Assembly: GCF_003675325.1 (NCBI RefSeq)
Contig: NZ_CP033073.1
Location: 1,364,001-1,428,000, forward strand
From: Streptomyces dangxiongensis
GTDB lineage: Bacteria > Actinomycetota > Actinomycetes > Streptomycetales > Streptomycetaceae
Length of the DNA: 64,000 bases
Reading direction: 5' to 3'
Part shown: positions 1 through 64,000 of the stretch, piece after piece
Position numbering within the stretch: position 1 is the stretch's first letter
How the letters are laid out: each line of letters begins with the position of its first letter
The notes under the pieces: model-generated
Database searches by the model: none
What the model was told of the DNA's origin: nothing
What the model saw: only the letters and a program-made list of their open reading frames with translations
Position numbers and translations under genes: made by a program

Positions 1-1827
1 GCCGCCGACACCGATCGGCGCACCGGTGGGCAGGACGAGGAGCTGGCTGCCGCCGTCCTCGGCACGGACCAGCACGGGCGGGATGTGACCGGCGTTGGCG
101 AGGGTCAACTCGCCGCGGATCGGGTCGTAGACGGCGTACAGGCAGGTGGCGAGGTAGGTGTCGCCGAGCCGGCGGGCCAGGTCGTCGAGGTTGCGCAGGA
201 GCTGGGCGGGCGGGGTCTCCATGGCGGCCATGGTCTGTACGGCCGTGCGCAACTGGCCCATCATCGCGGCCGAGTTCAGGCCGTGGCCCATGACGTCGCC
301 GACGACGAGGGCGGTGCGGGAGCCGGGCAGTTTGATGCTGTCGAACCAGTCGCCGCCGATCCGGCCGAGCCGGGCGCCGGGCAGGTAGCGGGTGGCGACG
401 TCGCAGCCGGCCATCCGCGGGGAGACCTGCGGCAGCATGCTGTCCTGGAGGGTGTCGGCGACGTTCTCCTGGTAGGTGTACATGCGGGCGTTGTCGAGCA
501 CGAGGCCCGCGCGTGCGGCGAGTTCGGCGCCGGTGGTGCGGTCCATGTCGTCGAACTGCGGCCGGTCGGGGCGGCGCATGAGCACCATGAAGCCGAGGAC
601 GACGTTGCGTGCCTTGAGCGGGACGATCAGCAGGGACCGGCCGCCGATGAGCGGCCTGAGGTCGCGCTTCTCGAACTCGCCGGCGATGCGCTCGGACAGC
701 TCCTCGGTGACCCGCGGGACGAGCACCGGCTCACCGCTGTCCATGCAGCGGTAGAACGGGGTGTGCTCGGGGAAGGCGAAGGCCTCGCCGACCGGCACGG
801 TGTCGTCCCAGCGGCCCGGTTCGTCGTTGTGCTCGACCCAGACGCGGAACATCACGGTGGTGGCGTCCGGCGGCCCGTCCGGGAAGCCCTCGCCGGCCAG
901 CACGGCGGCGCGCAGATGGGTGCCGGCGAAGTCCGCGAACCGGGGCACGGCGGCGCTGGTGACCTCGCGGATGGTCTCGCCGAGGTCGAGGGAGGAGCCG
1001 ATGCGGGAGCTTACCTCGTTGAGGAACTCCAGCCGCTCGCGGACGGCGGCGTACTCCAGGTCCTCCTCGGCGCCGGCCGGGACGTGGACCGCCTGCGCCC
1101 GGTCCCGCGGGGCGGCGGCTTCGACGCGGGTGCGTCCGGCGCGGCGGGGCACACCCCAGTACGGGGTGACGGGCACCCGCTCGAACTGGCTGAACTCCAG
1201 GACCGGATAACCGAGTTCGAGGACCTGGGAGACGATGCGGGCGCTGAGTCCCGGTCCCATGCTGGGCAGGATCTCGGGCAGGCGCCGTTCGAGTTCCTCG
1301 AAGGCGGGCAGTTCGGTGTGGCGGGCGAAGCCGGGCGAGATGCGTTCGGCCGTCTCGTCGTCGTAGCCGCGTTCGTCGCGCAGCCGGGTGGCGTCGGCGG
1401 CGAGCACGAGCAGCCGGGAGGTGCCCGGCCCGACCAGCGGGTAGGCCCACCACAGCACGTCCAGCCGCTCGCCGTCCGGGTCCTGCCGGGGCGGGACCAG
1501 CCGGGCCCGGCCCGCGGTGGCGTACCCGGTGTGGCCGCCGAGCGAGGTCTCCAGGTCGGGGCCCGGTCCGTCGTACGCCTCGTACGCGTCCGGCAGGGCT
1601 GCGGCGCGCAGGTCGTCCGGCAGGGCGCCGGTGACGGGCAGCAGGTCCGTCACGGGATGCCCGACGGCCTCCTCCCGGCCCACGCCGAACAGGCGCCGTG
1701 CGCCGCTGCTCCAGTGGGACACCAGTCCGGCGCGGTCGACGACGACCACGGCCAGCGGAATCCGGCCCGCCGCGGCGTCGCCGGTACCGCGCCCGGGGAC
1801 AGTGTCCCGCTCGCTGCCACGGTCCAT
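1..1827 (-). CDS. PAS/GAF/SpoIIE-type PP2C serine phosphatase (partial, C-terminus off the window)
   Basis: About 609 codons are present, starting from the ATG at 1827 and running off the left edge. Order: a PAS-like sensor (about residues 15-80), a GAF domain (about 265-430, opening RLEFLNEVSSRIGSSLDLGE) and a PP2C/SpoIIE phosphatase domain. The phosphatase start has QDSMLPQ, then GGDWFD (near residue 492) and VVGDVMGHG (near 509), the metal-binding signatures of RsbU/SpoIIE enzymes. Such proteins dephosphorylate anti-anti-sigma factors in Streptomyces stress or development partner switches; the partner is not visible here. It is divergent from nothing upstream: the MFS gene reads the same way 155 bp before it. 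Family call firm, target unknown. Confidence 0.9.
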   Translation of the reverse strand, partial: MDRGSERDTVPGRGTGDAAAGRIPLAVVVVDRAGLVSHWSSGARRLFGVGREEAVGHPVTDLLPVTGALPDDLRAAALPDAYEAYDGPGPDLETSLGGHTGYATAGRARLVPPRQDPDGERLDVLWWAYPLVGPGTSRLLVLAADATRLRDERGYDDETAERISPGFARHTELPAFEELERRLPEILPSMGPGLSARIVSQVLELGYPVLEFSQFERVPVTPYWGVPRRAGRTRVEAAAPRDRAQAVHVPAGAEEDLEYAAVRERLEFLNEVSSRIGSSLDLGETIREVTSAAVPRFADFAGTHLRAAVLAGEGFPDGPPDATTVMFRVWVEHNDEPGRWDDTVPVGEAFAFPEHTPFYRCMDSGEPVLVPRVTEELSERIAGEFEKRDLRPLIGGRSLLIVPLKARNVVLGFMVLMRRPDRPQFDDMDRTTGAELAARAGLVLDNARMYTYQENVADTLQDSMLPQVSPRMAGCDVATRYLPGARLGRIGGDWFDSIKLPGSRTALVVGDVMGHGLNSAAMMGQLRTAVQTMAAMETPPAQLLRNLDDLARRLGDTYLATCLYAVYDPIRGELTLANAGHIPPVLVRAEDGGSQLLVLPTGAPIGVGG

Positions 1828-1982
1828 GGCCCAGGCCCTCTCTCCCCACGGCTGTACGCAAAACGATCTGTGCCGCCCCGGCACTACGGTAAGGCGACGG
1901 CCGGTCGCGATGTGTGGCAATCCTGGAATTGATAGCACCGGATCGCACCGGCGCGCGGGCCGCCGCCGTACGCGCGCCCCCT

Positions 1983-4420
1983 TCAGTCCTCGTGCCCGAG
2001 CTGGAGGTCCCGTTCGGTGCGTCCGCCGCCCGCGACCTGCAACACCGTGGCGACCGGCGGGTAACCGGCGGCGATGACGGTGTACTCGCCGGAGGAGAGG
2101 TCCACGAACCGGAAGGTCCCGTCGGCTCCGGTGGTGAGGGTGTCGACGACGTTCCCGGCGGCGTCCAGCAGGGTCACGCGCGCGTCCTCCACGGCCCGTC
2201 CGCCGCTCGCCCGCACGGTGCCCTTCAGCACGGCGCCGCCGGCGAGTTCGATGTCCTGCCGGGTCTCGCGGGAGGCCTGCACGGTGACCGGGAGCGCGGC
2301 GGGCCGGAAGACGGGGGCGCTGGCGGCGAGGGTGTACTCGCCGGCGACCAGTTCGGTCATGACGTAGCCGCCCTCGCGTCCGCTGCGGGTCGCGGCGACG
2401 ACCTCGCCGTGCACGTTGGTCAGGGTGACGGTGGCGTCCCGGACGGGGGTGCCGTCGGCGGTGAGCACGCTGCCGGCGAGGCGTCCGGCGCCGCCGAGGA
2501 CGACGTCGAGTTCGACGGGGCGTTCGCCGACGGTGACGGAGACGGCCTGCGGCTGGTGGCCGCCGGCCGCGGCGATCAGCACGTACGACCCGGAGCCGGG
2601 CGTGCCGAGCGCGTACCGCCCGTCGTCGCCGCTGGCGCCCCGTCCGATCTGCTGGCCGGCGATGTCGATGAGGGTGAGTGCGGCGCGGGGCACGACGGTG
2701 CCGTCGGGGTGCTGCACGGTGCCGCAGACGGGGACTCCGGCGGTGTACGTCGAGCGGGGCGAGGCCGGGTTCCCGCCGCCCGGGGGGCTGGTGGCGGGCC
2801 TGCGGGACGGGGGCGGTCACGGTGGGGTCCGTGCCGGCGGCGTGGTGGGACACCAGTGGTTTCTCCTTGAGGAAGAAGGCGAACAGCAGGCCGAGGACGA
2901 GCACCGGCACGAGGTAGAGGAAGATCCGGGGCATCGCGTCTGCGTAGGCGCGGATGTAGGCGTCGCGCAGCGCCGGGGGCAGCGCGTGGACGAGCTGCGG
3001 GGTGAGGGAGTCCGGGTCGGGCAGCCCGGCGCCCGCGTCCGGGGGCAACTGGGCGCGCAGGGCGTCGGTGAGCCGGCCGGCGAAGAGGGTGCCGAAGACG
3101 GCGGCGCCGACGCTGCCGCCGATCTGCCGGAAGTAGTTGTTGGCGCTGGTGGCGGTGCCGAGGTCGGCGGGGCGTACGGAGTTCTGCACGGCGAGGACGA
3201 GGACGGGCATCACCAGGCCGATGCCGGGTGCCGAGGACGGCCATCCAGATGCTGTAGTGCAGCCGGGGCGTGTCGGTCTCCAGCCGGGACAGCAGCCACA
3301 TGCCGACGGCGGAGACGGCGCTGCCGAGCACGGGGAAGATCCGGTACCGGCCGGTGTGGCTGATGAGCTGTCCGCCGATGACCGAGGCGCCGACGACGCC
3401 GGCCATCATGGGCAGCATCAGCAGCCCGGACTCGGTGGCGCTGGCCCCGTCGACCATCTGGAGGAAGGTCGGCAGATAGCTGGCGGCGCCGAACAGGGCG
3501 ACGCCGATCACCAGGCCGACCAGGCCGCTGGTGACGAAGACGGAGTCGCGGAACAGCCGCAGCGGGATGAGGGGTTCGGCGGCGAAGTGCTCGGCGACGA
3601 GGAAGAGGGCGGTGGAGGCGAGGGCGCCGGCGCCGAGGCCGAGGATCTGCCGCGAGTCCCAGGCGTACTCGGTGCCGCCCCAGCTCGTGAGCAGGACCAG
3701 GCAGGTGGAGGCGGCGGCGAGCAGCAGGGCGCCGAGGACGTCGAGGCGGGCCCGGACCCGCGGCCGGGGGAGCCTGAGGACGGCGGTGACGACGGCCAGG
3801 GTGACCAGGCCGAAGGGGACGTTGACGTAGAAGCACCAGCGCCAGGAGAGGTGGTCGGTGAAGTAGCCGCCGAGCAGCGGGCCGGCGACGGAGGCGAGGC
3901 CGAAGACGGCGCCGATCAGTCCCATGTACCGGCCGCGTTCCCGGGGCGGCACGATGTCGGCGATGATCGCCTGCACGCCGATCATGAGGCCGCCGGCGCC
4001 GGCGCCCTGGAGCGCGCGGTAGGCGATGAGCTGATCCATGGTCCCGGCCCGGCCGGCGAGGGCGGAGCCGAGGACGAAGACGGCGATCGCGAACTGGAAG
4101 ACGCCCTTGCGGCCGACCAGGTCGCCGAGTTTGCCGTAGAGGGGCAGGCCGATGGTGGAGGTGAGCAGGTAGGCGGTGATCGCCCAGGACATCCGGTCCA
4201 GGCCGTGCAGTTCGCCGACGATCTTCGGCAGCGCGGTGGCGACGATCATCTGATCCAGCGCGGCCAGCAGCAGCGCCAGCATCAGTCCGAGGAACACGAG
4301 GCGGACGCGGCGGGGGGCGAGTGCGGCCGGGGGCGTGGGGGGCGGTGGTGCGGCGGCGCTCTCCTCGCCGGCGGCCGGTGCCACGGCCGGCTCGTGCTGC
4401 ACCAGTGTCGTCCCGCCCAC
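1983..4420 (-). CDS. DHA2-type MFS exporter with C-terminal carboxypeptidase-regulatory-like repeats; two apparent frameshifts
   Basis: The N-terminal half is a 14-TM drug:H+ antiporter: [17 protein letters not shown] in TM1, [14 protein letters not shown] (motif A), ALQGAGAGG and a motif C-like GPLLGGYF. After the last membrane segment (ending [11 protein letters not shown]) comes a soluble tail of three beta-sandwich repeats, each like [20 protein letters not shown], of the carboxypeptidase-regulatory-like type. Two single-base shifts interrupt the frame: near 3225-3227 (GGCACCCGGCATC should read with one C less) and in the G run 2782-2787. Removing them restores one protein of about 810 residues. 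Sequencing error is likelier than decay because both sides stay conserved. Substrate unknown. Confidence 0.8.
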
Positions 4421-4571
4421 GTACCGCTCCCCTCGTCGCGCCTGTCACATGTCCCGCGCGAGGCGACAACTGCGGACAACTGCGGCGAGTTACGGCACCG
4501 CCCGGGACCGGGCGGAGGTCCACTCGAACCGGTGAAGGGGTCAACACCCCTTCACCGTCCGGACCTTGGGG

Positions 4572-5015
4572 CTACTTCTCGACCTCGGCGGCGAGGTTGG
4601 CGAGCAGGGCGTCGTAGATCCGGCCGAGACCCTTGGGCGCGAAGGTGCGCTCGAAGAAGCCGCCGACGCCGCCGGCGCCCTGCCAGGTGGTGGTGACGAC
4701 GACCCGGGAGCTGCCCTCGCCGGCCGGGGTGACGCGCCAGGTGGTGACCATGGAGGAGTTGCGGTCCTTCTCGACCAGCTCGCCGTCGGTGGGCTCGGCC
4801 ACGTCCAGGAGGCAGTCGCGCACGCGCTTGCTGGTGGCCTGGAGCTTCCAGTGGACGAGGGTGCCCTCGCCGTCACCGCCCTCGCGCACCTCGTACTCGC
4901 TGAACTGCTCGGGGAGCAGCTTGCGCCGCGTGCCGCGGTAGTCGGCGAGGGCGTCGAACACCTTCTCCGCGTCCGCCGCGACGACCCGCTCCGTAGTGGC
5001 CTCGACCTGCGCCAT
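4572..5015 (-). CDS. SRPBCC-family protein
   Basis: 147 residues from the ATG at 5015, which follows a strong GGAGG ribosome site; an upstream in-frame ATG at 5102 is less likely. The protein has the SRPBCC (START-like) hydrophobic-pocket fold: an N-terminal strand (VEATTERVVAADAEKVFDAL), a central sheet with VHWKLQATSKRVRDCLLDV and a C-terminal helix (GLGRIYDALLANLAAEVEK). Such proteins bind small hydrophobic ligands; the substrate cannot be read here. It is divergent from the radical SAM gene at 5149, so both promoters share the 133-bp gap that carries the SOS box. Confidence 0.8.
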   Translation of the reverse strand: MAQVEATTERVVAADAEKVFDALADYRGTRRKLLPEQFSEYEVREGGDGEGTLVHWKLQATSKRVRDCLLDVAEPTDGELVEKDRNSSMVTTWRVTPAGEGSSRVVVTTTWQGAGGVGGFFERTFAPKGLGRIYDALLANLAAEVEK

Positions 5016-5104
5016 TGCTTCCTCCAGGACCTGGTTGCTCGGGGTGGGGGCAAGCCAACCACCCCGGTCCCCGGCCACCCAAATCGGGGTGCGCACGATC
5101 ATGG

Positions 5105-5116
5105 GAACAAATGTTC
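5105..5116. promoter_or_regulatory. Putative LexA/SOS box
   Basis: GAACAAATGTTC fits GAAC-N4-GTTC, the Gram-positive/actinobacterial SOS box core, with perfect half-sites. It lies 33 bp before the ATG of the radical SAM gene at 5149 and 89 bp before the divergent SRPBCC start. This implies DNA-damage induction of one or both genes, most likely the radical SAM gene. Confidence 0.65.
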
Positions 5117-5148
5117 TATTGTATGGCCAGTGCTACCGAGGAGGCGTC

Positions 5149-6210
5149 ATGCGCTGGGAGAACCTCACCGTGGAGTCCGGGCCGCCCGAGGAGTCCGCCG
5201 AGCACGGCCGGGCCGCCGACGCCGCGCTGTTCGGCGCGGACACCGTGACGACGCGTACGTTCGACACGCCCGAGTTCCGCGGGATCACCTTCCACGAGGT
5301 CCGGGCGCGCTCGGTGCTGAACCGGGTGCCGGGCGCCTCGCGCATGCCGTTCGAGTGGACGGTGAACCCCTACCGGGGCTGCACGCACGCGTGTGTCTAC
5401 TGTTTCGCCCGCCGGACGCACGGCTATCTGGACCTGGACACCGGCATCGGCTTCGACACCCAGATCGTGGTCAAGGTCAACGCTCCCGAGGTGCTGCGCC
5501 GCCAGCTCGCCTCCCGCCGCTGGCAGGGGGACCACGTCGCGATGGGCACGAACGTCGACTGCTACCAGCGCGCCGAGGGGCGCTACCGGCTGATGCCGGG
5601 CATCATCTCCGCCCTCACCGACCGCGCGAACCCCTTCTCCGTCCTCACCAAGGGGACCCTGATCCTGCGCGACCTGGAGCTGCTGGTCCGGGCGGCCCAG
5701 GTGACGGACGTGGGCATCTCGGTCTCAGTCGGCTTCCTGGACACCGAGCTGTGGCGCACGGTGGAGCCGGGCACGCCCGCGCCCGAGCGCCGGCTGGACG
5801 TCGTACGGACCCTCGGGGAGCACGGCATCGGCTGCGGGGTGCTGATGGCCCCGGTGATCCCGTTCCTGAGCGACACTCCGGCCCAGCTACGCGAGACCGT
5901 ACGGGCGATCGCGGCGGCCGGGGCCACCTCGGTCACGCCCCTGGTGCTGCACCTGCGCCCGGGCGCCCGGGAGTGGTTCACGGCCTGGCTCGGCCGGCAC
6001 CATCCGCACCTGGTGGGGCGGTACGAGCGGCTGTACGCCGAGGGCGCCTACGCGCCCCGCTGGTACCAGCGCCGGATCACCCGTCAGGTGCACGAGCTGG
6101 CCGAGGAGTACGGCATCGGTCCCACGCGCGCGGGGCAGGCCCGCCGGATCCGCCCGGCGCCCGTGCGACCCCCGGCCGGCCCGGAACCCACCCAACTGAC
6201 CCTCATGTGA
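5149..6210 (+). CDS. Rv2578c-family (Spl-like) radical SAM protein
   Basis: 353 residues from the ATG at 5149 preceded by GAGGAG. The cluster motif CTHACVYC (C-x3-C-x2-C, near residues 79-86) would hold the radical SAM [4Fe-4S] centre, and the preceding NPYRGC is typical of spore-photoproduct-lyase-like proteins. GTNVDCYQ and the TKGTL segment fit the same subfamily as mycobacterial Rv2578c. The substrate is unknown; the relationship to SP lyase and the SOS box upstream point to DNA lesion repair or damage metabolism. The frame continues upstream without a better start. Confidence 0.85.
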   Translation: MRWENLTVESGPPEESAEHGRAADAALFGADTVTTRTFDTPEFRGITFHEVRARSVLNRVPGASRMPFEWTVNPYRGCTHACVYCFARRTHGYLDLDTGIGFDTQIVVKVNAPEVLRRQLASRRWQGDHVAMGTNVDCYQRAEGRYRLMPGIISALTDRANPFSVLTKGTLILRDLELLVRAAQVTDVGISVSVGFLDTELWRTVEPGTPAPERRLDVVRTLGEHGIGCGVLMAPVIPFLSDTPAQLRETVRAIAAAGATSVTPLVLHLRPGAREWFTAWLGRHHPHLVGRYERLYAEGAYAPRWYQRRITRQVHELAEEYGIGPTRAGQARRIRPAPVRPPAGPEPTQLTLM

Positions 6211-6357
6211 GCACGTCCGGGGGCATCAGGGGGATCCCTCGGCCCAATCGGGTCAAGTATCGCCGGAACACGTTCCCGGGGGGTTCGGCGCCGGGACGAT
6301 GCGGCCAGAACCGTGAGCCTCGCGGTTCGCCGACACCTCCGTCCCGGGAGGACGCAC

Positions 6358-7920
6358 ATGAGACACCGCGCAGCCGTGCTGTGCGCAGCCGCCGCCATGG
6401 TGGCGGGCTCGGTCACCACCGTTCCCGTCCGGGCGGCCACCACCGTCCCCGTGCCGAAGCTGTCCTGGCGGAAGTGCGGCACCGGTGACCACCCAAGGCT
6501 CCAGTGCGCGTCCCTGAAGGTCCCGCTGGACCACGCGGACCCGTCGGGCCGCCAGCTCACCCTCGCCCTGTCCCGCGTGCCGCACACCGCGAAGACCTCC
6601 CAGGGCCCCCTGCTGGTCAACCCCGGCGGCCCCGGCGGCAGCGGTCTGACGCTCGCCGGTTTCGTCGCCTCGGCCCTGCCGGCGAAGGTGGCGTCCCGGT
6701 ACGACGTCATCGGGTTCGACCCGCGCGGGGTCGGCGCCGGCGACCCGGCCCTGACCTGCGCGCCGGGCCACTTCGCGGCGGTGCGGCCGGACACCGTGCC
6801 GGCCACGCCCGCGCTGGAGCGGGCGAACCTGGAGCGGGCGCGGTCCTTCGCCGCCGCCTGCGGCCGTACGCACGCCGACGTGCTGCCGTACATCGACACC
6901 GTGAACACCGTCCGGGACCTGGACTCCGTGCGGCAGGCCCTGGGCGCGCCGAGGATCAGCTACTTCGGCTACTCGTACGGCACCTACCTCGGCGCGGTCT
7001 ACGCGAAGCTGTACCCGCGGCGGGTCCACCGGCTGGTGCTGGACTCGATCGTCGACCCGACCGGCGTCTGGTACGAGGACAACCTCGGTCAGGACTACGC
7101 ATTCGACGGGCGCCACCGGGCGCTGATGGCCTGGATCGCCCGGTACGACGCCACGTACGGGCTCGGCGGGGATCCCGCGAGGATCGAGGCCGCGTGGTAC
7201 GCGATGCGGGCGGCCCTGGCGCGGACACCGGCCGGCGGCAAGGTCGGCGCCACCGAACTGGAGGACACCTTCGTCCCCGGCGGCTACTACAACGGCTACT
7301 GGCCCTACCTGGCCGAGGCGTTCGCGGCCTACGTCCACCACAAGGACACCGGGCCGCTGGTGCAGGCGTACGAGCACTTCGCCGCCGTGGACGCCCCGGG
7401 CGACAACGGCTACAGCGTCTACACGTCCGTGCAGTGCCGGGACGCGCCCTGGCCGCGCACCTGGGACCGGTGGCGCGCCGACACCTGGAAGGTGCACGCC
7501 AAGGCGCCCTTCATGGCCTGGAACAACACCTGGTACAACGCGCCCTGCGCGTTCTGGCCGGTCGCCGCGCGACGGCCGGTGGACATCACCAACGCCGAAC
7601 TGCCGCCCGCGCTGCTGTTCCAGGCGACCGACGACGCGGCCACCCCGTACTCCGGCGGTGTCACGGTGCACCGGCTGCTGGCCGGCTCCAGCCTGGTGGT
7701 CGAGGAGGGCGGCGGCAACCACGGCATCACGCTGAGCGGCAACGCCTGCCTGGACGGGTACCTGGCCGCCTACCTCGCCGACGGCACGGTGCCGCGCGGC
7801 GGTGGCCCGGCCGACGCGGTCTGCGCGAAGTCACCGGATCCCGAACCGCTCACCACGAAGGCGGCGTCGACGTCGTCCCGCAGCTCGGCGCTGCACAGCC
7901 TGCTGGGCTTCCGCCGTTAG
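6358..7920 (+). CDS. Secreted alpha/beta-hydrolase, tripeptidyl aminopeptidase family (S33)
   Basis: 520 residues from the ATG at 6358 (GGGAGGACG before it). An N-terminal signal peptide (MRHRAAVLCAAAAMVAG) ends near residue 25. The oxyanion segment NPGGPGGSG (about residue 84), nucleophile elbow GYSYGTYLG (Ser near 206), acid in ATDDAATPY (near 423) and base in GGGNHGI (near 453) form the expected Ser-Asp-His triad of SlpD/tripeptidyl-aminopeptidase-like exported hydrolases. It would trim N-terminal peptides outside the cell. A large lid lies between the nucleophile and the acid. No operon partner is evident. Confidence 0.88.
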   Translation: MRHRAAVLCAAAAMVAGSVTTVPVRAATTVPVPKLSWRKCGTGDHPRLQCASLKVPLDHADPSGRQLTLALSRVPHTAKTSQGPLLVNPGGPGGSGLTLAGFVASALPAKVASRYDVIGFDPRGVGAGDPALTCAPGHFAAVRPDTVPATPALERANLERARSFAAACGRTHADVLPYIDTVNTVRDLDSVRQALGAPRISYFGYSYGTYLGAVYAKLYPRRVHRLVLDSIVDPTGVWYEDNLGQDYAFDGRHRALMAWIARYDATYGLGGDPARIEAAWYAMRAALARTPAGGKVGATELEDTFVPGGYYNGYWPYLAEAFAAYVHHKDTGPLVQAYEHFAAVDAPGDNGYSVYTSVQCRDAPWPRTWDRWRADTWKVHAKAPFMAWNNTWYNAPCAFWPVAARRPVDITNAELPPALLFQATDDAATPYSGGVTVHRLLAGSSLVVEEGGGNHGITLSGNACLDGYLAAYLADGTVPRGGGPADAVCAKSPDPEPLTTKAASTSSRSSALHSLLGFRR

Positions 7921-7973
7921 CGAGCGCCAAAACCGTCGGGGGTCTCGACCGCGGGGTGGGTCACCATGAGCGC

Positions 7974-8135
7974 ATGAGTGGACGGACCAGGGCCCACATG
8001 CCGGCGGTGCGCGCGGCCCGCGCGGCACACATACCCGACGACCGCCTGCCGGCGTCCTCCGCGGTGCGGGTGGCCGCTCCGGTGGCGCCGGAGTTCCTGG
8101 TGGAGGTCGAGGCCCTCGGGGTGGTGGACGCGTGA
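7974..8135 (+). pseudogene. Possible C-terminal remnant of a RidA/YjgF-family protein
   Basis: A 53-codon frame. Its second half, PASSAVRVAAPVAPEFLVEV, resembles the conserved C-terminal strand of RidA-family deaminases (PARxxVxVxALxxPxxLVEIEAVAV), while the first two thirds of that fold are missing. Its TGA overlaps the GTG start of the next gene (GTGA), so it may still be translated and coupled. Either a relic of a once complete RidA gene or a chance short frame. Confidence 0.45.
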
Positions 8136-8650
8136 GTGCCCTGACGGTGCGGGAGATGACCCTGGCCGACTGCGACCGCGTCTCCGAGATCCGCGTACGC
8201 GGCTGGCGGCACGCCTACCGGGGGCTCATGCCGGGGTCGTACCTCGACGGACTGGACGCCGCGGCCGACGCCGAACGCCGCCGGGCCCGGTTCGCCGAGG
8301 GGGACGGCTCCGTGGCGAACCTGGTCGCCGAGCGGGACGGCCGGGTGCTGGGGTGGGCGGCGTACGGACCGTACCGGGACGGTGACGCACCCGTCCGGGA
8401 CGCCGAGCTGTACGCGCTCTACGTCGATCCGGCGCACCTCGGCGGCGGGATCGGCCGGACCCTGCTGGCCGCGTCGGTCGAGCGGTGCGCGGCGTGTCCG
8501 CGCATGCTCCTGTGGGTGCTCCGGGACAACACCTCCGCCCGCCGCTTCTACGAGCGCGCCGGGTTCCGGCCCGACGGGGCCGAGGAGCCGTTCGAGGTGG
8601 AGGGCACCGCCGTGCCCGAGGTGCGGTACGTGACGACGCCGGGCGCCTGA
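8132..8650 (+). CDS. GNAT-family N-acetyltransferase
   Basis: 172 residues with a GTG start that overlaps the preceding stop. The fold reads MTLADCDRVSEIRVRGWRHA at the N-terminus, ALYVDPAHLGGGIGRTLL as the acetyl-CoA-binding motif A (the Q/RxxGxG/A pattern is GGGIGRT), and a motif B with LWVLRDNTSARRFYERAGF. These are standard for GNAT enzymes that acetylate amines with acetyl-CoA. Substrate not predictable. The long W-rich start (GWRHAYRGLMP) is typical of the many stand-alone Streptomyces GNATs. Confidence 0.88.
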   Translation: MSALTVREMTLADCDRVSEIRVRGWRHAYRGLMPGSYLDGLDAAADAERRRARFAEGDGSVANLVAERDGRVLGWAAYGPYRDGDAPVRDAELYALYVDPAHLGGGIGRTLLAASVERCAACPRMLLWVLRDNTSARRFYERAGFRPDGAEEPFEVEGTAVPEVRYVTTPGA

Positions 8651-8657
8651 CCCGGCG

Positions 8658-9248
8658 TCACCCGGGTCGTCCGCGCTGCTGTTCCGGGATCCGGGCCAGC
8701 GCGTGCACCGCCGCCTCCGCGAGCGCCGGGTGGGCCAGGGCCTCGTTCAGCACCCGCCGGGCACGGGCGTCACCGAGGGTGCCGAGGCCCTCCACACACG
8801 CGAGGGCGACTTTGCGGTAGGGGTCGTGCGGGCGCAGCCGCCGTTCCAGGGTGGTGATCAGCGCGGGCACGGACTCCGGGGCGCGCAGGGCGGCCAGGAG
8901 CCGGACCGGGTGCAGGGCGTAGGCGACGCGCAGTTCGTTGGTGGCGAGGGCGGCGGCGGCCCGGGCGGTGCGCGGGTCGCCGAGCCGGGCGAGGGCGTGG
9001 GCGGCGGAGGCGCAGCGCGGCGAGTCGCGGTGGTTGAGGAGCAGCACGAGGGACTCGAAGGCACGCCGGTCGCCGGCGAGGCCGAGGCGGAAGGCGGCCA
9101 GTTCCCTGGCCCACAGGGGCTGTCCGGGCGCGGTGAGCACCTCGGCCAGTTCGCCGTGGTCCTCGGTGGCGCGCAGGCGGTCGAACGCCGGCATGCCGCC
9201 CGACTCCTGCTGTAAGCGCTCCGTGAGCGATCGCAACTCTTCGTCCAC
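8658..9248 (-). CDS. HEAT-repeat protein
   Basis: 196 residues, mostly helices in HEAT/PBS-lyase-like repeats of about 30 residues: one near LVLLLNHRDSPRCASAAHAL, one near LLAALRAPESVPALITTLE, one near KVALACVEGLGTLGDARAR and a last near EALAHPALAEAAVHALARI. Such proteins are scaffolds or adaptors; no catalytic motif is visible. It converges with the GNAT gene (7-bp gap). Function unknown. Confidence 0.75.
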   Translation of the reverse strand: MDEELRSLTERLQQESGGMPAFDRLRATEDHGELAEVLTAPGQPLWARELAAFRLGLAGDRRAFESLVLLLNHRDSPRCASAAHALARLGDPRTARAAAALATNELRVAYALHPVRLLAALRAPESVPALITTLERRLRPHDPYRKVALACVEGLGTLGDARARRVLNEALAHPALAEAAVHALARIPEQQRGRPG

Positions 9249-9637
9249 GAGGTCCAGCGTAGGCGGGTCGCGGCGGCCGGGGGAGGTACATCACACAGTC
9301 GGTTTCTCCCCGGGGGCTGGCGCGCTCGTTACCCGCCGGTTAAGCTCATACGAGCGAGTCACCCTCTCGCTTATCCGCCGACGACGGTCTGGTGACGCGG
9401 CCGTCGGAGGTGTTCGGTCGGTTCGGTACGCCATGTGTACCGCAGTACGACCCGGCTCCGGGACAGGGCCGGTCGACGTTCCGCCGCTCCCGGGCGTGTG
9501 CACGCCCGCGGCACCGGCGGCACCGGGCGTGTGCGCTCGTAGCCCGGAAACACCCGCACTCCTTCCCGCACCGTGGTGCGCCCTCCGGCGCACCCGGCGC
9601 GCTCCTCGTCGTCACCCCTCATTCCTGGAGTCCCGCG
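9249..9637. other. Intergenic region before the hydroxyacyl-CoA dehydrogenase
   Basis: No convincing gene. It must hold divergent promoters for the HEAT protein and the dehydrogenase. A short inverted repeat, AGCGAG/CTCGCT with a 7-nt centre, sits near 9353-9371 just after CATACG, a possible -10. The rest is GC-rich with no recognised motif. Confidence 0.4.
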
Positions 9638-11455
9638 ATGGCCACTCCCCTGTCCCCCCAGCCCGGCACCCCCGTGTCCCCCTTCCGGACGGTCGCCGTC
9701 GTCGGCCTCGGCACCATGGGCACCGGCATCGCCGAGGTCCTCGCCAAGGCCGGCCGCGAGGTGATCGGCATCGACATCAGCGAGGCCCGGACCGCCCGGG
9801 CGCTGGCCGCCCTGGAGGCCGCCACCGAACGGGCCGTGGCCCGCGGCCGGCTCACCGGCCAGGAGCGCGCCGACGCCCTGGCCCGGGTGCGCACCGCCAC
9901 CGACCTCACCGCGGCGGCCGACGCCGACCTCGTCATCGAGGTGGTCCCGGAGTCGTACGAGATCAAGCAGCAGGTCTTCGGCGAACTGGACGCCGTCGTC
10001 CGCCCGGAGACCGTCATCGCGACCGGGACGAACGCGCTGTCCGTGACCCGGCTCGCCGCCGGCTCCGCCCGCCCCGAGCGGGGGTGCTCGGCCTGCACTT
10101 CTTCAACCCTGCGCCGGCGATGCGGCTGGTCGAGGTCGTCTCCTCGGTGCTCACCGCGCCGCAGGCCGTCGCCGCCGTCACCGACTTCGCGGTCGAGCTG
10201 GGCAAGGAGCCGGTCGCGGTCGGCGACCGCCCGGGTTTCGTCGCGGACGGGCTGCTCTTCGGCTACCTCAACCAGGCCGCCGCGATGTACGAGGCGAAGT
10301 ACGCCTCCCGTGAGGACATCGACGCCGCCATGCGGCTGGGCTGCGGCCTGCCGATGGGCCCCCTCGCCCTGCTGGACCTGATCGGCGTCGACACCGCGCG
10401 GACGGTCCTGGAGGCCATGTACGGCCGAGTCCCGGGACCGGCTGCACGCCCCCGCCCCGATCCTCAAGCAGCTCAGCGAGGCGGGCCTGAACGGCCGCAA
10501 GGCCGGGCGCGGCTTCTACACCTACGAGGCGCCGGGCAGCGCCACGGTGGTGCCGGACGCGACGAGCCCGGTGTCGGACAGTGCGGTCGCGACGGGCCGT
10601 ACGGTCCGCTCCGTCGGTGTCGCGGGCTCCGGCACCATGGCCTCCGGCATCGCCGAGGTGTTCGCGAAGGCGGGCTACGCGGTCGTCCTGGCCGCCCGCA
10701 GCGAGGAGAAGGCCCAGGCCGCCAAGGCCCGGATCGGCAAGTCGCTGGCCCGTTCCGTCGACAAGGGCCGGCTGACCGCGGAGGCCGCCGCGCAGGTCCT
10801 GGACCGGATCACCCCGGCGGGCTCCTACGACGCCTTCGCCGACGTCGACCTGGCCGTCGAGGCGGTCGCGGAGGACCTGGAGGTCAAGCGGCAGCTTTTC
10901 GGGACGCTGGACAAGGTGTGCAAGCCGGGCGCGGTCCTGGCCACCACCACCTCCTCGCTGCCCGTCGTCGCCTGTGCGCGGGCCACCTCGCGCCCGCAGG
11001 ACGTGATCGGCATGCACTTCTTCAACCCGGCGCCGGCCATGAAGCTGGTCGAGGTCGTCCGGACGGTGCTGACCGCGGACGACGTGCACGCGACGGTCCG
11101 CGAGGTGTGCGGCCGGATCAGGAAGCACGCGGTCGACTGCACGGACCGGGCGGGCTTCATCGTGAACGCGCTGCTGTTCCCGTACCTCAACAACGCGATC
11201 AAGATGGTCGAGGAGCACTACGCGTCGCTCGACGACATCGACGCGGCGATGAAGCTCGGCGGCGGCTACCCGATGGGCCCGTTCGAACTGCTGGACGTGG
11301 TCGGCCTGGACGTCTCGCTGGCCATCGAGAAGGTGCTGCACCGCGAGTTCCGCGACCCGGGCCTCGCCCCGGCCCCGCTGCTGGAGCACCTGGTGGCCGC
11401 GGGCTGCCTCGGCCGCAAGACGGGCCGCGGCTTCCGCGAGTATGCCCGCCGCTGA
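9638..11455 (+). CDS. Fused (tandem) 3-hydroxyacyl-CoA dehydrogenase, two apparent frameshifts
   Basis: Two complete 3-hydroxyacyl-CoA dehydrogenase units in tandem, about 605 residues. Unit 1 starts at the ATG 9638 (TGGAG upstream) with NAD motif VVGLGTMGTGIAEV, then LHFFNPAP and MGPLALLDLIG. Unit 2 repeats VAGSGTMASGIAEV, MHFFNPAP and MGPFELLDVVG, ending GRGFREYARR. The frame shifts in the G run at 10080-10084 and again near 10423-10424 (one extra G in TACGGCCGAG); both sides remain conserved. It probably oxidises/reduces 3-hydroxybutyryl-CoA and so feeds crotonyl-CoA into the neighbouring ethylmalonyl-CoA pathway. A hairpin terminator follows. Confidence 0.8.
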
Positions 11456-11567
11456 CGGCGCCGGCGACCGGACCCGCGCGGACACGGACTGGGGCGGGCT
11501 GCTGGATCCCGGCGCGTTCGCGCCACCCGCGCGGCGCCGGGTCCCCCCGCCCTCCCGGACCGGCGGA

Positions 11568-11590
11568 CCCCCGCCCTCCACGGGCGGGGG
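11568..11590 (+). terminator. Hairpin terminator after the dehydrogenase
   Basis: Perfect 9-bp stem CCCCCGCCC / GGGCGGGGG with a 5-nt loop, between the dehydrogenase stop and the TetR start. No T tract follows, as is common in Streptomyces. Confidence 0.6.
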
Positions 11591-11639
11591 AACGCCCGCA
11601 CCTGCGCACCGGACCGCGCCCATGCAGTACGTTCGGGTC

Positions 11640-12461
11640 ATGTCGCAGTCCGCCAGGTCCTCCCGTACAGCCGCCACGCCCGACGCGCCGGAGAGTGCCG
11701 CGGGCAGCCGCGCCGCCGCCCAGCGGCTCAAAATGCGCCGCGAACTGGCGGCGGCAGCCATGGAGCTGTTCGCGACCAAGGGGTACGAGGCGACCACCGT
11801 CGACGAGATCGCGGCCGCCGCCGGGGTCGCCCGCCGCACCTTCTTCCGTCACTTCCGTTCGAAGGAAGAGGCGATCTTCCCGGACCACGACGACACCCTG
11901 GTCCGCGCGGAGGCGGTGCTGAACGCCGCCCCGGCGCACGAGCACCCGCTCGACACCGTGTGCCGCGGCATCAAGGAAGTCATGAAGATGTACGCGGCAC
12001 GGCCGGAGATCTCGGTCGCCCGCTACAAGCTCACCCGCGAGGTGCCCACCCTGCGGGAGGCCGAGATCGCCTCCGTGGCCCGTTACGAGCGGCTGTTCAC
12101 GCGCTATCTGCTGGGCCACTTCGACGAGCACGCGCACGCCGACGACGCCAACGACGACCCGCTGCTCGCCGAGGTCGCCGCCTCCGCCGTGGTCACCGCC
12201 CACAACCACGTGCTGCGGCGCTGGCTGCGGGCGGGCGGCCAGGGCGACGTGGAGGCGCAGTTGGACCACGCGTTCGCGATCGTGCGCAAGACCTTCGGCA
12301 GCGGTATCGGGGCCGGGCGCGGCCCCGCCGCGGGTCCCGCCGCGCAGCCGGCCCCGGCGGCGGTCTCCGCGCACGGCGAGGTCCTGGTGACGGTCGCCCG
12401 CACCGACGCTTCGCTGGACGAGGTCATGCGGGCCATCGAGGAGGCGCTGAAAGAGCGCTGA
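11640..12461 (+). CDS. TetR-family regulator beside the ethylmalonyl-CoA operon
   Basis: 273 residues if started at the ATG 11640. The DNA-binding helices are clear (ELFATKGYEATTVDEIAAAA, then GVARRTFFRHFRSKEEAIF, about residues 38-78); the ligand domain is less conserved and has an Ala/Pro-rich linker before a last helix. No Shine-Dalgarno is visible and TACGTT lies 7 nt upstream, so it may be leaderless. Position between the hydroxyacyl-CoA dehydrogenase and ccr, and a palindrome inside the ccr promoter, suggest that it controls the pathway. An in-frame ATG at 11622 is an alternative start. Confidence 0.85.
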   Translation: MSQSARSSRTAATPDAPESAAGSRAAAQRLKMRRELAAAAMELFATKGYEATTVDEIAAAAGVARRTFFRHFRSKEEAIFPDHDDTLVRAEAVLNAAPAHEHPLDTVCRGIKEVMKMYAARPEISVARYKLTREVPTLREAEIASVARYERLFTRYLLGHFDEHAHADDANDDPLLAEVAASAVVTAHNHVLRRWLRAGGQGDVEAQLDHAFAIVRKTFGSGIGAGRGPAAGPAAQPAPAAVSAHGEVLVTVARTDASLDEVMRAIEEALKER

Positions 12462-12484
12462 CGGCACGGACACGCGGTGCTGAC

Positions 12485-12509
12485 GGCCACCCTTCGGGGT
12501 GGCCGTTTT
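12485..12509 (+). terminator. Rho-independent terminator of the TetR gene
   Basis: GGCCACCC, loop TTC, GGGTGGCC, then GTTTT. It starts 24 nt after the TetR stop codon. Confidence 0.75.
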
Positions 12510-12617
12510 GGCGTGTCAGGGGCCGTTTTCGGGGAGGTTTCCGGGGCTGTTCGATCGATCATCGCTCATGTGTTACGTAAAGATTTCATCTGAGAGCAAT
12601 TTCTGGCACTCAGTGCC

Positions 12618-12646
12618 TTGTCACCTGACACGCGGTGTCATACGTT
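12618..12646 (+). promoter_or_regulatory. ccr promoter with operator palindrome in the spacer
   Basis: TTGTCA (12618-12623) and TACGTT (12641-12646) are separated by exactly 17 nt, a good housekeeping-type promoter. The spacer contains TGACACGCGGTGTCA (12626-12640), a 15-bp inverted repeat with 6-bp perfect arms around GCG. That is where a TetR repressor would block RNA polymerase. A related segment, GACACGCGGTG, occurs at about 12469-12479, between the TetR gene and its terminator. Confidence 0.65.
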
Positions 12647-12876
12647 GAAGAGGTCCGGGCGGCCGGCGAGCAGCGACCAGACGCTCGCCGGCTGTCCCCG
12701 CAAGCCCCATGGCCTGCGCGCCCGGACGCCTGCGTCACAGGCACCCTTCCGCGCCACAAAGCGCTGCCGAAGCACCACCGAGCCGAACCGACGGCACACC
12801 CGCAAACCCTCAGCAGCAACACCGACGAATCCCCAGCGCCCCCTCCCTCAGGGCGCTCACCGCCGGAGGCAATACC
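12647..12876 (+). other. Long ccr leader with strong hairpin
   Basis: If transcription starts soon after 12646 the leader is about 225 nt. Near its 5' end is a perfect 10-bp stem, GCCGGCGAGC (12662-12671) and GCTCGCCGGC (12683-12692), with an 11-nt loop. The remainder is A/C-rich and ends in GGAGG before the GTG start of ccr. No known riboswitch class was recognised; a B12 riboswitch was considered and not seen. Confidence 0.45.
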
Positions 12877-14220
12877 GTGACCGTGAAGGACATCCTGGAC
12901 GCGATCCAGTCGAAGGACGCCACGTCCACCGACTTCGCCGCCCTGCCGCTCCCCGAGTCGTACCGTGCGATCACCGTGCACAAGGACGAGACGGAGATGT
13001 TCGCGGGCCTGGAGACCCGCGACAAGGACCCGCGCAAGTCGATCCACCTCGACGAGGTGCCCGTCCCCGAACTGGGGCCCGGCGAGGCCCTGGTGGCCGT
13101 CATGGCCTCCTCGGTGAACTACAACTCGGTGTGGACCTCGATCTTCGAGCCGCTCTCGACGTTCGGCTTCCTGGAGCGCTACGGCAAGGTCAGCGAGCTG
13201 ACCAAGCGGCACGACCTGCCGTACCACATCATCGGCTCCGACCTCGCGGGCGTCGTCCTGCGCACCGGCCCGGGCGTGAACGCCTGGAAGCCCGGCGACG
13301 AGGTCGTCGCCCACTGCCTCTCGGTCGAGCTGGAGTCCTCCGACGGCCACAACGACACGATGCTCGACCCCGAGCAGCGCATCTGGGGCTTCGAGACCAA
13401 CTTCGGCGGCCTCGCCGAGATCGCGCTGGTCAAGTCCAACCAGCTAATGCCCAAGCCGGGCCACCTTAGCTGGGAGGAGGCCGCGGCCCCGGGCCTGGTC
13501 AACTCCACCGCCTACCGCCAGCTCGTCTCCCGCAACGGCGCCCAGATGAAGCAGGGCGACAACGTCCTGATCTGGGGGGCCAGCGGTGGCCTGGGCTCCT
13601 ACGCCACCCAGTTCGCGCTGGCCGGCGGCGCCAACCCGATCTGTGTCGTCTCCAGCGACCAGAAGGCGGACATCTGCCGCTCGATGGGCGCCGAGGCGAT
13701 CATCGACCGCAACGCCGAGGGCTACAAGTTCTGGAAGGACGAGCAGACCCAGGACCCCAAGGAGTGGAAGCGCTTCGGCAAGCGCATCCGCGAACTCACC
13801 GGCGGCGAGGACATCGACATCGTCTTCGAGCACCCCGGCCGCGAGACCTTCGGCGCCTCGGTCTACGTCACCCGTAAGGGCGGCACCATCACCACCTGCG
13901 CCTCCACCTCGGGCTACATGCACGAGTACGACAACCGGTACCTGTGGATGTCCCTGAAGCGGATCATCGGCTCCCACTTCGCCAACTACCGCGAGGCCTG
14001 GGAGGCCAACCGCCTCATCGCCAAGGGCAAGATCCACCCGACCCTCTCCAAGGTCTACTCCCTCCAGGACACCGGCCAGGCCGCGTACGACGTGCACCGC
14101 AACCTTCACCAGGGCAAGGTCGGCGTCCTGTGCCTCGCCCCCGAGGAAGGCCTCGGCGTGCGCGACGAGGAGATGCGCGCCAAGCACATCGACGCCATCA
14201 ACCGCTTCCGGAACATCTGA
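12877..14220 (+). CDS. ccr: Crotonyl-CoA carboxylase/reductase
   Basis: 447 residues, the usual length for Streptomyces Ccr, starting at the GTG 12877 after GGAGG. It reductively carboxylates crotonyl-CoA with NADPH and CO2 to ethylmalonyl-CoA, the key step of acetyl-CoA assimilation and a source of butyryl-/ethylmalonyl-CoA extender units. The MDR fold has the NADPH motif GASGGLGSYATQ near residue 235. Residues matching the CO2 pocket known from Kitasatospora setae Ccr (Asn81, Phe170, Glu171, His365) are present two positions later: Asn83, Phe172-Glu173 in GFETNFGG, and His367 in SHFANYREAW. First gene of a five-gene operon. Confidence 0.96.
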   Translation: MTVKDILDAIQSKDATSTDFAALPLPESYRAITVHKDETEMFAGLETRDKDPRKSIHLDEVPVPELGPGEALVAVMASSVNYNSVWTSIFEPLSTFGFLERYGKVSELTKRHDLPYHIIGSDLAGVVLRTGPGVNAWKPGDEVVAHCLSVELESSDGHNDTMLDPEQRIWGFETNFGGLAEIALVKSNQLMPKPGHLSWEEAAAPGLVNSTAYRQLVSRNGAQMKQGDNVLIWGASGGLGSYATQFALAGGANPICVVSSDQKADICRSMGAEAIIDRNAEGYKFWKDEQTQDPKEWKRFGKRIRELTGGEDIDIVFEHPGRETFGASVYVTRKGGTITTCASTSGYMHEYDNRYLWMSLKRIIGSHFANYREAWEANRLIAKGKIHPTLSKVYSLQDTGQAAYDVHRNLHQGKVGVLCLAPEEGLGVRDEEMRAKHIDAINRFRNI

Positions 14221-14229
14221 GGGCCTTAG

Positions 14230-16257
14230 ATGACAGAGCGTCAGAAGGACCGTCCGTGGCTGATGCGGACGTACGCCGGCCACTCGACGGCCGAGGCGTC
14301 CAACGAGCTGTACCGGCGCAATCTCGCCAAGGGCCAGACCGGTCTGTCGGTGGCGTTCGACCTGCCGACGCAGACCGGCTACGACTCCGACCACATCCTC
14401 GCCCGCGGCGAGGTCGGCCGGGTGGGCGTGCCCGTCGCGCATCTCGGTGACATGCGCCGGCTGTTCCAGGACATCCCCCTGGAGCAGATGAACACCTCGA
14501 TGACGATCAACGCCACCGCCATGTGGCTGCTGGCGCTCTATCAGGTCGTCGCCGAGGAGCAGGGCGCGGACATCACCAAGCTCCAGGGCACGACCCAGAA
14601 CGACATCGTCAAGGAGTACCTGTCCCGGGGCACCCATGTGTTCCCGCCCGGGCCGTCGCTCCGCCTGACGACGGACATGATCGCGTACACGGTCTCCCAC
14701 CTCCCCAAGTGGAACCCGATCAACATCTGCAGCTACCACCTCCAGGAGGCGGGGGCCACGCCGGTGCAGGAGATCGCGTACGCGATCTCCACCGCGATCG
14801 CCGTCCTGGACGCCGTCCGCGACTCCGGGCAGGTGCCCCGCGAGCGCATGGGCGACGTGGTGGCCCGCATCTCCTTCTTCGTGAACGCGGGCGTCCGCTT
14901 CGTCGAGGAAATGTGCAAGATGCGGGCGTTCGGCCGCATCTGGGACAAGGTCACGCGCGAGCGGTACGGCATCGAGGACGCCAAGCAGCGCCGGTTCCGG
15001 TACGGCGTCCAGGTCAACTCGCTCGGCCTGACCGAGGCGCAGCCGGAGAACAACGTCCAGCGGATCGTGCTGGAGATGCTGGCCGTGACCCTGTCGAAGG
15101 ACGCACGCGCGCGTGCCGTGCAGCTACCGGCCTGGAACGAGGCCCTCGGCCTGCCCCGCCCCTGGGACCAGCAGTGGTCGCTGCGCATCCAGCAGGTGCT
15201 CGCCTACGAGAGCGACCTGCTGGAGTACGAGGACATCTTCGAGGGCTCGAAGGTGATCGAGGCGAAGGTGGAGATGCTGGTCGGGGACACCCTCGCGGAG
15301 ATCGACCGCATCCAGGAGATGGGCGGCGCGATGGCCGCCGTGGAGTCCGGCTACCTGAAGTCGCGGCTGGTCGCCTCGCACGCCGAACGCCGGGCACGGA
15401 TCGAGTCCGGCCAGGAGAAGATCATCGGCGTCAACATCTTCGAGGGCACCGAGCCGAACCCGCTGACCGCCGACCTGGACACCGCCATCCAGACGGTCGA
15501 CCCGGCGGTCGAGGCCCGCGTCGTGGAGTCCCTGCGGCACTGGCGCGACACCCGCTACCAGCCGCCCTTCAACCACCCGCGCCCCTGCAAGGCGCTGGAG
15601 AGGCTGAAGGAGGCCGCCCAGGGCACCGGCAACCTGATGGAGGCCACCCTGGAGTGCGCCCGCGCCGGGGTCACCACCGGCGAGTGGGCGGGCGCCCTGC
15701 GCGAGGTGTTCGGCGAGTACCGGGCCCCCACCGGGGTCTCCTCCGCACCGGTGGCCGTCACCGCCGAGCCCGGCTCGGCGCTCGCCGGGGTCCGCGCCAA
15801 GGTGGACGCCACCGCCCGCGAGCTGGGCGCCGGCAAACTGCGCTTCCTGGTCGGCAAGCCGGGCCTGGACGGACACTCCAACGGGGCCGAGCAGATCGCC
15901 GTGCGCGCCCGTGACGCCGGGTTCGAGGTGGTCTATCAGGGCATCCGGCTCACCCCCGAGCAGATCGTGGACGCGGCACTGGCGGAGGACGTCCACGCCG
16001 TGGGCCTGTCGATCCTCTCCGGCTCCCACGCCCAACTGGTCCCGGACGTGCTCCAGCGGCTCCGTGTGGCCGGTGCCACAGATATACCCGTGATCGCAGG
16101 TGGCATCATCCCGAACGGTGACGCCGAACAGCTCAGGGCCGCCGGTGTGGCCGCGGTGTTCACCCCGAAGGACTTCGACATCACCGGGATCATCGGCCGC
16201 ATCGTCGACGAGATCCGGAAAGCGAACAAGCTCGACCCCCTGGAGGTCCCCGCATGA
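14230..16257 (+). CDS. ecm: Ethylmalonyl-CoA mutase (B12-dependent)
   Basis: 675 residues. The N-terminal TIM barrel has AFDLPTQTGYDSD and the substrate-binding segment typical of acyl-CoA mutases. The C-terminal cobalamin domain (from about residue 535) carries DGHSNG, the D-x-H-x-x-G lower-ligand motif, then LSILSGSH and VIAGGIIP. It rearranges (2R)-ethylmalonyl-CoA to methylsuccinyl-CoA and was earlier named MeaA in Streptomyces. Methylmalonyl-CoA mutase is the main alternative, but the location between ccr and mcl and the single-chain layout favour Ecm. The stop overlaps the next start (ATGA). Confidence 0.94.
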   Translation: MTERQKDRPWLMRTYAGHSTAEASNELYRRNLAKGQTGLSVAFDLPTQTGYDSDHILARGEVGRVGVPVAHLGDMRRLFQDIPLEQMNTSMTINATAMWLLALYQVVAEEQGADITKLQGTTQNDIVKEYLSRGTHVFPPGPSLRLTTDMIAYTVSHLPKWNPINICSYHLQEAGATPVQEIAYAISTAIAVLDAVRDSGQVPRERMGDVVARISFFVNAGVRFVEEMCKMRAFGRIWDKVTRERYGIEDAKQRRFRYGVQVNSLGLTEAQPENNVQRIVLEMLAVTLSKDARARAVQLPAWNEALGLPRPWDQQWSLRIQQVLAYESDLLEYEDIFEGSKVIEAKVEMLVGDTLAEIDRIQEMGGAMAAVESGYLKSRLVASHAERRARIESGQEKIIGVNIFEGTEPNPLTADLDTAIQTVDPAVEARVVESLRHWRDTRYQPPFNHPRPCKALERLKEAAQGTGNLMEATLECARAGVTTGEWAGALREVFGEYRAPTGVSSAPVAVTAEPGSALAGVRAKVDATARELGAGKLRFLVGKPGLDGHSNGAEQIAVRARDAGFEVVYQGIRLTPEQIVDAALAEDVHAVGLSILSGSHAQLVPDVLQRLRVAGATDIPVIAGGIIPNGDAEQLRAAGVAAVFTPKDFDITGIIGRIVDEIRKANKLDPLEVPA

Positions 16258-17218
16258 CGACTGTCAACCGCCTTCGCCCGCGGCGCTCCTGCCTGGCCGT
16301 GCCCGGCAGCAACCCGCGCTTCCTCGAGAAGGCTCAGGGCCTCCCGGCGGACCAGGTCTTCCTGGACCTGGAGGACGCGTGCGCGCCGCTGGCCAAGCCC
16401 GAGGCGCGGCACACCATCGTCAAGTTCCTCAACGAGGGCGACTGGACGGGCAAGACCCGGGGTGGTCCGCGTCAACGACTGGACGACCGAGTGGACGTAC
16501 CGCGACGTCGTCACGGTGGTCGAGGGCGCGGGCCCGAACCTCGACTGCATCATGCTGCCGAAGGTGCAGAACGCCCAGCAGGTCGTCGCGCTGGACCTGC
16601 TGCTGACGCAGATCGAGAAGACCATGGGCTTCGAGGTCGGGCGGATCGGCATCGAGGCCCAGATCGAGAACGCGCAGGGCCTGAACAACGTCAACGAGAT
16701 CGCGCAGGCCTCTCCGCGCATCGAGACGATCATCTTCGGCCCGGCCGACTTCATGGCGTCGATCAACATGAAGACCCTCGTCGTGGGCGAGCAGCCGCCC
16801 GGCTACCCGGCGGACGCCTACCACTACATCCTGATGAAGATCCTGATGGCCGCCCGCGGCCAACGACCTCCAGGCGATCGACGGCCCCTACCTCCAGATC
16901 CGCAACGTCGACGGCTTCCGCGAGGTCGCCGGCCGTGCCGCCGCGCTCGGCTTCGACGGCAAGTGGGTGCTGCACCCCGGCCAGGTGGACGCCGCCAACG
17001 AGGTCTTCTCGCCCTCCCAGGAGGACTACGACCACGCCGAGCTGATCCTGGACGCGTACGACTACTACACGTCCGAGGCGGGCGGCAAGAAGGGCTCGGC
17101 GATGCTCGGCGACGAGATGATCGACGAGGCCAGCCGCAAGATGGCCCTGGTCGTCTCCGGCAAGGGACGCGCCGCCGGCATGCAGCGCACCAGCAAGTTC
17201 GAGATCCCGGAGGGCTGA
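16254..17218 (+). CDS. mcl: HpcH/HpaI-type CoA ester lyase (malyl-/methylmalyl-CoA lyase), two apparent frameshifts
   Basis: Begins RRSCLAVPGSNPRFLEKAQG, the CitE-like start, with LDLEDACAP as acidic metal-binding region, then RVNDW, MLPKVQ, IGIEAQIENAQGL and IIFGPADFMAS. The end is FDGKWVLHPGQVDAAN and a helical tail. Two one-base insertions break the frame, in the G run 16459-16462 and at GG 16858-16859; removing them gives 320 residues, the family length. It cleaves beta-methylmalyl-CoA to propionyl-CoA and glyoxylate, ending the pathway. Translationally coupled to ecm. Confidence 0.85.
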
Positions 17219-17223
17219 GCGCG

Positions 17224-17751
17224 ATGCAGTTCGGACGCACGTACGAGGAGTTCGAGGTCGGGGCGACGTACAAGCACTGGCCCGGCAAGACGGTCACCGA
17301 GTACGACGACCACCTGTTCTGTCTCCTCACCATGAACCACCACCCGCTCCACATGGACTCGAACTATGCGGAGAGCACGACGGACTTCGGCAAGAACGTC
17401 GTCGTGGGCAATTACATCTACTCCCTGCTGCTCGGCATGTCCGTCCCGGACGTCTCCGGCAAGGCGATCGCCAACCTGGAGATCGAGTCGCTCAAGCACG
17501 TGGCGCCGACCTTCCACGGCGACACGATCTACGGCGAGACGACCGTGCTCGACAAGTGGCCCTCGAAGTCGAAGAACGACCGCGGGATCGTCCACGTCGA
17601 GACCAAGGGCTACAAGCAGGACGGGACCCTCGTCTGCGTGTTCCGCCGCAAGGTGATGGTGCCGACCGAGACGTACATCAAGGAGCGCGGCGGCGAGCAG
17701 CCCGGCCGCCCGGAACCGCTGGACATTCCAAAGCGTGAGCAGGAGAAGTAA
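17224..17751 (+). CDS. mch: Mesaconyl-CoA hydratase (MaoC/hot-dog)
   Basis: 175 residues. A single hot-dog domain with the R-hydratase pattern: hydratase-type segment DDHLFCLLTMNHHPLHMD supplying the catalytic Asp/His, and LLLGMSVPDVSG on the central helix. It hydrates mesaconyl-CoA to beta-methylmalyl-CoA, the step before Mcl, and lies between mcl and mcd (5-bp and 3-bp gaps). Mch of Rhodobacter has two fused hot-dog units; this is the short actinobacterial form. Assignment rests on context as much as on sequence. Confidence 0.85.
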   Translation: MQFGRTYEEFEVGATYKHWPGKTVTEYDDHLFCLLTMNHHPLHMDSNYAESTTDFGKNVVVGNYIYSLLLGMSVPDVSGKAIANLEIESLKHVAPTFHGDTIYGETTVLDKWPSKSKNDRGIVHVETKGYKQDGTLVCVFRRKVMVPTETYIKERGGEQPGRPEPLDIPKREQEK

Positions 17752-17754
17752 GCC

Positions 17755-18960
17755 ATGGCCCGTCTCGCCCAGACCGCCGGTCTGACCGACGTCCAGCAGG
17801 AGATCCTCTCCACCGTCCGGGACTTCGTCGACAAGGAGATCATCCCGGTCGCGACCGAGCTGGAGCACCGCGACGAGTACCCGCAGGCGATCGTGGACGG
17901 CCTGAAGGAACTCGGCCTGTTCGGCCTGATGATCCCCGAGGAGTACGGGGGCCTGGGCGAGTCGCTGCTCACCTACGCGCTGTGCGTGGAGGAGATCGCC
18001 CGCGGCTGGATGTCGGTGTCCGGCATCATCAACACCCACTTCATCGTCGCGTACATGCTCAAGCAGCACGGCACGCAGGAACAGAAGGACCACTTCCTGC
18101 CGCGCATGGCGGCCGGTGACATCCGCGGCGCGTTCTCGATGTCGGAGCCGGGACTGGGCTCGGACGTGTCGGCCATCACCTCCAAGGCGGTGAAGGACGG
18201 CGACGAGTACGTCCTGAACGGCCAGAAGATGTGGCTGACGAACGGCGGTACGTCCTCGCTCGTGGCCGTTCTCGTCCGCAGTGACGAAGGACACCCCGAG
18301 GGCACCGCGCCCCACCGGTCGATGACCACCTTCCTGGTGGAGAAGGAGCCGGGCTTCGGCGAGGTCCGCCCGGGCCTCACCATCCCCGGCAAGATCGACA
18401 AGATGGGCTACAAGGGCGTCGACACCACCGAGCTGATCATGGACGGCCTGCGGGTACCGGCCGACCGGGTGCTCGGCGGGGTCACCGGCCGAGGTTTTTA
18501 CCAAATGATGGACGGCGTGGAGGTCGGCCGGGTCAACGTGGCGGCGCGCGGCTGCGGGGTCGCCCAGCGCGCCTTCGAGCTGGGCGTCCGGTACGCCCAG
18601 CAGCGTCACACCTTCGGCAAGCCGATCGCCCAGCACCAGGCCATCCAGTTCAAGCTGGCGGACATGGCCACCAAGGTCGAGGCCGCCCATGCGATGATGG
18701 TCAACGCCGCACGCAAAAAGGACTCCGGGGAGCGAAACGACCTGGAGGCCGGCATGGCGAAGTACCTGGCCTCCGAGTACTGCAAGGAGGTCGTGGAGGA
18801 CGCCTTCCGGATCCACGGCGGCTACGGCTTCTCCAAGGAGTACGAGATCGAGCGCCTCTACCGCGAGGCCCCGATGCTGCTCATCGGCGAGGGTACCGCC
18901 GAGATCCAGAAAATGATCATCGGGCGCAGGTTGCTCGAAGAGTACCGCTTCCAGGGCTGA
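17755..18960 (+). CDS. mcd: (2S)-Methylsuccinyl-CoA dehydrogenase (acyl-CoA dehydrogenase family)
   Basis: 401 residues with all acyl-CoA dehydrogenase parts: FAD contacts in SMSEPGLGSDVSAI and MWLTNGG, the dimer segment RVNVAARGCGVAQRAFEL, and a C-terminal end IGEGTAEIQKMIIGRRLL holding the base. FAD-dependent oxidation of methylsuccinyl-CoA to mesaconyl-CoA would complete the ring between Ecm and Mch. Generic short-chain acyl-CoA dehydrogenase is possible, but operon position makes Mcd likely. A perfect hairpin terminates the operon. Confidence 0.88.
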   Translation: MARLAQTAGLTDVQQEILSTVRDFVDKEIIPVATELEHRDEYPQAIVDGLKELGLFGLMIPEEYGGLGESLLTYALCVEEIARGWMSVSGIINTHFIVAYMLKQHGTQEQKDHFLPRMAAGDIRGAFSMSEPGLGSDVSAITSKAVKDGDEYVLNGQKMWLTNGGTSSLVAVLVRSDEGHPEGTAPHRSMTTFLVEKEPGFGEVRPGLTIPGKIDKMGYKGVDTTELIMDGLRVPADRVLGGVTGRGFYQMMDGVEVGRVNVAARGCGVAQRAFELGVRYAQQRHTFGKPIAQHQAIQFKLADMATKVEAAHAMMVNAARKKDSGERNDLEAGMAKYLASEYCKEVVEDAFRIHGGYGFSKEYEIERLYREAPMLLIGEGTAEIQKMIIGRRLLEEYRFQG

Positions 18961-18969
18961 TTGTCCGGG

Positions 18970-19008
18970 TACGGGGTGTTTTCTCCGAGAAGAAGATCAC
19001 ACCCCGTA
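18970..19008 (+). terminator. Terminator of the ethylmalonyl-CoA operon
   Basis: Perfect 10-bp arms TACGGGGTGT / ACACCCCGTA around 19 nt that themselves pair (TTCTC/GAGAA). It begins 10 nt after the mcd stop. Confidence 0.75.
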
Positions 19009-19041
19009 GACGGTCTTCAGCCGCCGACTCGGCTGCCTGGC

Positions 19042-19072
19042 TTGCCCAGTTGCGGCCCGCGAACGGTACGAT
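19042..19072 (+). promoter_or_regulatory. Weak candidate promoter for psd-pssA
   Basis: TTGCCC and TACGAT with a 19-nt spacer, 57 nt before the psd start. Spacing is long, so only a suggestion. Confidence 0.3.
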
Positions 19073-19129
19073 CCCGGAAAGCCGCCGTCCCCCGTACGAG
19101 CGCGGCATCATCCGCTACGAAGGTCATCC

Positions 19130-19786
19130 ATGCCCCACAGCCAAACCTCTGCACACCGCGACAGCCTGGTAGGCGCACGCCTCGCGCGCGGAGCATCGCC
19201 GTGGCTTCTCCCGACCGTCGCCGCCGCAGCCCTCAGCCTGGCCCGCGCCCGCCGCTCGGGTGCCGCCAAGGCCGTCGCCGTGCCCGTCACCGCGCTCGCG
19301 GCGGGCATGCTGTGGTTCTTCCGCGACCCCGAGCGCGAGATCGCCCAGGGCCGGGTCATCTCGCCCGCCGACGGTGTGGTGCAGAGCATCATGCCGTGGA
19401 AGGACGGGCGCACCCGCGTCGCGATCTTCATGAGCCCGCTCAACGTCCACGTCAACCGCGCGCCCCTCGCGGGCACCGTGACGTCGGTCGAGCACATCCC
19501 CGGCGGCTTTGTTCCAGCTTTCAACAAGGAGAGCGAGAACAACGAGCGCGTAGTCTGGCACTTCGACACCGAACTCGGCGACATCGAGATGATCCAGATC
19601 GCCGGCGCGGTGGCCCGCCGCATCGTGCCCTACCTCCCCGAGGGCACGAAGGTCGAGCAGGGCGACCGTATCGGTCTGATCCGCTTCGGCTCGCGTGTCG
19701 ACCTCTACCTGCCCGAAGGTGTGGAGGTCGCGGTCGAGGTCGGACAGAAGACCGTGGCTGGGGTGACTCGCATTGACCGTGATTGA
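19130..19786 (+). CDS. psd: Phosphatidylserine decarboxylase proenzyme
   Basis: 218 residues, the short archaeal/actinobacterial type. An N-terminal hydrophobic stretch anchors it to the membrane. FFRDPER, SPADGVVQS and FMSPLNVHVNRAPL match the family, and the self-cleavage site is the Gly-Ser in RFGSRVDLYLP near the C-terminus, where Ser becomes the pyruvoyl group. It converts phosphatidylserine to phosphatidylethanolamine. Its end overlaps pssA by 14 nt, so substrate synthesis and consumption are co-expressed. Confidence 0.94.
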   Translation: MPHSQTSAHRDSLVGARLARGASPWLLPTVAAAALSLARARRSGAAKAVAVPVTALAAGMLWFFRDPEREIAQGRVISPADGVVQSIMPWKDGRTRVAIFMSPLNVHVNRAPLAGTVTSVEHIPGGFVPAFNKESENNERVVWHFDTELGDIEMIQIAGAVARRIVPYLPEGTKVEQGDRIGLIRFGSRVDLYLPEGVEVAVEVGQKTVAGVTRIDRD

Positions 19787-20627
19787 TCCGGAGACCCAGG
19801 CGGGCTGGGTGCCCGAGGCCGACGACGTGGACGACGACGAGGAGATGCCTCTCTCTCTTCGCCTGTCGATAGCGGACACGCTGACACTGGGCAACGCCAC
19901 CTGCGGGTTCATGGCGGTGTACTTCACCACCACCGGCATCCTGATTCCGCACCTCACCGGCAGCCAGGAATCCGGCATGGGCCGCCACAGCGCGGCCACG
20001 GCGGTCATCCTGATGCTCTGCGCGGCGGTCTTCGACCTGTTCGACGGCCTGGTGGCGCGCAAGCTGCGCTCCTCCCCGATGGGCGCCGAGCTGGACAATC
20101 TGTCCGACCTGATCAGCTTCGGGCTCGCCCCCGCCTACTTCGTGCTCGTCTACGGCATGGTCGCCGACGACGCGCACCAGCGGGTGGCGGCGGTGGGCGC
20201 GATCGTGGTGCTGCTGGCGGTGGTGCTGAGACTGGCCCGGTTCAGTTGCGTGACGGTGAAGGACGGCACGTTCCAGGGCATGCCCTCGCCGTTCGGCGCG
20301 CTGACGGTCGTCTCGATCGTGCTGCTGGAACTGCCGTTCGTGGCGACGCTGCTGGCGATCCTGGGGACGGCGTGGCTGATGGTGAGCCGCGTGGAGTACC
20401 CCAAGCCGCGGGGCCGCCTCGCCGGCGCGGTGCTCGGCTGGATCGTGCTGTCGATGGGCCTCCTGGCCGCGTGGGCCTTCGACGCCCCCGGCGGTCAGCT
20501 ACTGCTCCAGACGGGCTGCGCGCTCCAACTGGTCATGGGCGCGGTCATCCCGCTGTTCGCCACGGCCCGCCGGGTGAACAACTTCCGCGACAACCGGCGC
20601 GAGGCGCGGGCGACGCACCTGCCGTGA
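19773..20627 (+). CDS. pssA: CDP-diacylglycerol-serine O-phosphatidyltransferase
   Basis: 284 residues if the TTG at 19773 is used (GTG at 19779 is an alternative). A multi-pass membrane protein with the CDP-alcohol phosphotransferase signature DGLVARKL...GAELDNLSD (D-G-x2-A-R-x8-G-x3-D-x3-D), here DLFDGLVARKLRSSPMGAEL followed by DNLSDLISFG. It makes phosphatidylserine from CDP-diacylglycerol and serine for the overlapping psd product. An acidic soluble N-terminus precedes the first membrane segment. A strong terminator follows. Confidence 0.93.
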   Translation: MTVIDPETQAGWVPEADDVDDDEEMPLSLRLSIADTLTLGNATCGFMAVYFTTTGILIPHLTGSQESGMGRHSAATAVILMLCAAVFDLFDGLVARKLRSSPMGAELDNLSDLISFGLAPAYFVLVYGMVADDAHQRVAAVGAIVVLLAVVLRLARFSCVTVKDGTFQGMPSPFGALTVVSIVLLELPFVATLLAILGTAWLMVSRVEYPKPRGRLAGAVLGWIVLSMGLLAAWAFDAPGGQLLLQTGCALQLVMGAVIPLFATARRVNNFRDNRREARATHLP

Positions 20628-20638
20628 CGCCCCGCCGA

Positions 20639-20673
20639 AAGGGCCCCGGATCCGACGAGGATCCGGGGCCCTT
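20639..20673. terminator. Bidirectional terminator between pssA and glycerate kinase
   Basis: Perfect 15-bp stem AAGGGCCCCGGATCC / GGATCCGGGGCCCTT with a 5-nt loop; it starts 12 nt after the pssA stop and faces the convergent kinase gene. Confidence 0.85.
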
Positions 20674-20765
20674 CGCTCTGTCGGCGCCCGGTGCCGGTGC
20701 AGCCCAGCCGGAGTGCCGAGAAGCCGGCCGGGTGGGCGCGGGCCGGCGCGGCCGGGACGCTGGGG

Positions 20766-21917
20766 TCAGCTCAGGTAGTCCTTGGCTATGCGGGTCGCCA
20801 GCTCCTCCAGGATCGGGCCCGCCTCCGCGATGCAGCGGGCGACGTCCGGCTCGACGGACGTCAGGGGGTACGCCCGTTCGATGCCGGCCCGCAGCAGCGC
20901 CTCCTCCGGCAGGGCGAGCCGGCCGCACACCGCCACCACCGTCCGGCCCGCGGCCCGCGCCGCCGCGGCGACCCCCGCCGGCGCCTTCCCGTGCAGGGTC
21001 TGCTCGTCGAGCGAGCCCTCGCCGGTGATCACCAGTGACGCCCGCTCCAGGGCGGGTGCGAAGCCCAGCACGTCCAGCATGACCTCGATGCCGGGCCGGA
21101 AACGGGCGCCCAGGAGCAGCGCGCCGAAGCCGATGCCGCCCGCCGCCCCCGCGCCCGGTGCCGCGGCGTACTCCGCCGCCCGTGGCCCGGCCTCCGCCTC
21201 CAGCACCGCGGCGAAGTGGGCGAGGGCCGCGTCCAGGGCCGCCACGTCGTCCGGCGTGGCCCCCTTCTGCGGGCCGTACACCGCCGGCGCGCCCTTCGGC
21301 CCGGTCAGCGGATTGTCGACATCGCTGGCCAGCACCAGTTCGACCGAGGCCAGCCGGGGATCGAGGCCGGAGAGGTCGGCGCGGGCCAGGCCGGCCAGGC
21401 CGCCGCCGCCCGGCGGCACCGGTTCCCCGTCCTCGGTCAGGAACCGGGCGCCCAGCGCGGACAGCATCCCCGCGCCGCCGTCCGTCGTGGCGCTGCCGCC
21501 GACGCCGAACACGATCGTGCGCGCGCCCGCGTCCAGCGCGGCCCGCAGCAGTTCCCCGGATCCGTACGTCGAGGCGGTCAGCGGCGCGAACACACCCGCC
21601 GGGAGGCGCTGGAGCCCGCTCGCCTCGGCCATCTCCACGACCGCGGTGCCCTCGCGCAGCGCGAAGGCGGCCGTCACCTCCTGGCCGAGCGGCCCGGCGA
21701 CCCGCACCTCGCGCCGTTCGAAACCGGCCGCGACGGCCGCGTCCACGGTCCCGTCGCCGCCGTCGGCCACGGGCAGCGACTCGGCCCACAGGTCCGGCGC
21801 GACCCGGCGCAGCCCGGCCGTCACCCGCTCGGCGACCTGCACGGCCGTCAGCGAGCCCTTGAACTTGTCCGCGGCGATGAGCACCCGACGGTGCTCGTTC
21901 CCTGCAACGTCCGCCAC
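20766..21917 (-). CDS. Glycerate kinase (type I)
   Basis: 383 residues from a GTG at 21917 preceded by GGGGAGGAC; a longer frame to 21980 has no better site. IAADKFKGSLTA opens the fold, with LPVADGGDGTVDA, FGVGGSATTDGGAGML, and the C-terminal VITGEGSLDEQTLHGKAP, all hallmarks of the GlxK/GarK family that phosphorylates D-glycerate with ATP. It would return glycerate from glyoxylate or sugar-acid catabolism to glycolysis; glyoxylate from the ethylmalonyl-CoA pathway nearby is one plausible source, but that link is inference. Confidence 0.92.
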   Translation of the reverse strand: MADVAGNEHRRVLIAADKFKGSLTAVQVAERVTAGLRRVAPDLWAESLPVADGGDGTVDAAVAAGFERREVRVAGPLGQEVTAAFALREGTAVVEMAEASGLQRLPAGVFAPLTASTYGSGELLRAALDAGARTIVFGVGGSATTDGGAGMLSALGARFLTEDGEPVPPGGGGLAGLARADLSGLDPRLASVELVLASDVDNPLTGPKGAPAVYGPQKGATPDDVAALDAALAHFAAVLEAEAGPRAAEYAAAPGAGAAGGIGFGALLLGARFRPGIEVMLDVLGFAPALERASLVITGEGSLDEQTLHGKAPAGVAAAARAAGRTVVAVCGRLALPEEALLRAGIERAYPLTSVEPDVARCIAEAGPILEELATRIAKDYLS

Positions 21918-22068
21918 CTTGTCCTCCCCTTGCTCTCCGGGCCCCGCGCATGTCGGGGCCAGTCGCGCCGCTGCGACCATAACCGCAGGACACCTCCGCC
22001 GTCATGCCCCGCCCGAAGCGTGGGAAGGCCGCCGCGCGCCGGCCCGGCAAAGTGGGTACACGCCTGTC

Positions 22069-23142
22069 ATGAGCACCCAGCGCACCGGACCCGGCCTCGC
22101 CGACCGCATCCACGGCGGCTGGCTCGGCCGGATCGCCGGCAACATGCTCGGCAAGCCGGTGGAGCAGGGCGAGGTGTGGACCCGCGACCGCATCGACCGC
22201 TATCTGCGCCGTGCCGCGGCCCTGCCGCTGACCGACTACCTCCCCGAGCCCGCCGACCCGGCCGAGGCCGCCGACCTGCGCCCGGAGTGGCGCCTGTGTG
22301 TGCGCGGCCGGATCCACGGCAGCTCCCGGGACGACGACATCGACTACGCGATCCTCGGCCTGCACCTGCTGGAGACCCACGGTTTCGCCTTCAGCACCGA
22401 GCAGGTGGGCGACCTGTGGCTGCTCAGGCTGCCGTACCTCCAGACGTTCACGGCTGAGCGGGCGGCCTACCGCAACCTCGCGAACGGGCTGAAGCCGCCG
22501 CTGACGGCGACGTACGACAACCCGTACCAGGAGTGGATCGGCGCGCTGATCCGCGCCGACGTGTACGGCTGGACCTGTCCGGGCGATCCCGTCCGGGCCG
22601 CCGGCCTGGCCCGCCGGGACGCGGTGCTGTCGCACACCGGCAACGGGGTGTACGGCGCGATGTTCGCGGCGGCGCTGATCGCGGCGGCCTTCACCGCCCC
22701 GGCCGTGCGGGGCGCGCTGGACAGCGCGCTCGCCGTGATCCCCGCGAGCAGCCGCCTCGCCCGGACCGTGCGGCGGGTCGCGGCCCTGCACGAGACCCGG
22801 CTGCCCTGGGAGGAGACGGTGGCCACGGTGGCCACGGAGACCGCCGGGCTCGGCTGGATCCACACCGTCCCCAACGCGGCCGTCCTGACCGCCGGGCTGC
22901 TGTACGGTGACGGCGACTTCACCCGGACCATCGCCCTCACCGTGCGCGGCGGCCTGGACACCGACTCCAACGGGGCGACGGCCGGTTCGGTGGCCGGCGT
23001 GTTCACCGGGGCGGACGCCATTCCGGCGCCGTGGCGGGATCCGCTGGAGGACACGGTCCGTAGCGCGGTGTTCGGCTTCGACGGCGTACGGATCAGTGCG
23101 CTGGCCGAGCGTACCCTGCGCCTGGCGGCGGACGCGACATAG
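22069..23142 (+). CDS. ADP-ribosylglycohydrolase family protein
   Basis: 357 residues from the ATG 22069. The all-helical DraG/ARH fold is shown by RIHGGWLGRIAGNMLGKPVE at the start, the Mg-binding SSRDDDIDYAI (near residues 83-93), NGVYGAMFAAAL in the middle and a C-terminal GGLDTDSNGATAGSVAG that supplies the second metal site. These enzymes remove ADP-ribose from proteins, nucleic acids or small molecules. It is followed by a NUDIX and a Sir2 gene on the same strand, a group centred on ADP-ribose and NAD. Confidence 0.9.
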   Translation: MSTQRTGPGLADRIHGGWLGRIAGNMLGKPVEQGEVWTRDRIDRYLRRAAALPLTDYLPEPADPAEAADLRPEWRLCVRGRIHGSSRDDDIDYAILGLHLLETHGFAFSTEQVGDLWLLRLPYLQTFTAERAAYRNLANGLKPPLTATYDNPYQEWIGALIRADVYGWTCPGDPVRAAGLARRDAVLSHTGNGVYGAMFAAALIAAAFTAPAVRGALDSALAVIPASSRLARTVRRVAALHETRLPWEETVATVATETAGLGWIHTVPNAAVLTAGLLYGDGDFTRTIALTVRGGLDTDSNGATAGSVAGVFTGADAIPAPWRDPLEDTVRSAVFGFDGVRISALAERTLRLAADAT

Positions 23143-23170
23143 CCGGCCCGCGGCTGGTTACCCTTCCTGG

Positions 23171-23665
23171 ATGACCACGACTCCTGACTTCGCCACGTAC
23201 ATCGCGAGCCTGCCCCGGATCATCGCCGGTGCCGCCGCGCTCTTCCGGGACGCCGAGGGCCGGGTGCTGCTCGTCGAACCCAACTACCGTGAGGGCTGGG
23301 CGCTTCCGGGCGGGACCATCGAGTCCGACGACGGGGAGACCCCGCGGCGGGGCGCGCGCCGGGAGACGCTGGAGGAGATCGGGCTCGACCGGGAACTCGG
23401 CCGGCTGCTCGCGGTGGACTGGGTGCGCGGCGTGGGCCGGCCGCCGCTGGTGGCCTACCTGTACGACGGCGGTGTGCTCACCGAGACCGACCTGAAGGCC
23501 ATCCGCCTCCAGGAGGAGGAGCTGCTGTCCTGGCGGCTGGTCGCGCGCGACGACCTCACCACGTATCTGCCCGGCGCGCTCGGCCGCCGGGTGCTGGCCG
23601 CCCTGGACGTGCTCGCGGACGGCTCCGGCACGGCGGAACTGGAGAACGGCCAGCGCGTGTCGTGA
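23171..23665 (+). CDS. NUDIX hydrolase
   Basis: 164 residues from the ATG 23171. The NUDIX box is complete: G(G)TIESDDGETPRRGARRET followed by LEEIGL, matching G-x5-E-x7-REU-x-EE-x-G. Substrates are nucleoside diphosphates linked to another moiety; with an ADP-ribosylglycohydrolase upstream and a Sir2 downstream, ADP-ribose is a reasonable guess but not shown by sequence. Twenty-eight bp separate it from the gene before. Confidence 0.9.
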   Translation: MTTTPDFATYIASLPRIIAGAAALFRDAEGRVLLVEPNYREGWALPGGTIESDDGETPRRGARRETLEEIGLDRELGRLLAVDWVRGVGRPPLVAYLYDGGVLTETDLKAIRLQEEELLSWRLVARDDLTTYLPGALGRRVLAALDVLADGSGTAELENGQRVS

Positions 23666-23729
23666 CCGCCGGGCCGGCACCCCGATATCCGTTCGCGGCG
23701 GGCCGGCGGTCCGGCCTACGCTCGGCCGC

Positions 23730-24491
23730 ATGACCAAGCCGCTCGTCGCCGTGTTCAGTGGGGCCGGTGTCTCCACCGACTCCGGGATCCCGGACTACCG
23801 CGGGCCGAACGGCCTGTGGCGCCGGGATCCCGAGGCCGAGAAGCTCGTGACGTACGAGTACTACATGGGGGATCCGGAGATCCGGCGGCGGTCGTGGCAG
23901 ATGCGGCGCACGAACCGTGCGCTGCGGGCCGAGCCGAACGCGGCCCACCGGGCGGTGGTCGAGCTGGAGCGGTCCGGCATCCCGGTGCGGGTGATCACGC
24001 AGAACGTCGACGGTCTGCACCAGCAGGCCGGGATGCCCGCCCGCAAGGTGCTCGAACTGCACGGCAGTGCGCACGGTGTCCTGTGTACCCGGTGCGGTGC
24101 GCGCGGCCCCATGGAGGACGCGATCGCGCGGGTGGAGGCGGGCGAGGACGACCCGCCCTGTCTGCGCTGCGGCGGCATCCTGAGATCGGCGACCGTGATG
24201 TTCGGCGAGCACCTCGATCCGGTCGTGCTGGGCGACGCGGTCGCGATCAGCAAGGCCTGCGACGTCTTCGTCGCCGTCGGCACCAGCCTCCAGGTCCACC
24301 CCGCGGCGGGTCTCGCGGATGTCGCCGCCGACCACGGGGCCCGGCTGATCATCGTCAACGCGGAACCGACGCCGTACGACGAGCTGGCCGACGAGGTGAT
24401 CCGCGAACCGATCGGGACGGCCCTCCCCCGGCTCCTGCGGCTGCTCGGCAGCGGCAGCGGTGGGCGCGGGGGCACTTCGGCCGGCTCCTGA
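23730..24491 (+). CDS. Sir2-family NAD-dependent protein deacylase
   Basis: 253 residues. NAD-binding FSGAGVSTDSGIPDYRG at the N-terminus, ITQNVDGLHQQAG, the catalytic His in LELHGS, then the zinc site CTRCGAR ... CLRCGG. VFVAVGTSLQVHPAAGL and IIVNAEPTPYD complete the Rossmann fold. It removes acetyl groups using NAD and releases O-acetyl-ADP-ribose, which the macrodomain protein at 29456 could hydrolyse. It matches, from memory, the second Sir2 (CobB2) of S. coelicolor. TACGCT before the ATG may be a -10, giving a near-leaderless transcript. Confidence 0.92.
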   Translation: MTKPLVAVFSGAGVSTDSGIPDYRGPNGLWRRDPEAEKLVTYEYYMGDPEIRRRSWQMRRTNRALRAEPNAAHRAVVELERSGIPVRVITQNVDGLHQQAGMPARKVLELHGSAHGVLCTRCGARGPMEDAIARVEAGEDDPPCLRCGGILRSATVMFGEHLDPVVLGDAVAISKACDVFVAVGTSLQVHPAAGLADVAADHGARLIIVNAEPTPYDELADEVIREPIGTALPRLLRLLGSGSGGRGGTSAGS

Positions 24492-24493
24492 CG

Positions 24494-24538
24494 GACCGGC
24501 TTCTGAGGGACCGGCTCTTGAGGGACCCGCTTCTGAGG
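24494..24538 (+). repeat. Three tandem 15-nt repeats
   Basis: GACCGGCTTCTGAGG, GACCGGCTCTTGAGG and GACCCGCTTCTGAGG follow head to tail right after the Sir2 stop. Likely local slippage; role unknown. Confidence 0.8.
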
Positions 24539-24557
24539 GACCCCGTGGCCGCGCCGC

Positions 24558-25048
24558 TCAGAAAAGTGCGCTGCCGCGTTCGAAATCCAGCAGGCGCCGC
24601 TTGCGGTCCAGGCCGCCGCCGTACCCGGTGAGGCTGCCGTCGGAACCGACCACCCGGTGGCAGGGGACGATGATGCCGACGGGGTTGCGGCCGTTGGCGA
24701 GGCCGACGGCGCGGGAGGCCCGGGGATTGCCGAGGAGGTCGGCGAGTTCGCCGTACGTGCGGGTCTCCCCGTACGGGATGCGGGCCAACTGCTGCCAGAC
24801 GCTGCGCTGGAACGGCGTTCCGTGCAGCCCGAGCCGGACGGTGAATCCGGTCGACTCGCCCGCGAAGTACGCGCCAGTTGCTCCCGGGCCTCGGCGAAGA
24901 CGGGCAGGGTGTCGTCGCGCGGCCCGAAGGAATCCTCGCCGGGGCGGTGCCGTTGGCCGGCCATGTACAGGCCGCACAGGGCGCCGTCGCCGTCGGCGAC
25001 CAGGGTGAGCGGCCCGTAGGGGCTGTCGGTCACGGTGTGGTGGTTCAT
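24558..25048 (-). CDS. ogt: Methylated-DNA-[protein]-cysteine S-methyltransferase, one apparent frameshift
   Basis: About 163 residues after repairing one missing base near 24874. The start MNHHTVTDSPYGPLTLVADG and the catalytic half (GTPFQRSVWQQLARIPYGET, IPYGETRTYGELA, then PCHRV with the acceptor Cys, and LTGYGGGL) lie in two frames. It transfers the O6-alkyl group of guanine to its own cysteine. It lies 9 bp after the stop of adaA-alkA and is read with it, an alkylation-repair operon. A true frameshift would remove the active site. Confidence 0.85.
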
Positions 25049-25057
25049 CGGGTTCCT

Positions 25058-26536
25058 TCAGGCCGGGAGGAAGTTGATCGGGTGGGTGTCGGTCGCCCAC
25101 AGGTACTGCACCGCGTACGCCCGCCAGGGCCGCCAGCCCGCCGCGCGGGCGGTGAGCGCGGCCGGGGTGGACGGCAGGCCCAGGTCCTTCGCGGCGCGGC
25201 GGATGCCGAGGTCGGTGGGGAGGAAGGCGTCGGGGTCGCCGAGCGCGCGCATCGCGATGATGTCCACCGTCCACGGCCCGAAGCCGGGCAGCGCGAGGAG
25301 CCGGGCGCGCGCCTCGGCCCAGTCGGTCTCCACTCCCAAGTGAAGCGTACCGTCCGCGAGTTGGCGGACGAGGGTGGTGAAGGTGGTGCGCCGGGTGCGG
25401 GGCATCGCCAGGGACTCGGGGTCGACGGCGGCCAGTGCCTCCGGGGTCGGGAAGAGGTGGGTGAGCCCGCCCTCCGGGTCGTCCAGGGGCTTGCCGTGCG
25501 CGGTGACCAGGCGGGCCGCGTGGGTGCGGGCGGCCGCGGTGGACACCTGCTGCCCGAGCACGGCGCGGACGGCGAACTCGGCCTCGTCGACCGTGCGCGG
25601 CACCCGGCGGCCGGGGCCGCGGTCGACCAGGGGGGCGAGCAGCGGATCGGCGCGCAGCCGGTCGTCGACGGCGACCGGGTCGGCGTCCAGGTCGAGCATG
25701 CGGCGGCAGCGGCTGATGGCCACGGTCAGGTCGCGCAGGTCGCTGAGGGTGAGACGGCAGGCGATGTGGTCGGGTCGCGGGGCGAGGGCCACGATGCCGT
25801 GCCCGTACGGCAGCCGGAGCGTGCGCCGGTAGGCGCCGTCCCGCCACTCCTCGACCCCGGGTACGGCGGTGGCGGCGAGGTGGCCGAAGAGGTTGGACGG
25901 GTTGAGGGGGGCGCGGAACGGCAGCCGCAGGGTGAGCACGCCCGGGGTGCCCGCGCCGCTGCGGGGCGCCCGGGCCCGCAGCTCGCTCGGGGACAGGGCG
26001 AAGACCTCGCGGACGGTGTCGTTGAAGGCGCGGACGGAGGAGAAGCCGGCCGCGAAGGCGATCTCCGCCATGGGCAGCGGGGTGGTCTCGATGAGCAGGC
26101 GTGCGGTCTGGGCGCGCTGGGCCCGGGCGAGGGCCAGGGGGCCGGCGCCCAGCTCGGCGAGCAGTTGCCGCTCCACCTGCCGGGTGCTGTAGCCGAGCCG
26201 GGCGGCGAGTCCGGGGACGCCCTCGCGGTCCACGACGCCGTCGTCGATCAGCCGCATGGCGCGGGCCACCAGGTCAGCGCGCTGGTTCCATTCCGGGGAG
26301 CCGGGGCTGGTGTCGGGGCGGCAGCGTTTGCAGGCCCGGAACCCCGCTTGCTGGCAGGCCGCGGCGCTCGGATGGAAGGTCATGTTCTCCGGCTTGGGCG
26401 GCACGGCCGGGCAACTGGGCCGGCAGTAGATCCGCGTGGTCAGGACGGCGGTGAAGAACCAGCCGTCGAACCGCGCGTCCTTCGACCGCACGGCCTGCAC
26501 GCACTGCTCCCGGTCGAGATGCATCCCTGTCTGCAT
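25058..26536 (-). CDS. AdaA-AlkA fusion: methylphosphotriester sensor/regulator and 3-methyladenine DNA glycosylase
   Basis: 492 residues from the ATG 26536. N-terminal Ada zinc domain with the methyl-accepting site RIYCRPSCPAVPP and ACKRCRPD, an AraC-type helix-turn-helix pair (about residues 85-180, AARLGYSTRQVERQLLAELG and IAFAAGFSSVRAFNDTVRE), then an AlkA glycosylase with the HhH-GPD hairpin LPGFGPWTVDIIAMRALGD and catalytic Asp in PTDLGI. Methylation of the Cys should turn it into an activator of its own operon, and the same chain excises alkylated bases. Ogt follows at 9 bp. Confidence 0.92.
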   Translation of the reverse strand: MQTGMHLDREQCVQAVRSKDARFDGWFFTAVLTTRIYCRPSCPAVPPKPENMTFHPSAAACQQAGFRACKRCRPDTSPGSPEWNQRADLVARAMRLIDDGVVDREGVPGLAARLGYSTRQVERQLLAELGAGPLALARAQRAQTARLLIETTPLPMAEIAFAAGFSSVRAFNDTVREVFALSPSELRARAPRSGAGTPGVLTLRLPFRAPLNPSNLFGHLAATAVPGVEEWRDGAYRRTLRLPYGHGIVALAPRPDHIACRLTLSDLRDLTVAISRCRRMLDLDADPVAVDDRLRADPLLAPLVDRGPGRRVPRTVDEAEFAVRAVLGQQVSTAAARTHAARLVTAHGKPLDDPEGGLTHLFPTPEALAAVDPESLAMPRTRRTTFTTLVRQLADGTLHLGVETDWAEARARLLALPGFGPWTVDIIAMRALGDPDAFLPTDLGIRRAAKDLGLPSTPAALTARAAGWRPWRAYAVQYLWATDTHPINFLPA

Positions 26537-26734
26537 GCGTCCAGCATGGGCCACCGGACACCCCGGCCGCTGGCAGAAATCCGACACGTACGTCTGCCTG
26601 GCCAGGGACCCGGCCGACCACCCCGAGCACCCGGGCCCGCGTCGCCGCTGCGTCCGGAGGGCGCTCCCGTACCGCGGACCCACTGCGTCCGGAAGGCGCT
26701 GCCCGTGCCGCTGGCCCACTGGGGCGGAGCGGCG

Positions 26735-27652
26735 TCAGACGGCTCGCTCCCGGCGGAACCGGGTGATCCACTCGGCGGTGGTGCGCAGGCCGCCGAAGGT
26801 GTAGAAGTGCACCTTCACCACGCCGTGCCGCTCGGGGTCGTACCGGTCGGCCAGTGCGCGCAGGAAGCGGTCCGGGCCGGCCGTCCCCACGAGGTTGGTC
26901 AGCGAGAAGCCGTACTTGCGGGCCACGGAGGCGCTGGTGCCGACGCCGAACCGGGTGGCGTAACCCAGCAGCCGGCGCACGCCGGCGGGGCCGGGGACAC
27001 CGATACGGACGGGCAGGTGCACGCCGCGCGCGCGGAGTTCCTCCAGCCAGGTGAGGACCGGGTCGACGTCGAAGCCGAACTGGGTGATGACGTCGCCCGT
27101 GAACCGGTGGGCGTCGATGGCCGCCGCCTTCCGGGTGAGCGCCGTCCACAGGACCGGGCCGGGTATCCCGGGGTGGCCCTCCGGGTAGCCGGTGATCCCG
27201 ACGTGCCGGACGCCGTGCTGCCGGAGCGGCCCGGTGCGCAGGACGGCGAGGGCGTCCTCGTAGGGACCCTCCGGCCGGGCGGGGTCGCCGCCGACGACGA
27301 ACACGTTCTCGGCGGTGCCGTCGGCCGCCAGTCCGGCGAGGAACTCCTCCAGGGCGGGCCGGGAGGGCAGGCGCCGCGCGGAGATGTGCGGTACGGGTAC
27401 GAACCCGAGCCGTCCGACCGCGCGGGCGGCGGCCAGCCGGGTGACGGTGTCCTCACCGGCGAGGAAGGTGATGTTGATCCGGGTGCCCGGCGGGATGGCG
27501 TCGCGTGCCTCCTCCAGCCCGGGCGTGTCCTTGCCGGTCATCTCCAGGGAGAAGTCGTCCAGCAGGGAGGCGCCGGTGCCCGTCCCCGGGTTCCCGGTGC
27601 CGTGCGGGCAGGGGGCACCGCCCTCGGACGGGGCGGTGACGGCGGGGTTCAT
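26735..27652 (-). CDS. Methylenetetrahydrofolate reductase-like protein
   Basis: 305 residues from the ATG 27652 (GGAGCACG before it). A TIM barrel of the MetF family: FSLEMTGKDTPGLEEA with the catalytic Glu region near the start, NITFLAGED, VPHISARRL, VFVVGGDPARPEGPY (the FAD-binding loop) and FGFDVDPVLTWLEELRARG. It resembles the MetF-like enzymes found with demethylation modules rather than the methionine-pathway MetF. No such partner is adjacent, so its one-carbon route is open. Confidence 0.78.
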   Translation of the reverse strand: MNPAVTAPSEGGAPCPHGTGNPGTGTGASLLDDFSLEMTGKDTPGLEEARDAIPPGTRINITFLAGEDTVTRLAAARAVGRLGFVPVPHISARRLPSRPALEEFLAGLAADGTAENVFVVGGDPARPEGPYEDALAVLRTGPLRQHGVRHVGITGYPEGHPGIPGPVLWTALTRKAAAIDAHRFTGDVITQFGFDVDPVLTWLEELRARGVHLPVRIGVPGPAGVRRLLGYATRFGVGTSASVARKYGFSLTNLVGTAGPDRFLRALADRYDPERHGVVKVHFYTFGGLRTTAEWITRFRRERAV

Positions 27653-27733
27653 CGTGCTCCTCGTACGGCGTGGTCCTGGCCCGGGCCGATGATGCCACGC
27701 GGTCCGCCGCAACCGCCGTCCAGGGTGCCCGGG

Positions 27734-28189
27734 TCAGGCGGCGGCCGCTTCCTGCCGGGAGGCCAGGGCCCAGATCACGAAGACGTCGAGCGCCATCAAG
27801 ATCACCGACCACAGGGGCGCGTACGGCAGGAACATGAACTGGGCGATGAGGCTGAGCGCGGCCAGGAACAGGCCGGCGAAGCGGGCCCAGGTCATGTCCT
27901 TGAGCAGGCCGATGCCGGTGCCGAGGACGAGGACGCCGAGGATGATGTGGATCGTGCCCCAGCCGCTGAGCGTCATCTTGTAGACGTAGTCGCCGATGCG
28001 GACGTAGATGTGGTCCTTGGTGACCGCGGCGATCCCCTGGAGGAGGGCGAGGATGCCGCTGCACACCATGAGGACTCCCGCGAACGTGACGCCGCCGGTC
28101 ACCCAGCCGCCGCCCCGGTCCCCCGACCCGCGCGACGACCGCGAGCCGCCCGTGGGACCCGGTCCGGTGGGCTGCGCTGCCTGGCTCAT
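27734..28189 (-). CDS. Four-TM membrane protein (DUF7144-like)
   Basis: 151 residues from the ATG 28189. A Gly/Ser/Pro-rich cytoplasmic N-terminus of about 40 residues is followed by four hydrophobic helices (GGVTFAGVLMVCSGILALLQ, WGTIHIILGVLVLGTGIGLL, ARFAGLFLAALSLIAQFMFL, APLWSVILMALDVFVIWALA). This is the common Streptomyces small membrane family, DUF7144 to my memory. No function is known; several such genes respond to stress sigma factors. Confidence 0.75.
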   Translation of the reverse strand: MSQAAQPTGPGPTGGSRSSRGSGDRGGGWVTGGVTFAGVLMVCSGILALLQGIAAVTKDHIYVRIGDYVYKMTLSGWGTIHIILGVLVLGTGIGLLKDMTWARFAGLFLAALSLIAQFMFLPYAPLWSVILMALDVFVIWALASRQEAAAA

Positions 28190-28286
28190 GAGCGTGTCCT
28201 TTCTGCCTCCCCGCCCGTCCGGTGCCCGCGCGCTCGCGGGGAGCACGCGGGCACTCCGAGCGTTGGCCAGACGGCCTCCGGACGCA

Positions 28287-28772
28287 TCAGGGGCGACGCC
28301 GTTCGGGTGAGCGGCCGTCGCGCCGTACGGTTACGGGGCTGCGGCCGGCGGGGCGGAGCCCGCCCACGCCGGCCGCGCCGGTGGCTTCAGGAGTGCTCGG
28401 GGTCCGGCGTCGGAACGTGACGTCCGAGCAGGCGTAGAACGCGTTGCCGGTGTCCGCGATGGTCCACACGCCGAGGATGACGTGGTGGCCGCTCAGCCCG
28501 GTCGGCAGGGTGCCGCTGTGGCTGAGGGTGGCCGGCGGCTGCTTGCCGCCGTAGGGCGCGTGCCGCGCCTCGAACTGCCGGCGGAAGGTGTGGCTCTCGC
28601 CGCCGGAGCACAGTCGCCCGTCGGCCGGTCCGTCCGCCGGGAAGCCCTTGGGGCCCTCGACGCTCTGCGGCTCCCACTGGATCTCGCCGCAGCCCTTCAC
28701 GGCGCCGTCGGCGCAGAGCAGCCGCCTGCTGATGGGGAGGTCGGTGAGCTGAACCGTGGTGCATGTGCTGGT
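28287..28772 (-). pseudogene. Truncated AA10 (chitin-type) lytic polysaccharide monooxygenase
   Basis: The open frame reads [46 protein letters not shown], then jumps to [47 protein letters not shown]. This is an AA10 LPMO, but the signal peptide and the mature N-terminal His needed for copper are missing: a TAG stop inside the DasR site lies just upstream in frame. About 40 residues around the ARH-to-QPP region seem deleted, and the C-terminus reads on past the usual end after DVTF into low-complexity sequence. Not functional. Confidence 0.75.
28341..28376 (-). terminator. GC hairpin after the LPMO core
   Basis: GCGGCCGGC / GCCGGCCGC (9 bp) with an inner GGGCGG/CCGCCC stem, about 45 nt past the point where an intact LPMO would stop. 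Possibly the gene's old terminator. Confidence 0.45.
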
Positions 28773-28780
28773 CTAGACCA
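28769..28780. promoter_or_regulatory. DasR-responsive element (dre)
   Basis: TGGTCTAGACCA, a perfect palindrome identical to the core of the dre consensus (A-G/C-TGGTCTAGACCA-G/C-T) bound by DasR, the N-acetylglucosamine-responsive GntR repressor. Chitinase and LPMO genes carry it. It abuts the broken LPMO frame, so the regulatory site outlived the gene's 5' end. Confidence 0.75.
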
Positions 28781-28874
28781 AGCCTCGGGCCAGGGCGGTT
28801 ACTTGAACATGTCCACACCGATCAGGGGGTGGCTTCCGGCCGTCCGGCGCGGACCGTCACCGCGGCGGGAGACA

Positions 28875-28908
28875 CGTGGGGCCCGGCCGTCACCGGCCGG
28901 GCCCCACG
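28875..28908 (-). terminator. Terminator of the small membrane protein gene
   Basis: Perfect 15-bp stem CGTGGGGCCCGGCCG / CGGCCGGGCCCCACG with a 4-nt loop, 40 nt beyond the stop of the gene at 28949. Confidence 0.8.
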
Positions 28909-28948
28909 AACTCGGGATGGCGTACGCGTAATGCCGCGACGCCCGCGT

Positions 28949-29119
28949 CTACCAGCGGTACCAACGACCCTTACGGCCACCGCTGTCCGCGGACCGGACA
29001 ACGAAGCCCAGCAGCCAGACGATCAGGACGATCACCGCGATCCACCACAGCGCCTTCAGTGCGAAACCCGCGCCGAAGAGGATCAGAGCCAGAAGAAGAA
29101 CCAGAAGCAGGGGAACCAT
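28949..29119 (-). CDS. Small hydrophobic membrane protein
   Basis: 56 residues from the ATG 29119, which follows AGGAGGT at ideal distance (an upstream ATG at 29140 lacks one). Two membrane segments, MVPLLLVLLLALILFGAGFA and ALWWIAVIVLIVWLLGFVV, are joined by a short turn, with a basic tail GGRKGRWYRW at the C-terminus. Such lmo0937/DUF5670-type peptides are abundant in stressed Gram-positives; function unknown. Its own terminator lies downstream. Confidence 0.8.
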   Translation of the reverse strand: MVPLLLVLLLALILFGAGFALKALWWIAVIVLIVWLLGFVVRSADSGGRKGRWYRW

Positions 29120-29455
29120 TGTTATCAACCTCCTGGCCATCGCATGCCCTTACTTCAGTCCTACAAGCGCACGGAACATGAGTTATTTCTTCACGTCAGC
29201 GGGCATACTCGCGCGTCGTGCGCTGTTCCCGCTCTCCCGCGCCTCACGCGTCACAGCTAGGGAACCGTCAACTCCGTCGGCGTGCGGGGTGGGGCGGAGC
29301 AGTTCCCGGGCCGAGCATCCGGAATCGGGGTCCTCGACCAGACACAAGTCGAGACCCTGTGCCCCGTGACGGCGTCGGGGCAGGAGGTACCTCCCGGCAT
29401 GGCCCTGCGCGGCCCGGTCCCCGCCATGCGGGTGGACAGGGCAACAGGCGGCGGT
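29120..29455. other. Intergenic region, no gene seen
   Basis: No plausible gene. It holds the promoter of the small membrane protein; base composition is slightly lower in GC around 29160-29260. No strong hairpin or recognised site. Confidence 0.5.
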
Positions 29456-29968
29456 CTATCCGGCCAGTTGCCGGGCGAACGCCTCGTACGCGCGCTCGTC
29501 GAAGAGGACGAACCGCACCTCCTCGACGCCGGTCGGCGTGTTCCGCACCGTCTCCGTCGCGATGCGGGCCGCGTCGTCCATCGGCCACCCGTACACGCCC
29601 GTGGAGATCGCCGGGAACGCGACCGTCCGGGCGCCCAGTTCGTCGGCGACCCGGAGGGACTCCCGGTAGCACGAGGCGAGCAGTGCGGGACCGTCGTCCG
29701 AGGCCCCGTACACCGGGCCGACGGTGTGGATCACCCAGCGGGCGTCGAGTTCGCCCGCCGTGGTGGCGACCGCCCGGCCCGTGGGCAGGCCCCTGCCGTA
29801 CCGGGAGGCGCGCAGCGCGCGGCACTCCGCCAGGATCGCGGGACCGCCGCGCCGGTGGACGGCGCCGTCCACGCCCCCGCCGCCGAGGAGCGAGGAGTTG
29901 GCGGCGTTGACGAGGGCGTCGGCGCGCTGGCGGGTGAGGTCGCCCCGGACGAGGGTGAGACGGGTCAT
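29456..29968 (-). CDS. Macrodomain protein (O-acetyl-ADP-ribose deacetylase type)
   Basis: 170 residues, a single macrodomain. [35 protein letters not shown], and [19 protein letters not shown] are the ADP-ribose-binding loops, with the catalytic-type Asn and Asp of the MacroD/YmdB class in place. It should hydrolyse O-acetyl-ADP-ribose or mono-ADP-ribose esters, the by-product of Sir2. Its start overlaps the stop of the upstream oxidoreductase (4 bp), so the two are coupled. Confidence 0.92.
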
Positions 29969-31382
29969 GTCTGCCTCAGCCTGCGCCAGACGGCCTTGGC
30001 GGCGTTGTGTCCCGACATGCCGTGGACGCCGGGCCCCGGCGGGGTGGCCGAGGAGCAGATGAAGACGGCCGGATGGGGGGTGTGGTAAGGGAACAGGGAC
30101 AGCCGGGGGCGAAGCAGCAACTGGAGTCCGGAGGCCGCGCCGCAGGCGATGTCGCCGCCGACGTAGTTGGCGTTGTGGGCGGCCATCTCGGCGGGACCGG
30201 CGGTGGCGCGGGCGAGCACGCGGTCACGGAAGCCGGGGGCGAAACGCTCCAGTTGCCGTTCCAGGGCGTCGGTGAGGTCGCCGGACCAGCCGTTCGGCAC
30301 ATGGCCGTAGGCCCAGAAGACGTGCTTGCCCTCGGGGGCGCGGGTGGGGTCGACGACGCTGGGCTGCACCGTGATCATGAAGGGCCTGTCGGGGGCGCGG
30401 CCCTCCCGGGAGGCGGCGCGCAGGGCGGTGCCGATCTCGGCCTGGCTGGCACCGATCTGGACGGTGCCGGCGACGCGGGCCTCGGGCGCGGTCCAGGGCA
30501 CCGGGCCGTCCAGGGCGTAATCGATCTTGAAAACGCCGGGGCTAGCGGTAGTTCGCGTAGTGGTCGCCGAAGCCGGCGATGCGGGCGAGCGCGGTGGGCG
30601 AGGTGTCGAAGACGTAGGCGCGCGCCGGCGGGCAGGTCGTCCAGGCGCTTGACCTCGTAGTCGGTGTGCACCTCGCCGCCGAGGTCCGTCAGATAGGCGG
30701 CGAGGGCGTCGGAGATGGCCTGGGAGCCGCCGCGCGGCACCGGCCAGCCGCGGGCGTGGGCGGCGAGCGCGAACACCAGCCCGATGGCGCTGGTGGCCAG
30801 CCCGTCGAGCGGCGCCATCACATGGGCGACCAGGCCCGAGAACAGGGCCTTGACCTGTTCGTCCCGGAAGCGGCGCATCAGCCAGGTGGACGGCGGCAGC
30901 CCGACCAGGCCGAAGCGGGCCAGGGTGACGGGGTCGCGCGGGAGCGCGGTCAGCGGCAGGGACATGAAGTCCCGTACGAGCGTGTCCCAGTGGGCGAGGA
31001 GCGGCTCGACCAGTCTGCGGTACGGGCCCGCGTCGCGCGGGCCGAAGGAGGCGGCCGTCTCGGCCACCGACCGCGACAGCACGGACGCGGTGCCGTCCGG
31101 GAACGGGTGGGCCATGGGCAGCGGGGCGTGCAGCCACTCCAGGCCGTACCGGTCGAGCGGCAGGGCGCGGAACGCCGGGGAGTTGATGCCGAGGGGGTGG
31201 GCCGCCGCGCACGGGTCGTGCCGGAAGCCGGGCAGCGTCAGCTCCCCGGTGCGGGCGCCACCGCCCACGGTGGGCCGCGCCTCGAACAGGGCCACGGAGA
31301 AGCCCCGGCGGGCCAGCTCCACGGCTGCGGTCAGTCCGTTCGGTCCCGCACCCACCACGACCGCATCGAGCATCGACGGCAC
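29965..31382 (-). CDS. FAD-dependent oxidoreductase of the phytoene-desaturase-like family, two apparent frameshifts
   Basis: About 471 residues after repair. N-terminal dinucleotide fold [20 protein letters not shown] and a second conserved segment [20 protein letters not shown], then [16 protein letters not shown]. The frame shifts near 30617-30626 and near 30538-30549, and continues with [29 protein letters not shown], and the C-terminal FAD segment [17 protein letters not shown]. It belongs to the soluble PDS-like family (pyridine nucleotide-disulphide domain type) with unknown substrate. The second half is fully conserved, so the shifts may be sequencing errors. Confidence 0.78.
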
Positions 31383-31468
31383 CTCCGGACCCCTTCGTCA
31401 GCCGACGGGCATTCGCGAGCAGGATATGCCGGGAGCCCGCCCTCCCCCGGGCCGGGTGGCCCCGGACC

Positions 31469-32314
31469 TCAGGACGCCGCGCCCAGCAGGCCGGCCAGCC
31501 GGCGGGCGGTGGCGGCGTCACGGGCGGCGGTGAACGGCAGCACGTTGCCGCCGGTGACACGGAAGGGCTCGCCGGTCAGCGTGACGTGCGTGCCGCCCGC
31601 CTCCTCGACCAGGAGCAGGCCCGCCGCGTGGTCCCAGGCGGCCTCCCAGGAGAACGCGACGGCGTCCAGCTCGCCCCGGGCGACCGCGAGGTACTCCAGG
31701 CCCGCCGATCCGCACGGGCGCGGTGCGAGGCCGTCGGTCCACAGGGCCCGCAGGGCCCGCTTCTGCTCGTCGGTGGTGAAGTCCGGGTGGGAGACGGCGA
31801 CGGCGAGGTCCCGGCCGGGCGCGGGCGGGCCCGCGAACAGCCGCTCCCCGTCGAGGAAGGCGCCCCGGCCACGCACGGCGGTGGCGAGCTGGTCGCGCGC
31901 CGCCGCGTACGTCCAGGAAGCCATCACGGTGCCGCGGTGGGCGAGGGCGACCAGCGTGCAGAAGCCGTCGTCGCCGTGCACGAACTGGCGGGTGCCGTCG
32001 ACCGGGTCGACGATCCAGACCGGCGCGTCGCCCTGGAGCGCCTCGTACACCGCGGGGTTGGCGTGCACCGCTTCCTCACCGACCACGACCGAACCGGGCA
32101 GCAGGGCGCCCAGGTCGCCGGTGAGCCGCAGCTCGGCGAGGCGGTCGGCGTCCGTCACCAGGTCGTGCGGACCGCTCTTCTGGTCCACCTCGTGCTCGGC
32201 GAGGCGGCGGAAGCGGGGCAGGATCTCGGCCGCGGCCGCCTTGCGGACGGCCTCCTCCACGTCGGCCGAGCAGCGGGCGAGAAACTCCTCGATGGTTTCC
32301 GTTTCTTCGATCAT
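31469..32314 (-). CDS. Inositol monophosphatase-family protein
   Basis: 281 residues. The metal-binding motifs are all there: a GEEA site ([12 protein letters not shown]), [15 protein letters not shown] (W-x2-D-P-x-D-G-T) and [19 protein letters not shown] (W-D-x-A-A-G). Members hydrolyse inositol monophosphate, histidinol phosphate or [16 protein letters not shown] fits the DxVTDAD metal contact. Substrate not resolved. The remnant of a gamma-glutamyltransferase lies about 100 bp before its start. Confidence 0.9.
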
Positions 32315-32420
32315 GCCTCCATGAGAGCACGTCCCACTGACAGTCCCCGCCCCGCGGGTGGACTCCGGGTGGCATCGGGATGAAGGGCACGGAGCGGACG
32401 GACGACCCGTACCCGCGTCG

Positions 32421-32664
32421 GCGGCCGACGGCGTATCCCTGCATGCCGCGCGGGTTCGCCGCCGCCGACAGGATGCCGGTCGCCGGATCCCGGGCCACCG
32501 CGCACAGCCGCCCCTCGGACCAGGCGGGGCCGACGGTCGCGTCGTGGCCGCGCCGCCGCGGCTCCTCGATCAGCCCCGGGTCGTGCGGGACTCGACGGTC
32601 ACGCTCGCCAGTGGGTGGACGACACCATGCCGAACGTGCCGTGCAGGGTGGGCCGGGTGGTGAA
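32421..32664 (-). pseudogene. Internally deleted gamma-glutamyltransferase family gene
   Basis: The first codons, FTTRPTLHGTFGMVSSTHW, match the N-terminus of the YwrD-like gamma-glutamyltransferase family. Within 30 bp the frame shifts to GLIEEPRRRGHDATVGPAWS, EGRLCAVARDPATGILSAAA, NPRGMQGYAVGRR, which is the C-terminus of the same family. Some 500 central residues, including the catalytic Thr, are gone. The usual stop after MQGYAVGR is lost too. It is unrelated in detail to the intact ggt at 49481. Confidence 0.7.
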
Positions 32665-32839
32665 CGGCGAGCAGGTTACCGAGCGCCGCGGGCGCTCAGG
32701 CGGGGCTCGTACGATCTCGCAGCACCGGACGGGACCCGACTTCGAGCGCAAGCGAGCCGCATCCGGCAGGAGAGGAAAGCCGGCAGACAGAAACGATCAT
32801 TGCGCCCCGCGACTTTCACTCGTCCTCTAGTTTCATCGC

Positions 32840-33541
32840 ATGAGCGAACAGACACTTCTCTCACAGGCCAGGACACTGCACGATCTGATCCCCGGAGAGG
32901 CATGGCGGAGCCTGACGGCACTCCCCCATCGGTCCCATACCGCCGGGCAGACCCTGTTGCGGCAGGGAGAAGCCGGGACGCATGTGTTAGCCCTGATCCA
33001 GGGCCTGGTGAAAGTGGTCCGCAGGAGCGTGGACGGCCGTGACAAACTGCTGTCCTTCCGTGGCCCGGGGGAAGTGCTGGGCGAAGTGGCGGTACAGGAC
33101 GGCAATGCCCGGCTCGCCGACGTTCTGACTCTTACGAAGTGCAAAGTCGCTTCGGTTCCGGCAGCAGCGTTCCGAGACCTGGTAAGGCAGTACGACCTCA
33201 CGGAGACGCTGAACCGCCTCGCACTCAGCCGCCTGCGGGAACAGACCGAGGCGGGCGAAGGGGATCTGGACCAACGGCTCGCGGCGACGCTGCTGCGCCT
33301 CATGGCCCTCTCCGGCGGCCATTCCTTCCGCCTCACCCGACTGGAGCTGGCCCAGCACCTCGGTGTGGGGCGAGGGACCGTCAGCGAGGCACTGCGGCGC
33401 CTGGAACCGGGCTGTGTGCGGGCCGGCAGGACATCCATCGAGGTCGTTGACGAGCACTGGCTGCTCAGGACACTGCAACGGCGGGCCTCCACCCGCCGCG
33501 CGAGTCGCCGTCCCGAGACCAGTGGCCGGGCCGTGCGGTGA
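32840..33541 (+). CDS. Crp/Fnr-family transcription regulator
   Basis: 233 residues from the ATG 32840, with TAGTTT 6 nt upstream and no ribosome site, so probably leaderless. The N-terminal cyclic-nucleotide fold includes LLRQGEAGTHVLALIQGLVK and a phosphate-binding cassette GEVLGEVAVQDGNARLADV with Glu and Arg in suitable places. A dimer helix leads to the C-terminal winged helix LTRLELAQHLGVGRGTVSEA. It probably senses a cyclic nucleotide. A canonical Crp palindrome begins 19 bp after its stop, before a cyclase-like gene on the same strand. Confidence 0.88.
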   Translation: MSEQTLLSQARTLHDLIPGEAWRSLTALPHRSHTAGQTLLRQGEAGTHVLALIQGLVKVVRRSVDGRDKLLSFRGPGEVLGEVAVQDGNARLADVLTLTKCKVASVPAAAFRDLVRQYDLTETLNRLALSRLREQTEAGEGDLDQRLAATLLRLMALSGGHSFRLTRLELAQHLGVGRGTVSEALRRLEPGCVRAGRTSIEVVDEHWLLRTLQRRASTRRASRRPETSGRAVR

Positions 33542-33559
33542 TCCGCGACGCTCCGCCGA

Positions 33560-33575
33560 AGTGACGGTCGTCACA
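33560..33575. promoter_or_regulatory. Crp-type palindrome before the cyclase-like operon
   Basis: AGTGACGGTCGTCACA contains GTGA-N6-TCAC with complementary arms (GTGACG/CGTCAC), the classical Crp half-site arrangement. It lies between the Crp gene stop and the ATG at 33708. Confidence 0.6.
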
Positions 33576-33707
33576 CTCCATCGGTTCTGGGAGAGCAGAG
33601 CGCTCCCCTCTCCTCGGCGAGGCTCATGGGGCCCGCCACCGGCGCCCGCCGTCCGTGCCGAACGGAACCCGTTCCCTCGGCCGGCGGATCCTCGCGGAGG
33701 AGACACC

Positions 33708-34556
33708 ATGCACGACGACAGTCCCGAACTGCCCACGACGACCGCGGATCCCCACCATCGCAGCCGCCCGCTTCCCCCGTACCGCGGCATCCTTGCCGTG
33801 GACATGAAGGGGTTCACCCGACGCCCGGCCATCGAACACGAGGTGCTCAGCCGGGCGTTGCCCGAGCTGCTCCGGACCTCGCTGGAGCATGCCGGGTTGG
33901 CGGACGTGTGGAACGGCCGGCTGTTCCCCGCCACCACCGGCGACGGCTACATCCTGGGGTTCGACCCCACGCTGATGCCTCTGGTGATCCACCCCTGGCT
34001 TCACACGCTCCAGGACGTCCTCGCGGAACTCGACGCTCACGCCCTCGGGACGGCCCGGATCAGATTGCGGGTCGGCCTCCACATCGGTCCGCTGCCCGAC
34101 ACCGCGGACGCGTTCGGCGGCAACGGAACGGCCCGTACCGACACGCACCGGCTGCTCGACTCCCGTCCCGTCAGGGCCGTACTGGCCGACCACAGCGAGC
34201 ACGTTACGTATGTCGCGGCCGTCTTGTCGGACCGCTGCTACACGGACGCGGTCGTCAGCGGGTACGCCGGGCGGCACCCGCACGCGTTCATCGAGGTGCC
34301 GGCGACCGTCGACGGCAAGCCGTTCGCCCAGCGGGCCTGGCTGTACGTGCCGGCGCCTTCCGGTCCGCTGCCCGGCCGGACCACTTCCGCGGACCGCGCC
34401 CAGGCCCCCGCCGCAGCAAACCCGAGCCGCGCGGTCACCGGCACGCTCCGTGCCGACCGGGGCATCATCAACACCGGCCTCGTCCGCGGCGGGCAGCATC
34501 TGACCAACCTCGACCGGTCCGCGCGCCCGGAGCCGGAGGCCGGTCATGACGCCTGA
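33708..34556 (+). CDS. Class III nucleotidyl-cyclase-like protein
   Basis: 282 residues from the ATG 33708 after GGAGGAG. Residues 27-215 resemble a class III cyclase: GILAVDMKGFTRRP puts the first metal Asp at 32, FPATTGDGYILGF the second at 79, and RLRVGLHIGPLPD follows. In the region where VNxAaRL normally supplies the transition-state Asn and Arg, the sequence is RTDTHRLL: the Arg is present and the Asn is not obvious. The C-terminal tail is Pro/Ala-rich and ends in GIINTGLVRGGQH, a motif shared with the next protein. It may make an unusual cyclic nucleotide for the Crp upstream; activity unproven. Confidence 0.7.
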   Translation: MHDDSPELPTTTADPHHRSRPLPPYRGILAVDMKGFTRRPAIEHEVLSRALPELLRTSLEHAGLADVWNGRLFPATTGDGYILGFDPTLMPLVIHPWLHTLQDVLAELDAHALGTARIRLRVGLHIGPLPDTADAFGGNGTARTDTHRLLDSRPVRAVLADHSEHVTYVAAVLSDRCYTDAVVSGYAGRHPHAFIEVPATVDGKPFAQRAWLYVPAPSGPLPGRTTSADRAQAPAAANPSRAVTGTLRADRGIINTGLVRGGQHLTNLDRSARPEPEAGHDA

Positions 34557-36642
34557 AACCGGACCGGACGACACTTTCGACGCGCTCCCGCCCGAACTCG
34601 CCGGTATCCGGGGGACGGTGGTCGTCGCCCCGAACGGGACAGTCAACACCGGCACCGTCCACGGCGACCAGCGCTACGCCATGACGGACTCCCCGGCGCC
34701 GGCCGGGACCGGCGTACCCCTGGCGCGCCAGGGGCCGGTCCGGGCCAAGGACCTCCAAGCGGCCCGGCTTCGCTTCGTACGGCCCGCCGGCTACGCCGCC
34801 GGTCTCGACGCGCTCGGCTCCGGCGTCCTGTTCGTCACAGGGGCGCCCGGCACCGGCCGGCAGACGCTGGCCCTCAACCTCCTCGCGCACGGCTGCGCCG
34901 ATGCCGCACTGGTCCAGATCGACGGGGCCGTGAACCTGGCGCACTGGCGGCCGCGGGCCCGCGGAGTGCGCGGCTACCTGGTGATGAACCTGACCGACCC
35001 CCTCTCGCTGCGGCCCTGGGACATCTCCCGCCTGGAGGCGCACCTGGAAAAGGCAGGTGCCCGGCTGGTCGTCGTCCTGCGGGAGACGACGGAGCTGGCG
35101 CGGGTCCTCGAGGACCGTCTGGACGTGACGGTGCTGCGTCACCGGCCGCCCGACCCGGTGAAGGTCTTCTCGCTCCACTACGCGGACTTGTGCCCGGACG
35201 CCGGAGAGCGGGCCCGTCGGCGCGCACGGGTGGGGCCACGGGCCCTCGCCGCACTGCTGCCTTCGGGGCTGCCACCGGGCAGGGCGGTGCGGGTGGCCGA
35301 GGCCCTGGCCCTTACCGGGCCGGAGGACCGGATGACCGCCGCCGCGCTGACGGCCCGGCTGGCCGCCGTCGAGGCCGCACGGCTCGTGGCCGAGGCGGAA
35401 GGCGATCCCACGCTGCTGGCCCACTTGCTGTCGACCTGCGTCCACCAGGGCCTGGGCCGGGACACGGTCCTCGGCCGGGCCGCGGAGCTGCTCAGCGTGA
35501 TCCGCGTGCACCACGATCCCGGCTGCCCGCCGCAGGCGACGGCGGACGACGGCGACACCGGCCGGCCGGCTCGCGCCCTTCGGCGGTCCGCCGACGCCTG
35601 GGCTTCAGGGAACGAGCCGACCCGCACGTCTGCCGCACAGGACGTCCTGGCGGACATCGGAGCCGGCTGCACGGCCGGTGAGGACGGTGACGGCGGCGGA
35701 ACCGTCGCCTTTCTGTGGCCCGCCGTGAGCGAAGCCGTCTGGGACGAGGTATGCCGGGAGAGGGCCGAGTGGCTGCCCTTCCTGCACGCCTGGCTCGGCA
35801 GGGCCCAGGACGAGGAGCAGACGGAGTGTGCCGGGCGTGCGGTGGCCGCTCTGGCGGCGCGCACGGCCGGACGAAGTCTCGGACTCCTCGCGGACCTCGT
35901 CCGCACCGGGCCGGAGACGGCTGCCGAGGTCGTGGGCCTCGCCCTCAACGCGTCGTCCCGCCTCTCCCCGGCCGCCGCCAGGGCGCACGCGCTGCTGGAC
36001 GAGTGGAGCGGCGCACCCGAACCGGCACTGCGCTCCGCGGTCGTGGCCGCGTGCCGGCCGGACACCGAGGGTCTGCCGGCCGAGGCCGCCATGCGCCTGC
36101 TGCGCACGGTGGTGGCCGCCCTGGGCGACGACGACGAGGCCGCGGCCACGGCCCTGCGCGTGTCGGGAACGCTGGTGCACCGGTTCACCACCGGAGCGAT
36201 GGGGACCAGGGAGGCGGTCGTGCGCGCTCTGGCCGCGTGGTCGGAGACCGAGGACGTGGCAGGACTGCTGGCCACCCTCACATTTCCCGCTCTCGTCGCC
36301 GAGGACCACGGCTGGTTCGGCGAGCGGTTGTCCGCCGGCCAGGAGACCGGGCCCCACATCGTCGCCCTCGTCTGCGCTGCCCTGGACGAGGCCGCGGCCT
36401 ACGGAGCCATGCGCGACGCCCTGCTGACCTGGTGCGCCGGGGCGGTCGGGAGCCCGGAACGCGAACACCAGTTGGACGAGCTGTTCACCCGGCTGGTCGG
36501 CAGCCGCCGCCCCGGCTGTCTGCGGCTGCTGCTGTCGATCGAGCGGGCCCCGGACACCACTCCGGGCAAGGCACTCGCCGAGCGGTCCCTCACCGAGTGG
36601 CGCGGTGGATCGGGTCCGGCCGCCGACGACCGGCCGGCGTGA
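34546..36642 (+). CDS. P-loop NTPase with C-terminal helical repeats
   Basis: 698 residues; start overlaps the cyclase gene by 11 bp. Residues 22-43 contain GTVNTGTVHGDQR, the same NTG...GDQ pattern as the cyclase tail. Walker A is GAPGTGRQT (99-107) and a likely Walker B is RLVVVLRE (173-180). Beyond about residue 230 the protein is rich in short Ala/Leu helices, HEAT/ARM-like, to the end. This resembles STAND-type regulatory ATPases of Streptomyces conflict or signalling loci, where repeats sense a trigger. No enzyme domain is fused; function is inferred from layout only. Confidence 0.65.
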   Translation: MTPETGPDDTFDALPPELAGIRGTVVVAPNGTVNTGTVHGDQRYAMTDSPAPAGTGVPLARQGPVRAKDLQAARLRFVRPAGYAAGLDALGSGVLFVTGAPGTGRQTLALNLLAHGCADAALVQIDGAVNLAHWRPRARGVRGYLVMNLTDPLSLRPWDISRLEAHLEKAGARLVVVLRETTELARVLEDRLDVTVLRHRPPDPVKVFSLHYADLCPDAGERARRRARVGPRALAALLPSGLPPGRAVRVAEALALTGPEDRMTAAALTARLAAVEAARLVAEAEGDPTLLAHLLSTCVHQGLGRDTVLGRAAELLSVIRVHHDPGCPPQATADDGDTGRPARALRRSADAWASGNEPTRTSAAQDVLADIGAGCTAGEDGDGGGTVAFLWPAVSEAVWDEVCRERAEWLPFLHAWLGRAQDEEQTECAGRAVAALAARTAGRSLGLLADLVRTGPETAAEVVGLALNASSRLSPAAARAHALLDEWSGAPEPALRSAVVAACRPDTEGLPAEAAMRLLRTVVAALGDDDEAAATALRVSGTLVHRFTTGAMGTREAVVRALAAWSETEDVAGLLATLTFPALVAEDHGWFGERLSAGQETGPHIVALVCAALDEAAAYGAMRDALLTWCAGAVGSPEREHQLDELFTRLVGSRRPGCLRLLLSIERAPDTTPGKALAERSLTEWRGGSGPAADDRPA

Positions 36643-36686
36643 TCCACCCCCTACACCCCATGGCACTCATGACAGGGAGATCCACG

Positions 36687-37406
36687 ATGACGTTGTCCCC
36701 GCACCTCGGCCTCTTCGCCCGCGTGGAGCGGGACCTGGGCAGCCGGGAGCCACTCACCGGGCTCCGGTCGGACGAGGGGTCCGATGCCCCGGCCGCCGGC
36801 CTCACCCTGGCCGAGGCACGGCCCGTGCTCTACGACCGCTCGCAGCCGCCCACCGTACGGACCGCGCTGTGGTACCAGGTCGTCGCGCTGTCCCGCGAGG
36901 ACACGGCCGGAAACGGCTGGCGGCTGGGTGCGGTGTGGCTCGCGCTACCCGGACTGCGCCGCCATGCCTCCACCATCGTCCGACGCTTCGGCACCGACCG
37001 GGACGACGTGGAGGCGGAGATGCTCACCGCCTACCTCGAGACACTGCGGACGGTCGAACCGTCCACCCCTGATCCCGGCTCCGTGCTGCTGCGCGCCGCG
37101 TGCAGCAGCGCCTGGAACGCCGCCAAACAGGCGCGGCCCGAGAAGACCGTGGAGGACATCCAGAGCACGGTGGACTCCCGCGACGGCCGGGGGGCCCTGT
37201 GGCAGGCGGAGTTCGACGGCCCTGACCGGCCGGACGGTCTCGGCGCGACCCTGCGGATCACCGTCCCGGCCGAGCGGGCGGAGGGTGTGCGGATCGGCGC
37301 CCTGGCCACGGAATGGGGCCTGGCCGCTTCTGTCTCGGAAGCCTGCGGGGTGCGGCGGGGCCGCAGGATCGGCACGCTGGCCCTGCGCCCCGGGAGCCGC
37401 GGATGA
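36687..37406 (+). CDS. Sigma-factor-like protein (region 2 only)
   Basis: 239 residues from the ATG 36687 (AGGGAGA upstream). Residues 60-140 resemble sigma-70 region 2: WYQVVALSREDTAGNGWRL, then ASTIVRRFGTDRDDVEAEML with an acidic helix typical of ECF region 2, and a helix SVLLRAACSSAWNAAKQARP. No clear region 4 follows; the rest is Asp/Gly-rich then ends SEACGVRRGRRIGTLALRPG. It may recruit or compete for RNA polymerase. The stop overlaps the next start (ATGA). Confidence 0.55.
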   Translation: MTLSPHLGLFARVERDLGSREPLTGLRSDEGSDAPAAGLTLAEARPVLYDRSQPPTVRTALWYQVVALSREDTAGNGWRLGAVWLALPGLRRHASTIVRRFGTDRDDVEAEMLTAYLETLRTVEPSTPDPGSVLLRAACSSAWNAAKQARPEKTVEDIQSTVDSRDGRGALWQAEFDGPDRPDGLGATLRITVPAERAEGVRIGALATEWGLAASVSEACGVRRGRRIGTLALRPGSRG

Positions 37407-37675
37407 CCGGACGCCCGCAGACCCCCCTGACCTTCCGGGAGGTCCTCGACCTGCCGGTCAGCGTCGACCTGAGGACGGCGGCCCGCGCCTACGGGATATG
37501 CCTGGCCACGGCCTACAAGCTGATCGCCCTCGGCACCTTCCCCTGCGAGACGGTCCGTGTCGGCCACCGTCATCGCGTCCTCACCGCCCATCTGCTGTCC
37601 GCGCTGGGCATCGAGGAAAGGCCTGTCTACGCCGACGACCTCGGCGACGGCGTCGCGCTGACCCTCTTCGACTGA
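37403..37675 (+). CDS. Excisionase/MerR-like helix-turn-helix protein
   Basis: 90 residues. VDLRTAARAYGICLATAYKL is a standard helix-turn-helix of the AlpA/excisionase (winged helix) class, followed by a wing FPCETVRVGHRHRV. Start at 37403 overlaps the previous stop, so it is co-translated with the sigma-like protein. It could be the DNA-binding arm that the sigma-like protein lacks. No integrase is found beside it. Confidence 0.75.
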   Translation: MTGRPQTPLTFREVLDLPVSVDLRTAARAYGICLATAYKLIALGTFPCETVRVGHRHRVLTAHLLSALGIEERPVYADDLGDGVALTLFD

Positions 37676-37760
37676 GCCACCGCGGGCGGGTGTTCGGCCT
37701 TCCCTGCCTCCCGTCCCCGTCTTCTCTCCCCGACTGTTCCGTCTTCGGAGGTACTTCGTC

Positions 37761-38777
37761 ATGCCCACCTGTCTTGTCCTCGGCCCCGCGGCGCTCTTTC
37801 ACGAGGAGGTCGTGCGCCCGGTGTGTGAGGAACTGGAACTGTCCCTGATCCGCGCCGACCAGCTCGCCGACCCCAGCCCGCTGGGCGAGCTGCTCATCCG
37901 TCACCTCGTCGAAGAGGATGTGGTGATCGCCGACCTCACCGGGGGCCATCCGTCCGTGGTCCTCGGTCTCGGTGTCCGGCATGCGGCCGGCCGGCGCGCG
38001 GTGCGGCTCGGACAGGCCGGGACGGTGCCGGCGGGTCTCGACTCGCTCCCGGCCCTCGAGTTCCCGCCCCTTCCCCTCGGCCGGGCCGAGGCGCGCGCGC
38101 TGTTGCGGGCCGCCCTCGCCGAGGAACTGGATCTGACCACCGCGCCGGCGGCCGACGGGGACGGCGGCCACGTCGTGCACGAGCCGGGCACCGCGGACGG
38201 TACACCGGCCGCGCTGGAGGAAAGCGGCCCCGGACTGCTGGAGCTGGCGGTCGCGGCCGAGACCGAGATGGAGGCGATGGCGGAGGACATGGTCATGGTG
38301 GAGGCCGCTTTCATGGACCTGGCCGCGATGGGAGAGCTGTGCAGCGAGGACGTGATGCGGGCCAACCTGCCGGGGACTCCCATGAGCAGCCGGCTGGCCG
38401 TCATCAACCGGTTCGCCAAGTCCATCGAGGGCCCCGCGGATGAACTGGAAGCGGCGGCCTGGCGCTTGGCCGAGCGGATGGAGTTCACGCTCGGGGCGCT
38501 GCGGGCATTCCTGGAGTGGGCGCGCGACACCCCCCGGTCCGAATGGCCGGACTCCGTCGACAGCCTGCTCGACCAGGTGATCGAACAAACCCGGGAGATG
38601 CGGGAGGCGGCCACCGGCGTCGAGGATTTCGGGCCCATGCTCATGTGGATCGGCCGGACCAGCAGCCGGCTGCGCAGGCCGAGCCGGAAGATCGCTGCCT
38701 CGGTCCGGACACTCCTCGGCATTCTGTCGCCGTTCGAGGAGTGCGAGCGGATGGCGTACGTACTCAAGGAGGCCTGA
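37761..38777 (+). CDS. Protein with an NDT/TIR-like nucleotide-binding domain and a helical C-terminal domain
   Basis: 338 residues from the ATG 37761 after CGGAGGT. Residues 1-110 have the alternating fold of nucleoside 2-deoxyribosyltransferase-like/TIR-like conflict domains: LVLGPAALFHEEVVRPVCEE, LIRHLVEEDVVIADLTGGHP, and SVVLGLGVRHAAGRRAV (66-82). The last segment aligns with NPNVxYELGxAHAxGKP, but the Glu of ELG is Gly here (G69). A linker rich in Ala and Gly leads to a C-terminal half of amphipathic helices (about 160-338) without membrane segments. It may be the sensor or output of the locus. Confidence 0.6.
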   Translation: MPTCLVLGPAALFHEEVVRPVCEELELSLIRADQLADPSPLGELLIRHLVEEDVVIADLTGGHPSVVLGLGVRHAAGRRAVRLGQAGTVPAGLDSLPALEFPPLPLGRAEARALLRAALAEELDLTTAPAADGDGGHVVHEPGTADGTPAALEESGPGLLELAVAAETEMEAMAEDMVMVEAAFMDLAAMGELCSEDVMRANLPGTPMSSRLAVINRFAKSIEGPADELEAAAWRLAERMEFTLGALRAFLEWARDTPRSEWPDSVDSLLDQVIEQTREMREAATGVEDFGPMLMWIGRTSSRLRRPSRKIAASVRTLLGILSPFEECERMAYVLKEA

Positions 38778-38798
38778 CCTGACCCCCTGAGCGGGGTA

Positions 38799-38824
38799 GC
38801 CGGCCCGGCTCTCCCCGGGCCGGC
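38799..38824 (+). terminator. Terminator closing the island
   Basis: Perfect 10-bp stem GCCGGCCCGG / CCGGGCCGGC with a 6-nt loop, 21 nt after the last island gene. Confidence 0.8.
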
Positions 38825-39053
38825 ACGGGCGTACCCGAAGCTCCCCAGGTCGTCCCCGGGCGTTTTTCACGGGTCGGCGCGGCGGGCCAAGGGTGTCGGA
38901 CAACGGACATAGCGGTACACCGTACGTAGGCTGCCGTGACCGGGTGGGTACGCAGTGCGTCGGCACTTCCGCGTCACAGCCACTCATGTGACACTGTCGT
39001 CCCCCGTCCACCCCGCGGGCCCCTCCACACCCCCTCCCCACGAGAAGTGCGCC

Positions 39054-39719
39054 GTGCGTTCCCTTCCTCTGCCGCTCGCCCTCACCGCGCGTCTGTCGCC
39101 GGTCGCGGTACTCGCCTGCGTCGGCTGGGTGCTGACGTCCGGACCGGCCACCCCGCCCGCCGCCGGACACCGGTCGGCCCAGAAGGTGCCCGCCGGTTCC
39201 TCCTCCGCGGCGCCCTCGGCCACGGCGGCCCCGAAGACGTACACCGCCGCGCCCGCCCCTTGCGCCAGCGTGCCCGTGGCCACCGTCAAGTCCCTGGTGC
39301 CGGGGGTGAGGACGGCCGGCAAGGAGATCCCGTCGACCGACACCGAGCTGCGCCGCACCTGCTCCTGGAACGCGCTCAAGGGCTACGACTACCGCTGGCT
39401 CGACGTGTCCTTCGAGATCACCGGTTCGGACCGGGAGGCGCGCGAGGAGTACGAGCAGCGGACCCGCGAGAAGAGCGGCGGCGGGACCGTCCCCGGGCTC
39501 GGGGACAGCGGCTACTCGGTGGTGAACCTCACCACCGAGGACAAGCAGCAGACCCGCGAGGGCGTGGTGCTGGCCCGGGCCGCCAACGCGCTCGTCGTCG
39601 TCACCTACAACGGCAGCGACTTCGAGACCAAGAAGGCCCCCGCCACGGACGAGATCAACAAGGGGGCCATCAAGGCGGCGAAGGCGGCGGTCGCGGCGCT
39701 GGGCAGCGATCGGGGCTGA
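39054..39719 (+). CDS. Putative lipoprotein (DUF3558-like)
   Basis: 221 residues from a GTG at 39054; the frame is open further up, but this start puts a signal peptide at once (MRSLPLPLALTARLSPVAVL) with lipobox VLAC. After a Pro/Ala/Ser spacer the folded part begins at CASVPVATVKSLVPGV and includes CSWNALKGYDYRWLDVSFEI, with two cysteines typical of the DUF3558 sensor-like lipoproteins. Exported and membrane-anchored; ligand unknown. Confidence 0.72.
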   Translation: MRSLPLPLALTARLSPVAVLACVGWVLTSGPATPPAAGHRSAQKVPAGSSSAAPSATAAPKTYTAAPAPCASVPVATVKSLVPGVRTAGKEIPSTDTELRRTCSWNALKGYDYRWLDVSFEITGSDREAREEYEQRTREKSGGGTVPGLGDSGYSVVNLTTEDKQQTREGVVLARAANALVVVTYNGSDFETKKAPATDEINKGAIKAAKAAVAALGSDRG

Positions 39720-40075
39720 GCAGCCGTACGCCGGGAACGTCCGGGAGACGAGAGCGAGCGAAGGGGGTCCCGGACCGGCTTGCCGTGCACCGCCTGCGAA
39801 CCGGACGTGACGAGCACGGGAGGGAAGGCGAGGCGGGGAACAGGGTCCGCGTTGGCGTGGGGGCCGCTGGGCCGCGGCGCGCCGGGGGCGGTCTCCACCC
39901 GGCCGTCGGGGAGGGTGACCGGGGTCGGCTGGGCCGGCGGTATGTGCGGGGGGACGGTGTCGGTCGTGGGCCGGCCGATCGGGGAGGAGGGGTCGGGAAC
40001 GGCCGTGCGGGCACCGGCCCCCTCCCCGGGACGGCGGGGAGGGGGAGAACTGGAGGGGCGGGTCCCGGGGGGCGG
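39720..40075. other. Intergenic region, no gene recognised
   Basis: 356 bp between convergent genes. Frames on both strands are open because of GC content, but none has a family-like motif or ribosome site. It is very G-rich toward the right end. Confidence 0.5.
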
Positions 40076-41095
40076 TCAGGTGTTGACCGCGGGGATGATG
40101 CGGCTGCCGTAGGCGTCGATCGTCGCCTCCTGCGCGTCGTGCATGTCGTACACGGCGAACTGGTCGACACCCAGGGCGCGGAGCGCGGTCAGCTTCTCGA
40201 TGTGCTTCTCCGCGGGGCCGATCACGCAGAACCGGTCCACGATCTCGTCGGGCACGAACCGGGTGTCCGGGTTGTCGCTGCGCCCGTGGTGGCCGTAGTC
40301 GTAGCCCTGCCGGGACTTGATGTAGTCGGTGAGTTCCTCGGGGATCCGGCCGGAGTGCTCGCCGTACCTGGCGACCAGGTCGGCGACGTGGTTGCCGACC
40401 ATGCCGCCGAACCAGCGGCACTGCTCGCGGGCGTGGGCGAGGGCCCCGGGCGAGTCGTCCTCGGTGACGTAGGCGGGCGCGGCCACGCAGACCGTGACCT
40501 CGGCAGGGTCGCGTCCGGCGGCGGTCGCCGCCTCCTGGACGCTCTTCACCATGTATTCGGTCAGGTACAGGTCGGACAGTTGGAGGATGAACCCGTCGGC
40601 CTCCTCGCCGGCCATCTTCAGCGCCTTCGGACCGTACGCGGCCATCCAGACCGGCAGTTCGGCTCCCTCCCTGATCCACGGGAACCGGATCTTCGTGCCG
40701 CCGAGGTCGGCCTCCTCGCCGCGGCCGAGGGCGCGGATCACCTTCATGGCCGCGCTCAGCCGGGCGAGGGTGTTGGGGGCGCGGCCGGCGACGCGCATCG
40801 CGGAGTCGCCGCGGCCGATGCCGCAGACGGTGCGGTTGCCGAACATGTCGTTGAGGGTGGCGAAGGTGGAGGCGGTGACCTCCCAGGCGCGGGTGCCCGG
40901 GTTGGTGACCATCGGGCCGACCTTCAGCCTGGAGGTGTTGGCGAGGATCTGACTGTGGATCACGAAGGGCTCCTGCCACAGCACGGCGGAGTCGAACGTC
41001 CAGCCGTAGCGGAAGCCGTTGCGTTCGGCCCGCTTCATCAGGCTGATGACGCGGGAGGCCGGCGGGTCGGTCTGAAGGACGAGGCCGAAGTCCAT
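40076..41095 (-). CDS. LLM-class flavin/F420-dependent oxidoreductase of the pyrimidine operon
   Basis: 339 residues from the ATG 41095, after AGGAG. A luciferase-like TIM barrel: MDFGLVLQTDPPASRVISLM, TFDSAVLWQEPFVI, VGPMVTNPGTRAWEVTASTF, GIGRGDSAMRVAGRAP, and VWMAAYGPKALKMAGEEADG. The GRGDSA loop and acidic N-terminal region fit F420-dependent members (I recall TIGR03842 with pyrimidine genes). It is the last gene of the operon, 10 bp from the dihydropyrimidinase stop. Perhaps it carries the first reduction or an accessory redox step; unproven. Confidence 0.85.
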   Translation of the reverse strand: MDFGLVLQTDPPASRVISLMKRAERNGFRYGWTFDSAVLWQEPFVIHSQILANTSRLKVGPMVTNPGTRAWEVTASTFATLNDMFGNRTVCGIGRGDSAMRVAGRAPNTLARLSAAMKVIRALGRGEEADLGGTKIRFPWIREGAELPVWMAAYGPKALKMAGEEADGFILQLSDLYLTEYMVKSVQEAATAAGRDPAEVTVCVAAPAYVTEDDSPGALAHAREQCRWFGGMVGNHVADLVARYGEHSGRIPEELTDYIKSRQGYDYGHHGRSDNPDTRFVPDEIVDRFCVIGPAEKHIEKLTALRALGVDQFAVYDMHDAQEATIDAYGSRIIPAVNT

Positions 41096-41105
41096 GGGGC
41101 CGCTC

Positions 41106-42548
41106 CTAGGCGAGGTACTGGCAGGTGGAGCGCGGGGTGTAGACGCCGTGCCCGGCGTGTCCGGTGTACTCCCGCCGGTCGATGACGAGTTCACCCCGCG
41201 ACAGGACCGTCTCGACGCGGCCGGTGACGCGCCTGCCCTCGTACGCCGAGTAGTCGACGTTCATGTGGTGGGTCTCGGCGGAGAGCACCTGTTCGGCGTG
41301 CGGGTCGTAGATGACGACGTCCGCGTCGGCGCCCGGGGCGAGGGTGCCCTTCTTCGGGTACAGGCCGAACATGCGGGCCGGGGTGGCGCAGGCGATCTCG
41401 ATCCAGCGGCGGCGGGAGAAGTGACCGTCGACGACGGCCTGGTGCAGCAGGTCCATGCGGTTCTCCACGCCCGGCAGACCGTTGGGGATCTTGGAGAAGT
41501 CGCCGCGGCCCAGTTCCTTCTGGCCGGCGAAGCAGAAGGGGCAGTGGTCGGTGGAGACCACCTGGAGGTCGTTGGTGCGCAGCCCCTTCCACAGGGCGGC
41601 CTGGTGTTCCCTCGGCCGCAGCGGGGTGGAGCACACGTACTTGGCGCCCTCGAAGTCCGGCTCGGCGAGGTTGTCGGTGGACAGGAAGAGGTACTGCGGG
41701 CAGGTCTCGCCGAAGACGTTCAGCCCCTCGTCCCGGGCCCGGGCCAGCTCGGCGACCGCCTCCGTGGCGGAGACGTGCACGACGTACAGCGGGGCGCCGG
41801 CGACCTGGGCGAGGCGGATGGCGCGGTGGGTGGCCTCGGCCTCCAGCAGGGCCTTGCGGACCTCGCCGTGGTAGCGGGGGTCGGTCTCGCCGCGGGCGAG
41901 GGCCTGTTCGACCAGGACGTCGATGGCGATGCCGTTCTCGGCGTGCATCATGATCAGCCCGCCGTTCTCGGCGGAGCGCTGCATGGCGCGCAGGATCTGG
42001 CCGTCGTCGCTGTAGAACACGCCCGGATAGGCCATGAACTGCTTGAAGCTCGTCACCCCCTCCTCGACCAGCAGGTCCATCTCCTTGAGCGTCTCCTGGT
42101 TCACATCGGAGACGATCATGTGGAAGGCGTAGTCGATCGCGCACTTGCCCTCGGCCTTGGCGTGCCAGGCGTCCAGACCCTCGCGCAGGGTGTGGCCGAC
42201 GCTCTGCACCGCGAAGTCCACGATCGTGGTGGTGCCGCCCCAGGCCGCGGCCCGGGTGCCGGTCTCGAAGGTGTCGGAGGCGAAGGTGCCGCCGAAGGGC
42301 AGCTCCATGTGGGTGTGGGCGTCGACGCCGCCCGGGATGACGTACTTCCCGGTGGCGTCGATGACCCTCCCCCACCCTCCGGTCGGGGGTGCCCCCCTTT
42401 CGCCTCGCTCCGCGGTGAACGCCCCGGCCGCGGGCGTACCGGAGGCGGCGAGGGCGGCGATGCGGCCGTCCTCGACTAGGACGTCCGCGTGGATCTCGTC
42501 CGACGCGGTGATGACGAGACCGCCGCGGATGACGGTACGGCTGCTCAT
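41106..42548 (-). CDS. Dihydropyrimidinase (D-hydantoinase)
   Basis: 480 residues. Amidohydrolase with zinc ligands in VDAHTHMELPFGG, the carboxylated Lys in SFKQFMAYPG, MMHAENG, YVVHVSA and the catalytic Asp in STDHCPF. It opens the dihydrouracil/dihydrothymine ring to N-carbamoyl-beta-alanine. Odd: between residues 38 and 61 a segment GAFTAERGERGAPPTGGWGR interrupts the usual short join to VIDATGKYVIPGG. The matching DNA is a GC palindrome-like piece (42365-42415), as if a small repeat inserted in frame. Confidence 0.92.
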   Translation of the reverse strand: MSSRTVIRGGLVITASDEIHADVLVEDGRIAALAASGTPAAGAFTAERGERGAPPTGGWGRVIDATGKYVIPGGVDAHTHMELPFGGTFASDTFETGTRAAAWGGTTTIVDFAVQSVGHTLREGLDAWHAKAEGKCAIDYAFHMIVSDVNQETLKEMDLLVEEGVTSFKQFMAYPGVFYSDDGQILRAMQRSAENGGLIMMHAENGIAIDVLVEQALARGETDPRYHGEVRKALLEAEATHRAIRLAQVAGAPLYVVHVSATEAVAELARARDEGLNVFGETCPQYLFLSTDNLAEPDFEGAKYVCSTPLRPREHQAALWKGLRTNDLQVVSTDHCPFCFAGQKELGRGDFSKIPNGLPGVENRMDLLHQAVVDGHFSRRRWIEIACATPARMFGLYPKKGTLAPGADADVVIYDPHAEQVLSAETHHMNVDYSAYEGRRVTGRVETVLSRGELVIDRREYTGHAGHGVYTPRSTCQYLA

Positions 42549-42653
42549 ACTGCTCCCTCGGTCGACGGTACGGTCAGGGCGCGGTCGGCGGCGCGCCCGC
42601 CGGGCGGTGGCGGTCGTCTCCGTACATCCCTCGGCTGCCGCCGGTGGCGTCTG

Positions 42654-43946
42654 TCAGCAGCTCGCGTCCGCGCTTCTCAGCGCCTCCTCCAGGATCGCCG
42701 CGCCCTCTTCCGCCTCGGCGACGGTCAGGGACAGCGGCGGGGCGATCCGCAGGGCGCTGGTGTCGTGCCCGCCCCCCTTGCCGATGAGCAGACCGCCGTC
42801 GCGTGCCGCCTCCAGCACCGTGGCGACGGCCTGCGGATCGGCGTCGTCCGTGCCCGGCTTGACCAGTTCGACGCCGATCATCAGCCCCCGCCCGCGCACC
42901 TCCCGCACACCGGGCAGCCGGGCGGCGACCGTCCGGAGCCGCTCGATGAGCAGTCCGCCGACCCGCCGGGCGTTGCCCTGGAGGTCGTGTTCGAGGAGGT
43001 GGGTGAGGTTGGCGAGGGCGGCGGCCATGGTGAGCTGGGTGCCGCCGAAGGTGGAGATGCTGTTGGCGTCCAGGCAGTTCATGATCTCGGCGCGGGCGAC
43101 GACCCCGCCGACGGACATGCCGTTGCCGATGCCCTTGGCGAAGGTGACGATGTCCGGCGGACCGTTGCGGGCGTGCGCCTGCCAGCCCCAGAAGTGCTCG
43201 CCGGTGCGGCCCCAGCCGGTCTGCACCTCGTCGGCGATCCACAGGACGCCGTGGGCGGAGAGGACTTCGCGGAACGCCGCGTACAGCCCGTCGGGCGGCG
43301 AGGTGAACCCGCCGACGCCTTGGACGGGTTCGGCGATCAGCGCGGCGGGCGGGCGGATGTGACCGAGGACGTCCCTCAGGTCGGCGACGCACGCGTCGAT
43401 GAACGCGCGGTCGTCCAGCTCCGCGTACGGCCCCCGGGTGCGCACGCCGCCGTGGACGTACAGGGTGTGCAGCGGGGACAGCGAGGTCGGGGACCAGCCG
43501 CGGTTGCCGGTGATGCCGACCGTGCTGAAGGAGCGGCCGTGGTAGCTGTTGCGCATGGCCAGCACGGTGTTGCTGCGCCGGTAGGCGGTGGCGAGCAGCA
43601 GGGCGGTGTCGTTGGCCTCGGTGCCGGAGGTGGTGAAGAACACGCGGGCGTCCGGGATGCCGCTCACCTGGGCGATGCGCTCGGCGAGTTCGACCATCGG
43701 CCGGTTGAGGTAGAGGGTCGAGGAGTGGATGATCCGGGCGGCCTGCTCGCTGACCGCCTTGGTCACCGCGGGCAGGGCGTGCGCGGTCGACGTCGTCAGG
43801 ATGCCGCCGAAGAAGTCCAGGTATCTGCGGCCGGTGGCGTCCCAGACGTACCGGCCCTCCCCGTGGGTGATCTCGATCGGGTCGTCGTAGTAGAGGGCGA
43901 GCCAGTCGGGCAGCACCCGGCGGTGACGGGAGTAGAGGTCGTTCAC
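42654..43946 (-). CDS. Class III (AGXT2-like) aminotransferase
   Basis: 430 residues. Fold-type I PLP enzyme: FGGILTTSTAHALPAVTKAV, FTTSGTEANDTALLLA, YHGRSFSTVG, AEPVQGVGG, IADEVQTGWGRTG and the PLP Lys in VTFAKGIGNG. In this operon it probably transaminates beta-alanine or 3-aminoisobutyrate to the semialdehyde. Its start overlaps the stop of the beta-ureidopropionase gene (ATGA). Confidence 0.9.
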   Translation of the reverse strand: MNDLYSRHRRVLPDWLALYYDDPIEITHGEGRYVWDATGRRYLDFFGGILTTSTAHALPAVTKAVSEQAARIIHSSTLYLNRPMVELAERIAQVSGIPDARVFFTTSGTEANDTALLLATAYRRSNTVLAMRNSYHGRSFSTVGITGNRGWSPTSLSPLHTLYVHGGVRTRGPYAELDDRAFIDACVADLRDVLGHIRPPAALIAEPVQGVGGFTSPPDGLYAAFREVLSAHGVLWIADEVQTGWGRTGEHFWGWQAHARNGPPDIVTFAKGIGNGMSVGGVVARAEIMNCLDANSISTFGGTQLTMAAALANLTHLLEHDLQGNARRVGGLLIERLRTVAARLPGVREVRGRGLMIGVELVKPGTDDADPQAVATVLEAARDGGLLIGKGGGHDTSALRIAPPLSLTVAEAEEGAAILEEALRSADASC

Positions 43947-44785
43947 GGCTGCACCAGCCCGTCGTAGGCGTCGGGGCGGCGGTCACGGTAGAAGGCCCAC
44001 TGCTGCCGCACCTCCTCGATGAGGTCGAAGTCGAGGTCGCGGACGACGAGTTCCTCGGTCTTGTCGTCTGCGGTCTCCCCCACGAAGCGTCCGCGCGGAT
44101 CGACGAAGTACGAGGTCCCGTAGAAGTCGTTGTCGCCGTACTCCTCCTGCCCCACCCGGTTGATGGCGGCGACGAAGTACTCGTTGGCGACGGCCGCGGC
44201 GGGCTGCTCCAGTTGCCACAGGTGGGCGGACAGACCCCGGTGGGTGGCGGAGGGGTTGTAGACGAGCTGGGCGCCGTTCAGGCCGAGTTGCCGCCAGCCC
44301 TCCGGGAAGTGCCGGTCGTAGCAGATGTAGACGCCGACCTTGCCGACGCTGGTGTCGAAGACGGGCCAGCCCAGGTTGCCGGGTTTGAAGTAGTACTTCT
44401 CCCAGAAGCCCTTGACCTGCGGGATGTGGTGCTTGCGGTACTTGCCGAGGTAGGTGCCGTCGGCGTCGATCACGGCCGCGGTGTTGTAGTAGAAGCCGGA
44501 CTGCTCGACCTCGAAGACCGGGACGACGATCACCATGCCGGTCTCGCGGGCGAGGTCCCGCATCCGCCGGACGGTCGGCCCGTCGGGCACCGGCTCGGCC
44601 CAACGGTAGTGCTCCGGCTCCTGCACCTGGCAGAAGTAGGGGGCGTTGAAGACTTCCTGGAAGCCGATGATCCGTGCGCCCCGGCGAGCCGCCTCGCGGG
44701 CGTGCTCCTCGTGCTTCGCCACCATGGACTCGGTGTCGCCGGTCCAGGTGGCCTGGACCAGAGCGGCGCGTACGACGTTGGCCAT
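43943..44785 (-). CDS. Beta-ureidopropionase (nitrilase superfamily)
   Basis: 280 residues from the ATG 44785 after AAGGAG. Nitrilase-type Glu-Lys-Cys triad: Glu in GFQEVFNAPYF, Lys in GKYRKHHIPQV, Cys in YICYDRHFPEGWRQL. It hydrolyses N-carbamoyl-beta-alanine to beta-alanine, CO2 and ammonia, one step after dihydropyrimidinase. First gene of the operon; a repeated CTCTACG/CGTAGAG motif lies just upstream. Confidence 0.92.
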   Translation of the reverse strand: MANVVRAALVQATWTGDTESMVAKHEEHAREAARRGARIIGFQEVFNAPYFCQVQEPEHYRWAEPVPDGPTVRRMRDLARETGMVIVVPVFEVEQSGFYYNTAAVIDADGTYLGKYRKHHIPQVKGFWEKYYFKPGNLGWPVFDTSVGKVGVYICYDRHFPEGWRQLGLNGAQLVYNPSATHRGLSAHLWQLEQPAAAVANEYFVAAINRVGQEEYGDNDFYGTSYFVDPRGRFVGETADDKTEELVVRDLDFDLIEEVRQQWAFYRDRRPDAYDGLVQP

Positions 44786-44814
44786 GAGCTGCTCCTTCGA
44801 CGCGGCCTCAGAGC

Positions 44815-44842
44815 CTCTACGCCCGTAGAGCAGGCCGTAGAG
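44815..44842. promoter_or_regulatory. Candidate operator of the pyrimidine operon
   Basis: CTCTACG-CC-CGTAGAG (44815-44830) is a perfect 7-bp inverted repeat, and CGTAGAG recurs at 44836, 12 nt on. It lies 30 bp upstream of the first start codon, where a repressor would act. Confidence 0.5.
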
Positions 44843-44989
44843 GGACGAACGTAAGCCCCCGGGCGGCCCTTGCCAAGACCATCGTCGTCAACCCGCGGAG
44901 TCGATCACGTTTCGCACTCCGCTGGGTGAGCTGATCCTCCGGTCAGGGGACGGACCGGGGCAGAGCGGGGCATGCTCCCCCGCCGTCGC

Positions 44990-46432
44990 TCACGGCCCGT
45001 GCCCGGCGACGCGCAGCGCGTGCACCAGGTCCCAGTGCCGCTCGTCGGACACCCCGAGCGCGGCCCGGAGCAGCAGGGGCACCAGGCGCCCCGGACCGGC
45101 GGCGGCGCACCGGGCGGCCTCCTCGGGCGTACGGACGCGCACACAGGCGTCCAGCAGGGCCCACGCCTCGCGGTGCCGGCCCTCCTCCTCCAGCCGCAGC
45201 ACAGCGGCGCCGATCTGCTCCGCCGGCCGCGCCACACCCTGCCGCAGCATCTGCCGCGCGTCGGCGTCCCGGCCGGCCGCGGCGAGCGCGTCGGCGGCGG
45301 TGACCAGCCGCTCGACGGGCAGCGAGGCGGCCTCCCACAGCAGTGTGGCCCAGTCGGCGCCGAGCCCGGCCCGGTCCAGGGCGTCCGCGAGCGGCGGCAG
45401 CCGGCCGGCGGGCCACCACGCGGCCTCGGCCAGCAGCACGTGCGCCTCACCGCTGCGCCCCTCGGCCCGCAGCCGCGCCAGCCGCTCCACGGCCCCGGCG
45501 ACCGCCTCCCATGCTCCTTCGTCCACCACCGCGGCAGCCACCGGCACCGCCACGGCCGCCTCCCCCGCCCCGGCGAACCGGGCCCCACGAGGCGTACGGC
45601 CCCCGGCGCCGGCGTCCGGCACGGAGGCCTGCGGCACGACCACGGGGGCTTGCGCCTCCCCCTCCCCCATCCCGGCGAACCGCGCACCACCGCGACGGCG
45701 CCTTCGGGACTTGCGGGAGAGGGCGGCGGCGGGCGGAGTGGGGGCCGTCGGGGCCAGGGGAGCTACGGAAGTGGGCATCCCCGGCGCCCCGGGAGCTTCT
45801 GACGGGTACCAGGGCGCGCCGGCGGACACGGCGCCGGGAGAGAGCGGACGGGCCGGGGGCGTCGTACGGGGCGAGTCCTCCACGTCCGCCGGGCCCGGAC
45901 TCCGGCCAGGGGACGGGTGTGCTGTCGGGCGGTCCAACTCGGCCATCCGGGCACGTAATTCGGCGCAGCGCGCGGTGGCGCGCTCGTGGTCGTCGCGGGC
46001 CTGGGCGAGGTCGAGGCGGAGGGTCTCGGCGCGTGCCCCGGACACCGGCGCGGACAGCAGACGGGTCAGTTCGGCGTGGCGTTCCGCGGCGTACCGCTGC
46101 TCGCGGAGCATCACGTCGAGCCGGTCGGCCAGGACGTCACGGGCGCCGGGCCGGGTGTCGTACGCGGTGATCGCGGCGGCGTGCAGCGCGTGGGCCCGTT
46201 CCCGCTCGGCCGTCGCGAAGGCGGGGCCGTACGCCGCGCCGAGGTCCTCCAGCAGGGCCTCGACCACGTCCCACGGGGGGATCTCGCGTCCGTCCAGGCA
46301 GGCCCGCATGCCCTCGGGGTCGCGGTGCCAGAAGACCGCGCTCCAGCCTCCGCCCTGGCCGAGGCGCGCCAGGAGTGCGTCCAGAAAGCTTGCGAACTCC
46401 CGTACGCGGCCGGGGAGTCGATCCACCGCCAT
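44990..46432 (-). CDS. Large Streptomyces protein of unknown function with a GARFAG motif
   Basis: 480 residues. The N-terminal third is helical with coiled-coil character (LREQRYAAERHAELTRLLSA, ETLRLDLAQARDDHERATAR). A Pro/Ala-rich middle holds two copies of a short motif, RRRRGGARFAGM and TPRGARFAGAG. The C-terminal part (about 310-480) is helical-repeat-like (AWEAVAGAVERLARLRAEGR, LLAEAAWWPAGRLPPLADAL), TPR/PPR style. I do not recognise a known family. It may be an adaptor; no catalytic motif is seen. Confidence 0.65.
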   Translation of the reverse strand: MAVDRLPGRVREFASFLDALLARLGQGGGWSAVFWHRDPEGMRACLDGREIPPWDVVEALLEDLGAAYGPAFATAERERAHALHAAAITAYDTRPGARDVLADRLDVMLREQRYAAERHAELTRLLSAPVSGARAETLRLDLAQARDDHERATARCAELRARMAELDRPTAHPSPGRSPGPADVEDSPRTTPPARPLSPGAVSAGAPWYPSEAPGAPGMPTSVAPLAPTAPTPPAAALSRKSRRRRRGGARFAGMGEGEAQAPVVVPQASVPDAGAGGRTPRGARFAGAGEAAVAVPVAAAVVDEGAWEAVAGAVERLARLRAEGRSGEAHVLLAEAAWWPAGRLPPLADALDRAGLGADWATLLWEAASLPVERLVTAADALAAAGRDADARQMLRQGVARPAEQIGAAVLRLEEEGRHREAWALLDACVRVRTPEEAARCAAAGPGRLVPLLLRAALGVSDERHWDLVHALRVAGHGP

Positions 46433-46887
46433 CGCCCCGCTCCCGCCCGGCTGCCAGCACTCCGTCCGGTAGCCAACACCAGCCGTGTTACGGATCTGCT
46501 ACGGAGAGTTTTCCGGCAGTGCCCGAACGCCTCCTGGCGAGATCTCACCCCTCGTGCGGTCGACGCTCAGCGCGCGGCCGGCTCGTCCGTCGACAGCCCC
46601 GGCACGCCCACCTGAGCACATCCGCCGCCCGAGCCCCCCACGGGCAGACAAGCCCACCCGAAGGGGCGCGAGGAACCGCGCGGGCGACATGGTCACCGCC
46701 CGCCTGCCGGCGAACAGCGACCCGCTTCGGCCCCCGGCACCGGGCACCGTCCCCGACGACCGGCGCCGCCCCCGGCGAAGGACCCGCGGCGAACATGCCC
46801 GCCCCAGGGGATCGTGTCATCGTGGGCATGAACCGCCCCCACCCGGTTATCCGGCGGAGCCAGTCGTCAGCGAAGGAACGCAACGCC
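46433..46887. other. Intergenic region before the Clp ATPase
   Basis: 455 bp with no recognised gene. It must hold divergent promoters. Around 46660-46690 is GGGGCGCGAGGAACCGCGCG, a diverged copy of a GC repeat common between Streptomyces genes. No HAIR or CIRCE heat-shock operator was found. Confidence 0.5.
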
Positions 46888-49426
46888 ATGACCAACGGCT
46901 ACCCTCCTGACCCCTTCGGCGAATTCCTGGCCCGCTTCTTCGGCGGCCCCCCGGGCGGTGCCCCCGGCCCCCGCCACATCGACATCGGCCGCCTGCTCAG
47001 CCAGCCGGCCCGGGAGCTGGTCAGAGGGGCCGCCCAGTACGCCGCCGAGCACGGCAGCCGGGACCTGGACACCCAGCACCTGCTGCGCGCGGCGCTGGCC
47101 ACCGAGCCCACCCGGAGTCTGCTGAGCCGGGGCGGGCGCGGACCCGGACTCGCTCGCGACGGAGATCGACGGCCGGGCCGGGCCGGTGCAGCACGGGCCG
47201 GACGAGGCGCCACCGCCGACCTCGCTGTCCCTGACCCCGGCGGTCAAGCGGGCCCTGCTGGACGCGCACGACCTGGCGCGGGCGAGCGGCGCCGGGTACA
47301 TCGGCCCGGAGCACGTGCTGAGCGCGTTGGCGGCGAATCCGGACTCGGCGGCCGGGCACATCCTGAACGCGGCCCGGTTCTCGGCGGGCTCCATGCCGCC
47401 GGAGGCCCCGGAGAGCGGCCAGCCCCGCCCGGAGCGGCAGCGGCCCACGGGCACGCCGACCCTGGACAAGTACGGCCGTGATCTGACCGAGCTGGCCCGG
47501 CAGGGCCGGGTCGACCCGGTCATCGGCCGGGATGCGGAGATCGAGCAGACCATCGAGGTGCTGTCGCGACGCGGCAAGAACAACCCGGTGCTGATCGGTG
47601 ACGCGGGCGTCGGCAAGACGGCCGTCGTGGAGGGCCTGGCCCAGCGCATCGCGGACGGTGACGTCCCGGACGTCCTGGCGGGACGCAGGGTCGTGGCCCT
47701 GGACCTCACCGGGGTCGTGGCCGGCACCCGGTACCGGGGCGACTTCGAGGAACGCCTGAACAACATCGTGGAGGAGATCCGCGCGCACTCCGACCGGCTG
47801 GTCGTGTTCATCGACGAGCTGCACACCGTCGTGGGCGCGGGTGCCGGCGGCGAGGGCGGCGCGATGGACGCCGGGAACATCCTCAAGCCGGCCCTCGCCC
47901 GGGGCGAGCTGCACATCGTGGGCGCGACCACGCTGGAGGAGTACCGCCGGATCGAGAAGGACGCGGCGCTGGCCCGCAGGTTCCAGCCGATCCTGGTGCC
48001 GGAGCCGACGACCGGGGACACGATCGAGATCCTGCGCGGGCTGCGCGACCGGTACGAGGCCCACCACCAGGTCCGTTACACCGACGAGGCGCTGGTCGCC
48101 GCCGTGGAGCTGTCGGACCGGTATCTCACCGACCGGCGGCTGCCCGACAAGGCGATCGACCTGATCGACCAGGCGGGTGCGCGGGTCCGGCTCGGTGCCG
48201 GCACGAAGGGCACGGACGTGCGCACGATGGAGCGCGAGGTGGAGCAGCTCGTCCGGGACAAGGACCAGGCGGTCGCGGACGAGGACTACGAGCAGGCCAA
48301 GCAGCTACGCGACCGGATCACCGAGCTGAGGCAGCGGATCACGGCGGCCAGCGGCGACGGGAGGGCCGACGAGGGGCAGCTCGAGGTGACGGCGGAGGCC
48401 ATCGCGGAGGTGGTGTCCCGCCAGACCGGCATCCCGGTCAGCCGGCTGACGCAGGAGGAGAAGGAGCGGCTGCTCGGTCTGGAGGAGCACCTGCACCAGC
48501 GGGTCGTCGGTCAGGAGGAGGCCGTCGGCGTGGTCGCGGAGGCGGTGCTGCGCTCCCGCGCGGGGCTGGCCAGCCCGCACCGCCCGATCGGCAGCTTCCT
48601 GTTCCTCGGTCCGACCGGTGTCGGCAAGACGGAGCTGGCCCGGGCGCTCGCCGAGGCCCTGTTCGGCAGCGAGGACCGGATGGTCCGGCTCGACATGAGC
48701 GAGTACCAGGAGCGGCACACCGTCTCCCGCCTGGTGGGCGCCCCGCCCGGGTACGTCGGCCACGAGGAGGCGGGGCAGCTCACCGAGGTGGTGCGCCGGC
48801 ACCCGTACTCGCTGCTCCTCCTGGACGAGGTGGAGAAGGCACATCCGGACGTCTTCAACATCCTGCTCCAGGTGCTGGACGACGGCCGGCTGACCGACTC
48901 CCAGGGGCGGACCGTCGACTTCACCAACACGGTCATCGTGATGACCAGCAACCTGGGTTCCGAGGCGATCACCAGGCGCGGCGCGGGGATCGGGTTCGGG
49001 CCGGGCGGTGCGGACGCGGACGAGGAGGCGCGGCGGGAGCAGATCCTGCGGCCGCTGCGGGAGCACTTCCGGCCGGAGTTCCTCAACCGTATCGACGAGA
49101 TCGTGGTCTTCAGGCAGCTCACGAGCGAGCAACTGCGGCGGATCACCGACCTGTTGCTGGGGGGCACCCGGCGGCTGCTGGACGGGCAGGGCATCACGGT
49201 GGAGTTCACCGACGCGGCCGTCGACTGGCTCGCCGAGCGCGGCTACCAGCCGGAGTACGGCGCCCGGCCGTTGCGCCGCACGATCCAGCGCGAGGTGGAC
49301 AACCAACTGTCCCGGCTGCTGCTGAACGGCACGATCGCCAAGGGCAGCCGGGTGACGGTGGACGCGCACGACGGGCGGCTGGACTTCCGCACGGACGAAG
49401 CCCGGCCACCCGCACCCGAGTTGTGA
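46888..49426 (+). CDS. ClpC/ClpB-family AAA+ ATPase, one apparent frameshift
   Basis: About 845 residues after removing one G from the run at 47129-47132; start at the ATG 46888. N-terminal double Clp-N repeat ([20 protein letters not shown] and [20 protein letters not shown]), first AAA domain with GDAGVGKT and VVFIDELHT, a short UVR-like middle ([20 protein letters not shown]), second AAA with [24 protein letters not shown] and an IGF tripeptide (AGIGFGPGG) that could dock ClpP. It unfolds proteins for a protease or reactivates them. Extra copy beside the housekeeping ClpC is usual in Streptomyces. Confidence 0.88.
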
Positions 49427-49436
49427 GCGTGAGGGG

Positions 49437-49458
49437 GTCCCCCGGCTCTCCGGGGGAC
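49437..49458. terminator. Terminator between convergent clp and ggt
   Basis: Perfect 9-bp stem GTCCCCCGG / CCGGGGGAC with a 4-nt loop. Confidence 0.75.
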
Positions 49459-49480
49459 ACTGCCGTCCCGGTGCCGCCGT

Positions 49481-51283
49481 CTACGGCGCCGGGTCGACCA
49501 CCATCGCCGAGCCGCCCCCGCGCCGTACCTTCTCGGCGGCGGCGAGCCACTTCCCGCCCGGCAGCCGCTGCACGCCGGTCGCCGCGCCGATCTCCGGGTT
49601 CTCCTTGAAGTTGTGCCCGAGGGCCTCCAGCCGCGCCCTCATCTCACTGTCGTACAGGGCGGGTTCGAGTTCGGTCTGGGCCGCGTTGCGCTGGCTGGCG
49701 CGCGGGGCGGCGATGGCGTCGACCAGCGGCAGCCCCCGGTCCAGGAAACCGGTGAGCGTCTGGAGCACGGTGGTGATGATGGTCGCGCCGCCCGGCGAGC
49801 CGAGCGCCACCACCGGCTTGCCGTGCCGGTCCAGGACGATCGTCGGGGAGATCGAGGAGCGCGGGCGCTTGCCCGGGCCCGGCAGGTTGGGGTCGTGCAC
49901 GGCCGGGTTGGCCGGCGCGAAGGAGAAATCGGTCAGCTCGTTGTTGAGCAGGAAGCCCCGGCCCGGGACGGTGATGCCGCTGCCGCCGGTCTGCTCGATG
50001 GTGAGCGTGTAGGAGACGACGTTGCCCCACTTGTCGGCCACGGTGAGGTGGGTGGTGTTCTCCCCCTCGTAGGTCGTCGGGGCCGCTGTGCCGCCCTTGC
50101 CGCACGCCGCGGGGTGGCGCGGGTCGCCGGGCGCGAGCGGGCTGGTGAGGACCGCGTCGCTCCGGATCAGGCAGGCGCGCGAGTCGGCGAACCGCTGGGA
50201 GAGCAGCGGCTTGGTCGGTACGTCCTCGAAGGCGGGGTCACCGACCCAGCGCCCGCGGTCGGCGAAGGCGATGCGGCTGGCCTCGATGTAGCGGTGCAGG
50301 TACTGCGTCTCGCTCGCCTTGGAGAGGTCGCTGCTCTCCAGGATGTTGAGCGCCTCGCCGACGGTGGTGCCGCCGGAGGAGGAGGGCGCGATGGAGTACA
50401 CGTCCAGGCCGCGGTACGACGTCCGGGTGGGCGCGTGGAACTTGGCGTGGTAGACGGCCAGGTCCTTCTCGGCCAGCTTGCCGGGGCGCGCGTTCCAGTG
50501 GGAGGCGGGGTCCACGGGCGGGTGTTCCACCGTGCTGACGATGTCGTCGCCGATGTCCCCTCGGTAGACCGCGTCGACGCCCTTGCGGCCCAGCTCCTCG
50601 TAGGTGCGGGCGAGTTCGGGGTTCTTGAACGTGGAGCCGACGGCCGGCAGCCGTCCGCCCGGCAGGAACAGCTTGGCGGTGTCCGGGAAGTAGCGGAACC
50701 GGGTCTCGTTGGACGCGGTCTGCGAGCGGAAGGTGTCGTCCACCGTGAAGCCGGCGCGGGCGATCCGCTCGGCCGGTTTCAGTACCGTACCGAGCCTTCT
50801 GGTGCCCCACTCCCCCAGCGCCTGCTGCCAGGTGGCCGGGGTGCCGGGCGTTCCGACGCTCAGGCCGCTGCTGACGGCGTCGGCGAAGGCGAGGGGTTTG
50901 CCCTTCTCCAGGAACAGGTCGGAGTCGGCGCTCTGCGGCGCGGTCTCGCGGCCGTCGATGGTGTGGACGGTGCGGGTCCGGGCGTCGTAGTAGACGAAGT
51001 AGCCGCCCCCGCCGATGCCGGCCGAGTAGGGCTCGGTCACGCCGAGCGCGGCGGCCGTGGCGACGGCCGCGTCGACCGCGTTGCCGCCCTTCTTGAGGAC
51101 CTCGATGCCGGCGGCGGAGGCGTCCGCGTCGACGCTGGCGACCGCGCCGCCGTATCCGACGGCCACCGGAACCTTCGTGGCCGTCCCGCTCGTTGTCGTG
51201 CCGGGCGGGGCCGCCGCCCCCATCGACACCATGGCGGCCGAGACCGCCAGTACCGCCAGTTTCCGCGTGCCAGGACGACCCAT
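49481..51283 (-). CDS. ggt: Secreted gamma-glutamyltranspeptidase
   Basis: 600 residues from the ATG 51283 (GGGAGGTACGG upstream). Signal peptide RKLAVLAVSAAMVSMGAAA, then GGNAVDAAVATAAALGVTEP, YSAGIGGGGYFVYYDA, and the autocatalytic nucleophile Thr in ENTTHLTVADKWGNVVSYT with the GSPGGA...ITTVLQTL oxyanion and C-terminal NEIGAATGVQ-like tail. It self-cleaves and transfers or hydrolyses gamma-glutamyl groups of glutathione-like or mycothiol-related peptides outside the cell. Convergent with the Clp gene. Confidence 0.93.
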   Translation of the reverse strand: MGRPGTRKLAVLAVSAAMVSMGAAAPPGTTTSGTATKVPVAVGYGGAVASVDADASAAGIEVLKKGGNAVDAAVATAAALGVTEPYSAGIGGGGYFVYYDARTRTVHTIDGRETAPQSADSDLFLEKGKPLAFADAVSSGLSVGTPGTPATWQQALGEWGTRRLGTVLKPAERIARAGFTVDDTFRSQTASNETRFRYFPDTAKLFLPGGRLPAVGSTFKNPELARTYEELGRKGVDAVYRGDIGDDIVSTVEHPPVDPASHWNARPGKLAEKDLAVYHAKFHAPTRTSYRGLDVYSIAPSSSGGTTVGEALNILESSDLSKASETQYLHRYIEASRIAFADRGRWVGDPAFEDVPTKPLLSQRFADSRACLIRSDAVLTSPLAPGDPRHPAACGKGGTAAPTTYEGENTTHLTVADKWGNVVSYTLTIEQTGGSGITVPGRGFLLNNELTDFSFAPANPAVHDPNLPGPGKRPRSSISPTIVLDRHGKPVVALGSPGGATIITTVLQTLTGFLDRGLPLVDAIAAPRASQRNAAQTELEPALYDSEMRARLEALGHNFKENPEIGAATGVQRLPGGKWLAAAEKVRRGGGSAMVVDPAP

Positions 51284-51430
51284 CCGTACCTCCCGTCGGG
51301 ACAGTCCGCGCAGCGTAACCAGATTGCCGCAGTACTGACAGTACGCCTCGGCGGCCCGCCACACGAACGTCACACATCGAACACCGGTCCGTACGTCTAC
51401 CCCCGGGACCGCTAGTCGCTGCTGCCGGGC

Positions 51431-51799
51431 GTGCACGTGAACGTGGAGGCCGAGGCCGGTCCGCGGCGCGGCGCCTTCCGGATCGACGGGACCGACTACC
51501 CCGGGGAGCACGGCCGGAGCGAGTACGTGCTGCTCGCCCGGCTCACCGCGGGTGAGCGGCGCGACTCGCGCCCGGTGTTCCTGTTCTGCGGCCAGAGCGC
51601 CATCACCAACCAGGCGGCCACCCGCTATCTCGCCCGTCACCACGAGCGGCTGGCCCGCAGGTACCGCACCGGTTCGTTCGTCCTGCTGCTGAAGGTGGTC
51701 AACTCGCGGGCGTACGGCCCCGATGTGGCGGAGCTGGTGGCGGACGTGACGCGGGCGGCGCGGACACCGCGGCCGGATCCCGTCACGGGCGACGAGTGA
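51431..51799 (+). CDS. Short conserved protein, perhaps N-terminally truncated
   Basis: 122 residues from a GTG, no clear ribosome site; a stop lies six codons upstream in frame. FRIDGTDYPGEHGRSEYVLL, PVFLFCGQSAITNQAATRYL and FVLLLKVVNSRAYGPDVAEL look like a real folded C-terminal domain, so the gene may have lost a longer N-terminal part. I do not recognise the family. Confidence 0.5.
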   Translation: MHVNVEAEAGPRRGAFRIDGTDYPGEHGRSEYVLLARLTAGERRDSRPVFLFCGQSAITNQAATRYLARHHERLARRYRTGSFVLLLKVVNSRAYGPDVAELVADVTRAARTPRPDPVTGDE

Positions 51800-51827
51800 G
51801 CCCTCAACAATCTTTACCCGTACGTAA

Positions 51828-51853
51828 CTTACCGACGGGTTACTTACGGTAAG
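51828..51853. promoter_or_regulatory. Inverted repeat upstream of the CocE-type hydrolase
   Basis: CTTACCG and CGGTAAG separated by 12 nt, in an unusually AT-rich patch 55-80 bp before the GTG at 51908. Related blocks ACGGGTTAC and GTCGGGTCAC follow. Possible operator. Confidence 0.4.
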
Positions 51854-51907
51854 GACGCGCGGTTACCGTCGGGTCACTTTGCACGGAACCCAGTGAAGGA
51901 GTGACCC

Positions 51908-53473
51908 GTGGGACAACGTCGCGCCGCTCTGCGCACCTCCGCCGCGGCAGCCGTCTCGGCGGCCCTGGTCGCCGGCACCGTCACCGCCCTCGCGCCGGCA
52001 GCCGAGGCCGCCCCGTCCGTCCGTTTCGTCGACATCACCGGCGACGGCGGCACCGTACTCAAGGCCAACGTCCTCACACCCGCGGGCGCCGACGCCTCGG
52101 CCCGCTATCCGCTCGTCGTGCTGCCCACGAGCTGGGGCCTGCCCCAGGTCGAGTACCTCGCGCAGGCGCAGAAGCTCGCCGACTCCGGCTATGTGGTGGT
52201 CGGTTACAACGTGCGCGGCTTCTGGCAGTCCGGCGGCCACATAGAAGTGGCCGGTCCGCCCGACGTAGCGGACGCCTCCCGGGTCATCGACTGGGCCCTG
52301 GCCCACACCCCGTCCGATCCGCGGCACATCGGCATGGCCGGGGTGTCGTACGGCGCCGGGATCAGCCTGCTCGCCGCCGCGCACGACAAGCGCGTCAAGG
52401 CCGTGGCCGCCCTCAGCGGCTGGGCGGACCTGATCGACTCCATCTACTCCGGCCGCACCCAGCACCTCCAGGCGGCGGCCGTGCTGGACGGCGCGGCCAC
52501 CCTCACCGGCCGCGAGAGCCCCGAACTGCGCGCCATCTTCGACAACCTGTACTCCTCGAACCTGTCGAAGGAACAGGAGATGACCGACTGGGGGCAGAAA
52601 CGCTCCGCCGTGACATACGTCGACCAACTGAACGCCAACGGCGCCGCGGTCATGCTGGCCAACGCCTGGGGCGACACGGTCTTTCCCGCGAACCAGTACG
52701 CCTCCTTCTACGAGAAGCTGACCGGCCCCAAGCGGCTGGAGCTGCGCCCCGGCGACCACGCGACCCCTGAACTGACCGGCCTGTTCGGACTGCCCAACGA
52801 CGTGTGGACGGACACCGAACGTTGGTTCGGCCACTACCTCAGAGGCGCCGACAACGGCATCGAGCGCGAACAGCCGGTCCGGCTGAAGTCCCGTAGCGCG
52901 GGGGGATACGAGGGCTACCCGGACTGGAAGTCGGTCGCCGCGACCCGACGGAAGATCGCGCTGACGGGCTCGCCCACGATCCACGCGAACGTCGACTCCG
53001 GCGCGGACGGCGGCATCGTCTTCCTCTCCAGCATCCTGGACCAGGTCGCCCAACTGCCGCCCGTCGCCTGGATGCCGCTGCTGCCGCGCCGCTGGGCGGC
53101 CGTCTGGCAGTCGGAGCGGTACGGCACCACCCAGCGCGTGCGCGGCACGGCGAGCCTGCACACCACGCTCACCCCGACCGCGGAGAGCGGCACCCTCATC
53201 GCCTACCTGTACGACGTGGGCCCGCTCGGCCTCGGCAAGCTCGTCACCCACGCGCCCTTCACCTGGCACGGGCGGACGCCCGGCGCACCGTTCACCGTCG
53301 ACCTGGACCTGTTCTCCACGGCCTACGACGTCCCCGCCGGGCACCGCCTCGCGCTGGTGGTCGACACGGTCGACCCGCTCTACCTCGAGCACAACCCGTC
53401 CGGCGCGCAGCTGACCTTCTCCTCGCCCGTGGACGACCCGTCGTACGTGTCCGTCCCCTTGCGCGAGCAGTGA
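51908..53473 (+). CDS. Secreted CocE/NonD-type alpha/beta-hydrolase
   Basis: 521 residues; GTG start after GAAGGAGTGACCC. Signal peptide through about residue 34 (AAAVSAALVAGTVTALAPAA). Peptidase S15/CocE layout: VGYNVRGFWQSGG, nucleophile GVSYGAGISLL (Ser near 143), acid in ANAWGDTVFP, base in RPGDHATPEL, then a C-terminal beta domain (ASLHTTLTPTAESGTLIAYL) of the X-Pro dipeptidyl-peptidase type. Acts outside the cell on esters or peptides. A 15-bp perfect hairpin follows. Confidence 0.9.
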   Translation: MGQRRAALRTSAAAAVSAALVAGTVTALAPAAEAAPSVRFVDITGDGGTVLKANVLTPAGADASARYPLVVLPTSWGLPQVEYLAQAQKLADSGYVVVGYNVRGFWQSGGHIEVAGPPDVADASRVIDWALAHTPSDPRHIGMAGVSYGAGISLLAAAHDKRVKAVAALSGWADLIDSIYSGRTQHLQAAAVLDGAATLTGRESPELRAIFDNLYSSNLSKEQEMTDWGQKRSAVTYVDQLNANGAAVMLANAWGDTVFPANQYASFYEKLTGPKRLELRPGDHATPELTGLFGLPNDVWTDTERWFGHYLRGADNGIEREQPVRLKSRSAGGYEGYPDWKSVAATRRKIALTGSPTIHANVDSGADGGIVFLSSILDQVAQLPPVAWMPLLPRRWAAVWQSERYGTTQRVRGTASLHTTLTPTAESGTLIAYLYDVGPLGLGKLVTHAPFTWHGRTPGAPFTVDLDLFSTAYDVPAGHRLALVVDTVDPLYLEHNPSGAQLTFSSPVDDPSYVSVPLREQ

Positions 53474-53566
53474 TCTCCGGCTGCCGCCGGACGAGCCTGG
53501 CCCGTGTGGACTGCTGCCCCCTTGCGGTCCCGGGGCCATGGGGGGGCTCCCCACCCGGCAGCAGCG

Positions 53567-53608
53567 TCCCAGGGCCGGCCGCGGCGACCGCCACGGCCGG
53601 CCCTGGGA
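53567..53608 (+). terminator. Terminator after the secreted hydrolase
   Basis: Perfect 15-bp stem TCCCAGGGCCGGCCG / CGGCCGGCCCTGGGA with 12 nt between. Confidence 0.8.
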
Positions 53609-53960
53609 CTGCGCTGCTCACGGCGGGACACCCGGCCGGCGAACCACGAGAGCAGCAGGCACATCCCGATGTGGATCGGCGGTCACCATCACCACGGGGA
53701 TGAACGGCAAATCGTAGTCGAGGTTGGCGGCGATGCGTCGCCCGGCGTGGGGGAACTCCTCGCGGGACCCGCGCATGCCGGGCGCGAACGCGGCCTCCCA
53801 CCGGCCGCGTTCGCCCGCGCCCACGGCCCTCGGCCCTCGCGCCCCGCTGTGCCGGTACTGCCACAACCGGCCTGAACCACAACCGAGTTGGCCGGCGGCC
53901 CGCGCCGTCGGGGTCTGATCCGCACGTACACCGCGGGGCGGTGGGGAGGCCCCCAGCGGG
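53609..53960. other. Intergenic region, possible gene remnant
   Basis: About 350 bp between convergent genes. The minus strand at 53690-53830 reads GRWEAAFAPGMRGSREEFPH, AGRRIAANLDYDLPFIPVVM, which looks protein-like but has no start or partner. Otherwise nothing. Confidence 0.35.
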
Positions 53961-54380
53961 TCAGGCCTCGGCGATCTCCGCGTACAGTTGGGACAACTCG
54001 GGAACCCCGCTGACCGCCCACTCCTGTCCGGCCGGCACCACCTCGACCGCGCGACCCGAGGCGAGCCGCACGACGGGCTCACCGTCGGAGGTGATCTGCC
54101 AGGCGGCGCCGGACACGGTCCGCACCACGACCGTACCCAGGTACAGCCCGGCGTCATGGCCCAGCCAGGGCAGCAGCTCGGCGTCGTCCCGCCAGCGCGG
54201 CACCATCTGGTCCAGGGCCTCCAGGGAGGCCGGGGTGTCGTCGAGGCGGACGCCCGCCCGGGCCGCCTGCGAGCGGAGCAGCTCGCACTCGGATAGCAGC
54301 GCGGCGATCGCCCCGGGATCGGCGGGGAGCGCCGCGTCACCGTTCTTCTTGTGCCGGGGGCCCAGGAACGGAAGGTGCAT
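53961..54380 (-). CDS. Small conserved Streptomyces protein (DUF6278-like)
   Basis: 139 residues beginning HLPFLGPRHKKNG. An N-terminal helical half (AIAALLSECELLRSQAARAG) and a beta-rich C-terminal half (GTVVVRTVSGAAWQITSDG, EPVVRLASGRAVEVVPAG). Usually found beside exodeoxyribonuclease III, as here (15-bp gap); function unknown. Confidence 0.7.
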   Translation of the reverse strand: MHLPFLGPRHKKNGDAALPADPGAIAALLSECELLRSQAARAGVRLDDTPASLEALDQMVPRWRDDAELLPWLGHDAGLYLGTVVVRTVSGAAWQITSDGEPVVRLASGRAVEVVPAGQEWAVSGVPELSQLYAEIAEA

Positions 54381-54395
54381 GGACCCAGCGTGGCA

Positions 54396-55175
54396 TCACA
54401 CGTCCAGGTCGACCACCACCGGCGCGTGGTCGGAGGCGCCCTTGCCCTTGCGCTCCTCGCGGTCGACGTAGGCGTCCTTGACGGCACGGGCGAACGGCTC
54501 GTTGCCGTACACCAGGTCGATGCGCATGCCGCGGTTCTTGGGGAAGGAGAGCTGGCGGTAGTCCCAGTAGGTGAACGGGTGGTCGTACTTCAGCGGGCGC
54601 GGCACGACGTCGCTCAGGCCCGCCTCGCGCAGGGCGGCCAGGGCGGCGCGCTCGGCCGGGGTGACATGGGTGGAGCCCTCGAAGGCGGCCCGGTCGAAGA
54701 CGTCCTCGTCCGTCGGCGCCACGTTGTAGTCACCCAGCACCGCGAACGGGCGGCTGCCCCGCGCGTCGCCCTGCACCGCCGCTCTCAGGGCCTCGAACCA
54801 CTGGAGCTTGTACGCGTAGTGCGGGTGGCCGACCTCGCGGCCGTTGGGCACGTACACCGACCAGACGCGAACGGGACCGCAGGTCGCCGCGAGGGCCCGC
54901 GGCTCGGTCACGCCGTCGTAGCCGGGGTCGCCGGGCAAGCCCTTGACCACGTCCTCGATGCCGACACGGGAGAGCACCGCGACGCCGTTCCACCGGCCGG
55001 TGGCGTGGACCGCCGCCTCGTAGCCCAGCTCGCGAAGCTGGTCGACCGGGAACTGCTCCTCGGCGATCTTGGCCTCCTGGAGGCAGAGCACATCGGTGCC
55101 GCTGCTCTCCAGCCAGGCCAGCAGCCTCGGAAGGCGGGCGGTGATCGAGTTCACGTTCCAGGTGGCGATGCGCAT
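54396..55175 (-). CDS. xth: Exodeoxyribonuclease III
   Basis: 259 residues from the ATG 55175 (GTAGGTTGTGGGAC upstream; possibly leaderless). MRIATWNVNSITARLPRLLA, the metal Glu in CLQEAKIAEEQFP, WNGVAVLSR, YVPNGRE, LGDYNVAPTDEDV, and KNRGMRIDLVYGN and SDHAPVVVDL complete the AP-endonuclease/exonuclease fold. It incises at abasic sites and trims 3' ends during base excision repair. The next gene on the strand begins 15 bp from its stop. Confidence 0.94.
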   Translation of the reverse strand: MRIATWNVNSITARLPRLLAWLESSGTDVLCLQEAKIAEEQFPVDQLRELGYEAAVHATGRWNGVAVLSRVGIEDVVKGLPGDPGYDGVTEPRALAATCGPVRVWSVYVPNGREVGHPHYAYKLQWFEALRAAVQGDARGSRPFAVLGDYNVAPTDEDVFDRAAFEGSTHVTPAERAALAALREAGLSDVVPRPLKYDHPFTYWDYRQLSFPKNRGMRIDLVYGNEPFARAVKDAYVDREERKGKGASDHAPVVVDLDV

Positions 55176-55215
55176 GTCCCACAACCTACCCGGCGGGTGT
55201 GACAACCGGCCGTGC

Positions 55216-55851
55216 TCACAGGTCGGCGGAGGCTCCCGGGGCCAGCCGCAGGTGGTCCGTGCCGCCCAGGGCGCCGATCTGGCGGTCGTAGATCGGGCGG
55301 GCCAGGTCGGTGAGCAGCGCGTCGTGGACGTCGTAGGCGCGCTGCGGCCCGACCTCGCGGACGTAGTCGATGACCTCGGAGATCTTGCTCCAGGGGGCCA
55401 TCACCGGAAGCATCAGGGTCTCCACGGAGCGGCCGGGGACGGTGAGGGCGTCGCCGGGGTGGAACACCCTGCCTCCGTCGATCAGGTAGCCGACGTTGGT
55501 GATCCGCGGGATGTCCGGGTGGATCACCGCGTGCAGCTCGCCGTGGACCTCCACCTCGAAGCCGGCGGCGGTGAAGGCGTCACCGTGGCCGACGGTGTGC
55601 ACCCGGCCCGGGAAGGCCGCCGCGATCCGGTCGGCGACGGACCTCGGCGCCCAGATCCCGGCGGCCGGGTTCGCCTCCAGGGCGGCCCGCAGCCGGCCCT
55701 CGTCGAAGTGGTCCGGGTGCTCGTGCGTGACCAGGACGGCGTCCGCGCCGACCGCCGCGTCCTCCTCGGAGAACCCGCCCGGGTCGATGACGAGGGTGCG
55801 CCCCTCCTTGTCGAGGCGGACACAGGCGTGGGACTTCTTCGTGAGCTTCAT
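55216..55851 (-). CDS. Metallo-beta-lactamase-fold hydrolase
   Basis: 211 residues. The zinc motif is VTHEHPDHFDEGRL (HxHxDH), followed by INPD-type strand, HGELHAVIHPDIPRITNVGY and GRVFHPGDALTVPG with the later His and Asp ligands. UlaG/UPF0173-like; substrate unknown. Forty bp upstream of xth on the same strand. Confidence 0.88.
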   Translation of the reverse strand: MKLTKKSHACVRLDKEGRTLVIDPGGFSEEDAAVGADAVLVTHEHPDHFDEGRLRAALEANPAAGIWAPRSVADRIAAAFPGRVHTVGHGDAFTAAGFEVEVHGELHAVIHPDIPRITNVGYLIDGGRVFHPGDALTVPGRSVETLMLPVMAPWSKISEVIDYVREVGPQRAYDVHDALLTDLARPIYDRQIGALGGTDHLRLAPGASADL

Positions 55852-55890
55852 GTCTCCCCATCCTGCCGCGTACGGCCGCCCCGCGCGGCC

Positions 55891-57180
55891 CTACTCGGCG
55901 GGTGTGGTCTCCTCCCGGATGACCTCCCGGGCCACCCGGAACGCACGGTTCGCGGCCGGCACCCCGCAGTAGACGGCCGCCTGGAGCAGCACCTCCGCGA
56001 TCTCGTGCGGGGTCAGTCCGTTGCGCAGGGCCGCGCGGGTGTGGGCCGCCAGCTCCTCCTGATGGCCGCCCGCGACCAGCGCGGTGAGCGTGATGCAGCT
56101 ACGGGTACGGCGGTCCAGGCCCGGCCGGTCCCAGATCTCGCCCCAGGCGTAGCGGGTGACGAACTCCTGGAAGTCCCCGGAGAACTCGTCGGCCTGCGCC
56201 AGCGCCCGGTCCACATGCGCGTCGCCGAGCACCTCCCGGCGGATCTTCAGCCCGGTCCCGTACCGGTCGGGCTGCCCGGCACCCTGCGCCGGTACGGCCG
56301 CCGGGGCGATCTCGGCGACCGGCGCGGCCTGCGGCGGGGCGGCCGGGGCCGGGACGGCCGGGGCGCTCGGCAGGACGCTCTGGCCGGTGTCGAAGGTCTG
56401 CTGCCAGGCGCTGGAGAAGTGGTGCACCAGCAGGTCGGTGACGGCGGCGGGCTGCTCCACCGGGACCAGGTGGGAGGCGCCGGGGACGACCGCGAGGCGG
56501 GCGTCCGGGATACCGGCGACCAGGGTGCGGGCCTCGGCGGGACCGGTGACCTGATCGTCGGCGCCGACCAGCACCAGGGTCGGCACACCGACCCGGCCCA
56601 GCTCCGGCCGGACGTCGAACCCGGCGAGGGCCTCGCAGGCGGCGATGTAGCAGCCCGGGTCGGTGGTGCGGACCATCTGCACCGCCCACTCGGTGATCGC
56701 CGGTTGCGCGGCGGCGAACCCGCCGGTGAACCAGCGGTCCGGCGCGGTCCGGGCGATCGGGTCGAGCCCGTTGGTGCGGACGATCACCCCGCGCTGCCGG
56801 AACTCGTCCGCGGTGCCGAACCGGGGCGAGGCCGCGACCAGCGCGAGGGAGGCCAGCCGCTCGGGGTGACGCAGGCCCAGCTCGATGCCGACGGCACCGC
56901 CCAGCGCACAGCCGGCGTACCCGAACCGCTGCACTCCGAGCGCGTCCAGCGTCACCAGCAGCCGGGCGGTCAGCTCGGCGACCGAACCGGCCGGGTGGGC
57001 GGGGGCGCCGCCGTGACCGGGCAGATCGAAGCGGAAGATCCGCCACTGCTTGGCCAGCTCCGGCACCTGGCGGTCCCACATGTGCCATGTGGTACCCAGT
57101 GAGGGACCCAAGATCAGGACCGGAGCGTCTTCTGGCCCGTCAAAGCGGTATTGCAGGGTGTTGGGTGGTGTCTCGCTCAC
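55891..57180 (-). CDS. PcaDC fusion: 3-oxoadipate enol-lactonase / 4-carboxymuconolactone decarboxylase
   Basis: 429 residues from a GTG at 57180 (an alternative GTG at 57204 adds eight residues). N-terminal alpha/beta-hydrolase: LGPSLGTTWHMWDRQVPELA, DLPGHGGAP, nucleophile GCALGGAVG-type elbow (YAGCALGGAVGIELG; Cys precedes the small-Ala site, unusual), LVLVGADDQVTGP and GASHLVPVEQP. After an Ala/Pro linker (about 255-300) comes a CMD domain with RTRSCITLTALVAGGHQEEL and CGVPAANRAF. The elbow has Ala where most lactonases have Ser, so lactonase activity needs checking. The protocatechuate steps fit if active. Confidence 0.8.
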   Translation of the reverse strand: MSETPPNTLQYRFDGPEDAPVLILGPSLGTTWHMWDRQVPELAKQWRIFRFDLPGHGGAPAHPAGSVAELTARLLVTLDALGVQRFGYAGCALGGAVGIELGLRHPERLASLALVAASPRFGTADEFRQRGVIVRTNGLDPIARTAPDRWFTGGFAAAQPAITEWAVQMVRTTDPGCYIAACEALAGFDVRPELGRVGVPTLVLVGADDQVTGPAEARTLVAGIPDARLAVVPGASHLVPVEQPAAVTDLLVHHFSSAWQQTFDTGQSVLPSAPAVPAPAAPPQAAPVAEIAPAAVPAQGAGQPDRYGTGLKIRREVLGDAHVDRALAQADEFSGDFQEFVTRYAWGEIWDRPGLDRRTRSCITLTALVAGGHQEELAAHTRAALRNGLTPHEIAEVLLQAAVYCGVPAANRAFRVAREVIREETTPAE

Positions 57181-57708
57181 GCCCCAGACCCTCTCACGTC
57201 TCACGAAATCTCACACAGCCCGGGGAAGCCGGCGGCTCGATGCACCCGCGGCTCGACTCGTCGGGTACTGCCGACGGCCTCGTCGATCGAGTCTGAGCCT
57301 CTCAGCGTGTACGCGCGCCCCTGACGCAGTGCGGCCTGCTGGCCGCACTCTCGCCCGGTCCTCGCGTCGACGCGCTGCTTCCTCCATCAGCACAGCCGCC
57401 AGCCGTTCCGAGTTTGCAGCAAAGCATGTGGCGCCGTCCCGAAGGAAGGGCTGAGCCCGCCGACGCGATTACGACACCGTCCCTTCGGTAGCATCGCTGC
57501 AAGAGATCCTCACCCGGTAGGCAAACCGCACTGATGCAGGCACAGAGCCCAGTGGACACCGCTGCGCAGTCACCCGCCGTTTGACCGTCCCAGGCGTTCA
57601 ATCCACCGAGTGCGGGGAGGATTGGGCAACCCACCTCAACGCCTCGAAGGCCACCGGTCGACAGAACAGACTCCCTCCATATCACCCGGCGAACCGTTGA
57701 CGAGCCTG
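57181..57708. other. Intergenic/accessory junction, no gene seen
   Basis: About 530 bp. Sequence composition changes here from about 72% GC toward lower GC. Frames are short and none has a known motif. It is the left flank of the IS-like element. Confidence 0.45.
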
Positions 57709-58784
57709 GCCTCAGATCTTGAGGTTGTGATCGGTTCTGCTCGGGTTGCCGCCAGGGGCGGAGGCGGGCTGGGAGGGGGTCGCCGCGCCGGTTGTCGTGG
57801 CTGACGGTGGCCCGGGTCTGGTGCAGGGCTCGCCAGTGATGCTGCTGGAGGTGGTAGGCGTCGCTGTGGTGGGCGGTCAGGGCGGTGGCCGCGAGGAGAC
57901 AGGCGAGGGCTGGGACGGTCAGCCGGATCAGCGGAAGGCGCCCCTTCCCGCCGTCTCCTGCGCTCTTCCCTCGTCTGCCGGGTCAGGGCCGGCGCGCTGC
58001 CCGGGGAGATCGGGTTCTGGTTCTGGGTCGGGGTGGCGGGCGCGCTGGACGGTTAGGAAGGCCAGGGCGGGCATCGCGCAGGTGACGTGCCGGTGCCAGG
58101 ACGTCCATCGGCGGACCTGGTACTGGCCGAGGCCGGTGATCTGTTTGGCGAGTTCGTTGTTCTCCTCGATCTTCCAGCGGACCCCGGCCCTCACGATCGC
58201 CTCGGTGACCGGGTCGGCGGCCGGGGCATGGACGAGGAAGTACGCGTACTCGAAGTCGACGTGGCCGCCGGCCAGTTGCTTCTTCTCGGTGCTTCGGCGG
58301 ATCAACAGTCTGGTGGGCGAAGCCGTCGGCCGGTATCTGTCCGGGCAGGGTCACCTCGAACCAGGTCCAGTCGTAGGCTCGCTGTCCCTTGGCGCCCTCG
58401 CCCTGGCTGCGGCGTTCCCACTGCTCGCGCACCGTGGCGTAGTGCAGCAGGTCACCGGCCACCGCGCCCTGCAGCATGGCGAGGCCCATCTTCGGCTTGG
58501 TGGCGAAGGCGACCTCGTCGGGGACTCCGGCCGCCCGGCACCGCTCACGATCGCCGGTCCAGGACTGCGGCAGGTACAGACGCCGGTCGTAGAAGGTGTG
58601 GCCACTCGCGGCGGCATAGGTGAGCATCACCATGACTTGGCAGTTGCGGACGTCACCGGTCGTCCCGCAGTGCTGGTGGCCGATCCCAACGGACTTGTCA
58701 CCCTTCTTGATCACCTGGGTGTCGTCCAGCATCAGCATGGCCGGACAACGGTCAGCACCGATCACCAGTCACAAGATCTGAGGC
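57709..58784 (-). mobile_element. IS701-like insertion sequence, degenerate
   Basis: About 1.08 kb bounded by imperfect inverted repeats: GCCTCAGATCTTG at 57709-57721 and its complement at 58772-58784, extended by GTGATCGGTTCTG versus GTGATCGGTGCTG further in. It carries a transposase frame on the minus strand that starts right beside the right end, as if internal DNA had been lost. No target duplication was found. Confidence 0.65.
57928..58765 (-). pseudogene. IS701-family transposase, truncated and frameshifted
   Basis: MLMLDDTQVIKKGDKSVGIG supplies the DD signature, then HQHCGTTGDVRNCQVMVMLT, RLYLPQSWTGDRERCRAAGV, FATKPKMGLAMLQGAV, and after a one-base shift near 58311 STEKKQLAGGHVDFEYAYFL, GVRWKIEENNELAKQITGLG and QVRRWTSWHRHVTC. 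These are DDE transposase blocks of IS701. About the first 100 residues and possibly the end are missing. Confidence 0.75.
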
Positions 58785-59010
58785 TGTAGCACCTGACAGT
58801 GTTAGAAAAACCTATCCCTGCCAAATCGCAGCGAGGCCCGGATAGCGTCTCACTGACAGGCGGCAGCATACGGAAACGTGAAGAACCGCCGATCCGAGGT
58901 CTGCCCTGCGGCCCAAACTCAGGCCGATTAGTGTCCACAAGTGCCGTCGACGAACTTTGTTCTGAGTCTTTAACGAACCCGGGACACCTATCTATATGAA
59001 AGAGCTCACC

Positions 59011-59925
59011 ATGGCCATACATGTCGTTATCGGCGCCGGTTCCATCGGCACGAATGTCGCTCGCCTGCTCGCCGACCGCGGTGAAAGCGTCCGCATTATC
59101 ACGCGCAGCGGCTCGGGCCCGGAGTATCCGCAGGTCGAACGGGTCGCCGCGGATGCCTCCGACCCGGGCCGCTTGACCGAACTGTCTCGCGGCGCAAAGG
59201 TAATCTATCACTGCGCGAACCCGCCTTCCTACACAATGTGGGAACGACTGTTGCCGCCCATGCAGAATGCGGTCATCACAGCCGCGAAAGCAAACAGGGC
59301 CGTGCTGGCAATTACTGGCAGCATGTACGCTTACGGCCCGCAGCCTGGCGGCATGATGAACGAATACACCCCCATGGCCGCCACTGGCCCTAAAGGCCGT
59401 CTCCGTAAACGGCTGTGGGAGCAGGCCCTTAACGCCGGAATCCGCACTGTGGAGGTTCGCGGGTCCGACTACATCGGCAGGGACTCGAATGGCCTGTATT
59501 CCATAATCATTGAGCCGGCAATGAAGACGGGCCGAGCAGCCTGGGTGCCTGCCGATCTAGACGCGCCACATACCTTCACCTTCAACGGAGACATGGCTCA
59601 GGCCCTGGTCGCACTTGGGAATGATGAGCGTGCGTGGGGTCAGGCGTGGCATGTGCCGTCGCCACCGGCCATCAGCATCCGTGAACTGGCGCGGCGCTAC
59701 GCCGCCGCTGCAGGTCGGCCCCCGGTCAAGCTGATCCCGATGCCACGCGCGGCAATGCGCACAGCCGGGCTTCTCGTGCCGACAGCGCGTGAAATGGCCG
59801 AAATGGACTATCAGTGGTACTCACCGTTCCTCATGGACGCCTCAAAAACAGCTGACACCTTCGGCCTCACAGCCACCGACCTAGACATCATTGTCAATGA
59901 TCAGGTGAGCGCGGCCGCGGCTTGA
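59011..59925 (+). CDS. NAD(P)-dependent epimerase/dehydratase-like SDR
   Basis: 304 residues from the ATG 59011 (AAAGAG nearby); 58996 is an in-frame alternative. Extended SDR: VVIGAGSIGTNVARLLADRG, then NPPSYTMWERLLPPMQNAVI, MYAYGPQPGGM and NGDMAQALVALGND, as in the atypical NAD-dependent epimerases. GC content is clearly below the chromosome, with A/T-ending codons, a sign of import. Substrate unknown; a Dabb-domain gene follows 175 bp on. Confidence 0.8.
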   Translation: MAIHVVIGAGSIGTNVARLLADRGESVRIITRSGSGPEYPQVERVAADASDPGRLTELSRGAKVIYHCANPPSYTMWERLLPPMQNAVITAAKANRAVLAITGSMYAYGPQPGGMMNEYTPMAATGPKGRLRKRLWEQALNAGIRTVEVRGSDYIGRDSNGLYSIIIEPAMKTGRAAWVPADLDAPHTFTFNGDMAQALVALGNDERAWGQAWHVPSPPAISIRELARRYAAAAGRPPVKLIPMPRAAMRTAGLLVPTAREMAEMDYQWYSPFLMDASKTADTFGLTATDLDIIVNDQVSAAAA

Positions 59926-60100
59926 TCCCGCCTCCCGATTTCGACGGCAAGCAGCGATTCCGGCACTTCGCTTCGTCATGACACGTCCGGCGAATCAGCC
60001 CTTGTCGCATTTGCGTCAATCCTGCGATGAGGCCCACCATCTGGGCTGTGTCGTGAAAGGTATCCCTTTTCGGCAGTGAGAAACAACGACAGGAGTAGCC

Positions 60101-60505
60101 ATGATCTACCACATCAACCGCGCGAAGGCTAAGGCCGAAGTCACCCCCGAGCAAATCGAGGCTGCCTTGGAAAGTTGGCGCAACCAAGGACGGTCCAACC
60201 CGGCCGTGAAGTCTTTCATGGTTGGCCGCGATCTCGGCGGGGACTTCGACTACAGCTGTGTCTTCGTCGTTGAGGACCTCGACGGCCTCTACGAGTACCT
60301 GACCCACCCCGCGACTATCGGGACTGACCATCTGGGCCTGGCGCTGCTCGAACGCCTCGACATCTTCGACATCAGCGACGACGATGACCCTGACCTGTAC
60401 GCGAAAATCGAAGAGCTGCACCGCCGCCGCAGCGCCCTGAACCCGGAGATTCCCAGCATGCTTTCGGACGTCCCAGACTTCCGCGGCGCCGGCGCGAACG
60501 ACTAA
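60101..60505 (+). CDS. Dabb (stress-responsive A/B barrel) domain protein
   Basis: 134 residues from the ATG 60101 after AGGAG. Dimeric A/B-barrel fold: IYHINRAKAKAEVTPEQIEA, VKSFMVGRDLGGDFDYSCVF, VVEDLDGLYEYLTHP, then an acidic tail. Dabb proteins include plant and fungal polyketide cyclases and bacterial stress proteins. Low GC like its neighbour; a 14-bp inverted repeat lies just after the stop. Confidence 0.75.
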   Translation: MIYHINRAKAKAEVTPEQIEAALESWRNQGRSNPAVKSFMVGRDLGGDFDYSCVFVVEDLDGLYEYLTHPATIGTDHLGLALLERLDIFDISDDDDPDLYAKIEELHRRRSALNPEIPSMLSDVPDFRGAGAND

Positions 60506-60511
60506 TCAGCA

Positions 60512-60566
60512 CGTCACGACCGGCAAGTATACGCAGCAAGGCACACAGCACCTGCCGGTCGTGACG
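60512..60566. repeat. 14-bp perfect inverted repeat
   Basis: CGTCACGACCGGCA (60512-60525) and TGCCGGTCGTGACG (60553-60566) flank 27 nt, directly after the Dabb gene. Either a long-loop terminator or the mark of a mobile unit. Confidence 0.7.
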
Positions 60567-60625
60567 CAATCACCGCACCGTAGAGCAGACGTCATCCGAA
60601 TTCGTCACCAGCAGAGAGATGACGT

Positions 60626-61440
60626 GACTTCCTCGAGCAAGACGCTGGCACGCTGCTAGTGTCTACGGCATTGTTCAGCCTGGTGTTAGGCTCCCCAAAC
60701 GCTGAACCATAGGGTTGGAGCTCGCTGGCATCGTGGGGCTTCCTCGTCGGAGCCGCTGTGTTACTCGCTGTCTTTGTGCTCTGGCAGCACCATGCCGCGT
60801 ATCCGTTGTTGCCGCTGCTGATACTGCGCGACCGCGACCGAGTCGCGTCCTTCGTCTCGGTAATAGTGGGGGGCATCGGCCTGTTCGCCGTGTTGTTGTT
60901 CGTGACGTATTAGGTGCAATCAACACTCGGATTCCCACCGGTCAGGACCGGCGTTGCTTTCCTGCCGATGATCGCGACGCTGGTACTGGCCGCGCAGCCT
61001 GGGAAAAAACGTGTTTGTGCCGCGGTTCGGTCCGAAGGTCGTGGTTTAGCTCGGCATGCTGCTAGCGGCGACCGCGTTGGTGCTGTTCACCCGGCTACAG
61101 GTGGATAGCGGCTACACCGCTCGCTTACTGCTGCCGCTCATACGTATTGCGGCTCCACTCCGAGCGTCGCGACCACCGACGCGGGCATGATCGTCCCCAT
61201 CCCGGCCCCGATGAATCAGGTCGGCGGCTCGATCGGAACCGCGCTGCTCATACTATTGTTACGACTGCCTCCGGCGCTTACGGTGCTGCCCGGGCCGGCC
61301 GGGCGGATGATTTTTTGTAGTCGCTCCGTTCTATTGGATCGGATTGCGCTAACCTCAATCCTCGCAACGAGTCGCCGACTGCTTCACTGCCGACTACGCG
61401 GCGGAGGTGCCGCACCGTCCTGCAGATAGTTTTACTGGGC
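60626..61440 (+). pseudogene. DHA2-type MFS exporter remnant
   Basis: In-frame stops break otherwise clear MFS sequence: GTLLVSTALFSLVLGSPNAE then TAG (60710-60712), SLASWGFLVGAAVLLAVFVL, PLLPLLILRDRDRVASFVSV, LFAVLLFVTY then TAG, QSTLGFPPVRTGVAFLPMIA, then frameshifted MLLAATALVLFTRLQ and PAPMNQVGGSIGTALL. Several shifts and stops; the first half of the transporter is absent. Confidence 0.75.
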
Positions 61441-61544
61441 GGGAGCGTGTGCTGATGAACTGGTCCTTGGTATTTACCCGAGTGCCCGATCTGCAAGCAA
61501 GAGTTCTGCGGACAGCGGTTTCGGGGTCCGAGGTGTGGTCCGAA

Positions 61545-61725
61545 TGGGAGCAGATCGATGCCGTGTTTGGTGGCGGTGGCGAGGTAAGAACGCAGATGGC
61601 AGCGGTGTTCCGCCGGTCAGGGTCCGCATGCCACCGGAGATCTTCTGCCGGACTTTGACCATGCGGACTTCCCGTTCGGCGGCGTTGTTGTCGAACGGAA
61701 AACGGCGACCGAGCGGACCGGCGCC
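61545..61725 (-). pseudogene. IS66-family transposase remnant
   Basis: [30 protein letters not shown], then in another frame [16 protein letters not shown]: the conserved C-terminal end of the IS66 TnpC transposase. Only about 60 residues persist. Confidence 0.75.
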
Positions 61726-61777
61726 ACACCATCGCCCGCTTGACACACCCGTCTCAAACGCAGGGGAAATCACAGCT

Positions 61778-61803
61778 CGCGCGGCTCACTCCGCGCGCTT
61801 TTG
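61778..61803 (+). terminator. Candidate terminator in the decayed zone
   Basis: CGCGCGG / CCGCGCG (7 bp, 6-nt loop), then GCTTTT. Confidence 0.4.
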
Positions 61804-61986
61804 GAGGGGCCCGTACTGCACCGGCGCGTCCACCCCGGCCGGAGCATTCGCGCAGGTCGCCGTCGCGCATCCGCACCGCCGCGCCACGAGCCGGTGCTCG
61901 ACAACCCGGGAAGTTGCCCATCACGCCGCCGATAGATGATCACCCGCCAGGCCCGCACGGCACGGCCCCCCGCCGCCGCGGCGGTG

Positions 61987-62601
61987 TCAGGACAGGGGCC
62001 AGTGGCGCAAGGCGGCGTCGGCCAGCTCCTGCAGGTCGTCGCGGGCGACGCCGCTCGCGGCCTGGACGGCGATGCCGTAGGCGACGGTGGTGAGGTAGCG
62101 GGCCAGGAGGCCGGGGTCGGTCTGCGGGGGCAGATCGCCGTCATCGACGGCGCGCCGGAACCGCTCGCGGATGCGGGCGTATCCGGTAGTGCGCCAGTCG
62201 ACGAGGAGGGCGCGGACGTCCTGGCCGGACTCGCTGGTGGTCAGGGCCCCCTGGACGCCCAGGCAGCCGTGGGGGTGGCCCGCGCGGGTGGTGGTGCGCA
62301 CGGTGCCGGCCAGGATGGCGGTGGCGACGCCAAAGGCGGTCGGCTGCTCCAGGGCCTGGGCCAGGTAGGCGCTCGGGCCGTCGGTGTAGCGCTCCAACAC
62401 CTTGCGGAACAGCTGCTCCTTGTTGCCGAACGCGGCGTACATGCTGGTGGTGGAGATACCCATCGCGTGCGTCAGGCCGGCGGTGCTGGCCCCCTCGTAG
62501 CCGTGCTGCCAGAACACCAGCATGGCGCGCTCAAGGGCGGCGTCGGCGTCGAATCCTCGCGGTCGGCCGATCGGGCCGGTCGGTTTCGTCTCCACCCCCA
62601 C
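61987..62601 (-). CDS. TetR/AcrR-family regulator
   Basis: 204 residues. [20 protein letters not shown] and [38 protein letters not shown] give the N-terminal helix-turn-helix; the rest is the TetR ligand domain ([20 protein letters not shown]). Divergent from a reductase remnant and SnoaL-like gene, with a perfect 36-bp palindrome 40 bp upstream, the likely operator for itself and the divergent genes. Confidence 0.9.
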
Positions 62602-62640
62602 ACCCTACCCCTTCCGCAGTGATCGCTGCAGAAATGCTAC

Positions 62641-62676
62641 GGTCCACTTCTGCAGCGACTGCTGCAGAAGTGGACC
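62641..62676. promoter_or_regulatory. 36-bp perfect palindrome, TetR operator candidate
   Basis: GGTCCACTTCTGCAGC, GACT, GCTGCAGAAGTGGACC: 16-bp perfect arms. A half-site GCTGCAGAA recurs at 62625-62633, nearer the TetR start. Confidence 0.75.
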
Positions 62677-62838
62677 CGGCTCTACGACCAGGTCGGCTTC
62701 GACACCGTCAACAACAGTCCATTGAGCGCCTCGTGGCGCACGGCCCCCGGTCAACCCGCCTGGGCCGCGCTGGCGCACCAAACGCGCGACGAGCTCATCG
62801 CCAACCTCAGCCGAGCACAGCGCCTTGCTCCGACGTGA
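62659..62838 (+). pseudogene. C-terminal remnant of an NADPH-dependent reductase
   Basis: A frame read from inside the palindrome: [56 protein letters not shown] then stop. This resembles the C-terminus of F420/NADP-type reductases (GFD.VD.GPL..SWR). No start or Rossmann part remains. Confidence 0.5.
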
Positions 62839-62957
62839 CGCTGACCGGCGGGCCCCCTCCGCGGCCGCGGCCGTCCGGCGCGGCCGCGGCGGCATTCCCG
62901 TTCGGAACCCTCCACGCGCGGCTCCGATCCGGAGCCACCCCACAGAAAGGCCCTCAC

Positions 62958-63350
62958 ATGTCCGACAGTGATCTGCGCACGTTCTACCGGCGCTACCTCG
63001 AAGCGCTCAACGCCCACCAATTCGATGGCATGGACGCATTCATCAACGAACGGACCACGTTGAACGGGGAGCCCGCCACCCGCGACGACCTCCTGGCCGT
63101 GCAGCGGCAGGACGTGGACGCGGTACCGGACCTGCACTGGGAGTTGCAGGAGCTGCTCTTCGACGGTGACCGTCTGGCTGCGCGCCTGGTCAACACCGGC
63201 ACCCCCGTGAAGCCCTGGCTCGGCGTGGCTCCCACCGGCGCCTCGTTCGAGATCGTCGAGTACGCCATCTACCAGGTCCGCGACGGGCGGTTCGTGCACA
63301 TGACCGCCCTGCACGACGCCGGTGAACTGCGCCGGCAGCTAACCGGCTGA
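62958..63350 (+). CDS. SnoaL-like polyketide cyclase/ester cyclase family protein
   Basis: 130 residues from the ATG 62958 after GAAAGG. NTF2-like alpha+beta barrel: [79 protein letters not shown]. Such small proteins are often linked to SDRs, as here (gene at 63434). Substrate unknown. Confidence 0.8.
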
Positions 63351-63433
63351 CCTGCAACTTCGCGCCTGCCCCACTTGGACATGTCCGCATACCGAGAATG
63401 GCCCGCTCGGGCACTTCACTTGCGAGGATCTGC

Positions 63434-64000
63434 ATGACCATCACACTGATCACCGGGGCCAACAAGGGCATCGGCTTCGAGACCGCCCGACAGCTACTGG
63501 CGGTGGGCCACGTGGTCTACCTCGGCGCGCGGGACGTCGAGCGCGGACAGCAGGCCGCGGCGGCGTTGGACGCGAGATTCGTGCAGCTCGACGTGACCGA
63601 TGACGCCTCCGTGCACAGCGCGCTGGCGGCCATCGACGCGGCCGAGGGCCGGCTCGACGTCCTGGTGAACAACGCAGGCATCTTGGGGGACGGAGCCCTC
63701 GACGGCCCCACCGCCCTGCGCGCCTTCGACACCAACGCGGTCGGCCTCGTGCGGGTCACGGAAGCGGCGCTGCCCCTGCTGCGCAAGTCCGCGAACCCCA
63801 CCGTGGTGACCGTCTCCAGCAGCGCCGGATCCTTCTGGGCCGTGACCAACCCGGACCGTCCGGAGTACGCCTTGCCGCTGGCGCTGTACTCGGCGTCCAA
63901 GGCCGCCGCCACCATGCTCACCGTCCAGTACGCCAAGGCCCATCCGAGCATCAAGTTCAACGCCGTCGAACCCGGCACCACCGCGACGGACCTGACGGCG
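63434..64000 (+). CDS. Short-chain dehydrogenase/reductase (partial, continues off the window)
   Basis: 189 codons seen from the ATG 63434. TGANKGIGFETARQLL is the NAD(P)-binding motif, VLVNNAGILGDG the central strand, TVVTVSSSAGS the catalytic Ser, and YSASKAAATM the Tyr-x3-Lys. Family is clear; end and substrate are unknown. Eighty-three bp after the SnoaL-like gene and probably co-transcribed under the TetR control region. Confidence 0.9.
   Translation, partial: MTITLITGANKGIGFETARQLLAVGHVVYLGARDVERGQQAAAALDARFVQLDVTDDASVHSALAAIDAAEGRLDVLVNNAGILGDGALDGPTALRAFDTNAVGLVRVTEAALPLLRKSANPTVVTVSSSAGSFWAVTNPDRPEYALPLALYSASKAAATMLTVQYAKAHPSIKFNAVEPGTTATDLTA

Follow-up and report, generated by a model that had tools for sequence, protein, structure and literature searches.

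The window, a stretch of 64,000 nucleotides from Streptomyces dangxiongensis, contains six genes that ORF calling places on the forward strand in the order Crp, cyclase, STAND-like protein, SIG, HTH and NDT-like protein. The cyclase and STAND-like frames overlap by 11 bp (34546/34556) and the SIG and HTH frames by 4 bp (37403/37406), so that the six same-strand genes and both overlaps described in a sequence-only reading of this DNA are borne out by the ORF coordinates. The features are as follows.

32840..33541, + strand: Crp/Fnr-type regulator with cNMP-binding domain and Crp HTH (PF00027, PF13545)
33708..34556, + strand: class III nucleotidyl cyclase homologue with C-terminal tail (family profile)
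34452..34502, + strand: cyclase C-tail motif ADRGIINTGLVRGGQHL, the effector-side half (N.G.[VLIA].G.Q pattern)
34546..36642, + strand: STAND-like P-loop protein with C-terminal helical repeats (AF2 model, Foldseek)
34627..34677, + strand: STAND-like N-tail motif APNGTVNTGTVHGDQRY, the sensor-side half, in a low-confidence tail (pattern, pLDDT)
36687..37406, + strand: 239-aa SIG protein, family of unknown fold, paired with HTH
37403..37675, + strand: 90-aa HTH protein, HTH_17-like (PF12728)
37761..38777, + strand: NDT/DNPH1-fold domain (residues about 1-122) and long helical C-terminal domain (AF2, Foldseek)
about 38799-38824, + strand: GC hairpin of 10 bp after the last gene, with no T run

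The locus had also been said to end in a terminator, which we did not recover: 3' of 38777 there is no T-tailed terminator, only the GC hairpin (z -2.0), and 9 of 200 shuffles folded equally well. No sigma-70-type promoter was found at the locus. Overall, the earlier observation stands for the genes, the Crp, the cyclase, the NTPase and the NDT-like protein, and is not borne out for the terminator and the sigma-like protein.

The assignment of the first gene is secure, with matches to PF00027 (E=5.1e-20) and PF13545 (E=1.5e-9), and the phosphate-cassette Arg is present by eye. The PADLOC models PycTIR and PycC match this protein as well, in the cNMP-binding part only. The Crp is our proposed messenger receptor. 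For the cyclase, the STAND-like protein and SIG, single-protein searches against Pfam, NCBIfam and PADLOC gave nothing useful, and the window cyclase alone matched no family in these collections. Among 30 members of its family, none matched a Pfam cyclase family or any PADLOC model at E<=1, PycC included. What backs the earlier call of a cyclase-like enzyme is instead the profile of these 30 members, which matches the class III cyclase 3mr7 in the PDB with E=1.4e-7 and Ma1120 with about 1e-3. In the 30-row alignment Asp32, Asp79 and Arg148 are invariant, and we take the functional positions of a class III site to be two metal-binding Asp, a transition-state Asn and an Arg. At the transition-state Asn position the window cyclase carries Thr, a residue found there in 3 of 118 scored sequences, its own included, the other two being P0002 and P0005 (71% identity), and a small residue stands at the position aligned with the Lys of 3mr7. 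Because of these two substitutions, activity and substrate of the window cyclase are uncertain.

The STAND-like family had no match when its sequences were searched against the PDB, which is why a fold search was used. The AF2 model has a pLDDT of 83.8, with residues 1-58 mostly of low pLDDT. Its best PDB matches in Foldseek are five SAMD9 chains (E=3e-6 to 9e-5), followed by Avs4 (6e-4), the STAND protein 6mfv (2.6e-3) and NLRP3 (8e-3), all with low TM-scores of 0.16-0.19 and with many generic HEAT/ARM-repeat proteins close behind. The fold matches thus support the NTPase with helical repeats that had been read from the sequence, and its likeness to STAND-type defence sensors, although the P-loop is degenerate, with Arg for the Walker A Lys (GAPGTGRQT). 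As modelled, a P-loop-like core is joined to helical repeats in what appears to be an NLR/STAND architecture.

Neither Pfam nor the PDB gave a match above noise for SIG, and its description as sigma-like is therefore unsupported. The HTH call is borne out weakly, by PF12728 at E=0.0014, which is below gathering. Matches to the HTH protein occur in 69 of 150 same-genus genomes, and the SIG-HTH pair is found with and without a cyclase (no cyclase among the neighbours shown in L188-L194); it is a separate module. The AF2 model of the NDT-like protein (pLDDT 84.7) resembles DNPH1 in Foldseek with a TM to target of up to 0.75-0.76 and a probability of 1.00, at modest E-values (best 0.014, none <=0.001). 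Together with PF05014 in three distant homologues (P0147-P0149) and one PADLOC TIR-effector model that matches the protein (E=1.1e-4), this fits its earlier description as NDT/TIR-like. The Glu of NPNVxYELG, presumably the catalytic nucleophile of NDT/DNPH1 glycosidases, is present in L037, L039, L040 and P0147-P0149; the window protein has Gly at this position of the alignment and is therefore, judged by its residues, probably not an active glycosidase.

The core of the locus is Crp–cyclase–STAND-like protein. For 59 of 83 cyclase homologues, a Crp is encoded on either strand no more than two genes upstream, hence the core is more than a chance grouping. This count covers 83 of the 84 cyclase matches obtained when 84 stretches and the window were searched, and the profiles for Crp, X and PycTM were home-made from sibling loci. 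The gene caller was also a simple home-made one: it missed the window Crp and split the Crp of L033 in two, and some loci reach contig ends. The papers that we searched do not, as far as we found, describe this set of genes. The distribution is patchy, with 48 of 150 genomes and at least 94 of 394 positive (own genome included in both); the latter is a lower bound because five candidates per genome were scored. For the sibling loci, 60 stretches were taken from well over 100 places listed, and a single-protein scan of genome contigs gave six loci; two of these, L051 and L054, are duplicates of L032 and L034, and later counts exclude them. One relative has an empty site.

Asked whether homologues are scattered over unrelated contexts, the genes answer differently: the Crp–cyclase–STAND set is not scattered, SIG-HTH is. 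For the NDT-like protein, the seven full-length copies (E<1e-100) in 150 same-genus genomes all adjoin a cyclase; weaker or partial matches occur in seven further genomes, and the one inspected (L195) showed no cyclase. The loci end differently, with PycTM in some siblings and SIG–HTH–NDT in window-type loci. PycTM (PF18967), the Pycsar membrane effector, is present in three sibling loci tested, among them a paralogous locus of the same genome (G000:C2:3.789 Mb), which also has a similar motif pair. By eye, TIR-like fusions occur in distant members of the cyclase family, and small motif-bearing proteins lie between cyclase and SIG in L040, L185, L186, L187 and L039. Such a protein seems to replace the STAND-like gene in NDT loci that lack it. 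Against the PDB, the SIG and X families gave noise only; the by-eye idea that X is SPFH/Band-7-like had no tool support and was dropped.

The feature that is new here, and was missed by the sequence-only reading, is a short motif common to the C-tail of the cyclase (ADRGIINTGLVRGGQ) and the N-tail of the protein encoded by the next gene (APNGTVNTGTVHGDQ). Of the 120 cyclase homologues listed (of 434 matches), 119 carry the pattern N.G.[VLIA].G.Q, and of 36 STAND-like sequences 34 carry it within their first 150 aa, the window included in both; the other 43,376 residues of the two sets contain no match. Within the window pair, 7 of 17 codons are identical, 9 of 17 residues differ and nucleotide identity is 31/51. 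A motif query of the own genome returned the paralogue weakly (E=0.03 and 0.8) beside an unrelated hit at 1.5; the cyclase tail of the window was not among its hits. We abandoned an assignment of tails such as GQVVQAGTVNGGV to BASS3, as the BASS3 peptide given in PMC8086366 has a different pattern.

For a pairing test, 70 of the 84 cyclases were kept (profile end >=185, tail of 30-160 aa; TIR-like fusions and truncated calls removed), 53 of which have a same-strand ORF of 480-1000 aa within two genes, and clustering at 60% cyclase identity left 31 loci. The cognate partner ranked first in 18 of these 31 (ties count as first place; there is one, L122) and among the top three in 25, with a mean score of 59.6 vs 29.7, and none of 10,000 permutations reached this result. 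Reversed tails placed it first in 4/31 and in the top three in 6/31, residues 301-430 in 0/31 and the catalytic domain in 1/31 first. Loci fetched after the idea arose behaved alike: the cognate came first in 18/28 and in the top three in 24/28 (reversed 3/28 first), and after clustering at 50% first in 14/17 (reversed 2/17); in both sets, none of 20,000 permutations reached the result. Hence, the motifs of both partners change together in divergent loci. Of 46 cyclases obtained later, 31 reach a best-match score of >=45, which we count as strong; the match begins within the first 110 residues of the partner in all 31 cases and lies in the next same-strand gene in 29. Nevertheless, the cognate ranked 11th to 29th in 5 of the 31 test pairs, and a strong match was lacking for 15 of the 46 later cyclases; some family members therefore do without such a pair.

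The cluster apparently couples an immune-type sensor to an enzyme through a short tag that matches on both proteins, and this enzyme is likely to produce a small nucleotide as alarm signal. In related bacteria, the arrangement is found again with other tags. More specifically, we consider it rather probable that the locus works as a second-messenger relay gated by a sensor, in which a motif assembly, probably cross-beta, switches on the cyclase. The STAND-like protein would sense a trigger through its helical-repeat domain and present the motif matching the cyclase C-tail on its N-tail, which is probably disordered. The tails would then assemble homotypically, probably in a cross-beta (amyloid-type) form as in the HET-S/NWD2 and BASS/NLR pairs. 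Class III cyclases act as dimers, so cyclic-nucleotide synthesis would start once such an assembly gathers cyclase monomers. The Crp would bind the messenger and alter transcription, and the outputs may be swappable, X and PycTM in some siblings and SIG-HTH-NDT in the window locus. The relay might serve in defence against phage or other invaders. The earlier interpretation survives in part: its second-messenger circuit is supported by the class III profile and the frequent Crp neighbour, its STAND-like sensor by the fold matches and its link to Pycsar through PycTM in the three siblings; its sigma assignment is unsupported and its NDT element is corrected.

Several other explanations have to be weighed. 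The tails may dock without forming amyloid, pairing one to one through a beta-zipper or a shared scaffold, with the STAND-like protein tethering or restraining the cyclase. The data show motif matching and not polymerisation, motifs could dock without fibrils, and some loci match over only 11-12 residues (L114, L144). However, homotypic similarity, the adjacent C-tail/N-tail order, richness in Gly, Asn and Gln and a low-confidence tail are traits of amyloid pairs in the sections of PMC7889193 consulted, and we regard plain docking as possible but distinctly the less likely. Similarly doubtful in our view is a physiological regulator of development or antibiotic control, with Crp and SIG-HTH as the true outputs and no conflict role. 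Streptomyces development is known to respond to cAMP, the most constant partner is the Crp (59/83), and the window locus is without PycTM and without a nuclease recognised by Pfam, NCBIfam or PADLOC; the patchy distribution (48/150), the empty site, the STAND-like sensor, PycTM in siblings and the TIR-like fusions of distant members argue against it. It is unlikely that the window cyclase is a weak or dead enzyme serving as nucleotide-binding adaptor, with the paralogue at G000:C2:3.789 Mb doing the work: the Asn-to-Thr exchange and the paralogous locus with its similar motif pair and PycTM would fit, but the two metal-binding Asp are retained, as is the Arg, and P0002 and P0005 have the same Thr. 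Already disfavoured and very improbable is the view that the motifs resemble each other through a repeat at the DNA level or as an artefact of the Gly-rich composition of the tails, which the identical codons (7/17) and a reversed control slightly above expectation (4/31) might suggest, since the controls lie far below the cognate result, the matched motifs vary widely across loci, and the window pair differs in 9/17 residues at a nucleotide identity of 31/51.

Returning to the sensor-gated relay, a broader generalisation is conceivable, towards which we are evenly disposed or slightly sceptical: such loci might form a large undescribed actinobacterial class in which amyloid templating from STAND/NLR sensors leads to cyclic nucleotides, with private co-evolving motifs and exchangeable Crp, PycTM, TIR or NDT-like outputs. 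Within this class, a private motif for each sensor-cyclase pair would allow several relays per cell with little cross-talk. If true, an amyloid-type link would act on a messenger that diffuses and can be amplified, amyloid NLR signalling would be tied to Pycsar-type cyclic-nucleotide immunity, and how the cyclases of these loci stay off and then switch on would have an explanation open to testing. Moreover, the numerous independent pairs of motifs, from 31 dereplicated loci, represent a natural collection for studying homotypic motif specificity.

With regard to known systems, the window locus shares with Pycsar a class III cyclase and a cyclic-nucleotide receptor, and siblings share PycTM. 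It differs by a separate STAND-like protein, a Crp regulator and the motif coupling; it contains neither a PycTM nor a PycTIR effector (the match of the Crp to the PycTIR model is confined to the cNMP-binding part), and the PycC model of PADLOC was matched by none of the 30 cyclase family members. The PADLOC matches of the six proteins include no CD-NTase of the CBASS type. The NDT domain shares its fold with DNPH1 and nucleoside 2-deoxyribosyltransferases, from which the window protein differs by Gly for Glu and by the long helical C-terminal domain, and its distant homologues (three) match PF05014. In the papers searched, we found no case of amyloid signalling in which the effector is a cyclase. 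The BASS motifs reportedly go back to a 2020 paper by Dyrka et al. In BASS/Bell-NLR pairs of filamentous bacteria, according to the sections of PMC7889193 consulted, the motif lies at the effector C-terminus and at the N-terminus of an NLR whose gene is adjacent, and the bacterial effectors named there are Bell, CHAT and TIR. The window locus resembles these pairs and HET-S/NWD2 in that the effector C-tail motif is similar to the N-tail motif of the adjacent NLR/STAND protein, and would thus be comparable to HET-S/BASS amyloid signalling with a class III cyclase as effector. The coupling of a STAND-type protein to a cNMP cyclase by a shared homotypic module also has counterparts in iSTAND2/EAD and bDLD3 (Kaur et al. 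2021, with related systems in Kaur et al. 2020; PMC8195603, PMC7159879). In these, as far as the consulted parts of both papers describe them, the module is an EAD or a death-like domain, whereas in the window locus it is a short Gly/Asn/Gln-rich tail motif, and window-type loci differ further by the Crp as a frequent neighbour.

The C-terminal tail of the cyclase and the N-terminal tail of the STAND-like protein encoded by the next gene carry the same short motif, which was absent from the sequence-only reading of this locus and was found in the present analysis. As read by eye, both window tails have A-x-x-G-x-x-N-T-G-x-V-x-G-x-Q in common.

34452-34502, plus strand, motif in the C-terminal tail of the cyclase (by eye)
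34627-34677, plus strand, motif in the N-terminal tail of the STAND-like protein (by eye)

The pattern N.G.[VLIA].G.Q occurs in 119 of the 120 cyclase sequences listed among 434 matches and within the first 150 residues of 34/36 STAND-like sequences (window included in both sets), and not once in the 43,376 remaining residues of these sets; the three exceptions (P0049, P0153 and P0185) have near variants. Both window partners read NTG, and both partners of the paralogous locus in the same genome (L031) read NSG. A search of the own genome with the motif recovered the window protein, the STAND-like protein of the paralogous locus (E=0.03), the cyclase tail of that locus (E=0.8) and an additional site (E=1.5). 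Since the cyclase tail of the window itself was missed, this query must be regarded as insensitive. Near cyclases in three other stretches (L046, 6333-7523; L050; L099), small proteins of 148, 108 and 100 amino acids have a tail motif in common with those cyclases, as in L046 (GVQHGDVHIHNL / AVQHGDMHLHGL), where the motif is preceded by an N-terminal helical region that is Bell-like by eye.

The tails of distant relatives differ from those of the window, yet many match their own neighbour, as in L042 (FSHTGEHGIQAYN / FSHSGEHGIQAYN), L113 (SGDGAQSAFGNTVGGD / TGDGAQSAFGNTVSRD) and L106 (VDGTISASTVIAGHNHGSI / VDGTIQATAVIGGENRGLV). For the 31 loci left after dereplication at 60% cyclase identity, we compared each cyclase tail with the first 130 residues of the partners. 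The best match was the true partner in 18 loci (a tie included; approximately one expected), and the true partner ranked in the top three in 25, counts in which clustering of the loci lowers shared ancestry but leaves some of it, and the observed sum was reached by 0 of 10,000 permutations. In the controls with these loci, the reversed comparison gave 4 first and 6 top-three places, residues 301-430 never ranked the partner first, and the catalytic domain did so once. The motif idea arose from L031-L056, and L087-L146, fetched later, served as test set. Here, the true partner came first in 18/28 loci and among the top three in 24/28 (reversed: 3/28 first), and first in 14/17 at 50% clustering (reversed: 2), results that none of 20,000 permutations reached in either case; at 40% clustering it was first in 6/6 (reversed: 1), which 25 of 20,000 permutations also reached. 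A strong match (score >=45) among eight neighbours was found for 31 of the 46 cyclases of this test set, in 29 of these cases to the next same-strand gene, and in all 31 the match begins no later than residue 110 of the partner; for the other 15 cyclases no match of this strength was found among the eight neighbours. Furthermore, 5/31 pairs of the 60%-identity set are without a match (cognate rank 11 to 29), hence some members of the cyclase family do without such a pair.

The six genes of the locus were confirmed on the plus strand, as were the overlaps at 34546/34556 and 37403/37406. However, the claimed terminator is a GC hairpin past the last stop that lacks a T run, and the sigma-like assignment of the SIG protein was not supported, this being a family of unknown fold; since these two points were not borne out, the initial observation is only partly confirmed. 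The Crp gene product has a cNMP-binding domain and a Crp HTH. The window cyclase alone gave no family match, and a profile of 30 members matches class III cyclases (3mr7, E=1.4e-7), with Asp32, Asp79 and Arg148 invariant in the alignment; Thr stands at the transition-state Asn position in 3/118 scored sequences, including the window protein. In our reading of the alignment, a small residue replaces the Lys of 3mr7, which we take to be adenine-selecting, so that the substrate cannot be named. Named homologues among the 120 of 434 matches listed belong to Streptomyces or Kitasatospora, and we take the genus of the window to be Streptomyces. Crp lies at most two genes upstream (either strand) of 59/83 cyclases, while an X-like gene (the family downstream of the STAND-like gene in sibling loci) and a PycTM-like gene occur within five genes downstream in 19/83 and 12/83, respectively. 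In several distant cyclases (L123, L125, L128; L127 and L129 alike), a TIR-like sequence (by eye) takes the place of the tail motif behind the cyclase domain, and such fusions would join messenger synthesis and TIR effector in one chain.

With E<=0.001 as the limit, the AlphaFold2 model of the STAND-like protein (mean pLDDT 83.8, residues 1-58 mostly low; Walker A GAPGTGRQT) matched five chains of SAMD9 and one of Avs4 in the PDB, six matches in all; next came the STAND protein 6mfv and then NLRP3 among many HEAT/ARM proteins, all with low TM-scores.

The surroundings of the block were also compared. In the window genome (8.16 Mb, two contigs), it is flanked by divergent inositol-phosphatase-like and lipoprotein-like genes (identities by eye), approximately 6.6 kb apart vs approximately 0.5 kb in genome G080 (L205), which thus provides one empty site; in the loci of the other 28 relatives the first flanking gene was not found in the 1.5-kb flanks searched.

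31469-32314 of the window, inositol-phosphatase-like gene (by eye)
1693-2550 of L186, its counterpart in genome G001 (81% identity between the two)

The G001 locus is without a STAND-like gene, and the presence of the inositol-phosphatase-like gene near the system in both genomes possibly marks a preferred insertion site.

In L031, L032, L034, L052, L053, L055 and L056, home-made profiles give the order Crp-cyclase-STAND-X-PycTM, and Pfam confirms the Pycsar membrane effector PycTM in the three sibling loci tested (L031, E=8e-15; L034, E=1e-14; L052, E=6e-14). PycTM-like genes matched by the home-made profile lie upstream of Crp, not downstream of the cyclase, in L042, L041 and L145. Both output types stand in series in L033 (G062:C50), where one Crp-cyclase pair (Crp read as two pieces by the simple gene caller) is followed by two STAND-like genes, X, a 58-residue protein with little beyond the motif, and SIG-HTH-NDT.

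Regarding the outputs of the window locus, the HTH protein has a weak HTH_17 match. The NDT domain resembles DNPH1 in fold (probability 1.00), but none of its matches reaches E<=0.001; a second domain, long and helical, follows it. Where the motif NPNVxYELG has Glu, the window protein has Gly, and the Glu is kept in L037, L039, L040 and P0147-P0149. Full-length NDT (E<1e-100) was found in 7/150 same-genus genomes, where a cyclase adjoins all seven genes and six sit behind a same-strand Crp-cyclase; in L037 (G014:C280) the NDT gene comes after a second cyclase, encoded on the opposite strand, and directly upstream of this cyclase no Crp was called. There, two cyclases stand back to back, one in a Crp-cyclase-STAND-X locus and one with HTH and NDT. 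Weaker or partial NDT matches occur in seven further same-genus genomes, and no cyclase was seen in the one inspected (L195). SIG-HTH pairs in L188-L194 likewise have no cyclase among the neighbours shown; in L188 and L190-L194, from several same-genus genomes, large genes that by eye resemble regulators and protein kinases are found close to these pairs, which form an uncharacterised regulatory module.

The active site of class III cyclases forms at the dimer interface. The cyclase tail could polymerise, or collect on an activated STAND oligomer, which would concentrate cyclase domains locally, and synthesis would be switched on in the domains thus gathered. Crp is the sole clear, though putative, messenger receptor in the window locus, and in sibling loci PycTM would add another. 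Without its nucleophile, NDT may bind a nucleotide or act through its helical domain, and this is where the model is weakest.

Cyclases have been described as effectors of STAND systems via EAD or death-like adaptors (PMC8195603). For related conflict systems, PMC7159879 mentions cNMP cyclases and a CRP-like factor, and motifs have been reported for fungal PNP_UDP effectors (PMC12261475). Our literature search, which covered few subscription papers and left the original BASS and Pycsar papers outside, yielded no description of a class III cyclase paired through short motifs. An effector C-terminus and a sensor N-terminus encoded by adjacent genes is also the order in fungal and BASS/NLR pairs (PMC7889193). 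A BASS3 peptide showed amyloid-like aggregation in vitro (PMC8086366). Finally, the short-motif pairing described in PMC7889193 involves Bell, CHAT and TIR effectors, and it is in this respect that the present locus differs from the BASS/NLR pairs, its effector being a class III cyclase.
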